IMG/VR virus record: IMGVR_UViG_3300001473_000072
Coordinates: 1 to 38,002 of that record
Length of the DNA stretch: 38,002 nucleotides
Strand: one strand, 5' to 3'
DNA from: a virus
A program made the position numbers and the translations under genes. Positions 1 to 38,002 of the stretch are shown here, in pieces. The first letter of the stretch is position 1. Every line of letters begins with the position of its first letter. The notes beneath the pieces were generated by a model. That model saw nothing but the letters and a program-made list of their open reading frames with translations. It made no database searches and was not told the origin of the DNA.

Positions 1-549
1 TCATCCGGTCCTTCGGGCGCGATTCGCCAAGAATTCAGCTAGCCGCCCGACCTCGCCGGGCAGGGCCTCCGCAGACCCGTTGTTGTCCAGGATCCAATCC
101 GCATCCCCCGCCGTCAGCTCCATCGAGCCGCCCGGCTCCGGCGGCAAGCGGCGCGAGGCATCCACCCACACCACTAAATCAAACAGCCCCCGCGAGCGCT
201 CGAATTCGGCGCGCCTCCTCATCCCGGTGTAAATGTCATGATGAGCAAGGATCTGCTCCGCAAGCATCGGGCCGGGCCGGAGATTGTAGGCGGCGATTGC
301 GTGAAACCAGAGCTGGCGGTGATTAGCCCGATCCTCATAGCAGGCCCGCCAATCGGTGTAGATATCCGTCAGCAGTGGAAACACCGCATTTTGCGCGGCG
401 AATTCGGAACTGGACACCGCGCGCATCCCGTAGAGATCGCGCAGGAGATCGCCCACGCTATCCTTTCCGTGACGCCCGTGACCGATGATCAAGAGGCGCA
501 CACGCCCGCAGAGGTTGGGCCGATTTCCGGCCGACTTTTCCGGTGCCAT
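1..549 (-). CDS. P-loop (deoxy)nucleotide kinase-like protein
   Basis: 182 aa. A Walker A-type loop, GHGRHGKDS, lies at about residues 23-31 after a hydrophobic strand (VRLLIIG), which is the layout of the phage dNMP kinase / adenylate kinase-like fold. Such enzymes usually phosphorylate nucleotides for phage DNA synthesis; the substrate cannot be read from the sequence. The frame is open further upstream, but the ATG at 549 is preferred because the longer version would run through the neighbouring DUF7220 gene and starts with a Cys-rich stretch unlike this family. It is the last gene of the late minus-strand operon, and its stop codon coincides with the window edge. Confidence 0.75.
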   Translation of the reverse strand: MAPEKSAGNRPNLCGRVRLLIIGHGRHGKDSVGDLLRDLYGMRAVSSSEFAAQNAVFPLLTDIYTDWRACYEDRANHRQLWFHAIAAYNLRPGPMLAEQILAHHDIYTGMRRRAEFERSRGLFDLVVWVDASRRLPPEPGGSMELTAGDADWILDNNGSAEALPGEVGRLAEFLANRARRTG

Positions 550-550
550 G

Positions 551-772
551 TCAGCCCCCAAAACGATTGAACAAGCGCCGCAGGCCATAGCTGCGCGCCA
601 AAGAAAGAGCGGTGAACAGAGTTGCGAGAGCAACATGCTGGCGGACAGTTGGTGCAGGCAGGCCGACAAGCGGCAGAAACACCGCATTGCCGAAGGCCGA
701 AACACAACAGCCAACCATCACATTCAGAACCGCCTCCAGCGCGGAACCGCTTCGGGACTGCCCGGAACTCAA
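551..772 (-). CDS. DUF7220-like small membrane protein
   Basis: 73 aa. It has two hydrophobic segments, around residues 16-36 and 46-60, followed by a basic SYGLRRLFNRF end. The pattern QSRxGSxxEAxLNVxxG ... FTALSLxRSYxLRRxFNR is the one I associate with the DUF7220 phage family, whose function is unknown. The start is a TTG whose last two bases form the TG of the upstream TGA stop (TTGA), so translation is probably coupled. It is inferred to sit in the inner membrane. A start further downstream would lose the conserved QSR motif. Confidence 0.7.
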   Translation of the reverse strand: MSSGQSRSGSALEAVLNVMVGCCVSAFGNAVFLPLVGLPAPTVRQHVALATLFTALSLARSYGLRRLFNRFGG

Positions 773-906
773 ATCGCATCAGCCGCGCGCACGGCCACCC
801 CGAGAACGAAGCCAATCAGCACGCCAGCGGCGAAACTGCGGCCCGCGAGAGCCTTGGCGATCTCCGCCAGAACCAACCCCAAGAGAAAGGCACCGGCATA
901 CATCAT
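769..906 (-). CDS. Small hydrophobic membrane protein (45 aa)
   Basis: Read directly from the minus strand: ATGATG start at 906, TGA at 769. The 45-aa product begins MMYAGAFLLGLVLAEI and has a second apolar stretch, VLIGFVLGVAV, near the C-terminus, so one or two membrane passes are likely. The start codon overlaps the stop of the A1-like gene (ATGA), and its own stop overlaps the TTG start of the next gene, making a tightly coupled trio. Function is unknown. The overlapping frames in this stretch lack this coupling. Confidence 0.6.
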   Translation of the reverse strand: MMYAGAFLLGLVLAEIAKALAGRSFAAGVLIGFVLGVAVRAADAI

Positions 907-2585
907 GGCCGCCACCGCGCATCCGGGGCCTGCGCCACAAGCGTACGCTTGCCGTTGGCGTAGGTGACCACATGGGCACGCTGCCAGCTCGACGGCCCGT
1001 TGTTATAGCCCTGGTCGAGATCCCCGGTCATTCCGGCGATATAGACTCCATCCATAATCTGCGGGCTGTGCTTGTCTGCGATCGTGATGCGGGTGCCCAT
1101 CTTGGCGAGCCCGGCGGCGGTGCCCCGCGATCCGTTCGGCCCCTGATGCCCATGCATCCCGCATTCGATGCCGCCGCTGTCCTGGCAGATCACGAAAGAT
1201 CCGCCCATCGGCACAAAATCGATCCCCTCAAGCTCGCGCGGATCCTCATTCTTGAGCGCCCAGCGGCAGAGGTTGAACCCCTCCACGCCCTCGCGGATAG
1301 CCCGCAGCAACGCAAGGTTGCATTCATGCCAGTATTCGGCGTTGCCGGTATCCATGCGGTCCGCATCCTTGCGCGCCCACTGCATCAGCCGGTCATCGTG
1401 ATTGCTCTCGATCATCACCGTGCGGCATGTGTCGCGCTCGATCGCCCGCAGGAAACGGGCACCCTCCTGAACCTGCCAGCGGATCCCGGAATGCCCCGCC
1501 GCGGCCATGCGCGCCCGGTGGATCGGATCACCGTCCACATGGCGCGATGCCATTTCAAAGCTCATCAGGTCATGAATGAACTGGTATTCTGGGCGCAGCG
1601 CGTCGATCATGGATCCGGCGTGGCGCCCCCAGAGAGCAGCAAACACATCATCCGCCAGGCTTGGAATATGGATATCCCCGAAGGTGACGGCCTTCACACG
1701 GTTGCCGGTAGAGATCCGCCCGCCCCGCACGATCACGTCGAGATCCTGAAAGGCGCCATCAGAGGTGGCGGAGATCTGGCGGCACCAGGCGTTGCCCAGA
1801 TCATCCGCCTCTACGATCGTGGCGCCAAGAATGTGATGAAACTCCGCCTTGAGCCCGGCCTTTTTGCGCACGTAGTTCGGCACCGTGCAGGCGCCGGTTG
1901 TCATCACTGACGGCACGAAATGCCCCGGCATCGCGGGCACGCTCTCGAATGCAAGCTTCGCGTGCGGAAAAACAGCCGTACGGCCCTGCGCATAGGTCGT
2001 CAGACCGGAGAGAGGCCGCACCGCCGTTGGCAAGGTGTTCATTTCGGCACAGAAGCGCACCGGGCCGCAATCGTAGCCCTCGAACCGAAGATGCGGCAGG
2101 ACCTCGCGGGCGAACTGCGCAGTGCGGGTTTCGTGATCGGTATAAAGCGCGTGGTTGTATGTGAAGCCGCCAACCACGACTTCCGCGCCGATATGGCGGG
2201 CAAAGGCTTGCAGGTTGGACCAGAACCGCAGATGCACATCCGTGTCATCCTGCGCCGCCGTCAGGATCCAGCGCCGCACCTCGCCGCGGCGGAAATCCGC
2301 GGCCACCGCGCCGGGGCGCGCGAACAGTTCCCAATCCGGCAGGAAATGGTCATCGCCGCGGGCTTCCGCATCGGCCTGCACCGCGAGGAAGGAGCGCACC
2401 ATGCGCTCAGTGGTCTTGTATCCCTGCTCCGTCAGCCGCCGGGCAGCCTCCGGCACGCAGGACCCCTTGCCGCCGCGCGGGTCCCGGAAGGGATCAAACC
2501 CGTCCCGCAAGGCCGCCTCAAGGGCATCCTTGATCCGCTGCGCGCGGGCAGGATCCTGCGCCCCGGTCTTACGCTTGCTTTTCAT
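903..2585 (-). CDS. T5 A1-like metallophosphoesterase-type protein
   Basis: 560 aa. Metallophosphoesterase-like motifs appear in order: GDIH at 303-306, ESNHDD at 393-398 and MHGHQGPNG at about 477-485. With the SMIDxLRPEYQFIHDLxSFE segment (325-344) they resemble the phage T5 pre-early protein A1, which T5 needs for host DNA degradation and second-step DNA transfer. The basic N-terminal 70 residues look like a small DNA-binding region. It follows the spanin genes (start overlaps the Rz1 3' end) and is coupled to a small membrane protein by ATGA. Nuclease activity is inferred from the family, and its role in a temperate phage is open. Confidence 0.7.
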   Translation of the reverse strand: MKSKRKTGAQDPARAQRIKDALEAALRDGFDPFRDPRGGKGSCVPEAARRLTEQGYKTTERMVRSFLAVQADAEARGDDHFLPDWELFARPGAVAADFRRGEVRRWILTAAQDDTDVHLRFWSNLQAFARHIGAEVVVGGFTYNHALYTDHETRTAQFAREVLPHLRFEGYDCGPVRFCAEMNTLPTAVRPLSGLTTYAQGRTAVFPHAKLAFESVPAMPGHFVPSVMTTGACTVPNYVRKKAGLKAEFHHILGATIVEADDLGNAWCRQISATSDGAFQDLDVIVRGGRISTGNRVKAVTFGDIHIPSLADDVFAALWGRHAGSMIDALRPEYQFIHDLMSFEMASRHVDGDPIHRARMAAAGHSGIRWQVQEGARFLRAIERDTCRTVMIESNHDDRLMQWARKDADRMDTGNAEYWHECNLALLRAIREGVEGFNLCRWALKNEDPRELEGIDFVPMGGSFVICQDSGGIECGMHGHQGPNGSRGTAAGLAKMGTRITIADKHSPQIMDGVYIAGMTGDLDQGYNNGPSSWQRAHVVTYANGKRTLVAQAPDARWRP

Positions 2586-2838
2586 CTGCTTTTTCCTTGT
2601 TCTTCAAGCGGCGGATCCGGCCATAGAACTGAGAGGCATCTGTCAGCGCCTCAAGGATCAGATCCGCGCGCGGGGCGGCATCGATCTCCGCCGCAAGCCC
2701 GCGCTTGAATTCATCCGTGTATTGCGGCGGCGCAGGCACCGCCGCAGCATCAAAAACAGCCCGGCCCGGCCCGGCGCAGGCAGTTAAGGAACTCATCGCC
2801 AGAAGGGCGAGGCCCCGGCTGAGCGCGCTCGATCGCAT
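2569..2838 (-). CDS. Rz1: Outer-membrane spanin lipoprotein (Rz1-like)
   Basis: 89 aa. The N-terminus is a lipoprotein signal with lipobox LTAC (Cys at about residue 21), followed by a Pro/Ala-rich spacer and an EFKRGLAAEID...A...Y segment typical of alphaproteobacterial phage Rz1-type proteins. The first 89 nt overlap the end of the Rz-like gene in another frame, the usual Rz/Rz1 arrangement. It would be lipidated, anchored in the outer membrane, and pair with the inner-membrane spanin in the last step of lysis. The C-terminus is charged and overlaps the start of the A1-like gene by 17 nt. Confidence 0.7.
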   Translation of the reverse strand: MRSSALSRGLALLAMSSLTACAGPGRAVFDAAAVPAPPQYTDEFKRGLAAEIDAAPRADLILEALTDASQFYGRIRRLKNKEKADEKQA

Positions 2839-3028
2839 CTTTCACCTCTTGGGAATGCTCCGCCTCAAGGGCGCGGATTGCATCCCGCGCCGCCTCCTCG
2901 CGACTGCCGCGCAGGTAGCCCACGGCAGTCACATACAGCCCCGCCGCAACGGCAAGGCCAAGAACCGCACCGGCGGCAGTGCGCCGGGCGAGGAGGCCGC
3001 GCATTGCGGCCAAAATCACCCGGATCAC
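2750..3028 (-). CDS. Rz: Inner-membrane spanin-like protein (Rz-like)
   Basis: 92 aa from a GTG start at 3028 that overlaps the lysozyme stop (GTGA); an ATG at 3004 is the alternative (84 aa). After a short basic N-terminus there is one transmembrane segment (AGAVLGLAVAAGLYVTAVGY), then a charged, helical periplasmic part (EEAARDAIRALEAEHSQEVKDAIE) and two Cys near the end. The next gene, a lipoprotein, starts inside its 3' end. Size, topology and position fit an Rz-type i-spanin. It is shorter than lambda Rz, so the call rests mainly on architecture. Confidence 0.65.
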   Translation of the reverse strand: MIRVILAAMRGLLARRTAAGAVLGLAVAAGLYVTAVGYLRGSREEAARDAIRALEAEHSQEVKDAIERAQPGPRPSGDEFLNCLRRAGPGCF

Positions 3029-3783
3029 GAGGCATCTGCCCGGCGGTAACCCGCCGCGATGAGCGATTGAACGCACCGGCTGTGCTCATCGCGGCGGCGG
3101 TTGGTCAGGCCGCGCAAGCGCTGCAACCGGCCATTGATGCGCGCCTTGTCCCACCGCAGAAGCTCATCGCAGGCGCCGAACAGATCGCCCGCATTCGCCT
3201 TGCGCACCAGGGTGGACCGGCAGGCGGCGCCGGTGCCAATGTTGTAGGACCAATCCAGGAATGCGACCGCCGCGCCCGCTGGCATCTCCACAGCAAGGCA
3301 TTCACCGAGAGCGGTGCCATAAAGCTTCAGCTCGCGCTCAAGCATTTCCTGACACTTCGCAGCGCTGTACTTGTCTCCAGGCTGAACCCCCTTGGTCTCG
3401 CCGTAGCATACCGTCCACACCCCCACGGGATCGACATAGGCAGAGGTGCGCAACCCTTCCCATTTCGCCGTGAAGGCGGCAGCGGACGCGATAGAGACAG
3501 TGGCCACAGTGACCAGCGCTTTGCGCCCGATCGCGCCGCTTGTATCCCGCCGGAATTTTTCCAGCACCTCGCGGATCGTGATCTGCTGCACGATCCGGGC
3601 CACCACCCCCAGCGCGGAAGCGATCGCCGCAAGACCGGCAAACAGGACTGGATCCAAGCCCATTGCCTCCGCATCCACAAGGCCAACGAACACCGCCAGC
3701 GATGAAAAGAGAGACGAGATCACCAGGAGGTAGACTGACCAGGCGCCACCCAGGATTTCTTTCCAGTTTTCCAAAAGTTTCAT
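3025..3783 (-). CDS. Holin-like / GH24 lysozyme fusion endolysin
   Basis: 252 aa. Residues 1-68 have two hydrophobic segments (about 14-36 and 46-66) and begin MKLLENWKEILGGAW, like small phage holin-type proteins of the MKLxENWK family. A third apolar, Ala-rich segment (about 88-106) has the composition of a signal-anchor-release helix. A GH24 lysozyme domain follows, with the exact T4-type triad spacing E109-x8-D118-x5-T124 and a Cys at 126. It would cut peptidoglycan glycan strands after release to the periplasm. It has its own SD (GGAG) just downstream of a terminator hairpin. No separate holin gene is seen nearby, so this protein may supply both functions. Confidence 0.75.
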   Translation of the reverse strand: MKLLENWKEILGGAWSVYLLVISSLFSSLAVFVGLVDAEAMGLDPVLFAGLAAIASALGVVARIVQQITIREVLEKFRRDTSGAIGRKALVTVATVSIASAAAFTAKWEGLRTSAYVDPVGVWTVCYGETKGVQPGDKYSAAKCQEMLERELKLYGTALGECLAVEMPAGAAVAFLDWSYNIGTGAACRSTLVRKANAGDLFGACDELLRWDKARINGRLQRLRGLTNRRRDEHSRCVQSLIAAGYRRADAS

Positions 3784-3796
3784 GAGGCATCTCCAT

Positions 3797-3823
3797 AAGA
3801 AAAGGCCCGCACAGTCGCGGGCC
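3797..3823 (-). terminator. Rho-independent terminator before the lysis genes
   Basis: On the minus strand a 7-bp stem, GGCCCGC/GCGGGCC with a 6-nt loop, is followed by TTTTCTT. It lies after the tail fibre gene and only about 10 nt upstream of the SD of the lysozyme gene, so lysis expression would need readthrough or antitermination from the late transcript, or its own promoter. Confidence 0.65.
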
Positions 3824-3846
3824 GGGTTGCAGATTAAGCAGCGCGC

Positions 3847-3877
3847 ACACTAAAGGGCGACCTGAACCCTTTAGTGT
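3847..3877. repeat. Perfect 11-bp inverted repeat, operator-like
   Basis: ACACTAAAGGG and its exact complement CCCTTTAGTGT are separated by 9 nt. Each arm resembles the half-site seen at the promoter at 33.4 kb (ACCTTTTAGTGT). It sits between the tail fibre stop and the terminator in front of the lysis genes. It may be a variant operator or a second hairpin; no convincing -35/-10 pair is seen beside it. Confidence 0.6.
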
Positions 3878-3896
3878 TCGATCGAAGCATGGAAAG

Positions 3897-5969
3897 TCAG
3901 CGAACCAACCACTCCTCCACCTCCGGCGACACATCCCGCATCTTGATCCAGCGGTCACCCACAGGCTGGCCCTTGCGCAACCGCAGCTTGCCCATCAAGC
4001 CCACCATGTCCCATTCGGGCCGGTCGGCGCGGGGGATGTATGCATAGGCCGGATCGTATTCGGGGCTCAGTTTGCGCCGCTTCTGGATCACGCGCTCAGC
4101 ATCCTCCGGCACGGTGATGCCTTCGGGCACCTCGTCAGCGGCGTAGCTGTGCTGCACCTCCTTGGTGGTCACCTTCTGCACGTCGATCATGCGCGGCTCT
4201 CGGTGGGTTCCAAGATCATTGCCCCACTCATCCACCAGCGGGAACTCATCGAACAGTGGCACCTGCACGGTCTCTGTGACCACCCGCTTAATCGCCTTAC
4301 CGTTCACCACTTCGATCACCTCGCGGGTGACTTCCTGCGCCTCGGTGGCTTGTTCCTGTACCGTCTCGGTCTCGGTGACGGTTTCGGTCCAGCTGACGGC
4401 CTCGTAATCCTCCCAGATGTAGGCTCCGAAATCATCGCGCAGGTATTTGCCTTTCCAGCGGTCAATGTCGCCATCACCAACAACAGAAGGATTGGCTGAG
4501 ATTACACCGATTGGGGTTTCCCCCTCCTGCGCCGGGCGGATCTTGTCACCTTCCAGCACCACGGAAATGCCAGTGCGAGTTTCACCCTCCGGGTTTCCGT
4601 CTAGCCATTCAAAAAACTCCGCGTAGTCCGCGCCCCCGCCGGTCCAAGAACCATCGCAGGTGCCGTTGCCGTCCCCACGCAACTTGAACTCCAAATCGCC
4701 CCAGTTACCGCTGTAGGCCTGAAAGAAAGTGTAAGCAGAATTGGCGGCTCGCTGGACGTTAGAGGATATACTCGACCCGGTGTAGGAAGCGTGCGCCTCG
4801 GTTGCGGTATAGCCACCAGCAGCCGCATCGTCATTGCGGGAAGCAATTTTCGCAGTGGAGCCTACCGGAATGCCGCCAGCGTGAATCTGACCGCGCACCT
4901 CCAGTTTTACAGTCGGGCTGGATGTCCCAATGCCGACATTGCCGTCAGACTTCACCTCTACACGGTTACCCGCGCCAGCACGTAACTTCAAATCGTCTCC
5001 GGTCGCCAGAATCGCAACCGCATTGTTGCCGGAGGTCGTAGAGTCGTTCAGAGCCAGGTAGCAGTTTGGGTCATTGCTGTAGAGCGCGAGGGGTATGTCC
5101 GAGGGATTGCCCTGCCCGATTATCGCCGAGCCCAGTGAAAGGGTTCCGCTTATCGCCTGATCGCCCACAGAAGTTACAAGCTGCACCCAAGCAGACCACG
5201 CGCCCCCTATGGTTCCGGTACGCGCCCAGACCCTTTCTGCATCGTAGAGGTTGTTGGTCCCGTCTGAAAACCATAGCTGGTGCGCGATTGTCCCAGCCAC
5301 AGTTGTCAGGACCATACCCCATTTATTGGAGCTCGGTGGCGTGTTCGCTGTGGAAGAGTTTGTCCGATAAAAACCTGTGGCAGACACCCCGGTGTCACAA
5401 TCGGAGATGACCGGAAGCGCGCTTCCCCCAAGACCAAAGAACCCCTGGCCACCGGCGTCCAACCTTAGCAGCTTTCCAACTGTGGCATCAGTGGCGCTGG
5501 ACTGCACCGCCGCGCCGCTCGCCACGCCGCCGGTGAGGCGGAGCTGCTCAACAGCGCCCGCGACCAAAGCAAGGATGTTGGCGCCAGGCCGGAAAAACCC
5601 CGTGTCCCGGTCCGCGTCATAGGCCATCCCCGGCGCCGCAAGCGTGCCATCCTGAAACCGGCCCTGACCCACCGTGTCATAGATGCCCTGATAATTGGCG
5701 ATCAGCGATTGCAGCGCGGCGGTCAGATCCGCAGCCAGCGAACTTGTCGGCATGGCCGCATAAACCTGCCCCGACGCCGTGGAACCTTGGTAGTTGGTGG
5801 CCAAGGTGATCGTGGTGGCATTGTCCACCGTTAGGATCTCATAGACCCGCCCATCCGGGCCAACGAAGGCCCAGCCATTCTGCAAGCTACCGAACCAGCC
5901 GGTCCCCGTGCCCGTGACAACCGGCGAGCCATTGGTGACCGCCACCGTGCCAGATTTCACCCATGCCAT
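3897..5969 (-). CDS. Tail fibre with C-terminal Peptidase_G2-type self-cleaving chaperone domain
   Basis: 690 aa. The N-terminal about 100 residues (repeated VTGTGTGW, VGPDGRVYEI) look like a virion attachment domain. The middle is Gly/Ser/Thr-rich fibre sequence with NVGIGTSSPTVKLEVRG at about 344-360. Residues 440-500 (DGSWTGGGADYAEFFEW, then GDKIRPAQEGETPIGVISANP) match the pattern of Peptidase_G2 intramolecular chaperones, which aid trimer folding and then cleave themselves off. The last 170 residues are acidic and Glu/Thr-rich. It is the last structural gene, directly after the J-like tip gene, with SD AAAGGAG. Receptor binding is inferred. Confidence 0.75.
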   Translation of the reverse strand: MAWVKSGTVAVTNGSPVVTGTGTGWFGSLQNGWAFVGPDGRVYEILTVDNATTITLATNYQGSTASGQVYAAMPTSSLAADLTAALQSLIANYQGIYDTVGQGRFQDGTLAAPGMAYDADRDTGFFRPGANILALVAGAVEQLRLTGGVASGAAVQSSATDATVGKLLRLDAGGQGFFGLGGSALPVISDCDTGVSATGFYRTNSSTANTPPSSNKWGMVLTTVAGTIAHQLWFSDGTNNLYDAERVWARTGTIGGAWSAWVQLVTSVGDQAISGTLSLGSAIIGQGNPSDIPLALYSNDPNCYLALNDSTTSGNNAVAILATGDDLKLRAGAGNRVEVKSDGNVGIGTSSPTVKLEVRGQIHAGGIPVGSTAKIASRNDDAAAGGYTATEAHASYTGSSISSNVQRAANSAYTFFQAYSGNWGDLEFKLRGDGNGTCDGSWTGGGADYAEFFEWLDGNPEGETRTGISVVLEGDKIRPAQEGETPIGVISANPSVVGDGDIDRWKGKYLRDDFGAYIWEDYEAVSWTETVTETETVQEQATEAQEVTREVIEVVNGKAIKRVVTETVQVPLFDEFPLVDEWGNDLGTHREPRMIDVQKVTTKEVQHSYAADEVPEGITVPEDAERVIQKRRKLSPEYDPAYAYIPRADRPEWDMVGLMGKLRLRKGQPVGDRWIKMRDVSPEVEEWLVR

Positions 5970-5982
5970 AAGACAGGCTCCT

Positions 5983-8900
5983 TTACGTTACTTGGAAAAC
6001 CGTCCATTCGATTTTCGGATTGTCGAAATACACGCCGCCCACAGCTTCCAGATCGATCGCCAGAAACAGGCGCTGATCGGTCCCGCTGGCCCAGTACGGA
6101 TCAACGAGAACCGAAGGATCCCGGCGCCAGACCGCGGCGGGCTGGTTGCCAGGGAACCCGAACCACCGCGCGCCGGGCTGGATGCTGGAATTGAGGGTCC
6201 AGAACGTGTTGTTTGGATCAAACCCGCCAGGGGCCGTGCCGCCGGAGGTGATTGCTGCGGCAGCCACAAGCGCGACCGTCTGCGCCTGCCACACATCATT
6301 TTTGCCAACCCGGATCCCCGTGTTCACAAAGGACCAGCGGGAACCGTTGCTGACTGTGCCCGAGGCAGTGAAGGTGCCTTGTGCCAGAACCATCGGGCGG
6401 GACAGCACGAGCCCCGCCGCCTTGATCCGATCATTCTTGAAGTCAATCTTGATGCCTTCCGTGGGGATCCCGTTGGCATCCTCCGCGTAGTTGTCGGATT
6501 TCAAGCTGCCAGCGATTTCGGCGTTGCCAATCGATCCGTTGCGGATCGCGGCCTTGCGCATGTAGACACCCGCGGGCACCGTCACGCCGCCAACAACCGT
6601 ATCCTCTGTGTAGACCACAAAGGGGCTGCGCTTTTGAGCGCCATCCGCAGAGACGATCGCAAACTTATCCGCCTGAAACCCCACCTCAGAGGCAGGCACG
6701 CCGTTGTCATCGAGATCCGAGCGCAGGACCATACCGGCCACATGCCCGTTATTGTCGATCCGCAGCGTGTATTCCGCCTCGATCCCGTCAATGGCGCTCA
6801 GCGCTTGCGAAATGCTCGCGCTGTTGCCGCCAACATCCGATTGCAACGAGGTAATCGCGGACGCTTGACTGCTGATGGTGCCTTCAGCACTGGTGACACG
6901 GGTATCCAATTTCTGAACAGCGGTTGCCTGACCGGAGATACTTCCCTCCGCATTGGTCAGGCGGCTGTCCAGCGAGACCAGATCCTGCCCCTGGCTGGTA
7001 ATCTCGCCCTCAGCCGCAGTGACCCGAGTGGTAAGCTGGGCCTGCGCCGTCGACAGGCCGGAGATATCTCCCTCTGCATTATCAACGCGCGCCTCAAGCG
7101 ATACCAGATCCTGCGACACAGAAACGATATCACCTTCCGCCGAGCTGACCCGCGTAGTCAGACCGCCAAGAGCCGAAGCATTGGCCGCCGTGCCACCCTG
7201 CACCGCCGACACATCCAACTGAACCTGATGCACCGCCCGCGCAACGCTTGAAGCACTGTCAGCCGCAACCCGGTTGATCTCAGTGATTGCCCCGGAGTTA
7301 TCTGCAGTTTCCGCCTCAAGCGTCTTGATTTCCGCGGCACGCGCCGCGTTCTCAGACGCGCGCACCTTGGTTTCCTCGCGGATGAGGCCAAGGTTGCCAT
7401 CAATCGCCGCCCCAAGGGTGGCGACGATGGACGCCCGCGCGGCGCTCTCTTCATCCACTCGCGCGTGGAGGTCCTGCGTTGCATAGGCGATATCCGTGCG
7501 GATCGCCTCACGCCCCTCATACGCCTGCAAGAGCTGCGCCAAGGTGGCCACATCGGCCATATCCTGCGCGTTCTGCAAGTGGCGCGTGTCAACCACGCTT
7601 TGTGTGATGCTGGGGCCGTCAAGCGTATTGATCTGCACTTCCGCGCTTTGCAGGCGGGTTTCCACCGCATCGAATTCGGATTGATCCACCTTCAACGCGA
7701 TCTGGCCGGTCGCCGCATCAATCGCCACCTCTGCCGAGGTCAGGCGCACATCCAGACCGCTGACAACGGACTGATCCGCCTTGGCCGAAATCGCCGCGCT
7801 ATTGGCGTCAAGATCAAGCTGCACCTGATTGACTTGCACCTGCAAATCATCCAGCACCGGGATCTGGCTTGGATCAAGAACAGCATTTGAGATCTGCTGA
7901 TTGACCCAGGCTTGCGTTGCCGAAAGGCTGATATTGGCCTCCGCGGCAGAAAGGCGGATTTCCACTTCGCTTACCCGCTCCGCTTCCGCCTCAAGCCCAT
8001 AGATCCGAACCGCACCGGTTTCGGGATCCTGCACAATCCCGGCATCTGCAAGACGGCCATCCACATCGGCCACGCGGCTGATCGCCCAAAGCACCTGCCC
8101 GTTGATCACGCCAAGCGCTTCCGCCACGGACCGTTGCTCGATCTCGCGCAGTTGCAGATCCCGGTTCACCCGCTGCAATTCTGTATCGATCGGATCGATG
8201 CGAGAGGCGGCAAGATCTTCATCCAGCGCCGCGGCAATGGCCGCCGCATCATCGGAGATATCATCCCATGTCTGATCGGAAAGATCCCCCGGCGCAATCC
8301 GCACGTCATCCGCGGTAACCTGCACCCACCCCGTCCAGATGACGGGCCGCGGGCTCGCCGGAATGTACCTGGCGCGCGCCTCATAGGCTTGGCCCGCAAC
8401 AATCCCCTCCGTGACCGGCAGATTGCCATCCTCGAAATCGCGGGTTTGCACGCGCGCCACCACCGCGCCGGTTGCAGCAACCCGAACTTGAAACTTGATC
8501 CCGGACACATCCTCGATCGCGGGATCCCACTGCATCAGCAGACCAGGGCGGCGGGCCGCACCGGCGCCATCGGTGACATTGGCCTGAACCGGATCGAAGC
8601 CCTGCACAGCCTGCGCCAGCGGCGTGATCGGCAGAACCGGCGCGGGCGTGACCGGTTTGTAATCCGCATCAGGATCCCAACTGCCATGATCCGCCGGATC
8701 AACCTCTGTCAGATCCACAATCAGATCACAGTTCGGCAGATCAATGACCCCATCAACCCGGAACTGCTTGGCCTCATAACCATTGCGCACGCTGTCCATT
8801 GTCACGCTGTCGCCGGGCTCAACCTTGCGGAAGCGCGGCGGCAGCGTGAAGGTATGCCGCCGCGCGCGGCGGGCCGCCTCAAGCTCACCTTTGACGAGCC

Positions 8901-10680
8901 GCTGCGCCTGCGCCGGGAACGGCACAAAAGAAAGCTGCACATCCGTCAGCAGGCGGCGCCCGCCATCCTCTGCCTCATAGTCAGGGTTGTAGAGTGGCGG
9001 GGTGGACCGCATGGCAAAGGCATCATCCGGCGAGGGATAGGAAGCCGTCACACCGTTGACGGTCTCGGCAAGCCCATGGAACGGCGTGAAGCTCTGCGGC
9101 GCGAGGCTCACAATGTCTGCATCTGTGATATGCGCAACCGGAGCATCCGGCGCACCGACAAAGATCTTGTAAAACCCGCCCAGCTCGCTCATGCGCCCGG
9201 CACATGAGGTCAAAATCGCCTCAAACGCCGACCCCAGCTCACTGTTCACCGGGATCTCCCCGGCACAGCGGTAAGCAGGCTCCAACCCCTCGCCACTTTC
9301 CACTTGCGCCCGGCATTTCTCGATCTGGGAAATCCAATGCGCGGCAGGAAGGCGGGCGGCAGTCATGCCTTGCAGGCCATAGAGCCATTGAGGCTCAATT
9401 GTTGCAGGATCCACATCCGAGCGATAGACAGCATAGCCCGAGCGGCCATCATTTTCGCTGCCCGCACCGCCCGCGCCGATCGTGATTTCCAGGACAGGCG
9501 CAGCGAGCCCCGAAATGTCAAAATCAGTGACAGCCAGGTACTCCCCGGCGCCGCCGCCCGTGGCGCCTGCATCAAGGAGGCCAGCGCCCTCCGATCCCCC
9601 TTCAAAAACCCGCGCCCGGCCCGCACCGCCATCCCCGCGGGGAGAGAGCGCGGAAACACCGCCAGCAGCGTTGAACACGCCATTGCCAGTGCCAGCGGCA
9701 CCGGCAGCGCCACCCTGCACAGTCCAGACCTGCACCACGGTTGCGCCATCCTTGAGCGTTACCGTGGTTGCGCCACCCGCCGACGCAGTGTTGCCGCCGC
9801 CGCCGCCGCCGCCGACGATCTCAAAGGACAGGCTTGCCGCCCCCACGTCCAATTGTACCGTTGCAGTCTCATCGGTGCCGCCGCTCAGAAAATCGCGCTG
9901 AAAGTAAATCCCGCGGGCGAGATTATAGGCCTGCACGGCGGGCAGCTTGTCACCATCACCACCCCAGGTAGAGGGATCCCCCCAGCGCTGCGGACCATCT
10001 CCCCCTGCCGTGCTATCCTTGGACACATCATAGAGCTTGATGCCATCCAGCTCGAACTTCGACGCCGGGAAGCCCGAGAACAATTCCCGATTGGTCACAA
10101 AGGTGACCACAGCATAGGCAATCCCCACCCCTATCCGGCTGGCGGAATAGCGCCGCGGGCCGTTCGAGGATACCACTCCCGTCAGCAGATCATCCGCTGC
10201 CGTCTGCGTCCCGTCATGGAAACGGATCCAGGCATGATCCTGCCCGTTCACCCGGTATTCGACAGCAGCCAGGCCGTTACGATGACCGGTATCCTCCAAG
10301 GTGACTGGACGCCCATTGATAAACCAGCGCCGCAGCCCGGAGACCGGAACATCCGAAAGCGCAATGACCTGCGTATAAAGCGCGTTTGGAGTTCCAAGGT
10401 GGTGACCCCACTCCGTGTGCCACACCAGAGATCCCGCCGTAACGCCAGGTCCGATCATGAAGGAACGGGGCACCAGCCCGCCGGACCGAATACTGCCCTT
10501 GATTGCAAAGTGATCATTGCCACGGTCATCACCGGCCAGAGCCCTTGTCAGAGCCGAAACCCCAAGGCTCACCGCCGCCTGCAAAATGAAATTGCCGACC
10601 GCGACGGAGACCCCGGCAACGGTGATCGTCCAAGCGGAAACCGCCTTCACGGCAGCAACAACGGCGGTAAAAACAGCCAT
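5983..10680 (-). CDS. J-like tail tip / host-specificity protein
   Basis: 1565 aa. An N-terminal membrane-like stretch and conserved hub region (FAIKGSIRSGGLVPRSFMIG) are followed by a glycine-rich insert at residues 270-420. Hub sequence then resumes at about 430 with PQWLYGLQGMTAARLPA, followed by fibronectin-like segments (around 740-810) and a long helical stalk (about 860-1320). The stalk ends in repeats of the type TTRVTSAEGxISxQxxxLxxLxxR, then a distal domain with a beta-rich C-terminus. Such proteins cap the siphophage tail, contact the receptor and open the DNA channel. Its stop is followed within 14 nt by the fibre gene. Confidence 0.85.
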   Translation of the reverse strand: MAVFTAVVAAVKAVSAWTITVAGVSVAVGNFILQAAVSLGVSALTRALAGDDRGNDHFAIKGSIRSGGLVPRSFMIGPGVTAGSLVWHTEWGHHLGTPNALYTQVIALSDVPVSGLRRWFINGRPVTLEDTGHRNGLAAVEYRVNGQDHAWIRFHDGTQTAADDLLTGVVSSNGPRRYSASRIGVGIAYAVVTFVTNRELFSGFPASKFELDGIKLYDVSKDSTAGGDGPQRWGDPSTWGGDGDKLPAVQAYNLARGIYFQRDFLSGGTDETATVQLDVGAASLSFEIVGGGGGGGNTASAGGATTVTLKDGATVVQVWTVQGGAAGAAGTGNGVFNAAGGVSALSPRGDGGAGRARVFEGGSEGAGLLDAGATGGGAGEYLAVTDFDISGLAAPVLEITIGAGGAGSENDGRSGYAVYRSDVDPATIEPQWLYGLQGMTAARLPAAHWISQIEKCRAQVESGEGLEPAYRCAGEIPVNSELGSAFEAILTSCAGRMSELGGFYKIFVGAPDAPVAHITDADIVSLAPQSFTPFHGLAETVNGVTASYPSPDDAFAMRSTPPLYNPDYEAEDGGRRLLTDVQLSFVPFPAQAQRLVKGELEAARRARRHTFTLPPRFRKVEPGDSVTMDSVRNGYEAKQFRVDGVIDLPNCDLIVDLTEVDPADHGSWDPDADYKPVTPAPVLPITPLAQAVQGFDPVQANVTDGAGAARRPGLLMQWDPAIEDVSGIKFQVRVAATGAVVARVQTRDFEDGNLPVTEGIVAGQAYEARARYIPASPRPVIWTGWVQVTADDVRIAPGDLSDQTWDDISDDAAAIAAALDEDLAASRIDPIDTELQRVNRDLQLREIEQRSVAEALGVINGQVLWAISRVADVDGRLADAGIVQDPETGAVRIYGLEAEAERVSEVEIRLSAAEANISLSATQAWVNQQISNAVLDPSQIPVLDDLQVQVNQVQLDLDANSAAISAKADQSVVSGLDVRLTSAEVAIDAATGQIALKVDQSEFDAVETRLQSAEVQINTLDGPSITQSVVDTRHLQNAQDMADVATLAQLLQAYEGREAIRTDIAYATQDLHARVDEESAARASIVATLGAAIDGNLGLIREETKVRASENAARAAEIKTLEAETADNSGAITEINRVAADSASSVARAVHQVQLDVSAVQGGTAANASALGGLTTRVSSAEGDIVSVSQDLVSLEARVDNAEGDISGLSTAQAQLTTRVTAAEGEITSQGQDLVSLDSRLTNAEGSISGQATAVQKLDTRVTSAEGTISSQASAITSLQSDVGGNSASISQALSAIDGIEAEYTLRIDNNGHVAGMVLRSDLDDNGVPASEVGFQADKFAIVSADGAQKRSPFVVYTEDTVVGGVTVPAGVYMRKAAIRNGSIGNAEIAGSLKSDNYAEDANGIPTEGIKIDFKNDRIKAAGLVLSRPMVLAQGTFTASGTVSNGSRWSFVNTGIRVGKNDVWQAQTVALVAAAAITSGGTAPGGFDPNNTFWTLNSSIQPGARWFGFPGNQPAAVWRRDPSVLVDPYWASGTDQRLFLAIDLEAVGGVYFDNPKIEWTVFQVT
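9421..9873 (-). other. Glycine-rich adhesin-like insert within the J-like protein
   Basis: About 150 residues (270-420) contain a run of eight Gly (290-296 region) and many GGAG, GGGAG and GAGGAGS motifs. They interrupt the hub between FLSGG and the EPQWLYGLQGM block, where related hubs appear continuous. The composition resembles the glycine-rich receptor-binding tips of some T-even adhesins. Confidence 0.6.
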
Positions 10681-10683
10681 GTC

Positions 10684-11133
10684 TTACCTCAGGATTTTGA
10701 GAAACTTGTTTTCGACCGGCGCGAAGCCCGCCGCGCCGAAGAACCGCGCAACGCGCGGATCATTCAGGGATGCAAGGCCCGCCGCAGCGCAGCCCTGCCC
10801 GCGCGCCCACTCCTCATAGGCGGACAGCATCCGGCGGGCCGAGGCGCCGCGGTGCGCCGGGTCGATCCAGAAAATCAGCTCCTGCGCCAGCCGCACCGGG
10901 GACAGCGGCGAAACCGCCCAGGATGCCGCCAGAACGCCGCGCAGGGCACCCGAAACCTCCAGCACAAGGCAGAGCTTGTCGGGAGCCTCTATGTGCTCCT
11001 GAGCGGCGCGGGAGGCGTGCGCAGGGTCAAAGGCGAAAGGGATGCCCGACGCCGCATGAAAGTCCCGCGCCAAGGCCAGAACACCAAACCGCTCATCAGG
11101 GCGCGCGGCGCGCACAGTGTGACCGCCGCTCAT
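10684..11133 (-). CDS. GNAT-family acetyltransferase-like protein
   Basis: 149 aa. The layout is that of a GCN5-related N-acetyltransferase: an N-terminal VRAARPDERFGVLALARDF, a central strand LAQELIFWIDPAHRG (residues about 82-96) with an RGASARRML stretch in the acetyl-CoA loop position, and a C-terminal ARFFGAAGFAPVENKF. Family members acetylate amines or proteins using acetyl-CoA; the target here is unknown. It sits between the DUF2163-like tail protein (TAATG overlap) and the J-like gene. That slot often encodes an NlpC/P60 (gpK-type) peptidase, which I do not see in this genome. Confidence 0.7.
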   Translation of the reverse strand: MSGGHTVRAARPDERFGVLALARDFHAASGIPFAFDPAHASRAAQEHIEAPDKLCLVLEVSGALRGVLAASWAVSPLSPVRLAQELIFWIDPAHRGASARRMLSAYEEWARGQGCAAAGLASLNDPRVARFFGAAGFAPVENKFLKILR

Positions 11134-11774
11134 TATTCCGTGCCGCCCGTCTTGATCGACCGCGGGCCGCCCCAGAAAATCACCAGATCGCCAACCGCTG
11201 CCACATCCTTGTAGAAGTCATCCCCCGGCGCCCGGATCTGCTGGCTCTCATGCGAGCGCACATCCGTGTTGCCGCGGGTCAGCTCCTGCGCGCTTGAGAC
11301 GCACCGGATGGCAATACTGCCCTCCCCGCCTTCCGGCGGGGTCTCGACAGGCGCGCCATCAACCGTGCCGACAAAACGCACGGCTGCGGGCTCTAGCATT
11401 CGCATGGTTGCGGGGTTGAACTCCCCGCGCCAGATCTCAACCTTGGCCTGGCGGATATCATAGACCCGCAACAGCTCGTTGATCCGGTCATCCAATTGGG
11501 AGAACTGGATATCGATCGTCTGCACGGTCAGGTTGGAGACCATCGGGATCGGATCCATGGCGATCAGCGCGCCGACGCCGGAAAAGTCATAGGAGACCGC
11601 GGCGCCGCTGTCAGGATCGATCACCTGCGCGTTGACGCTGCCGAGATCCGACCAGAAGCATTCCGAAACAGGCGCGCCATTGTCGCGGCGGCGCGCCGTG
11701 ATGCGCATGAAATCGCGCGCAACAATGGTATCGCCCTCAAGCAAGGCTTGAGTGGCCGCAGGAACATCCCGCAT
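11133..11774 (-). CDS. Distal tail / hub-associated protein (DUF2163-like)
   Basis: 213 aa. The sequence is a beta-rich, soluble protein with a central block MVSNLTVQTIDIQFSQLDDR then LLRVYDIRQAKVEIWRGEF. It is similar in layout to the DUF2163 proteins that follow the tape measure in GTA-like tails. Position (second gene after the tape measure, before the J-like protein) supports a role in the distal tail or hub. The stop codon overlaps the GNAT start. Family assignment is by pattern and gene order rather than by a catalytic signature. Confidence 0.6.
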   Translation of the reverse strand: MRDVPAATQALLEGDTIVARDFMRITARRRDNGAPVSECFWSDLGSVNAQVIDPDSGAAVSYDFSGVGALIAMDPIPMVSNLTVQTIDIQFSQLDDRINELLRVYDIRQAKVEIWRGEFNPATMRMLEPAAVRFVGTVDGAPVETPPEGGEGSIAIRCVSSAQELTRGNTDVRSHESQQIRAPGDDFYKDVAAVGDLVIFWGGPRSIKTGGTE

Positions 11775-11803
11775 GACACACCTCTATTGTTCAGGGGGTT
11801 GGA

Positions 11804-12436
11804 TTAAAGGATCTGCATCGCGGAAAAGCTGATGGAACTCGCCACCATCTCATGCATGGCCGGGCCATCACCGCCGCCCTCAAGGATCATTTCACATGGC
11901 GGACGCTTCAGGGTGACCGGCGTTCCCGCAGCGGCACCGGCGCGGATCCAGGGAAACACGGTCAGCCAGACCTTGCCCTGTGAACCGGCTGCACCGCCGA
12001 CCGTCACCGTATGCAGGGCGCGGCTTGGCCGGGAACCATAGGAAAAGCCCAGATAGTCGCCCGGCGTGAGCGTGAAGCCCTGCGGCAATCCGCCCAGCCT
12101 GATGCGGAAGGCATCCCCGGTATCGAGCTCATCGATCACCGCGGTATCGTCAAAAACACCGTCAGCGTAGGCAGCCGGAAAAGGGCGGCGCACGTCATGC
12201 CCCAGAAAGGATCCTGCGGAGCCATTCAGCGAGATCAGCGCAGCCTCTATCGCGGCTGCATCCCGGAAATGCGCGGGCGCAGTGGCAAAGCTGGCACGCC
12301 ACAGCGGCGAGCCGAGATCCTTTGCCTGAGTTTGCGCGCCCGCACTTCTGCTCAGCTCCTGCCGCCACAGCGGCCAGAATTTCGCGGTTCTGACCTTGCA
12401 GAGATCAAGAATATCCGTGCGCGGGTAAGCGATCAT
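11804..12436 (-). CDS. Minor / distal tail protein
   Basis: 210 aa. It is a beta-rich protein (GLPQGFTLTPGDYLGFSYGS; VWLTVFPWIRAGAAAGTPVTL) without transmembrane segments or catalytic motifs. It begins within the last four bases of the tape-measure gene (ATGA). In lambda-like and GTA-like tails, the first gene after the tape measure encodes a distal tail protein that nucleates the tube, and this is the inferred role. I cannot assign a specific family. Confidence 0.55.
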   Translation of the reverse strand: MIAYPRTDILDLCKVRTAKFWPLWRQELSRSAGAQTQAKDLGSPLWRASFATAPAHFRDAAAIEAALISLNGSAGSFLGHDVRRPFPAAYADGVFDDTAVIDELDTGDAFRIRLGGLPQGFTLTPGDYLGFSYGSRPSRALHTVTVGGAAGSQGKVWLTVFPWIRAGAAAGTPVTLKRPPCEMILEGGGDGPAMHEMVASSISFSAMQIL

Positions 12437-14652
12437 TTGAGCTTTCTCCCAAATTTTCCGCGTTGAACGGCCTGATGCACCTTGGCGTCAAACCGCGCGG
12501 CGTCAGCCTGCATCTGCGCCTTCAGCTCCTCGACCGCAGCCAGCGAAGCGCCGCGGGCATCGATCTGCGGCGCATAGGTGAAACCGCTGCCGCCACCGCC
12601 AAAGACTTGCTCAAGCCGGTTGTTCGGGATGACCTGCGCGCCCATCGGCAAGTTGACCAATTCCGGCCCGCGCTCACCTACCCAGGAGAGGCCGCCGCGC
12701 CAGTTGTCGGTGCCAAGCGCGTTCTTCCCGATGATGGATCCCGTAATCCAGTCATCCCCGCCAAGGATCTTGGAGATCCCGCGCACTGCGAAGATCTTGA
12801 CCAGCTCAATAGCAAACTGGCGCAGCACGTCGGTGCCGCTGTCAATCCGGTCAATCAGCGAACCGATGGCCGAATTGATATCATCCGCCATGGTGCGCGC
12901 AGCATCCTTGCCCTTGCCAAGCTCTTTTGTGAGCTTGGAGAGCCCCGCAGCGGCTCCACCGGATTTTTCAGGCGTCTCCGCAAAGATCTCATTCAATTGC
13001 GCAACGCGGCGGTTGTATTCATCCTGATCGATCGCCCCGGTTTTCAGGGCCTCATCCAGAACCGCCATGCCCTCCGCCAGCTTCTCTGCGCGGGCGGCAG
13101 CAGGATCTATGACCTTGATCAGCGCTTCCAGATCCTTTGTCATCTGGGCAGCGCCGGACGGCGCCTCGCCAGGGGCCGATCCGCTGCCATCCCCCTCGCC
13201 GCTACCGGATCCGGTGCCCTGCGTCGGAAAGCGGCTGCGCTCGAACCCTTCAAGGGCCTTCTGATATTTTTCAAGCCGCGCCTGGCGCTCCGCAATCACC
13301 TGCTCATAGTGCTCATCCAGAAGGGCGGCATCCTCCTCTGCCATGGCAATCTCTTCATTGGCGAAAAGGTTGCCAGGCATATTTTCCTTGCGCATCTTGG
13401 CTTGCTGCACCGCCCGCGCTGCGAGCGCGCGCTGCAATTCATACTCCGCCCCCGCTGCTTCAAGCGCCGCTCGCGCTTCGGTGATATGATCCTCAATCCG
13501 GCGACGAGTGGAGGCAACGGCATCATCATTGGCCCGGTCCACGCCATCGATCGCCTCCATCAGCCGCCGCTCTGCCTCAGCAGCATCGTCGGCGGCAGTT
13601 TCCGCTTCCCCGAGGCGGGTGGACAGCAGGAACACCCCGCCCGCAACTGCTGCGATCCCCAATCCGATCGGCCCGCCGAAAAAGGCCATCGCACCGCCGA
13701 GCGCCACCATGGCCGTTCCGGCAATCTCCGCATTTTCGGCCAGCGTCACCATAACACGCGCCAGCCCCCCGACAGCTTTAGCGATCGTAGTCCCAAACAG
13801 CACCGCCGCCTCCGCGAAGGCCGGATCAAGAACCGCCTCTGCAAGATCGGAAAAGGCCCCGACAAGCCGGGTCACCGCCGATTGCAGCGGCCCGCCCGCA
13901 ACGCTTGCTTTCTGGAAGTCAACGGCAAGCCGCTCCAACAGCGGCGCCAGACCAACTGCAAGCTGATTGCGCAAACCTTCCATAACAAAGGAGATCTTGG
14001 AAAGCGCATCATTAGCGCTCTCCACACCCGCCGCCGCCTCCGAGCTGAGACTGATCCCGAACCGCTGCACCTCCTCGCGCGCGGACCGGATCGCCCCGGA
14101 GCCTTGCAGCATGACAAGTGCCATTTCGTTGCTGCGGATGCCGAACTCACGCAAGATCCCGGCTGCATCCTGCGCGCTCATACCCATGGAATTGATCCGG
14201 TCAGCGATTGCGCCAACCCGCTCATCAACATCCAGCTTCATCAGCTCCTGCGCATTGAGCCCCAGCAGTTTCAGGGCATCAGCCGCCGGGCCTTTGCCCT
14301 CACGCGCCGCCTCCGCAAGACGCTTGCCCATCATCTGCACGGCGCCATTGACCTGCTCGACAGACGCACCAGCGTAGCCGCCCGCGATCTGCAAGGCGCG
14401 CAACCCGTCAATCGTGCCATCCACAGAGCGCGCCATCTTGGCCTGCGCATCCACATAGGACAGCCCGCCCTTGGTCATTGCGGAGAGCCCGGCGGTGGCG
14501 GCGGCGAACGACGCCGCCGCCACGCCCGCCGCCACCTTGGATACCCGCGCGAACCCTTGCACCATCGCCTTGGCCCGCCCGATCCCGCGGGCGAGATCTT
14601 TTGTATCCGCTCCGATCGAAACCTTGAGATTGCCGATGTTCTGACTTCCCAT
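12433..14652 (-). CDS. Tail tape measure protein
   Basis: 739 aa. It begins NIGNLKVSIGADTKDLARGI and contains long Ala-rich amphipathic helices with charged coiled-coil stretches (about 360-490), a hydrophobic segment around 305-350 (AEIAGTAMVALGGAMAFFGG, then IGLGIAAVAGGVFLL), and a Gly-rich C-terminal region. This is the usual tape-measure layout. At about 0.15 nm per residue it predicts a tail of about 110 nm. The start overlaps the stop of the tail-chaperone extension (TGATG). It would set tail length and later be ejected with the DNA. Confidence 0.9.
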   Translation of the reverse strand: MGSQNIGNLKVSIGADTKDLARGIGRAKAMVQGFARVSKVAAGVAAASFAAATAGLSAMTKGGLSYVDAQAKMARSVDGTIDGLRALQIAGGYAGASVEQVNGAVQMMGKRLAEAAREGKGPAADALKLLGLNAQELMKLDVDERVGAIADRINSMGMSAQDAAGILREFGIRSNEMALVMLQGSGAIRSAREEVQRFGISLSSEAAAGVESANDALSKISFVMEGLRNQLAVGLAPLLERLAVDFQKASVAGGPLQSAVTRLVGAFSDLAEAVLDPAFAEAAVLFGTTIAKAVGGLARVMVTLAENAEIAGTAMVALGGAMAFFGGPIGLGIAAVAGGVFLLSTRLGEAETAADDAAEAERRLMEAIDGVDRANDDAVASTRRRIEDHITEARAALEAAGAEYELQRALAARAVQQAKMRKENMPGNLFANEEIAMAEEDAALLDEHYEQVIAERQARLEKYQKALEGFERSRFPTQGTGSGSGEGDGSGSAPGEAPSGAAQMTKDLEALIKVIDPAAARAEKLAEGMAVLDEALKTGAIDQDEYNRRVAQLNEIFAETPEKSGGAAAGLSKLTKELGKGKDAARTMADDINSAIGSLIDRIDSGTDVLRQFAIELVKIFAVRGISKILGGDDWITGSIIGKNALGTDNWRGGLSWVGERGPELVNLPMGAQVIPNNRLEQVFGGGGSGFTYAPQIDARGASLAAVEELKAQMQADAARFDAKVHQAVQRGKFGRKLK

Positions 14653-15331
14653 CAGGGCGCCCCCCTCTGTTCGCGCACGCGCGCCAATTCTGCCGGATCC
14701 CCGCCCCAGGCGAGGAACAGTTGATCGATGGATACTTCCTGCTCAGCAGGCGTTTGCGGGGCTGACGGCTCATCCCGCGCCAGGAGGCTTGCAAGATCAG
14801 GCAGCTTGGATTGCCGCGACAGCGCCGCAACGTGCCAGGCCAGCCAAGCCCGGCCATCTTGCTCCGCAGCAAGACGGCGCCGCGCGCCATCAAGGCGCGC
14901 AACCATTTCCCGCGGCGTGATATGCCAGAAACTTTCCGGGTCCAACCCGTGCGCTACATACGCCCGGTGCAGCTCAAGCCAGTCCCAGACCGCCGCCCCG
15001 TCACCTACTTTCCCGGCTCACCCTCCGCATCGGGGAAGGCGGCAATCACCGCCTCCGTCATGATGCGGTGCTCCTCGCCGCGCAGCGTATCGATCAGCCG
15101 CCCGGCATCCTTGATGGTCGCACCTTCGCGCTCCTCAAGCATCAGCGCCCAGAACATCAGGCGCAGATCCTTCATCTTGATCTTTTCCTGATCCTCAAAA
15201 CGGCTGAGAAACTCCTGAATGCCGCAGCCCGCAGCATCCTCAAGCTCACAGATCGAGTTTGTGGTGAGGGCGAGATTGATCTTGCCGCCATCGAAATCAG
15301 CGGCGATCTCGCCGCGCACCTTGTTTGCCAT
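14652..15331 (-). CDS. Tail assembly chaperone frameshift product (GT-like)
   Basis: Predicted product of a -1 shift at GGGAAAG (15008-15014): 108 residues of the short chaperone plus 118 in the -1 frame, 226 aa in total. The extension starts VGDGAAVWDWLELHRAYVAHG and ends ARVREQRGAP, directly before the tape measure. The extension frame has a stop just upstream of the slip site and no ATG with an SD. Only a TTG at 14945 could start it independently, so fusion is the better explanation. In lambda, GT binds the tape measure and recruits tube subunits. Confidence 0.75.
15005..15331 (-). CDS. Tail assembly chaperone (G-like; GTA TAC family)
   Basis: 108 aa. It begins MANKVRGEIAADFDGGKINL, followed by LTTNSICELEDAAGCGIQEFL and an acidic C-terminus. 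This resembles the Phage_TAC_11 / gene-transfer-agent chaperone family (long variable strand, then NxLCELED). SD AAAGGA lies 8 nt before the ATG. The stop TAG directly follows the slippery GGGAAAG, as in lambda G. It lies between the tail tube and tape-measure genes. The short form is probably made in excess over the frameshifted form. Confidence 0.8.
   Translation of the reverse strand: MANKVRGEIAADFDGGKINLALTTNSICELEDAAGCGIQEFLSRFEDQEKIKMKDLRLMFWALMLEEREGATIKDAGRLIDTLRGEEHRIMTEAVIAAFPDAEGEPGK
15008..15014 (-). promoter_or_regulatory. Programmed -1 frameshift slippery heptamer
   Basis: The minus strand reads G GGA AAG directly before the zero-frame TAG (15005-15007). It fits X XXY YYZ and is the same heptamer used by lambda G/GT. 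After slippage, reading continues in the frame that leads to the tape-measure start. Confidence 0.8.
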
Positions 15332-15384
15332 TTAGGCGTCCTTTCAGGGTGACAATTATAAAGTACGGTGATGGCCGGGCAAGC

Positions 15385-15804
15385 TTAGCTCAGCACCGGC
15401 TTGCCATAGGGCTTCACGGTAAATTCGCCCGCCATCGTGGAAGTGGACGGATCGCCTGGCTTCCAGTTCTGCGGAATGCCCATGAAATCGAGTTTCACGC
15501 CATTCCGGTAGGTGATGCGGAAATCACCCTTTCCGGCGATCATCGCCGCATAAAGAGCGTCCGCCGCAGACGGCACGTAGTTGAAACCGATGGTGGCCGG
15601 ATCCGTATCCAGCAGCCCGGCGATGTATTCCCGGAAGTCATCAGGGCTTTCCAGATGGGTCACATCAATGGTTTCGCGGGTAATGGCGGGCGAGGTGATC
15701 GACGTCACCTCGCCAACCTTGGTGTAAACGGTGGAGCCGCCATCCTGTCCATCACCGATGGAAAAGGTGGCGCCCATGCCGGTCTCTGCCGAAGTCACAG
15801 GCAT
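15385..15804 (-). CDS. Major tail tube protein
   Basis: 139 aa. The features fit a siphophage tail tube protein: MGATFSIGDG near the N-terminus, VGEVTSITSPAITRETIDVTHL (about 30-51), an SPDDFREYIAGL loop, and a beta-rich C-terminal half ending GEFTVKPYGKPV. The ITRETIDVTHLES segment is typical of lambda V-like tubes. SD GGAGGGT precedes the ATG. It lies between the tail terminator-like protein and the tail chaperones, the canonical position. Confidence 0.85.
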   Translation of the reverse strand: MPVTSAETGMGATFSIGDGQDGGSTVYTKVGEVTSITSPAITRETIDVTHLESPDDFREYIAGLLDTDPATIGFNYVPSAADALYAAMIAGKGDFRITYRNGVKLDFMGIPQNWKPGDPSTSTMAGEFTVKPYGKPVLS

Positions 15805-15829
15805 TTCAGACCCTCCAAATTGTCAGGGG

Positions 15830-16276
15830 TTAAAGGGAAGGATCATCCGGCGTGGCGCCAAAGACGATCTCATATTTCATGAGCCGCGTGCCGATGATGA
15901 CCGCGCCCTGATGCTGCGCGATCTCCACCGACTGAAGGCGGCAGGATTTGGCGAGGCCGAAGCGCCCCGCCGCAATCACGGTTTTTTCAACGGCAAGCTG
16001 GATATCATCCAACTGATCCATAGGATCGCCGCCGGGCCGTGCCATCAGCGCCACATCCAGCGACAAGCGGCGCTCCACCTCGCTCAGGCTTTCATGTGAA
16101 AACCCTTCACCAGAGGAGAACACGTAGAGGGCGGGCAGCTTCTCATCCGGCAGAACCCAGCCCGCAGGCAGGTTGTCCAGCACCGTGACCGGGACGGCCT
16201 CAACAGCTATGCCCGCCGAAGCGATCGCGGCCTTGAAACGGTGCCGGATCTCCTTCGCAATCAGGGTATCGCTCAC
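15830..16276 (-). CDS. Tail terminator / minor tail protein (gpU-like)
   Basis: 148 aa. An N-terminal helix (IAKEIRHRFKAAIASAGI) is followed by beta strands (AVPVTVLDNL, LPALYVFSSGEGFSH) and a C-terminal block (MKYEIVFGATP). This is the general layout of gpU-type terminators, which cap the completed tube. It lies between the head-tail joining gene and the tail tube gene, and its ATG overlaps the upstream stop (ATGA). The assignment rests mostly on synteny and size. Confidence 0.6.
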   Translation of the reverse strand: MSDTLIAKEIRHRFKAAIASAGIAVEAVPVTVLDNLPAGWVLPDEKLPALYVFSSGEGFSHESLSEVERRLSLDVALMARPGGDPMDQLDDIQLAVEKTVIAAGRFGLAKSCRLQSVEIAQHQGAVIIGTRLMKYEIVFGATPDDPSL

Positions 16277-16596
16277 GTGACCACCTCCAATTGCACCGTG
16301 ATCAGCGCATCCGAGGCAGGGCTTGCGCTCTCCTCCTCAAACAGGACCCGGTAGATCTGCCCGTCTTTGGGATCGATCAGATCCCCCTCTGCGAGATCCG
16401 CAATCACGTCCCGCGCAGCACGCAGCACCGGCACCAGCGTTTCGATCTCCGCGCCATTTGCAGCCGGAACCCGGCGCGGAACCTGCCGGAACACTGCAAC
16501 CACATCACGCGCCTGCGGCGCGCCGTGATGGATGGTGACGGTGCCGCCAAAGGCCCGCGCGAGCGAACCGGCGACACCGCGGAACGGCCCCTGCAT
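16273..16596 (-). CDS. Head-tail joining protein (FII-like)
   Basis: 107 aa from the ATG at 16596, which overlaps the upstream stop (TAATG); a longer frame exists but its extra N-terminus is a shadow of the decoration gene. The protein is beta-rich, with VTIHHGAPQARDVVAVFRQVP, VADLAEGDLIDPKDGQIYRV-like strands and a C-terminal ALITVQLEVV. This resembles lambda FII-type connectors that seal the head and accept the tail. The gene order (decoration, this, gpU-like, tube) fits. Confidence 0.65.
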   Translation of the reverse strand: MQGPFRGVAGSLARAFGGTVTIHHGAPQARDVVAVFRQVPRRVPAANGAEIETLVPVLRAARDVIADLAEGDLIDPKDGQIYRVLFEEESASPASDALITVQLEVVT

Positions 16597-16934
16597 TAGC
16601 TGGTGGCCGCGCCGCCATCCAGCAGCACAATGCCGGTATCGGACGGATCCGCCGCGGCCTGCACAGCCAGGCCGACCAGCGTATTGCCGCTGGTAACCGT
16701 AGTGCATTCCTTGGCGGTATTGTTCCAGTAGATCTTGGCGCCCACGGTCCACGCCTGCGCGGAGATTTTCGGCAGCTCGAACACACCGCGGCGCACAAGC
16801 GTGACGCTCTCGCCGGAGAGGGCGGCGCCGGTGGAGACGCCGAACAGCGATCCGACCAGAACGCCCGCGCCAGAGGCCACATCGGCAGGTGCGGGCACGC
16901 TGATGTTCTCGCCCGGCTGAATAAAGTTCTTCAT
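16596..16934 (-). CDS. Capsid decoration protein (DUF2190 family)
   Basis: 112 aa. It begins MKNFIQPGENISVPAPADVASGAGVLVG, the typical DUF2190 pattern, followed by GVFELPKISAQAWTVGAKIYWNN and GNTLVGLAVQAAAD. Members lie next to major capsid genes and act as head decoration or stabilising proteins, a slot filled by gpD in lambda. The start at 16934 has SD AAGGGGAAA; the frame upstream of it is only the terminator-like hairpin region. It is separated from the capsid gene by that 14-bp hairpin. Confidence 0.8.
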   Translation of the reverse strand: MKNFIQPGENISVPAPADVASGAGVLVGSLFGVSTGAALSGESVTLVRRGVFELPKISAQAWTVGAKIYWNNTAKECTTVTSGNTLVGLAVQAAADPSDTGIVLLDGGAATS

Positions 16935-16979
16935 GGGTTTCCCCTTTACGGTTGAAGGTTTGAAAAAGTGCGCTGCAAT

Positions 16980-17010
16980 GCAGAGGGGCGCCCGGCGGGC
17001 GCCCCTCTGC
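16980..17010. terminator. Strong hairpin between capsid and decoration genes
   Basis: GCAGAGGGGCGCCC and its exact complement flank a 3-nt loop: a perfect 14-bp GC-rich stem directly after the major capsid stop. On the minus strand no T-run follows at once (TTTTT appears about 12 nt later). It may be a leaky terminator or an RNA stabiliser protecting the capsid mRNA 3' end. Confidence 0.6.
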
Positions 17011-17033
17011 AAAATCAGCCGTCAGGCCGGGCG

Positions 17034-19190
17034 TCAGCCGCGGCGGTAAGCGCCGCGGTGCTCAACCGGGGTTGCCGCGAAGATGTGGCGGGCCACCATG
17101 TTGACGCCATCAGGGTTCATCCCCTCCTTGGTCATCACCGTGGGCGCCTCATAGCCATCCAGATAGGCATGTTCCAGCACCGGCAGATCCGAGGCGAACA
17201 GATACCAGATGCTGTCCGAACCACCTGCGGCAGCTCCGAGCGACGGCTCCACAACCGGCGTCAGGGTGTTGCCGAAGGGGTTGGCGTCCGCCATCTTGGC
17301 CGGGGTGGCCGAAGCCACAAACTGACCCGCCGCGGTTTCCAGCGCGGGCGGAACGAACAGAAGATCCGGCGACACCGCAATGAACGCATCCTTGTCGGTG
17401 GAACCAGCCGGGCGCTGTTCCCACATGGCCTTGCGGCCCTCGCCCACAGTGGTGACGCTGATCACCCCGGCGGCACCGAGGTTGCCGTGATCGGCATGGA
17501 ACAGGGCCTTGCCGTCGCCAACCTTGGCATTGCTGCGGATGGCGGACCAGGCCAGCTTGCTCTCCAGGGTGCCCGCGGCACGGGCAAAATCGCCGGGCAG
17601 GCGCTCGAAAACGCCCATGTCGTCATTCACGATCGCCTCAAAGGTGAGGTTGATCTGACGCCCGTATTTCGCCAGCTTGAGGCCCTGCGCCTCATCGGTG
17701 ATGGCCGATTGCAGATACTCGCCGTTTTCCGTCACTGCCTTCAGCTCGAAATCGCCGCCCGCGGTGACGGAATGCAGCTCGCGGAAGTCCGAGGCGCTGC
17801 GCTGGCGCGAGATCCGGCGCCAGGTGGCCGCCCGGCGCTCATAGGCCGCGCGCAGGGTCCGGTTCATCACCTCAGTGGTGATATAGGCGAAATCCGACAC
17901 GCCGAGGGCGCCCGACATGAGCGAGGTGGAGCGCAGACCGGCCCGGATGGTATCCAGCTCATTGAAGCCGCGCGCGCCACCCGCGAGATGCATGGCGAGG
18001 GAGCGGACCCGCAGGCCGCGGTACTGCTCCGCCGGACCTTCCAGCTTGTGCATCTGCGGCGCCGCGCGGTGCATCAGCGCGCCAATCATGGCCTCGACCT
18101 GAGTTTCGGTCTCATCGCGGGTGATTTCGACGCGCGCACCGCGCGGCTGTGCCGCGGCAACCGCCGCCATGATCACGCGGTTGGCCTGATCGATCGGCGT
18201 GCCGTCATCAACCATCCGGTCAATCTCTTCCTGGCCGATATGGGCCATGAACGGTGCAGCGGCCTCGCGGATCCCCTTGATGCGCGCACGTTCCGCAGCC
18301 ACAGGATCCGCCTGCATCACGGGTGCCGGTGCAGCGGCGGGCTCCTGCGCCGCGGGGGCCACCGGGGCGGCAGCAGGATCCTGCATCACAGGCGCAGGCG
18401 CCGCGGCCACACCACCGGCCACCGCGGCACCGGCGCTGGGAACAACCGCCGCACCGGGCGCTGGGGTATTGGTTTTGGACATGGAAGCATCCTCTTTTTC
18501 TTTGGGCTGTTGCCCGGTTTCTTGGCTTGCGCCAGCCTCAAGGCCCGCGGACGCGGTTGCCTCGAATTTCATTTGCGCCTCGCAGGCGCGGGTGAATGCT
18601 GCGCGCGCGGCGCGTTTTGCAGCATCGTATTGCATCACCGGATCTGCATCCGGCGCCGCCCGTGAAGCGGTGACAGCATCAGCGAAGCCCGCGGCCACCG
18701 CCTCCTGCGCGCTGAACATGGTTTCAGCCCGCATGATCTCGCGGGCCTGCTCAGGTGTGATGCCTGCGCGGTCCGCGTAGACAGCCGCGTAGGCATCCGC
18801 CATCACGCTCAGATCATCCGCCGCGGACTGCAACTGCTTGGGATTGCCATAGGCAGACATGGACGGGTCATGCACCAGCATCAGGGAACCCGCGGACATT
18901 TGAATTTCATCCGCGGACATGATCATCAGCGAGGCCGCCGAATGCGCGTTTCCTGTGACCTTCACCGTCACTTTTCCGGGATGCGCCTCGAACGCCGCAC
19001 GGATCGCTTCCCCTTCGGAGGGGGAGCCGCCGTCGCAATTGACCATTACCGTCACATCGCCCGAGAACTGCCCGAGGGCATCTAGCACCATCTGCGCAGA
19101 AAAAAGGCCGGTATCCTCCGGCCAGATCCACTCATCCTTGACGACAGTACCAAACAGCCAGATAGCCCCGGCCTTAATCAGATCGCTCAT
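17034..19190 (-). CDS. ClpP-like prohead protease / major capsid protein fusion
   Basis: 718 aa. Residues 1-190 form a ClpP-type protease: GGSPSEG (54-60), a candidate catalytic Ser84 in GNAHSAAS, a candidate His107 in LMLVHDP, and ETMFSAQEAVAAGFAD. A scaffold-like Pro/Ala-rich linker follows (about 237-300), then an HK97-fold capsid domain (NRTLRAAYERRAATWR to the C-terminus). The protease would mature the procapsid. The ATG at 19190 has SD GAGGAAA and overlaps the portal gene end; an upstream ATG at 19205 lacks an SD. An internal ATG at 18482 with a strong SD may yield scaffold plus capsid without the protease. Each part is elsewhere often a separate gene. Confidence 0.88.
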   Translation of the reverse strand: MSDLIKAGAIWLFGTVVKDEWIWPEDTGLFSAQMVLDALGQFSGDVTVMVNCDGGSPSEGEAIRAAFEAHPGKVTVKVTGNAHSAASLMIMSADEIQMSAGSLMLVHDPSMSAYGNPKQLQSAADDLSVMADAYAAVYADRAGITPEQAREIMRAETMFSAQEAVAAGFADAVTASRAAPDADPVMQYDAAKRAARAAFTRACEAQMKFEATASAGLEAGASQETGQQPKEKEDASMSKTNTPAPGAAVVPSAGAAVAGGVAAAPAPVMQDPAAAPVAPAAQEPAAAPAPVMQADPVAAERARIKGIREAAAPFMAHIGQEEIDRMVDDGTPIDQANRVIMAAVAAAQPRGARVEITRDETETQVEAMIGALMHRAAPQMHKLEGPAEQYRGLRVRSLAMHLAGGARGFNELDTIRAGLRSTSLMSGALGVSDFAYITTEVMNRTLRAAYERRAATWRRISRQRSASDFRELHSVTAGGDFELKAVTENGEYLQSAITDEAQGLKLAKYGRQINLTFEAIVNDDMGVFERLPGDFARAAGTLESKLAWSAIRSNAKVGDGKALFHADHGNLGAAGVISVTTVGEGRKAMWEQRPAGSTDKDAFIAVSPDLLFVPPALETAAGQFVASATPAKMADANPFGNTLTPVVEPSLGAAAGGSDSIWYLFASDLPVLEHAYLDGYEAPTVMTKEGMNPDGVNMVARHIFAATPVEHRGAYRRG
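18480..18495 (-). promoter_or_regulatory. Internal ribosome binding site for capsid-only product
   Basis: Inside the fusion gene the minus strand reads AGAGGA, a 7-nt spacer, then an in-frame ATG (codon 237) followed by SKTNTPAPG. It lies exactly at the boundary between the protease domain and the Pro/Ala-rich linker. Starting here gives a 482-aa linker-plus-capsid protein. Confidence 0.6.
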
Positions 19191-20697
19191 TTTCGCTTTC
19201 CTCATTCAATTGACCAGTGATCCCCGCCTCATCCTCGCCGACGATCAGGCGCATGAGAGCCATCAGGGCCTGCATCCCGGCCTTGCGGCGCTCCTGCTCA
19301 GCCATAGCGTCCGCAAGGCCATCCAAACGGCCAGCATCTTCGCGGCGCTCGCGGGCGATCGTGTCAGGATCCAGCCCCATCGCACGCTGCTCGCGGCTCA
19401 GGCTCGACAGCCCCGCCTCCACTTTCTTGATGATCGCGGGGATCTCTTTTACCGGATCGATCAGCGCACGGCGCTGCGCGGTCCAGCTCATCTGCATGGG
19501 CGGCAGCGGGCGGCTTTGCTTGAGCCGGTAGGCATCCAAGGCCCACCGCCCGACACCGGCACAGAATTGCGAAATCAGGATCTGCTCCTGCCACGTCTCC
19601 ACATTCTTATCCATTTCGAGCCGCCCGGCCCGCATGGACGAATAATTGACGCGGCTGAGATCGCCGCTGAGGCTTTCGTATGTGATGCCGATGCCCATGG
19701 CGACCGCCGAGAGGCCCAGCCGCATGACAGCGTCGTAGTCATTCACGGAGGGCGGATCGGTAAAGGTGACCGTCTGCCCGGCCTCCGTGTGCACAAATCC
19801 GCCAGGCGCAAGCTGATCCAGTCCGCTTGCGCCTTCCGGCGGCCCCTCATCCCCATGGTTGACGACACCGGCCAGAAGCGCCGAGATCTTTTGCTTGAGG
19901 ATCTGCGCCTCCTGATAGTCGCGCATCTCGCCCAGCGTCACCATCACCGGGGCAAGCCAGGGCACGCCCCGCATCTGGCCGGGCCGGTCAATCCGCCGGA
20001 TGTGCAGAATATCCGAGGCAGGCACCCGAACCGTTTTCAGCGAAACCTTGCGGACCGCAGCACCGGGATGCTGCTCATAGAGGTGATAGGCAACCGCCAC
20101 CCCGTCACCGTCATACTCGATCCCGTCGCGCACCTCATTGCTGCCGTGGCCGGTGACCGTGGTGTTGAGATGATCGATTTCCAGCAGCTCGATCGCAAGC
20201 GGCAGTGCCCGGCTGCCGCCACGCGCCATCCGGCGCATTGCCAGAACCTCGCCGCTCTCAAAGACCGAATTGCAAACCACCGTCTGCATTGCAGAGAGGT
20301 TCAGAGCGCGGTGCGCATCGAGATCCGTTGACGCCAGATAGGGCAGGATCACATCTGCCGCTTTGGAAACCGCCGTCTTGTTTTTCCCGGTGAGCGATGG
20401 CGTGATGCCGGACCCCACGACATTGTTGGTGACAACCGCCTGCGCCCGCCTTGCGAACGGCGCATTGCGGATCAGATCCCGCGAACGCTGCCGGATCACC
20501 GCCCGGCCTGCGCTCGACGCGGCATCCGCATCCGTGCCCGGCGCCTTGAAGCCTTTGAGGCGCCGCCCATTGCTGGCGGCGTCATAGTTCATCAGAATAT
20601 TTGCCTTGGCCTTGGCCTTGATCCGGCTCAGCCCTCTTTGCGGGGCAACCGCGAGGATCGCCCGGTCAAACATGCCGGCATTGCTGAAATGGCGCAT
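19174..20697 (-). CDS. Portal protein (lambda B family)
   Basis: 507 aa. It is a lambda-type portal: an N-terminal LSRIKAKAKANILMNYDAAS segment, RSRDLIRNAPFARRAQAVVTNNVVGSGI (about 71-98), SVFESGEVLAMRR, and YESLSGDLSRVNYSSMRAGRLE (about 369-390), the family's most recognisable block. Twelve copies normally form the DNA channel at the capsid vertex and bind terminase. The ATG overlaps the stop of the gpW-like gene (TGATG), and the 3' end overlaps the capsid fusion gene by 17 nt. SD is GGGGGA. Confidence 0.92.
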   Translation of the reverse strand: MRHFSNAGMFDRAILAVAPQRGLSRIKAKAKANILMNYDAASNGRRLKGFKAPGTDADAASSAGRAVIRQRSRDLIRNAPFARRAQAVVTNNVVGSGITPSLTGKNKTAVSKAADVILPYLASTDLDAHRALNLSAMQTVVCNSVFESGEVLAMRRMARGGSRALPLAIELLEIDHLNTTVTGHGSNEVRDGIEYDGDGVAVAYHLYEQHPGAAVRKVSLKTVRVPASDILHIRRIDRPGQMRGVPWLAPVMVTLGEMRDYQEAQILKQKISALLAGVVNHGDEGPPEGASGLDQLAPGGFVHTEAGQTVTFTDPPSVNDYDAVMRLGLSAVAMGIGITYESLSGDLSRVNYSSMRAGRLEMDKNVETWQEQILISQFCAGVGRWALDAYRLKQSRPLPPMQMSWTAQRRALIDPVKEIPAIIKKVEAGLSSLSREQRAMGLDPDTIARERREDAGRLDGLADAMAEQERRKAGMQALMALMRLIVGEDEAGITGQLNEESENERSD

Positions 20698-20900
20698 CAG
20701 ATCCCCCGGTCCGTTGACGGGTAGGAAACCGGCATCACCGGCTTGGCTGCGGCAAGATCAGCCTCAATCAGGCGCTTGATCTTCTGCAACTCCCCAAGAT
20801 CCCGGTATGCCACCATCTCGCCATTGATCATGGCCTGCTTGAGCCCGCCGGAGATGACCGCCTTGATGTTGGCAAGATCTTGTTGCGTGTATGTTGCCAT
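20697..20900 (-). CDS. gpW-like head-tail joining protein
   Basis: 67 aa, the size of lambda gpW. It begins MATYTQQDLANIKAVISGG, with AYRDLGELQKIKRLIEADL in the second half, a clear match to the gpW pattern (two helices with a short hairpin, ending in a basic/Pro tail). gpW acts after DNA packaging to prepare the head for FII and the tail. Its place between large terminase and portal is the same as in lambda. SD GGAG/GAGGTGA lies directly upstream. Confidence 0.85.
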   Translation of the reverse strand: MATYTQQDLANIKAVISGGLKQAMINGEMVAYRDLGELQKIKRLIEADLAAAKPVMPVSYPSTDRGI

Positions 20901-20905
20901 TCACC

Positions 20906-23008
20906 TCACTCCAAATAAGCGATCCGCCGCGCAGGCTTGCGCAGGCGGCTCGCCGGTTGCGGCGCCGCAGCCGGGGCAGGTTCATCCTGCGCCCCCATGG
21001 CGACCGCAAACGTGTTCCCCGGCCCGCCGATCGCCCATTCCTTCGGGCTGGCAGGGTCCAGCTTGAGCAGCCCCTTATGCTCAGCCACCGCCTGCGCGTA
21101 GCTGCTGAGGTCGATGCTCTCGTTGCGTTTCATGTTCGGGCGGGGCTCATAGCCTTTCGCCGTGCGCTTTTCGGCGGTGAATTCCTTCAAGGGATCATCG
21201 GGCATCCACTCCCCCAGCATCAGGGATCCCGGCCCGCCGTCCTGCCGCCCGAGGGCGGCGAAAACGGTATCCTTGAGCTTGTCCGTGGCGATGTTCAAAA
21301 GCTTGATATCGCGGGCCTGGCCGCCGTCGCTTTTCCGCGTCGGCGCCCTGTACCAAATCCGCCCCTCGACCTTGAAACCGCCGTGACCGCGAATGAAGAA
21401 CCAGCGGGACGCGGCACCCTCTTTGCGGCGCGCCTGCCAGAACTGCGTGGCCTTGTCGGAAACCCCCGGCTTGCCGTGAAAGTCGCAGCCCATTGCCATC
21501 GGGATCAGACCGAACTCCTCACCTTCGACAGGATAAGGCGTTTGCAGGACCGGCAGCAGCACCGCCCAATCCTCAAGATAGGTGGCCGGATCAAGCACCC
21601 GGTCCGCGGCAAAGGGCGCTTCCGGTGGCGGGGTATGCAGATCAAACCGGTCAATGATGGCCTTGCGGCCATCCAGACCAAAGGCGGTGATCTGCACAAC
21701 GAAGCGATTGCCCTGCACGTCCGCCGAAGCGATCAGGAAGCGTGCCCAGGCAGGTGCCACCCCCTTCTGCATCGAACGGCACATGGCGCGGAGATCGTCC
21801 AGGTTCAAATCCCCCTCATCGCTCAGCGCCTTGGGGAGATAGGGCATCCCCTGATCGGTGTTGACGGTAACCTGCAAGGTTTCCTCCGGGCCGCCAGCCC
21901 GGAAGGCCCTCAGCGCGGTTTCATACTTGCTCACCAGACGCGCCCAGGAGGCAAAGGCAGCCGCAGCCCCGTTGAGGTGATAGCTCAGCCGATCGCTTTT
22001 CAGCACCTCGCCGCTATCAATCCGTGCCAGCCCGCCCGCCGCGGTTTCGTGCAGCCAATACCCTTTGCGGTTCAGCTCGACCTTGTGACGGTGTTCCAAG
22101 ACGCAGCCGCAATGCGGGCAAACCATCACCGCCCGCTCACCCGCCTCGACAGGAGACAGCTCCCGGTCATAATCGAGCTTGTCAAAGGCGGGCTCATAGG
22201 CGCCGCCGCAGTCCGGGCAGTCCCAATAGAAGCGCCCGCGCGTGCCGCCGTTGTACAATTCAAGGATCCCGGCACAGGGCGGCGCCTCATGCGGCGTTTT
22301 CGGACGCCAGCCCGGATCCGTGATCAGGTGCCCCGGAGAAGCTTCCGCCACCGTCATCCCGCGGGACCCCAGCGTTTCGTTCCGCTTGGCCCCCATGGCG
22401 AACGGCGAGCCCTCCTTACCGATGTTCAGCGGCATCCGGTCATAATCCGTGAACAGCACGGTTCTGATGGTGCGCCCGGAGAGGTTGGCCTTTGTCGGCG
22501 GGCCGATCGTGATCTTGGCGCCGCCGATGAATTTCTTGCTGAGTTTGTTCCGGTCCGATCGGCCCGTGCCCTGCCGCCTGGCAAGCTCCGGGCTGTTCTC
22601 GATCATCGGCATCAGCTCCTCATCAACCCAAGCCTCAGCCGTGTTTTCGGTCATATGCGTGATGTGGCAAATGCCCGGATCGCAGATCACCGCATGATTG
22701 ACGCCCTGCAACAGCATCACGGTTTTCCCGGCACGGGCCGGGCCAACAAAAATCAGTTCCCGGTAGCGCCGCGAAGTCATCATATTGGCGGGCTCGATCA
22801 TGTAGGGCGTCACGTTGCGGTCAAACTCCGCCCAGCGGCCCGCGGCATTCACCTTCATGAATTCCTCCGCCGCATCCACGACGCTCATCCGCGTGGCGGG
22901 TGACAGCGACGGCAGCGCGCGTGCCAAGGCGGTGCCCGCACTGGCGTAAGGCGGCATCGGCGGAAGCTCCGGGATTTCCCCGCGCCCCCTGTTCGGCAAT
23001 GTCACCAT
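20906..23008 (-). CDS. Terminase large subunit (lambda gpA family)
   Basis: 700 aa. An ATPase Walker A GPARAGKT at 89-96, Walker B VLFTDYDR at about 184-191, and a zinc-ribbon pair (CPDCGG and CPHCGC) in the middle are typical of GpA-type terminases. The C-terminal half carries the nuclease region (FLIASADVQGNRFVVQITAFG). The enzyme cuts concatemers and drives DNA into the procapsid, and GpA relatives usually work at cos sites. It follows the small subunit with 1 nt between stop and start. The C-terminus ends in a basic, Pro-rich tail (RKPARRIAYLE). Confidence 0.93.
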   Translation of the reverse strand: MVTLPNRGRGEIPELPPMPPYASAGTALARALPSLSPATRMSVVDAAEEFMKVNAAGRWAEFDRNVTPYMIEPANMMTSRRYRELIFVGPARAGKTVMLLQGVNHAVICDPGICHITHMTENTAEAWVDEELMPMIENSPELARRQGTGRSDRNKLSKKFIGGAKITIGPPTKANLSGRTIRTVLFTDYDRMPLNIGKEGSPFAMGAKRNETLGSRGMTVAEASPGHLITDPGWRPKTPHEAPPCAGILELYNGGTRGRFYWDCPDCGGAYEPAFDKLDYDRELSPVEAGERAVMVCPHCGCVLEHRHKVELNRKGYWLHETAAGGLARIDSGEVLKSDRLSYHLNGAAAAFASWARLVSKYETALRAFRAGGPEETLQVTVNTDQGMPYLPKALSDEGDLNLDDLRAMCRSMQKGVAPAWARFLIASADVQGNRFVVQITAFGLDGRKAIIDRFDLHTPPPEAPFAADRVLDPATYLEDWAVLLPVLQTPYPVEGEEFGLIPMAMGCDFHGKPGVSDKATQFWQARRKEGAASRWFFIRGHGGFKVEGRIWYRAPTRKSDGGQARDIKLLNIATDKLKDTVFAALGRQDGGPGSLMLGEWMPDDPLKEFTAEKRTAKGYEPRPNMKRNESIDLSSYAQAVAEHKGLLKLDPASPKEWAIGGPGNTFAVAMGAQDEPAPAAAPQPASRLRKPARRIAYLE

Positions 23009-23009
23009 G

Positions 23010-23612
23010 TCAGATCAACCTTGCATCCTGCGGATCCACAACACCGGGATCCTCCGCCAGCGCAGCGGCTTTGATCTTGGCCTGAATGCCGCGCAGGATC
23101 CCGTCACTGTAGTGAACAGCGCGCTCGACTTGTTCGCCGGTCAGGGAGAACTCCCGTTCCAGCCAATCCGGCAGGCCATCCAGGCCAGCGCGCATTTCGC
23201 CAAAGATCACGTCCAGAAGCTCAACAACCTCATCCACGTTGATGAGGGAGCGGCGGCGCTCCGCCGCCTGCATCCAGACCAGTTCCGCTTGCGCCAGCTC
23301 GCGCATCTGGGCCGGGCTCAGCCCGGCTTTCTGATCGCTCCGGTCCAGGCCGAGGAATTCCATGCGCTGCTGCGCAACGAAATCATCCGCCTCTTTCTTG
23401 GCCGCGGCTTCGCGGGCCTGCTCCTGATCGCGCCAGGCTTTGCAATCGGAGAACTTGAAACCGTAGGGCACGCCGTTGCCGCCCTCGACCTCAACCGGCA
23501 TCCCCTTGGCACGCCATTTGTCCACCGTGTTTTCCGAGACACCGAAGATCTGCGCGATCTGCGCCCGGTTCAAAAGCGGCTCACCGGCGGCGCCGCCAGC
23601 ATCCTCAGACAT
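23010..23612 (-). CDS. Terminase small subunit (Nu1-like)
   Basis: 200 aa. An N-terminal MerR-like winged helix (LLNRAQIAQIFGVSENTVDKW, then RAKGMPV and a wing ending FKFSDCKAWR) is the DNA-binding domain of lambda Nu1-type small terminases. It is followed by a charged helical region and a C-terminal part (REFSLTGEQVERAVHYSDGILRG) that should contact the large subunit. It is immediately upstream of the large terminase gene, and would recognise the packaging site, which I could not place with certainty. Confidence 0.85.
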   Translation of the reverse strand: MSEDAGGAAGEPLLNRAQIAQIFGVSENTVDKWRAKGMPVEVEGGNGVPYGFKFSDCKAWRDQEQAREAAAKKEADDFVAQQRMEFLGLDRSDQKAGLSPAQMRELAQAELVWMQAAERRRSLINVDEVVELLDVIFGEMRAGLDGLPDWLEREFSLTGEQVERAVHYSDGILRGIQAKIKAAALAEDPGVVDPQDARLI

Positions 23613-23627
23613 GCCGCCCCCTTTCGC

Positions 23628-23804
23628 TCACTCTTTGCCGCGCGGCGCCTCCGCAGCGCGGGCTTGCGCGAGGCGCGATTGCCGCTCCTCCGCGCTCTTG
23701 CATTCCGCATCCGGCCCGAAGGAGACCGCGCCGCAATCCTCGCAGACGTCCAGTATGAATTCGCACCGGAACCGGCACCCGAAGTCATTCCGGCAAACCG
23801 CCAT
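23628..23804 (-). CDS. Small Cys-rich (zinc-binding-like) protein
   Basis: 58 aa from the ATG at 23804, which has a strong SD (GGGGGAG); the frame is open further upstream but without an SD. It has six Cys, at positions 4, 10, 14, 21, 24 and 35, including a CEDC pair, suggesting a small zinc-binding fold. It then runs into a charged, probably helical tail (EERQSRLAQARAAEAPRGKE). It lies just before the small terminase gene in the late operon. Function is unknown. Confidence 0.55.
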   Translation of the reverse strand: MAVCRNDFGCRFRCEFILDVCEDCGAVSFGPDAECKSAEERQSRLAQARAAEAPRGKE

Positions 23805-23942
23805 TGCGCCATCTCCCCCAACAACAACATCAACGCTAATCTGTACCTGCGCCGGTGATGACACATGCCAATCACATGGGGCGCGAATTACCCGCATGCG
23901 ACCGGGGGCCGGGAAGGACCCAAAGCCCCGCAATCCAGCCTT

Positions 23943-24569
23943 TCAGCGCGCGGTTATGACAGCCTGAGCAAGGTGGCGGGCTATGGCGGGGCCAATCTCA
24001 CGGCTCGCCCGGTCATGGGCGCGCCGCACGAACTTGAGCCGCGGCTGGTAGCGCACGCTGCTCTTGTAGATCGCCAGCAGCGTGAGGCCATTCTTGCGCT
24101 TGGTGCCGCGGGTGCCATCCCGGCGCTGCCCCCTGTCAGGACGGCGCCAGACACCGGCCACCCCCTTGACCGTGCCGGAAAAGACATTCGGCTTGGCCAG
24201 CGATCGCTTCAAAGATCCGCGCGGCATGTTGCCGTATTTGTTGCGGCGCGCTCCCACCGGCACAACCACGGCCCGGCGCTTTGCGCGGCGCGTGCCGCCC
24301 GCGGCCTGGGTGGCCAGGTAAGCAGCCTGCACGCGCTTGAACCCCACCACGCCGGTGAGGCGGCGCTTGGATGCGCGGGCGACGTACATCCCCCGCTTTG
24401 TGAAGGGCGTGGGCGCCTCAAGATCGCGCTCCAAATCGCCTTGCTCCGCTGTGCGGATATTGCCTGCCACCTCGTTGATCCCCAGAGCCGCGGCAAAGGG
24501 CAACTGCGAGGCGGCGACACTATTCAGCCGCCGCTCGATCGCACGCGTGTCAACGGACATTTGCAACAT
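23943..24569 (-). CDS. Minor tail protein Z-like / head-tail structural protein
   Basis: 208 aa, very basic. The N-terminal helix (LPFAAALGINEVAGNIRTAE), KRGMYVARASKRRLTGVVGFKR (about 59-80), GNMPRGSLKRSL, and a C-terminal helical end (IARHLAQAVITAR) resemble lambda Z-type minor tail proteins. SD AAGGA lies 8-9 nt before the ATG. In lambda, Z sits between FII and U; here it is the first gene after the late leader, upstream of terminase. The assignment is by pattern only, and another structural role is possible. Confidence 0.5.
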   Translation of the reverse strand: MLQMSVDTRAIERRLNSVAASQLPFAAALGINEVAGNIRTAEQGDLERDLEAPTPFTKRGMYVARASKRRLTGVVGFKRVQAAYLATQAAGGTRRAKRRAVVVPVGARRNKYGNMPRGSLKRSLAKPNVFSGTVKGVAGVWRRPDRGQRRDGTRGTKRKNGLTLLAIYKSSVRYQPRLKFVRRAHDRASREIGPAIARHLAQAVITAR

Positions 24570-24631
24570 ATGATCTGTCCTTTTCTCCGCGCCGCGGCAA
24601 TCGAGCGGCGCCCGGCCACGCCGGGAGATGA

Positions 24632-24770
24632 GCCAGCCGGATCCGCGCCCAGACCCGAAAAAGACGCGAACCCGGCTGGCCGGACCTGATCAAGGCGGAG
24701 CCGCACCGGCAATGGCCGGGGCTCGAAACGAAACACGCCCCGCGCTCCGAAGGAGATAGCGCAGGGCGTG
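24632..24770 (-). ncRNA. Structured late-operon leader with three hairpins (candidate)
   Basis: Three consecutive inverted repeats are seen. 24734-24770: a stem of 11 pairs and one mismatch (CACGCCC arm) with an inner TCC/GGA. 24698-24724: GAGCC-bulge-CCGGC paired with GCCGG-GGCTC. 24632-24680: GCCAGCCGG/CCGGCTGGC with an inner CGCG pair. All lie between the late promoter (24805-24834) and the first structural gene. The region could be an antitermination/leader RNA or part of a packaging (cos) region. The overlapping ORF starts on the -35 box and looks non-coding. Confidence 0.45.
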
Positions 24771-24783
24771 CTCTGCAAGACAC

Positions 24784-24795
24784 ACCTTTAATCAA
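24784..24795 (+). promoter_or_regulatory. Half-operator ACCTTTAATCAA
   Basis: Half of the operator motif, 8 bp from the full palindrome at the late promoter. It may be an auxiliary repressor site. Confidence 0.35.
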
Positions 24796-24802
24796 GTGAT
24801 AA

Positions 24803-24814
24803 ACCTTATAAGGT
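24803..24814. promoter_or_regulatory. Operator ACCTTATAAGGT (perfect palindrome)
   Basis: A perfect 12-bp palindrome covering the -10 box of the late promoter. It is the same family as the ACCTTTAAAGGT sites at 27.5 and 32.5 kb. Binding here would block late gene expression. Confidence 0.7.
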
Positions 24815-24834
24815 GAAGTCTCACGTTTTGTCAA
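24805..24834 (-). promoter_or_regulatory. Late-operon promoter (sigma70-like)
   Basis: Minus strand: TTGACA (24829-24834), 18-bp spacer, TATAAG (24805-24810). The -10 box is embedded in the operator palindrome. Transcription would start at about 24798 and run through the hairpin leader into the structural genes. Confidence 0.65.
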
Positions 24835-24852
24835 ATCTTTTGCGCAGAGGTA

Positions 24853-25596
24853 TCACGTCGCCCGGCGGGCATTCTCGATATGGCACCGCCCCAGCGCGGT
24901 ATTCTGGCCAGCAAGGCGGGCAGCGTCCGGGATCAGCCCCAGGGCGCGCGCCATCCCCTCAAGGCAACTCTCCACCGACCGGCTCAGCGCGGCCACATCC
25001 CGGCGCTGGCCGGACCACCCCGCGCGCGTCAGAACGGATTTAACATCGCACCCCTCAAGGCACAGTGCATCCATCAATTGACGTGCCGTGATGGGGCGCC
25101 GCCCGCCCCCGCCCTTGGGATTGGGGCGCAGCACCACACCGGCACCCGACAGGAACGCCTCAACAGCAGCGATCGTGCGGGCATGGCGGATCCGCGTTGT
25201 CACTCCGCCGTCATTGGTGGCAGCGCCGCCATCGGACAAACCGCCTTCCGCCGATGCCCCGGCCACCGATCCGATCTTTTCCACCGCTGCCGCATAAGCT
25301 TCCGCCGCCAGGCGGCGGCCATCGCCCGCATCAATCCGGCGCAGAACGGCAGGCAGGCGGCGGCAGGTGGCGCGCACCGAAGGCGCCACAAGCTCGAACG
25401 CCTCAGCGCTGCCGCCAAAGACGGTTGGCGCCGGGGCGGTGCCCTTGGCCGCGATCGCCTCGACCGGGGCGCGGGCGGCACCGGCGGGCGCCCTTTCCCC
25501 CTCGCCAACCTCCGCCAGCACACGCCGCGCCGAAAAGGCCCGGATCATCTGCATGTTGATACCTTCCGCGATCCTTGCCGCCGCTGCATCCCTCAT
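24853..25596 (-). CDS. Hypothetical protein with helix-turn-helix-like C-terminal region
   Basis: 247 aa, not recognised. The N-terminal half is Ala-rich and charged. The middle contains RRIDAGDGRRLAAEAYAAAVEKIGS (about 86-110) and a GGxxTNDGG loop. The C-terminal part has RRPITARQLMDALCLEGCDVKSVLTRAGWSGQRRDVAALS, a short helix-turn-helix-like block (about 166-204). Start ATG with SD AGAGGG. It is expressed upstream of, and apart from, the late promoter, and has an operator (25670-25681) in its 5' region. A regulator of late transcription or packaging is possible but unproven. Confidence 0.55.
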   Translation of the reverse strand: MRDAAAARIAEGINMQMIRAFSARRVLAEVGEGERAPAGAARAPVEAIAAKGTAPAPTVFGGSAEAFELVAPSVRATCRRLPAVLRRIDAGDGRRLAAEAYAAAVEKIGSVAGASAEGGLSDGGAATNDGGVTTRIRHARTIAAVEAFLSGAGVVLRPNPKGGGGRRPITARQLMDALCLEGCDVKSVLTRAGWSGQRRDVAALSRSVESCLEGMARALGLIPDAARLAGQNTALGRCHIENARRAT

Positions 25597-26107
25597 TCTG
25601 AAACCCTCTTATCTAGCAATATCTGGTGAGCCCGCCCAGGCTGTCGCCACTATATATGGTGCTCACCTCACCTTAAAAGGTTTTTCTTTAGGGACTGAAG
25701 GGACAAGATCAAATCCGGCAGGGATTACCCAAATCATGAAATCCCGCACACCAAATTACTGAAATCAAACACCCTTTATCACTTACTAGGGACCGAAGGG
25801 ACATAAGGGATCTAAATTCCCGTACACACACAAGATATAGAGCGCGCACATTCACACGCTCACGCACATGACGCCAAGCAGCAGGTTTCTACGCCCTTCA
25901 ATCCCTTGCATCCCGCAACGCCGGGCAACCGCCTGTTTTTAAACACGTTTACACCCGCACCCCTTGAAGGTCTCCGGTCCCTGCACGGGACCGACTTGAT
26001 CCCTTATCCCGCTGATCTCTTTATCAATCGACCAGACCCAAAGCCTCCAACTCCCCTATAGGGAGTTGCGGTTGCCTTCCAAAGAAAGGGGTGCGGGGAT
26101 CGGAGAC
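25597..26107. repeat. Gene-free region with GGGAC repeats (possible origin or control region)
   Basis: About 510 bp with no supportable gene, AT-richer than its surroundings. It holds two imperfect direct repeats, AGGGACTGAAGGGACAAGAT (from about 25690) and AGGGACCGAAGGGACATAAG (from about 25789), and a hairpin GGTCCC-TGCAC-GGGACC at 25976-25992. There is also an inverted repeat CAACTCCC/GGGAGTTG at 26048-26068 and a CA-rich tract at about 25824-25870. The layout suggests protein-binding sites or an origin; no further evidence is available. Confidence 0.5.
25670..25681. promoter_or_regulatory. Operator ACCTTAAAAGGT
   Basis: A near-perfect palindromic member of the operator family, about 75 bp upstream of the gene ending at 24853. 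A TATATA sequence lies about 15 bp downstream on the minus strand and may be the matching -10 box. Confidence 0.55.
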
Positions 26108-26140
26108 AAACAGGGCGCCGCGAAAAGGGGCGCCCTGTTT
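26108..26140 (-). terminator. Terminator after the antirepressor gene
   Basis: A perfect 12-bp stem, AAACAGGGCGCC/GGCGCCCTGTTT with a 9-nt loop, lies 20 nt after the antirepressor stop. On the minus strand it ends in TTT. The A/T ends make it potentially bidirectional. Confidence 0.7.
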
Positions 26141-26160
26141 AACTTGGCAGCACCCTCAGG

Positions 26161-26943
26161 TCAGAGCGTGCGCGCAATCAGATAGATGCCCGCATACCCG
26201 GTATCGCTCCGCTTAGCGGGGCGAAAGGAAGCCCCGCTGTCAGGGCAGCGGTAGGCGCCGGAAAGGCCGCGCAGGCAGTTGGAGAATGCCCGCCGCCCCA
26301 TAGGCGGGGAACCACTTTCCGCACAGAACGCGAGATAGGCATGAAACAGGTCGCGGCTGCGGGTCCAGTGCTTGGGATCCCCGCTGATCACACATTCCTC
26401 GCGCAGAAACGAATAAAGCGCCTCGCCGCGCGTCTCTGTCCCCCCAGGCGTTGAGACAACCTGCGGATCCGCCGGATCCTCTGCGGGAAGGTCCGGCAAG
26501 CCCATCTTGCGCCAGAGGATCTGCGCGGCCTGGCGCCCGAAGGTCAGACGCGCCTCCGCCACCAGCGCCTTGATATCCATCACGTCCGGTGTGACGTTGA
26601 ACTGGGCGGACCGTTCAGACGGAGCAGCCAGCCGCCCATGCCGCCACGCCACAAACATATTGATGATCTGCCGGGTTACAGCAAAGGCGTTTTCTGTCTT
26701 GCTTTGCGTGCAGATGTAAAACGTCTGGTGTTCGTTCAGCCAGTATTCACGCTTTTCTGGATTGTGTTTGTCTACGCGCGACGGCATGGCGCGCGTTACC
26801 TCCCCAAAACTACCCAGAGCCACCATGCAGCGCAAAATGAGCTTTCGGAAATCTCGCGCCCTAGAAAAGCCAAGAGCTTCTGCAATGTCGATATCCCGCA
26901 TCCGCGGCTCGCCGTCAAATTCCCGAATGGTCAGATCAAACAT
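26161..26943 (-). CDS. ant: Antirepressor-like protein with D5-type C-terminal domain
   Basis: 260 aa. Residues 1-105 (MFDLTIREFDGEPRMRDIDIAE, ALGFSRARDFRKLI, YWLNEHQTFYICTQSKTENA, RQIINMFVAWRHG) look like the N-terminal domain of phage antirepressor / Bro/Rha-type proteins. Residues 176-256 resemble the C-terminus of the phage helicase: GDPKHWTRSRDLFHAY against GDPTVFTRSRDLIDAF, and SDTGYAGIYL against SDTGYGGIRL. Its start lies inside the end of the upstream small ORF (8-nt overlap), so translation is probably coupled, as for icd-ant in P1. It would antagonise the 106-aa repressor. The gene symbol reflects function by synteny only. Confidence 0.65.
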   Translation of the reverse strand: MFDLTIREFDGEPRMRDIDIAEALGFSRARDFRKLILRCMVALGSFGEVTRAMPSRVDKHNPEKREYWLNEHQTFYICTQSKTENAFAVTRQIINMFVAWRHGRLAAPSERSAQFNVTPDVMDIKALVAEARLTFGRQAAQILWRKMGLPDLPAEDPADPQVVSTPGGTETRGEALYSFLREECVISGDPKHWTRSRDLFHAYLAFCAESGSPPMGRRAFSNCLRGLSGAYRCPDSGASFRPAKRSDTGYAGIYLIARTL

Positions 26944-27157
26944 GGGCCAGCTCCTCCAAGCCGCTGACCGCCTCGCTCACGGATTTGGCTTTGTCGTGCA
27001 ATGCGCAGGCCAGTGCATCCAGTGCATTGCACTTTTCCGCCTGACGATCAGACAGGTAGTCGGCAACGACAATGCGCATTGCGAGCGCCAGCCCCTCAAG
27101 CTCCAAGGCATCAGTGCCAACGTCGATCGGATGAATGATATTGGAATGAACGGTCAT
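26936..27157 (-). CDS. Small protein in the icd position, coupled to antirepressor
   Basis: 73 aa, acidic and helical (LEGLALAMRIVVADYLSDRQ; ALDALACALHDKAKSVSEAV), with no family recognised. SD GGAGGG lies 7 nt before the ATG, and it overlaps sequence repeated in the upstream C4-like RNA. The end of the gene overlaps the antirepressor start by 8 nt. By position it matches icd in the P1 immI operon, where the small ORF passes translational control on to ant. No sequence similarity to Icd is claimed. Confidence 0.65.
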   Translation of the reverse strand: MTVHSNIIHPIDVGTDALELEGLALAMRIVVADYLSDRQAEKCNALDALACALHDKAKSVSEAVSGLEELAHV

Positions 27158-27164
27158 CGATTGA

Positions 27165-27379
27165 CCCTCCTACGGTTGGTTTGATTTCCCAGCCACAAGA
27201 GGTTCCAATCTCTGGTGGCCAGACGCACAGGGTTGGAACTACCGCCCGTAGGAACGGCGCGCCCGAGGGCGCCCCTGCACGCCTGACCATAAAAAACCCG
27301 CGACAATTGGCGCGGGCTATCAAGCGCCTACGGACAGACGGGGTTCCAATCCCGGCAGGCCCTTTTTCGACCTGCACGC
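27165..27379 (-). ncRNA. C4-type antisense RNA and target leader (immI-like)
   Basis: On the minus strand the leader carries, in order, four elements. First, a GCAGGT/GCCTGC hairpin at about 27355-27375. Second, copy 1: TTGGAACC (27342-27349) and CCGTAGGC (27326-27333), then a CCCGCG terminator hairpin. Third, copy 2, complementary: TCCTACGG (27246-27253) and GTTCCAAC (27232-27239). Fourth, copy 3: GATTGGAACC (27201-27210) and CCGTAGGAGGG (27165-27175), which includes the SD of the small ORF. Order and orientation allow copy 2 to pair with copy 1 or copy 3. Two short antisense boxes upstream of a coupled ORF-antirepressor pair is the C4 arrangement of phages P1/P7. The 106-aa ORF across the region is not a gene. 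Confidence 0.7.
27291..27316 (-). terminator. Terminator hairpin ending the C4-like RNA
   Basis: Minus strand: stem CCCGCG/CGCGGG with an 8-nt loop, followed by TTTTTT (27291-27296). It lies between the two antisense boxes and the antirepressor genes, so it would release the short RNA while some transcripts read through. Confidence 0.7.
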
Positions 27380-27446
27380 CAAGGTTGCCCATCCGCCCGC
27401 AGTGTGTCAAGCACTGAATATAGGTGCACACGATGCGCTTAAAGGG

Positions 27447-27475
27447 ACAAAATCACCTTTAAAGGTTTATTGCAA
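27447..27475 (-). promoter_or_regulatory. Promoter for the C4-antirepressor operon
   Basis: Minus strand: TTGCAA (27470-27475), 17-bp spacer containing the operator, TTTTGT (27447-27452). The arrangement is nearly the same as at 32520-32547. The -10 box is weak, so confidence is moderate. Confidence 0.45.
27455..27466. promoter_or_regulatory. Operator ACCTTTAAAGGT (perfect palindrome)
   Basis: A perfect 12-bp palindrome between the divergent C4-antirepressor leader and the lipoprotein gene. The AAAGG part also lies about 9 nt before the lipoprotein ATG, where it may serve as its SD. A repressor bound here could act on both. Confidence 0.7.
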
Positions 27476-27949
27476 ATGAAATTTGACGCCTTCAAAGCAT
27501 TTAAGAGATCCACCCACCAACTTCTTGCCATCTGCGTTTTGCCACTGGCAGCTTGTGTACCCTCCTTGATGCCCCTCACGATCCAAATGGCCGAAAACCC
27601 TGAGCGAGTGGCCAACCTGAGCACAGCAGAGCTTTGCCAAACAATCAGGATCTCCGAAAATTCAGCCGATTGGAGCGAAAGCGACAAAAAAGCCGCCTAC
27701 GATCTACTGAGAAAACGCGGCTTCTCCAAACGAGATGCAGACTTAATCTCCGACAAAGGCGAGTACTACGGGACAGGGATGACCTATAAGGGACTGGTTT
27801 GCTCGACCGGCACCCCGACACGGGTAAACAAGTCCTTTTACCAGTACTCTGGCCACAATTGGCAAGTCGTGCTGGGAGATCATTCCGATTTTGTCTACCT
27901 CCGCGGGAATGGAACAGAGAGCGGCATGAAAGTTACAAGCTGGAACTAG
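27476..27949 (+). CDS. Lipoprotein of unknown function (possible lysogenic conversion gene)
   Basis: 157 aa from the ATG at 27476 (a TTG lies two codons upstream). A basic N-terminus, a hydrophobic stretch (QLLAICVLPLAAC) and lipobox LAAC predict a lipoprotein. The mature part has no recognised domain and one DADLISDKGEYYGTGMTYKG block. It is on the strand opposite to all neighbours between 25 and 32 kb, has lower GC, and sits beside an operator, all typical of a phage 'moron' gene. It converges on the helicase gene with 12 nt between the stops. Confidence 0.65.
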   Translation: MKFDAFKAFKRSTHQLLAICVLPLAACVPSLMPLTIQMAENPERVANLSTAELCQTIRISENSADWSESDKKAAYDLLRKRGFSKRDADLISDKGEYYGTGMTYKGLVCSTGTPTRVNKSFYQYSGHNWQVVLGDHSDFVYLRGNGTESGMKVTSWN

Positions 27950-27961
27950 ATCCGGCGGCCC

Positions 27962-29740
27962 TTACTGCCCACCGGCGTACTTGGCATCCGCCTCCGCATC
28001 AGCGCGCATTTCATTGAACCCATCGCTGAGGCGGATACCGCCATAGCCGGTATCGCTGATCTTCTTTTGCGTGAAGCCGCGGCCATCTGCTGTCTTATAG
28101 AACTTTGCCTTGTCCGCGAAGTGATTGGAGACAGTGCGGGATCCCCATGCGTCTCCGCGCCCCGTATGGACATACCACCAGTTGAATGCATCGATCAGAT
28201 CCCGCGAACGGGTGAACACGGTTGGATCCCCGTCCACTTCACAGCAGGTTCGCAGGAACACCAGAACCGGATCGCTCTCCTCGCGGTACTCGCGGGTTGC
28301 TTCAAGCACCACCTCAGGGATCTGCAAGCCGCCTTCCAGCCACTTTTGCAGCCCCTCAAGCAGCCAGTTCAGGATGCCGGGCCGCTCCGCCTCCAGCTTC
28401 TTAGGCAGGAGCGGATCAACCTCCTCATCAGGGATCGATTCCAGGAATGGCACCAGGAGGACACGGCGCCAGATGCCGTTGTCCGTGCCGCGGATCTCCG
28501 GCTTGTGGTTGCCCGCGATCGTCAGCTTGAATTCAGGCACCACCTCAACAAACTCCTGCTGCATCCGGCGCACAAGGATCTCCTCACCCCCGGTGAGCTG
28601 CTTGATCAGCGCCTCCTTGAGCTTCTGCCCCTTCTCCGGCTCAGCCGCACGCACCATGCGGGCACCGGGGAGCCGGACAAGATCCGGGGTCGCATCCGAG
28701 CCCTTGCGCTGATCAGACCCGGCAAGGCTCTCGATCGGCACAGTGGTTGCATACGGCCCCATCATCCGTGCAATCAAATCCATGAGCGTTGACTTGCCGT
28801 TGCGCCCGCCCCCGTAGAAGAACGCCAGCTTCTGTTCTGTTGTGAGGCCGCTGAGGCTGTAGCCGAACCAGCGCTGCAAGAACTCGCGCAATGCCGGATC
28901 CGGCTGGATCCGGCACAGAAACTTGTCGAACACGGGGCGCTTGGCCGCCGGGTCAAAATCCACATCCATGATCTTTGACAGGTACTGATCCCGCGCGTGG
29001 CCGATAACCTCACGGCGCCAGGTCTTGCGGCCCGTGGCCTTGTGCTCCTCCTCAAAGAAACGGATCACGCCGGACCCGGTGTTGATCATCAGAGGATCTT
29101 CATTCAGACGGCTCAAGGGCTGGTAAACATCAACCTGCGCCTCGCGCATCATGTTGTTGATCGGGCCGGTATTACCCGCCGCCTTCGCGTGCGAATGATG
29201 GCCACGGCGCAGGGCGGCAAGCTTCTTCCGCAGATCATCAGCCTTCCCAACTTGCGTTTCCAGCTCCTTGAGCTGCGCCTTTTGATCATCGCTGCGCTTG
29301 CTGGCGGGCGTCTCCTTGATCTCTGCCACGGTTTCGCGCGCCAGATCCCCGGCCTCGATCTCAAGTTCTTCCCAAGGCTGCAGCCGGAGAAACAGGGCCT
29401 CGCGCGAAACCCGCCCGGAAATCTGCTGCGCCAGGCGGCGCACCTCTAGCTGATCGTCATCCTGCGCCCAGCACTTGCCGTTCCAGACAAACCAGCCCAC
29501 CCGCGGCACGAACAGCACCTCATCCCCAAAGTATTTGGTGAACCGCCTGCCGTTGCCATAGTCGTTGAGAGGAAACAGCGCGCATTCCTCCGCGAGCTGA
29601 TCCATGGGATCAGAAACAGGGTCCCATGGGCCGCCGTCCTGAGGGGTGCGGGGATCCTCCGCACCGGGATCGTAATCCGCCGGGTGCACCTGCTCTGCGC
29701 GCTCGAAAGCCTCGCGCACATCATCATAGCCATCTTTCAT
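27962..29740 (-). CDS. D5/P4-family SF3 DNA helicase
   Basis: 592 aa. The SF3 ATPase core has Walker A GGGRNGKST at 310-318, a Walker B-region AAEPEKGQKL (about 365-374) and an SF3 motif C FKLTIAGNHKP (about 404-413). It is preceded by a D5_N-type region (about 205-295) and followed by a C-terminal Pox_D5-like winged-helix domain (about 494-572). Such proteins unwind the origin during phage replication. The start overlaps the primase stop (ATGA), so the two are co-translated and probably form one primase-helicase system. Confidence 0.88.
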   Translation of the reverse strand: MKDGYDDVREAFERAEQVHPADYDPGAEDPRTPQDGGPWDPVSDPMDQLAEECALFPLNDYGNGRRFTKYFGDEVLFVPRVGWFVWNGKCWAQDDDQLEVRRLAQQISGRVSREALFLRLQPWEELEIEAGDLARETVAEIKETPASKRSDDQKAQLKELETQVGKADDLRKKLAALRRGHHSHAKAAGNTGPINNMMREAQVDVYQPLSRLNEDPLMINTGSGVIRFFEEEHKATGRKTWRREVIGHARDQYLSKIMDVDFDPAAKRPVFDKFLCRIQPDPALREFLQRWFGYSLSGLTTEQKLAFFYGGGRNGKSTLMDLIARMMGPYATTVPIESLAGSDQRKGSDATPDLVRLPGARMVRAAEPEKGQKLKEALIKQLTGGEEILVRRMQQEFVEVVPEFKLTIAGNHKPEIRGTDNGIWRRVLLVPFLESIPDEEVDPLLPKKLEAERPGILNWLLEGLQKWLEGGLQIPEVVLEATREYREESDPVLVFLRTCCEVDGDPTVFTRSRDLIDAFNWWYVHTGRGDAWGSRTVSNHFADKAKFYKTADGRGFTQKKISDTGYGGIRLSDGFNEMRADAEADAKYAGGQ

Positions 29741-30855
29741 TGCTCATCCTGCCCCGTGCAGATCATATCGTTGAGATCCCCGCCCTCACGCGCGGGCACC
29801 ACCAGCCCCGTCAGGGCGGGGTTTGCATTCATGGCGCGCCTCAGGCCCGCAGTAAGCTGTGCCCGCGTTTGCCGCGGATCGCTGTCACCATCCTGAATGA
29901 AGATCAGCCGGTCGACGCAGACAGGCGGCAGGAATGCATCAAGGTCATCCAGCTTCGGTTCATCGGAAAACCGCCCGCCGGACCGCTTGCCCGCCATATT
30001 GCCAAGCGAGATGCCAGCCCAATAGCTTGCCCCCAGCGTTGCACCTGCGACCAAAGCGGTCAGAGTGGTTTCAATCCCCTCGCCCATGACAAGGGCAGAG
30101 GTGCAGGCACTGCCAGTCAGGCGGATTGCGCCACCCTTTTGCGACCCGCGAACCGTCTTTGCGGCGAGCACTTCACCGGTTTCCGGGTGCAGGATCCTCG
30201 CCTTCCCCTTGGGCGCGGAAAGGTCAATCCAGGTCCGGTGAACAGCCTGCAATTTGCCGTCCGCGCCCTGTACCGCCGAAATCAGTACCGGGCCGCGGTG
30301 CAGGGTCCGGTACTGGCTGGCAATTTTTTTCACATACGGATAGTCCGGCAGAAACCGGAAACACTTGAAGGGCATCGGCAGTTCCTGAAATCCCGGAACC
30401 CGCAAATTCAGGTACGCCTCCGCCAGAGTGCCGCGAAAAGGCTGCGCCGCACGCCAGATGCCCACCGCGTCCCGGCGTGCGGCTGCCCTGTACCGGGCCT
30501 GCTGCTCCTCCGCCCTGCGGCGGGTTTCCTCTTGCCGCCGCCTGCGGCGCTCCAGTTCCGCAGGATCAATCTCCGCCTCGCGCTCACCTTCAAGGAACTC
30601 GACAGCCTCGATAAAGCTGAGATCCAGAACCAGCATCACCAGAGCGATCGGATCCCCACCCCCGCAAGAGCGGCAGTTATACACGTTCTGGCGCTCACTG
30701 ATCGAAAAGCGATCAGTGCCGCCGCACTTCGGGCACGGCCCGGTCAGCTCCCCACTCACCGGGCGCAGCCCTTCGATCGGCGGCAGTTTTTCCAGAACTT
30801 CACGCATGGTCCGGCCACGGGCCAGATCAACGCGGGGATCCTCTTTGGTGGGCAT
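29737..30855 (-). CDS. DnaG-type primase (zinc finger plus Toprim)
   Basis: 372 aa. The zinc-binding site is C41-x2-C44...C61-x2-C64 (CPKCGG and CRSCGG), followed by a charged helical linker (about 95-130). The Toprim domain has GEGIETTLTA at 258-267 and the metal-binding QDGDSD at 321-326. It should lay down primers for the co-transcribed helicase. SD GAGGTG precedes the ATG, and a degenerate operator half-site lies upstream. It is shorter than cellular DnaG and lacks a helicase-binding domain of the cellular type. Confidence 0.85.
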   Translation of the reverse strand: MPTKEDPRVDLARGRTMREVLEKLPPIEGLRPVSGELTGPCPKCGGTDRFSISERQNVYNCRSCGGGDPIALVMLVLDLSFIEAVEFLEGEREAEIDPAELERRRRRQEETRRRAEEQQARYRAAARRDAVGIWRAAQPFRGTLAEAYLNLRVPGFQELPMPFKCFRFLPDYPYVKKIASQYRTLHRGPVLISAVQGADGKLQAVHRTWIDLSAPKGKARILHPETGEVLAAKTVRGSQKGGAIRLTGSACTSALVMGEGIETTLTALVAGATLGASYWAGISLGNMAGKRSGGRFSDEPKLDDLDAFLPPVCVDRLIFIQDGDSDPRQTRAQLTAGLRRAMNANPALTGLVVPAREGGDLNDMICTGQDEQ

Positions 30856-30878
30856 CGAAACACCTCAGGGTGAAAACT

Positions 30879-30890
30879 TGCATTTAAGGT
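30879..30890 (-). promoter_or_regulatory. Half-operator ACCTTAAATGCA
   Basis: A degenerate member of the operator family on the minus strand, in the gap between the SSB and primase genes. One half matches the consensus, the other does not. Confidence 0.3.
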
Positions 30891-30929
30891 GGTCAGCAGG
30901 CGCAGACCCGCGCCCGCCAGACCGGCCCG

Positions 30930-31409
30930 TCAGAACGGGATTTCATCATCGTCAATGTTGTGGCCAGAACCACCAGGGGGCGGACCGCCGCCATATCCGG
31001 GGCTGCGGTCATACCCGCCACCCGAGGCGCTGCCGCCAGAACCTGAGGAGCCGCCGTCGCGGCGGTCCAGGAGCGTGAGCGTGGAGCCAAACCCCTGCAA
31101 AACCACCTCCGTTGAGTAGCGGTCCTGCCCGTTCTGGTCCTGCCACTTGCGGGTTTGCAACTGGCCCTCGACATAAATTTTCGAGCCCTTGCGCGTATAT
31201 TGCTCAGCCACCCGCACAAGCCCCTCATTGAAAATGGCGATCGAATGCCATTCTGTGCGCTCGCGGCGCTCGCCCGTCTGGCGGTCCTTCCAGCTTTCAG
31301 AGGTGGCAAGGCGCAGGTTGCAGACCTTCCCGCCATTCTGGAAGTTGCGGACTTCGGGATCACGGCCAAGGTGGCCGATCAGGATAACCTTGTTCACAGA
31401 TCCGGCCAT
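30930..31409 (-). CDS. ssb: Single-stranded DNA-binding protein
   Basis: 159 aa from the ATG at 31409 (the longer frame adds a non-SSB Cys-rich N-terminus). It has a bacterial-type OB fold ([47 protein letters not shown]) followed by a Gly/Ser-rich linker and the acidic tip DDDEIPF that binds partner proteins. It should protect single strands during phage replication and recruit host factors. The ATG overlaps the stop of the P-loop gene upstream (TGATG). Confidence 0.92.
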
Positions 31410-31696
31410 CAGAGCGCCCCCACCACGAAAGCCGCAGCCTGCGCGGCGGCAAAAGGCATGATGAGGCATCGCTCCGGCACATCGCCTGTATACGGAGGCG
31501 CGATATTCGTCATGTGCAAGTGACCACACACCAGAGGCCACGGGCGGCAATGCGGCCCAGGCTGGAACGGCATCCAGTCATCAACCACGCCACAGCATCC
31601 GAGCGCGCGCGCCAGATCGGCTGCATGATGGGTCTTTCCGCAGCCGGGCGGGCCGTGCACGATCACGGTGCGGTATTCCCGCTGATTGTTGTCCAT
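31409..31696 (-). CDS. Small P-loop NTPase-like protein
   Basis: 95 aa. A near-N-terminal Walker [21 protein letters not shown] (residues 14-33), is followed by a VVDDW segment that may act as a Walker B-like strand. There is no room for a full AAA+ core, so this is a minimal or degenerate nucleotide-binding protein. Similar tiny P-loop proteins occur in phage replication operons. SD AAGGA lies 8 nt before the ATG. Function is unknown. Confidence 0.65.
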
Positions 31697-31700
31697 AGTC

Positions 31701-31880
31701 TCAATCCTTCTGTTTGGGGTTCAGGTCCGGCGCAAGCTTGCGCGTCCAGAGTGCACAGGCCGCGGCGCAATCGGTTCCATTCACCGTTTTGTGCAGCCTG
31801 GCACAGGGCTGGCCCGCGGCGCGCATGGCCGCTTGCTCAGGAAAAGCCGCGCAGGTGCCGCAGACCCGGCGCAGGTGCAT
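31701..31880 (-). CDS. Small Cys-rich protein (zinc-binding-like)
   Basis: 59 aa from the ATG at 31880 (SD AGGA, 6 nt spacer); the longer frame has no SD. It begins MHLRRVCGTCAAFPEQ and has further Cys at about 27, 39 and 43, giving a CxxC plus two later Cys, which suggests zinc binding. It lies between the P-loop gene and the 85-aa protein in the replication operon. No family is recognised. Confidence 0.5.
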   Translation of the reverse strand: MHLRRVCGTCAAFPEQAAMRAAGQPCARLHKTVNGTDCAAACALWTRKLAPDLNPKQKD

Positions 31881-31959
31881 TGCACATCCTGACGCGAAGG
31901 GGCGCGCATGGTAGGGGCGGCGCGCAAGGCGGCGCCCCAAGCTTGCGGAGCCTTGGGGT

Positions 31960-32217
31960 TCAGGTGCGGCGGCCATTTCCGCCCCCGCTCAAACTCACGC
32001 CGGACCGCCCCTTGAATTTGGCGGCCCGTGGCCTGCCCGCCGCGGGCAGGATCGCCCCGCAATCGCGGATCAGCACCAGGTGCGACCGCAGCAACTCAAG
32101 CGCCATCTCTTCAACACTTGGCATTGCCACCCCCAGACGGCTGGCCTCCTGACGGGCAATGCGCTCAATCGTGCCACGCTCCTTGGGCGTGAGGCTGCTG
32201 ATGATGAAATCACCCAT
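31960..32217 (-). CDS. Hypothetical protein of the early operon
   Basis: 85 aa from the ATG at 32217, with SD GGGGGA. It starts MGDFIISSLTPKERGTIERI, has a helical RQEASRLGVAMPSVEEMALELL middle and a basic tail. The helical, charged makeup could fit a small DNA-binding or regulatory protein, but there is no family match. Its start overlaps the HTH gene end by 8 nt; the upstream extension of the frame is a shadow of that gene. Confidence 0.5.
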   Translation of the reverse strand: MGDFIISSLTPKERGTIERIARQEASRLGVAMPSVEEMALELLRSHLVLIRDCGAILPAAGRPRAAKFKGRSGVSLSGGGNGRRT

Positions 32218-32488
32218 GGCCCGTCCCCCGAGCAGGATCCCCCAAGGGCGGCAGCACCACCCCTTTCTCCGCGGCCACGGCCCGCACATGGCTGACCAGT
32301 GCGCGGGCGCGGGAGAGCTTGATATCGCGGCCAGGCGTCTTGAGAAACGCAGAGACAGTGTTGACACCGCCTCCGATGGCCTGCGCCAGCGGCGCAGGGC
32401 GCAGCTCCGTGGCCAGAAGGGCCGCAGAGAGCCACGCCCGCAGCGCTTCCGGCGAAGGGTATTCAGGAACATCTTGCAGGTCAGCCAT
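32210..32488 (-). CDS. Cro-like helix-turn-helix protein
   Basis: 92 aa. The region APLAQAIGGGVNTVSAFLKT (about residues 32-51) has the helix-turn-helix layout of XRE/Cro proteins, followed by LSRARALVSHVRAV. SD GGAGG precedes the ATG. It is the first gene of the minus-strand replication operon, directly after a perfect operator and opposite the repressor gene, the place of cro in lambda. Its sequence is divergent, so the DNA-binding role is inferred from position and pattern. Confidence 0.55.
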   Translation of the reverse strand: MADLQDVPEYPSPEALRAWLSAALLATELRPAPLAQAIGGGVNTVSAFLKTPGRDIKLSRARALVSHVRAVAAEKGVVLPPLGDPARGTGHG

Positions 32489-32519
32489 TTATGTACCTCC
32501 TATCGCAAACCTTGCTAGT

Positions 32520-32547
32520 TGCATATCACCTTTAAAGGTTAGAGCAA
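32520..32547 (-). promoter_or_regulatory. Early (replication) operon promoter
   Basis: Minus strand: TTGCTC (32542-32547), 16-bp spacer holding the operator, TATGCA (32520-32525). It drives the HTH/SSB/primase/helicase operon. Confidence 0.55.
32528..32539. promoter_or_regulatory. Operator ACCTTTAAAGGT (perfect palindrome)
   Basis: A perfect 12-bp palindrome in the spacer of the early promoter, identical to the site at 27455. It is the likely main repressor site of the immunity switch. Confidence 0.75.
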
Positions 32548-32588
32548 GAGGTGAATGGCACCTTTTTTTACGTTTTTCCCCCTTTCCG

Positions 32589-32617
32589 TTGCCTCAATCC
32601 CTTTTAAATGTTAATCG
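32589..32617 (+). promoter_or_regulatory. Repressor gene promoter
   Basis: Plus strand: TTGCCT (32589-32594), 17-bp spacer, TAATCG (32612-32617). The spacer contains CCCTTTTAAATG, a degenerate operator, which suggests autoregulation of the repressor. Confidence 0.5.
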
Positions 32618-32695
32618 GACCCACTACAGAACCCGAAAAATTCATACTGAAACACATACTTAGATCCGAAACACAAACCGACCGAAGGACAACAG

Positions 32696-33016
32696 ATGCG
32701 ACCAGAGACCGAACGCAAGCTGGAAAACGCACGCACCAACTTAAAGATCCTCGTAGCGCTCGACGACCGAAGCGCAGCCGAAATATCCCGAGAAGCCGGG
32801 TTAAGCGTTAATGTTCTAGGCAAATACCTTCGTGGTGAAACCATGATAAATTTTGGCAACCTTCAGTCCATCTGCGACGTCTTAGGGACCCCCATTGCAC
32901 TGATCACCTCCGACCGGCAGATCACCCCCGCGCGCATTCGTTTGTACCGAATTCTTGACCGCATGAGCGATGAGGAGCTATTGGCCTTCATTGAGAAAGA
33001 AAAGGGCGGCTCCTGA
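32696..33016 (+). CDS. Small XRE-family repressor (CI-like, no protease domain)
   Basis: 106 aa. The helix-turn-helix RSAAEISREAGLSVNVLGKY (about 25-44), with LRGETMINFGNLQSICDVLG after it, is a standard XRE/CI DNA-binding domain. A short C-terminal helix (ARIRLYRILDRMSDEELLAFI) may mediate dimer contact. There is no LexA/S24 peptidase region, so SOS-induced self-cleavage is not expected. It is divergent from the early operon, has SD AAGGA and its own operator-bearing promoter, and ends at a strong terminator. It is the best candidate for the ACCTTTAAAGGT-binding protein. Confidence 0.75.
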   Translation: MRPETERKLENARTNLKILVALDDRSAAEISREAGLSVNVLGKYLRGETMINFGNLQSICDVLGTPIALITSDRQITPARIRLYRILDRMSDEELLAFIEKEKGGS

Positions 33017-33040
33017 ACATCCAGGCGCGCAGCCCGCAAA

Positions 33041-33065
33041 GAAAAGGCGGCGCCGGAGCGCCGCC
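33041..33065 (-). terminator. Terminator for the 59-aa gene (minus)
   Basis: Minus strand: GGCGGCGC-TCCG-GCGCCGCC, followed by TTTTC. It lies about 50 nt after the stop at 33115. Confidence 0.65.
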
Positions 33066-33087
33066 GAAGTGACATGACCAAATAGAC

Positions 33088-33125
33088 GTAAAGGCGGTGC
33101 CAAAGGCGCCGCCTTTACCTTTTTT
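33088..33125 (+). terminator. Terminator for the repressor gene (plus)
   Basis: A 14-bp stem, GTAAAGGCGGTGCC/GGCGCCGCCTTTAC (one G-T pair) with a 3-nt loop, is followed by CTTTTTT. It overlaps the 3' end of the convergent 59-aa gene. Confidence 0.75.
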
Positions 33126-33294
33126 GCGCGCGGAATTCCTCAAGGAACGCCTCAAGCCGGTCGCAGAATTCTTCCGTGCCTGCCTCATCCAGACCATCAA
33201 CCAGCTCATCAACCTTTGCGATCATGGCGGCGCGGATATCCTCCGTCTCCGCCTCATTCTCAGCAAAATCCTGCCGGTTGTGCTTCAATTTCAT
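33115..33294 (-). CDS. Small acidic helical protein (59 aa)
   Basis: Read directly from the minus strand: ATG at 33294, TAA at 33115. The product begins MKLKHNRQDFAENEAETEDI and continues as a charged helix (MIAKVDELVDGLDEAGTEEF; CDRLEAFLEEFRAQKR). SD AAGGA precedes the ATG by 9 nt, and an operator half-site lies about 16 bp upstream of it. Composition and size resemble small phage regulators or toxin-antitoxin-like partners, but no family is recognised. Confidence 0.6.
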   Translation of the reverse strand: MKLKHNRQDFAENEAETEDIRAAMIAKVDELVDGLDEAGTEEFCDRLEAFLEEFRAQKR

Positions 33295-33309
33295 TAGCGT
33301 GTGTCCTTC

Positions 33310-33321
33310 ACCTTTAAATTA
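33310..33321. promoter_or_regulatory. Half-operator ACCTTTAAATTA
   Basis: One perfect half-site, AACCT excluded: ACCTTTAAA matches the consensus and the right half is degenerate. It lies upstream of the 59-aa gene, where TAATTT on the minus strand may be its -10 box. Confidence 0.45.
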
Positions 33322-33409
33322 TCGCCAGAACCCTATGCCACTCAGCACGGCGGGCGGTCAACCTCATACGAACAAAAAGCGACCATTGGCGCATTCTGCG
33401 CACTATTAG

Positions 33410-33438
33410 TTGACTGTCACCTTTTAGTGTGTTTATCA
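33410..33438 (+). promoter_or_regulatory. Promoter for the xis-int transcript
   Basis: Plus strand: TTGACT (33410-33415), 17-bp spacer, TTATCA (33433-33438). The spacer contains ACCTTTTAGTGT (33419-33430), an operator variant. It lies about 30 bp before the small membrane gene. Confidence 0.65.
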
Positions 33439-33468
33439 CATCAGATATCAACACAGGAGGCTGACCCC

Positions 33469-33624
33469 ATGGCCTATACGCCCTTGACACCGCCAGACAC
33501 CGCAAGCGCCGCGGAACCCGGACCGATTGTGCTGCTCATCAACGGCTCAGGCTTGGGAATCGCCCTGCTGTGTGCCTTCGCACTCCTGACAGTTTACATG
33601 ATCCTCAACGAGGGCGGGAAATGA
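33469..33624 (+). CDS. Small membrane protein (51 aa)
   Basis: 51 aa from the ATG at 33469, with SD AGGAGG and an 8-nt spacer; the longer frame has no SD. A Pro/Thr/Ala-rich N-terminus is followed by one transmembrane segment (GLGIALLCAFALLTVYMIL). The stop overlaps the excisionase start (ATGA). It is the first gene of the int transcript. Function is unknown. Confidence 0.55.
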   Translation: MAYTPLTPPDTASAAEPGPIVLLINGSGLGIALLCAFALLTVYMILNEGGK

Positions 33625-34043
33625 CGGCGCTCAGCTACTTGCAGAGCGGCGAAAACCTGACCACCGCGCAGGCGCTCGATTGGCTGCGGCAGCAAGGCAT
33701 CCACACAAGCCGCCGCGGACTTGAGACGGCGCGCGCTGAAGGGCGCCTGAAATTCTTGAAAGTGCGGGGCAGGACCCGCATCCTTTACCGGCCCGAAGAT
33801 CTCGCACAAGCATTTTTTGAAGGAGTGCAGGAATGCCCCTCAAGCTCATCCAGCGCAGCGAAGGAGGCGCGTGGTACATCCGCGGCACCGTTGCAGGACG
33901 ATATGTTTACCGCAGCACTCAGACTAGCTCAAAGCGCGCCGCGGAAGCCATCAGGATCCGCACCGAAGCGGAAATGCTCGAACGTCACTCGCTTGGACGC
34001 AAGGCAACAGCAACCTTCCAGGAAGCCGCGGTCAACTACCTGA
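33621..34043 (+). CDS. Excisionase-like winged-helix protein
   Basis: 140 aa. The N-terminal 70 residues hold a MerR/excisionase-type helix-turn-helix (TTAQALDWLRQQGIHTSRRG, then RLKFLKVRGRTRILYRPEDLAQAFF). The C-terminal half is Ser/Ala/Lys-rich and ends inside the integrase gene, overlapping it by 211 bp. It would bend DNA at att for excision. The ATG overlaps the upstream stop (ATGA). Whether the full C-terminal tail is translated is uncertain, but the domain itself is convincing. Confidence 0.7.
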   Translation: MTALSYLQSGENLTTAQALDWLRQQGIHTSRRGLETARAEGRLKFLKVRGRTRILYRPEDLAQAFFEGVQECPSSSSSAAKEARGTSAAPLQDDMFTAALRLAQSAPRKPSGSAPKRKCSNVTRLDARQQQPSRKPRSTT

Positions 34044-34900
34044 CTGCGGGCGGAGAGGGGCGGTTTCTGACACCGATCCTGCACCACTTCAAGGATGTAA
34101 AACTTTCCGCCATCGATAATGCCGCGATAAACGAGGCGGCGGCCAGCCTATACCCCGGCGCCAAGCCCTCGACCATCAACCGGCAGCTCATCACGCCGGT
34201 TTCGGCTGTGCTCACGATGGCAGCTGAGGACGGGCTATGCGAGCCGGTCAAGCTAAGGCGCCGCAAGGTGACAGACAAGAAAACCCGGTGGCTCACGCCT
34301 GCGGAATTCACCGCCTTTGCCGCGGAACTGCCGCCGCACCTCAAGCAGATCATCGGCTTCATGATCGGCACCGGCGCGCGCGCGCGCGAAACCCTGAGCC
34401 TGCAAGTCTCCACGCTCTATCTCAGCACTGGCCAGGCACTGCTTGCCGAAACAAAAAACGGCCTGCCCCGCATGGTGGAGATCCCCGATGCCGCGCTGCC
34501 GCTGATCCGGGCACGCAAACTGCCCAAGGAAGGGACGGCCTTCCTGACCAGCCGCAACCGCCCCTATGAGCTGCGCGACAACACCGGCGGGCAGTTCAAA
34601 ACCGCATTCAACAAGGCCCGCGCCCGCGTGACGGAGAACAAGGAAAACGGCATCACCCTAGGCCGGGACGTGACCCCGCACACGATCCGCCACACCTGGG
34701 CGACATGGTACTACGCGCAAACGCGGGACTTTGGCCGCCTCCTCGACCTTGGCGGATGGGCCGATGCCGATACCGCCAACATCTACCGGAAAATCGCGCC
34801 GGACGATCTGGCCCAGGATCTCTTGCAGCATGGCTGGGATTTCCGCCGCGGCTTCCAGCGCGACGGCGCACCTGCGCTGCGCGTGGTGAGTTCAAACTGA
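33833..34900 (+). CDS. int: Tyrosine integrase
   Basis: 355 aa. An N-terminal arm/core-binding region (about 60-135) is followed by a catalytic domain with Arg183 (GARAREtL), a candidate Lys208 (ETKNG), His283-x2-Arg286 (HTIRHT), Trp309 in the position often held by the second His, and nucleophile Tyr318 (ANIYRK). It integrates the phage by cutting att sites through a 3' phosphotyrosine. The start is inside the excisionase frame and has an SD-like AAGGAG. An attP site could not be identified by eye. Confidence 0.92.
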   Translation: MPLKLIQRSEGGAWYIRGTVAGRYVYRSTQTSSKRAAEAIRIRTEAEMLERHSLGRKATATFQEAAVNYLTAGGEGRFLTPILHHFKDVKLSAIDNAAINEAAASLYPGAKPSTINRQLITPVSAVLTMAAEDGLCEPVKLRRRKVTDKKTRWLTPAEFTAFAAELPPHLKQIIGFMIGTGARARETLSLQVSTLYLSTGQALLAETKNGLPRMVEIPDAALPLIRARKLPKEGTAFLTSRNRPYELRDNTGGQFKTAFNKARARVTENKENGITLGRDVTPHTIRHTWATWYYAQTRDFGRLLDLGGWADADTANIYRKIAPDDLAQDLLQHGWDFRRGFQRDGAPALRVVSSN

Positions 34901-34913
34901 AAGGAGACCGCCC

Positions 34914-35105
34914 ATGACCAAAGAGCAACAGGACGCGGAACTTCTCACCCGAGTGCGGCGGCGCCTGCTGCACGGCCCCTATCCGCAACTTGGCGTCAGA
35001 GCAGACGAAATCGTTGCCGGGTTTCTTGTGTGCTTGGAAGAGCTGCAAGAAATGCGCCGAGAGAGCGAAGCCAGCCGGAAAAGGCGCGCCCCAGGATCAC
35101 CTTAG
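34914..35105 (+). CDS. Hypothetical early protein
   Basis: 63 aa, with SD AAAGGAGA and start 13 nt after the integrase stop. It is helical and charged, LLTRVRRRLLHGPYPQLGVR then ADEIVAGFLVCLEELQEMRR, with a basic end. It may be a small DNA-associated or regulatory protein of the int transcript. No family is recognised. Confidence 0.5.
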   Translation: MTKEQQDAELLTRVRRRLLHGPYPQLGVRADEIVAGFLVCLEELQEMRRESEASRKRRAPGSP

Positions 35106-35133
35106 ATCAATATTTTCACCATAGGAGAGCGAC

Positions 35134-35778
35134 ATGCCCCCCATCAAACACCCCTCGCCAATCGAAGCATTCGGAAGCCTGTTTCTGCGCGCTGCCGAGC
35201 AGCAGCGCATTGCGCAGAACCCAGCCACATATGTCACGCCGGACGACCTGTCCCGGCGGATCGTTGCCCTGGCAGGTGACGCCCGGCACAGCGAAGGCGA
35301 AGCCCGGCACCTGATTTGCGCCGACATTGCAGCCGCGGCGGCGCGCCTGGCGCTGGATGCAAAATCGCCCGAAGCTGTGGATGCTCTGCTTTCGCAGCAC
35401 TGGCAGCAAAGACAAGAGGCCGTCTGCGCCGCCGTGAAGGTCACGCCCGCCATGGTAGACGCGGAAATTGCCGATGAGGATTATCACGTGCCGAACGGCA
35501 CAACGCTCACGATCTGCACCCTCACGCTTGCCAACGGTTACACCGTTACGGGGGAAAGCGCCTGCGCGGATCCGGCCAACTTTGATATCGAGCTTGGCCG
35601 GGATCTCGCCAAAGGGAAGGCCCGGGAAAAGATCTTCGGGCTACTGGCCTTCCGGTTGCGCGACGAAATCTGCTCACAGCAGCGGCGCCGCAGCCAGGCG
35701 CGCGAGGTCCTGAAAGCCAGCGCCACCACCCACAAGGACCCGCTGATCAACTCGATCCTGACTGAAAACGGGGCGTGA
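35134..35778 (+). CDS. Phage gp49/gp66-family protein
   Basis: 214 aa. The C-terminal half (about 110-185) matches the pattern of the N4 gp49 / Sf6 gene 66 family: VDAEIADEDYHVPNGTTLTI, CTLTLANGYTVTGESACA, and KAREKIFGLLAFRLRDEI. This family is common in phage early regions and has no known function. The N-terminal half is Ala-rich and helical. It follows the 63-aa gene, and its stop is 1 nt from the next start. Confidence 0.75.
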   Translation: MPPIKHPSPIEAFGSLFLRAAEQQRIAQNPATYVTPDDLSRRIVALAGDARHSEGEARHLICADIAAAAARLALDAKSPEAVDALLSQHWQQRQEAVCAAVKVTPAMVDAEIADEDYHVPNGTTLTICTLTLANGYTVTGESACADPANFDIELGRDLAKGKAREKIFGLLAFRLRDEICSQQRRRSQAREVLKASATTHKDPLINSILTENGA

Positions 35779-35779
35779 C

Positions 35780-36226
35780 ATGGGCGCGATTTGGGCCGGG
35801 CCTTACCTGTTCCTTGGCCGCCTCACGATCGGCAAGGTGATCAGGGACGATCAGCAGTGGCACGGGTTCTCTTACCTGCCGGGCGCCGCTCAGGTTCTTG
35901 GCCCCTTCCAGAGCGAGCACGAGGCGCGTGAAACGGTGGAGAAATCGGCAAACAGCCGGATCAAGGCGATGTTTGGTGCCGGGATCAAGACCACCACCGC
36001 AGCAGTGGAGGAGGGGCGGGAGCTGCGCGTTCTGGCCCGTGCGATCTGGCGCGCAGGCGTCTGGACCTGTGACCGGCCCGTTGACAGCGCCGCCATGTTC
36101 AAGGACCTGGGCCGCGCCCTTGGAATGGACCCGGATCTTGCGCCGCGCCCGGTTTCCAGGACAGAACGGCAGCAGCGGGTCATAGCGGCGCAAGATCTTC
36201 CCGCAGACGCGCCGCTTGTCGAATAA
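35780..36226 (+). CDS. Hypothetical early protein
   Basis: 148 aa. It starts one base after the upstream stop. It has an N-terminal GPYLFLGRLTIGKVIRDDQQW, a mid-region helical stretch (EARETVEKSANSRIKAMFGA) and a C-terminal Pro/Ala-rich tail. It is a soluble protein with no recognised domain, and the last gene before a strong terminator. Confidence 0.5.
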   Translation: MGAIWAGPYLFLGRLTIGKVIRDDQQWHGFSYLPGAAQVLGPFQSEHEARETVEKSANSRIKAMFGAGIKTTTAAVEEGRELRVLARAIWRAGVWTCDRPVDSAAMFKDLGRALGMDPDLAPRPVSRTERQQRVIAAQDLPADAPLVE

Positions 36227-36232
36227 GATAAC

Positions 36233-36259
36233 TGCGCGCACGGCTGCCCCGTGCGCGCA
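36233..36259 (+). terminator. Terminator after the int transcript
   Basis: A perfect 11-bp stem, TGCGCGCACGG/CCGTGCGCGCA with a 5-nt loop, is followed by TTAAACCTTTT. It separates the int transcript from the operator-controlled promoter just downstream. Confidence 0.65.
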
Positions 36260-36263
36260 TTAA

Positions 36264-36275
36264 ACCTTTTATCTT
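36264..36275 (+). promoter_or_regulatory. Half-operator ACCTTTTATCTT
   Basis: A degenerate operator half-site just upstream of the -35 box of the methylase-like gene promoter, and 19 bp from the better site at 36283. Confidence 0.35.
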
Positions 36276-36301
36276 GATTTTCACCTTTTAGGGTGTAATG
36301 T
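36274..36301 (+). promoter_or_regulatory. Promoter for the methylase-like gene
   Basis: Plus strand: TTGATT (36274-36279), 16-bp spacer containing ACCTTTTAGGGT (36283-36294), TAATGT (36296-36301). The predicted start of transcription excludes the GTG at 36300 as a start codon. Confidence 0.6.
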
Positions 36302-36329
36302 GGATCGCAGCACAGATGAGGCGAGACAC

Positions 36330-37037
36330 ATGGAACTGAAAGTTTTGATCGGCTGCGAACAATCCGGCGTTGTCCGGGACGCCTTCAACGCGCTGGGGCA
36401 CGACGCATGGTCCTGCGATTTGCTGCCCGCAGAAACCCCGAGCAACAAGCACATCATTGGCGACGTGCGAGACGTGATGAACTGGCAGGATTGGGACATT
36501 CTGGCGGTCATGCACCCGCCCTGCACCCGCCTCTGCAATTCCGGGGTGCGCTGGCTCACGGAGCCGCCAAAGAACCGCAAGCCGGGATATCCAGAGAAAT
36601 ACGAAAGCTGGCCCCGCGAGCAGCGTCTTGCATGGCTCTGGGCGGATCTGGAAGCGGGCGCCGCCCTGTTCTCTGACTGCTGGAATGTGGCGCACATCCC
36701 GCATGTGGCCGTAGAGAACCCGGTCATGCACAAACATGCCAAAGCCCGGATCCGCAACTTCCGGCCCCACGCGCAAAGCTTCCAGCCGTGGCAGTTCGGC
36801 ACTGATGAGGACGGCCCCGACAACGAGAAAAAGCGCACCTGCCTCTGGCTGCGCAACCTGCCGCCGCTCACCCCCACAGGAACACTCGACGGCACAACGG
36901 CCCGTGACAGCGTGCACAAGGCCAGCCCCGGCGCAGACCGCTGGCGCGAGCGCAGCCGGTTCTTCCCCGGCGTCGCCGCCGCAATGGCCGCACAATGGTC
37001 CGCCCACGCTATCGCAAGCCGCGCGATAGCCGCCTGA
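36330..37037 (+). CDS. C5 cytosine methyltransferase-like protein
   Basis: 235 aa. MELKVLIGCEQSGVVRDAFNALG is an AdoMet-binding start. HPPCTRLCNSG (about 62-72) resembles the catalytic PC motif, and VAVENPVM (about 128-135) the ENV motif of C5 methyltransferases. It is too short for a full enzyme with a target-recognition domain, so it may be a degenerate or unusual member. The start has SD GAGG with an 8-nt spacer. It has its own operator-controlled promoter. Its role may be protection against host restriction, but activity is not certain. Confidence 0.6.
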   Translation: MELKVLIGCEQSGVVRDAFNALGHDAWSCDLLPAETPSNKHIIGDVRDVMNWQDWDILAVMHPPCTRLCNSGVRWLTEPPKNRKPGYPEKYESWPREQRLAWLWADLEAGAALFSDCWNVAHIPHVAVENPVMHKHAKARIRNFRPHAQSFQPWQFGTDEDGPDNEKKRTCLWLRNLPPLTPTGTLDGTTARDSVHKASPGADRWRERSRFFPGVAAAMAAQWSAHAIASRAIAA

Positions 37038-37072
37038 TACCGCGCCGCCGTGCGCAAGCAAGGAGATTGACA

Positions 37073-37294
37073 ATGCCCGCAGACGCCATCCCCACCTTCC
37101 TCGCAAGCCTGAGCCGCTGGGCCTTCCGCCAGCGGCTCAGGCTTGAAGATGATCACACCCTGAAAGGCTTCTATGATGACAGTTTCCGGCACGGCGATCA
37201 TGCCCGGCACCGGGCCGCTGCCGCAGAAATCGCCCGCCGGGATCCGCGCAGCCGCCGGGCGCTGCCCAGGCCGGAGGCCATGACATCCCGATGA
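37073..37294 (+). CDS. Hypothetical protein
   Basis: 73 aa from the ATG at 37073, with SD AAGGAG. It starts MPADAIPTFLASLSRWAFRQ and continues with a charged region (LEDDHTLKGFYDDSFRHGDH) and an Arg-rich end. The upstream open frame is not supported by an SD. It follows the methylase-like gene in the same transcript. No family is recognised. Confidence 0.45.
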   Translation: MPADAIPTFLASLSRWAFRQRLRLEDDHTLKGFYDDSFRHGDHARHRAAAAEIARRDPRSRRALPRPEAMTSR

Positions 37295-37304
37295 GTTGAC
37301 CGGA

Positions 37305-37330
37305 AGCGCCGTACACCCGCACTCGGCGCT
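37305..37330 (+). terminator. Weak terminator-like hairpin
   Basis: AGCGCCG/CGGCGCT (7 bp, 12-nt loop), followed by an operator half-site and a T-rich stretch (CATTTT). The loop is long and the U-run imperfect. Confidence 0.35.
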
Positions 37331-37331
37331 C

Positions 37332-37343
37332 ACCTTTAATCTT
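37332..37343 (+). promoter_or_regulatory. Half-operator ACCTTTAATCTT
   Basis: A degenerate operator half-site just upstream of the gene at 37357. TTTAAT within it could be a -10 box, but no convincing -35 is seen. Confidence 0.35.
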
Positions 37344-37356
37344 CATTTTCCCCGTA

Positions 37357-37629
37357 ATGAGTTTCGCCATGACCGGCCCGACCCGAAAACAAACCGGCGC
37401 GCTGAATGCGAAGGTGGCGCAATGGACCAGGCTCAACAGCTTCACCGAGGAAAGCCGGGTGATTTCAGATGAGCGCGAAATGATCGGGAACCGGCTGCAC
37501 TTCCGCATCCTAATCGCTTCGCAACACCAAGAAACGCGAGTTGAAGGATCGATCGGCCCGCGCGGCGGCACTCAGTTCACCGCGTTCCAGCGGCGGCGGA
37601 TCCGCAACACACCACCAGACACCCCATGA
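37357..37629 (+). CDS. Hypothetical protein
   Basis: 90 aa. It begins MSFAMTGPTRKQTGALNAKV, with a basic, polar sequence including VEGSIGPRGGTQFTAFQRRR. Two ATG codons (37357 and 37369) are possible, neither with a strong SD. No family is recognised. It ends 16 nt before the next gene. Confidence 0.4.
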   Translation: MSFAMTGPTRKQTGALNAKVAQWTRLNSFTEESRVISDEREMIGNRLHFRILIASQHQETRVEGSIGPRGGTQFTAFQRRRIRNTPPDTP

Positions 37630-37645
37630 CAGAAGGAGACAGATC

Positions 37646-38002
37646 ATGGAACTCGCAACACACCATCCGGCGGAATGGATCGAAACCGGCGAGCACGCCG
37701 AACCACCCGGCACCGCATGGGTGAATGGCACTCCCTACCGGCGCACCACAGATCTTGGCGGCACCCGCTATTTCCGATGCGATGCGGAAGATCTTGAGCC
37801 GCAGGACGAATTGCACCCCGCGCTGGTGCGCGGGCGCGAGCTGGATCCGGCAGAAACGGCGGAAGCCTTCCGGCAGCAGGACGCAATCCAGGCGCCCGCC
37901 CGGAGGGAAGCACACGCAGCGGGGCGCACGCAAGGCCGCGAGGAGATCCGCGCTATCCTGCGCGGCCTCATCGGAGAACCCGCGACCCGGCTTGTCACCT
38001 GA
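37646..38002 (+). CDS. Hypothetical protein, C-terminus at window edge
   Basis: 118 aa from the ATG at 37646, with SD AAGGAG; a longer frame exists without an SD. It has a Gly/Thr/Tyr stretch (GTPYRRTTDLGGTRYFRCDA) and a helical, Ala-rich end. No family is recognised. The stop codon is the last codon of the window. Confidence 0.5.
   Translation: MELATHHPAEWIETGEHAEPPGTAWVNGTPYRRTTDLGGTRYFRCDAEDLEPQDELHPALVRGRELDPAETAEAFRQQDAIQAPARREAHAAGRTQGREEIRAILRGLIGEPATRLVT

Follow-up and report, generated by a model that had tools for sequence, protein, structure and literature searches.

The leader upstream of the antirepressor-like gene in the window (i.e. the whole IMG/VR virus record IMGVR_UViG_3300001473_000072, 38,002 nt) very probably serves a temperate phage as an immunity leader of the C4/immI type, in which an antisense RNA would repress antirepressor synthesis and a terminated upstream copy of its target would act as a decoy. 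Repression by C4 and the existence of free C4 RNA are established in P1/P7; judged by its sequence, the leader is of this known kind and the locus a further example of it. Of wider interest is that IsrK and C4, perhaps together with sRNA-Xcc1, can be unified. We consider it likely that IsrK (a terminated upstream-target RNA titrating C4), C4, and sRNA-Xcc1 (in origin a C4-like immunity RNA) belong to one phage antirepressor-leader circuit of target/antisense/target box copies, in which orf45 of Gifsy-1 corresponds to C4 plus a2/b2.

Leader anatomy and identification of the C4 RNA

Three copies of a two-box element were observed in the leader (Table 1). Copy 1 (a1, b1) is followed by an intrinsic terminator, copy 2 carries the complementary boxes (b′, a′), and b2 of copy 3 (27175-27169) overlaps the SD of the icd-like ORF (27171-27166). 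The initial annotation had named the box strings, the terminator, and the inclusion of the small-ORF SD in the second box of the third copy. All were found on the minus strand, in the right order for pairing and as a collinear two-box match.

Table 1 Features of the leader region and its surroundings, with sRNA-Xcc1-type elements of related records
Feature	Record	Position	Strand	Basis or remark
Operator-like palindrome ACCTTTAAAGGT, putative repressor operator	window	27455..27466		
Leader promoter, -35-like TTGACA	window	27405..27410	-	sequence
Leader promoter, weak -10-like CAACCT	window	27382..27387	-	17-bp spacer
Short IsrK-like RNA: a1/b1 element ending in its own terminator (proposed decoy for C4)	window	27291..27375	-	RF01394 match
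Box a1 TTGGAAC	window	27343..27349	-	sequence
Box b1 CCGTAGG	window	27327..27333	-	sequence
Intrinsic terminator between b1 and C4	window	27295..27318, T-run to 27291	-	
C4 antisense RNA (predicted)	window	27211..27294	-	RF01695, 67.8 bits, E 3e-11
Box b′ CCTACGG, in C4 P3 hairpin	window	27246..27252	-	
Box a′ GTTCCAA, between P3 and 3′ strand of P1 stem	window	27233..27239	-	
Box a2 TTGGAAC	window	27202..27208	-	
Box b2 CCGTAGG	window	27169..27175	-	overlaps SD of icd-like ORF
SD AGGAGG of icd-like ORF	window	27166..27171	-	ATG 27157 after 8-nt spacing
icd-like leader ORF, 73 aa	window	26936..27157	-	no family match
Antirepressor-like protein, 260 aa	window	26161..26943	-	Bro-N-like N-terminal, D5-C-like winged-helix C-terminal domain
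HTH repressor-like gene, candidate antirepressor target	window	32696..33016	+	phrog_4583 transcriptional repressor, E 2e-6
sRNA-Xcc1-type RNA	L142	2757-2849		
sRNA-Xcc1-type RNA	L145	2757-2849		
sRNA-Xcc1-type RNA in the record of L144	L152	800-884 (= G004:C1:29099-29183)	-	65 bits, above cut-off

A search with the Rfam C4 model (RF01695, curated cut-off 45 bits), which the initial annotation had proposed as a check, gave a minus-strand match of 67.8 bits covering copy 2. Since the C4 sequence and structure map there, copy 2 (27294-27211) is taken as the predicted C4 RNA; in a′ and b′ it carries the complements of a2 and b2 at the SD of the icd-like ORF. A C4 covariance match was present in every close relative. 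For L139, no C4-like element was recognisable with Rfam or by eye. By analogy with P1, where C4 is processed by RNase P to about 77 nt before GG according to PMC5320573, the mature RNA may span about 27288-27214, with the GG at 27288-27287 as the potential processing point.

The initial annotation had instead placed the C4-like RNA on copy 1, ending near 27291, with copy 2 choosing between that RNA and the SD region. Copy 1 is followed by the terminator and probably gives a short RNA, but the RF01695 match lies on copy 2, and copy 1, which has the same sense as a2/b2, could therefore not repress by pairing at the SD. This reading is almost certainly wrong, being refuted as to which copy is C4; an RNA ending near 27291 would rather be a1/b1- or IsrK-like. 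The dual pairing of copy 2, regarded as unusual, turned out to be canonical, since P1 has exactly the same order (its record annotates a1, b1, c4, a2, b2, icd, and ant1) and the arrangement is common to 76 loci. Because P1 and these loci share it, there is also no sign of the suggested action of C4 in a manner different from P1. Matches of Leu_leader, Scr6925, and the Betaproteobacteria toxic sRNA in the leader scored at chance level and were rejected.

The assignment to the C4/immI type, as originally made, is thus supported by covariance match and element order. As in P1/P7, a1, b1, C4, a2, and b2 with the SD are followed by a small ORF and an overlapping antirepressor or antirepressor-like gene, the noted order c4, icd-like, ant-like being present; the C4 fold and the operator-like site upstream of the promoter are shared as well. 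The window differs from P1/P7 in its box sequences, in the sequence family of the antirepressor, and in the relation of the phage to Rhodobacteraceae phages; a family search detected no similarity of the 73-aa ORF to P1 Icd.

Pairing and covariation of the boxes

Among 2000 dinucleotide shuffles of the target, the collinear two-box match was equalled 16 times for copy 2 with copy 1 and twice for copy 2 with copy 3. Far stronger against chance is the comparative test. Its 76 distinct C4 loci, P1 and Gifsy-1 among them along with many IMG/VR contigs, contributed 20 different a′ and 47 different b′ sequences. For each of a1, a2, b1, and b2, complementarity within a locus exceeded that across loci, with 0 of 5000 permutations reaching the observed value, a figure that is not an exact probability because the 76 loci are related. 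The boxes are not a product of chance.

Five leaders were aligned, with a1/a′/a2 reading TTGGAAC/GTTCCAA/TTGGAAC in the window, TTGGCGT/ACGCCAA/TTGGCGT in L003, TTGGCCT/AGGCCAA/TTGGTCT in L005, TTGAAGC/GCTTCAA/TTGAAGC in L004, and TTGGTCT/AGGCCAA/TTGGCCT in L144. Between a1/b1 and a′/b′ all 70 cells pair, and 8 of 14 pairs have changed on both sides; between C4 and a2/b2, 94.3% of the cells pair and both sides have changed in 6 of 14. Neither covariation score was reached in 500 shuffles each. Minimum-free-energy co-folding, a method unable to form kissing pairs, gave no gain for C4 with a2/b2; co-folding and duplex energies take no account of kissing pairs or of the cost of unfolding and were therefore disregarded.

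Conceivably, the leader could act in cis only, alternating between an a1/b1-a′/b′ fold and the C4 fold without any free sRNA mattering, as in structures A/B proposed for Gifsy-1 (PMC4825925). The RNAalifold consensus of the leaders points in this direction, as it pairs a1/b1 with a′/b′ and extends into the 5′ strand of the C4 P1 stem. Such a switch leaves the covariation of a2 and b2 with C4 unexplained, however, and free C4 is established in P1/P7, which makes it improbable.

Phage, relatives, and downstream genes

A temperate phage is indicated by two genes, one for an integrase and one for a small HTH repressor-like protein. Its host probably belongs to the Rhodobacteraceae, as the nearest matches of the terminase are those of Paracoccus, Dinoroseobacter, and Rhodobacter phages. 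Searching viral contigs with the antirepressor-like protein gave four relatives, one of them identical across the protein, and a profile of the protein added more distant ones. In GTDB genome contigs, neither patterns nor protein queries turned up close relatives.

The icd-like ORF had no Pfam or PHROG match and is 45-50% identical in L003, L004, and L005. It overlaps the antirepressor-like ORF (start 26943) by 8 nt in the window, which makes translational coupling plausible; the two ORFs do not overlap in L004, and L144 has no icd-like ORF. The 260-aa protein is a putative antirepressor. Profile scores were weak in both Pfam and PHROG (Pox_D5, 21.8 bits with a cut-off of 21.4; Bro-N, E 0.003). 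Fold searches matched viral Bro-N antirepressors (best E 1.3e-6) and the RFX winged helix (probability 0.97 but E 0.2); against PDB folds nothing significant beyond this winged-helix hint was found. Both domains suit an antirepressor, the predicted activity of the protein.

Two further ORFs were noted in the surroundings. A 247-aa ORF (24853-25596, minus strand), located between the antirepressor and packaging genes, matched nothing in Pfam or PHROG. The second, a 159-aa ORF (27470-27949, plus strand), is oriented divergently to the leader promoter and shows by eye a signal peptide and a lipobox-like LAAC; possibly, it is a lysogenic-conversion lipoprotein gene.

Promoter and candidate operators

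The -35-like TTGACA is identical in the window, L003, L004, and L005, with CAMCCT 17 nt on, and reads TTGACC in L144. A strict sigma-70 scan did not report the leader promoter. The palindrome ACCTTTAAAGGT and near copies of it occur at five sites in the window (24803, 25670, 27455, 32528, and 36283) against 0.26 expected, and are perfect at 27455 and 32528. The former site precedes the leader TTGACA by 45 bp, at a position matching that of the C1 operator Oc4 in P1; the latter is located beside or upstream of the repressor-like gene. L004 likewise has an operator-like palindrome upstream of its leader promoter. All five sites are candidate operators of the phage repressor.

Proposed mechanism

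By analogy with the known systems, we infer the following scheme of how the RNAs are expressed and processed in this phage, with a1/b1 as the decoy and the downstream protein as the antirepressor. The promoter with TTGACA at 27410, probably controlled by the repressor via the site at 27455, would give two products: (i) transcripts ending at the terminator near 27291, i.e. a short IsrK-like RNA with a1 and b1; and (ii) read-through RNA containing C4, which would fold into P1/P2/P3 and be excised (RNase P in P1). Free C4 would use b′ and a′ to pair with a2 and b2 across the icd-like SD and would block translation, so that the coupled antirepressor gene would be silenced and lysogeny kept. The short a1/b1 RNA would occupy the same boxes of C4 and titrate it; rising promoter activity would therefore tip the balance toward antirepressor synthesis and induction.

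The phage would thereby have a second layer of immunity and, with it, a code of specificity: heteroimmunity should depend on a small number of bases in each box that change jointly at three places. The old question of the purpose of the a1/b1 copy in P1 becomes directly testable.

An IsrK-like RNA upstream of C4

Copy 1 with its terminator is the upstream a1/b1 target and resembles IsrK. The isrK model (RF01394) matched the window at 27375-27291 on the minus strand (44.1 bits, E 3.5e-8) and relatives at 48 and 44.8 bits, and c4-a1b1 (RF03163) matched the window at 16 bits. Because the curated cut-offs (50 and 46.7 bits, respectively) were not reached, we do not claim membership in either family for the window. 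Like copy 1, c4-a1b1 is an upstream target of C4; it was described for gamma-Proteobacteria and phages (PMC2864571).

The arrangement of the isrK type, a terminated a1/b1 RNA directly upstream of C4, is present in the window and recurs widely. In 34 records, chosen by C4 pattern, ant similarity, similarity to the window leader, or as references (Gifsy-1, P1), and thus nearly all picked via C4 or ant rather than isrK, every one of the 38 C4 copies was immediately preceded by a same-strand isrK match; the match was above cut-off in 29 of the 34 records. Conversely, C4 scored above cut-off directly downstream of isrK in seven of seven further phages, taken from outside the Stx-converting or EHEC-derived phage records with isrK matches; six were found via isrK similarity (three without a C4 blast match) and APSE-7 came from the C4 match list. 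This suggests that IsrK of Salmonella is the upstream half of a C4 switch.

The isrK and c4-a1b1 matches overlap in Gifsy-1 and P1. In Rfam, isrK sits outside the C4 clan despite these overlapping matches. In the literature searched, isrK and 'C4 antisense' were mentioned jointly only in a Xylella table, which lists them 46 nt apart without remark (PMC12189769); a review covers IsrK and C4 RNAs, each separately (PMC12197685). In the APSE-7 record, isrK and C4 are annotated next to each other ahead of a Bro-N gene (L159:492-683), with a comment that C4 is antisense to none of the phage's transcripts. Downstream of this C4, a2- and b2-like boxes are visible.

The Gifsy-1 locus

Gifsy-1 (L010:917-732, minus strand, with isrK numbered from position 917) shares with the window a terminated a1/b1 RNA, C4 (69 bits), a2/b2, and an antirepressor-like gene, and differs in having no icd between leader and anrP. 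Its orf45 (45 aa, nt 107-244) starts within the C4 model match (nt 103-186), takes in a2 (nt 192-199), and extends into the start of anrP. By position, the published "orf45" stretch coincides with the predicted C4 RNA plus a2/b2. Since translation of orf45 was reported (PMC4825925), the stretch may be used doubly, as coding sequence and as RNA. No mention of P1, P7, immI, or the c4 repressor was found in the text of this 2016 paper (PMC4825925). With the C4 reading, a mechanistically dissected IsrK locus would be tied to the P1 system and its data read more simply.

The published mutations map to a1 (G28A, G31A) and a′ (C159U, C162U). The a′ mutants derepress to 484 and 926 units vs 4 and are the most derepressed single mutants of the set (PMC4825925 Table 1), and the compensatory a1/a′ double mutants still reach 224 and 327 units, i.e. 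56-80 times wild type (PMC4825925). The double mutants fit an a′ still unable to pair with a2, whereas an a1-a′ structure alone, as the cis-only switch would have it, fits less well.

The a1/b1 copy could also be an attenuator rather than a decoy if C4 and a1/b1 in the nascent RNA promoted termination, as with the CI RNA of P4. The latter is an antisense RNA processed from a leader with targets (seqA/seqB/seqC) on both sides (PMC4825925 discussion); it differs from the C4 switch in controlling replication genes via transcription termination and is likened to it by description. The comparison was raised by the Gifsy-1 authors themselves, who found that a1 mutations in cis increase anrP expression (PMC4825925). 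An intrinsic terminator between b1 and C4, detected in 75 of the 76 C4 loci (in P1, the only locus without one, a comparable hairpin has a larger loop), would suit such a role as well. However, short IsrK supplied in trans raised anrP translation about 139-fold and transcription 8-fold, and co-expression of the STnc1160 region did not increase repression (PMC4825925). Moreover, b2 overlaps the SD in the window and its relatives, which indicates translational control. Attenuation thus seems possible, if rather doubtful.

The preferred reading of a1/b1 as a decoy is qualified by two observations. Since changing a1 in cis increases expression in Gifsy-1, a1/b1 must do more than act as a decoy, and pairing in cis represses as well. 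Furthermore, IsrK and STnc1160 are highly transcribed in Gifsy-1 lysogens under all conditions tested (PMC7067206), so that a decoy alone would be insufficient.

sRNA-Xcc1-type RNAs

In Xanthomonas and Xylella, sRNA-Xcc1 is discussed as a virulence-linked RNA. It resembles C4 in topology (P1, P2, P3 with the b′ loop, a′, P1′), in having its own co-varying boxes, and in its place before related antirepressor-like genes; it differs in conserved sequence and lies outside the C4 clan. It was not found in the window. Among the more distant relatives of the antirepressor, L142, L145, L143, L140/L141, and L149 have sRNA-Xcc1 (RF02221) matches at the place of C4, immediately ahead of Bro-N-like genes, at 49 to 24 bits and hence below the cut-off of 53 bits. 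For three of the four box pairs, no permutation exceeded own-locus pairing; a2 gave a weaker result (36/720). These likenesses support, without proving, a place for sRNA-Xcc1 in a circuit of the C4 kind. In prophages, RNAs that carry an isrK or sRNA-Xcc1 annotation are predicted to be components of antirepressor switches.

Searching viral contigs with exact patterns for more sRNA-Xcc1-like loci returned only the two known ones, and none for a third variant; blastn of the L152 element against phage records found none. This element, in the record of L144, precedes a second Bro-N-like gene. The record (G004) thus apparently holds two circuits in one phage, C4 and sRNA-Xcc1-type, with separate antirepressor-like genes.
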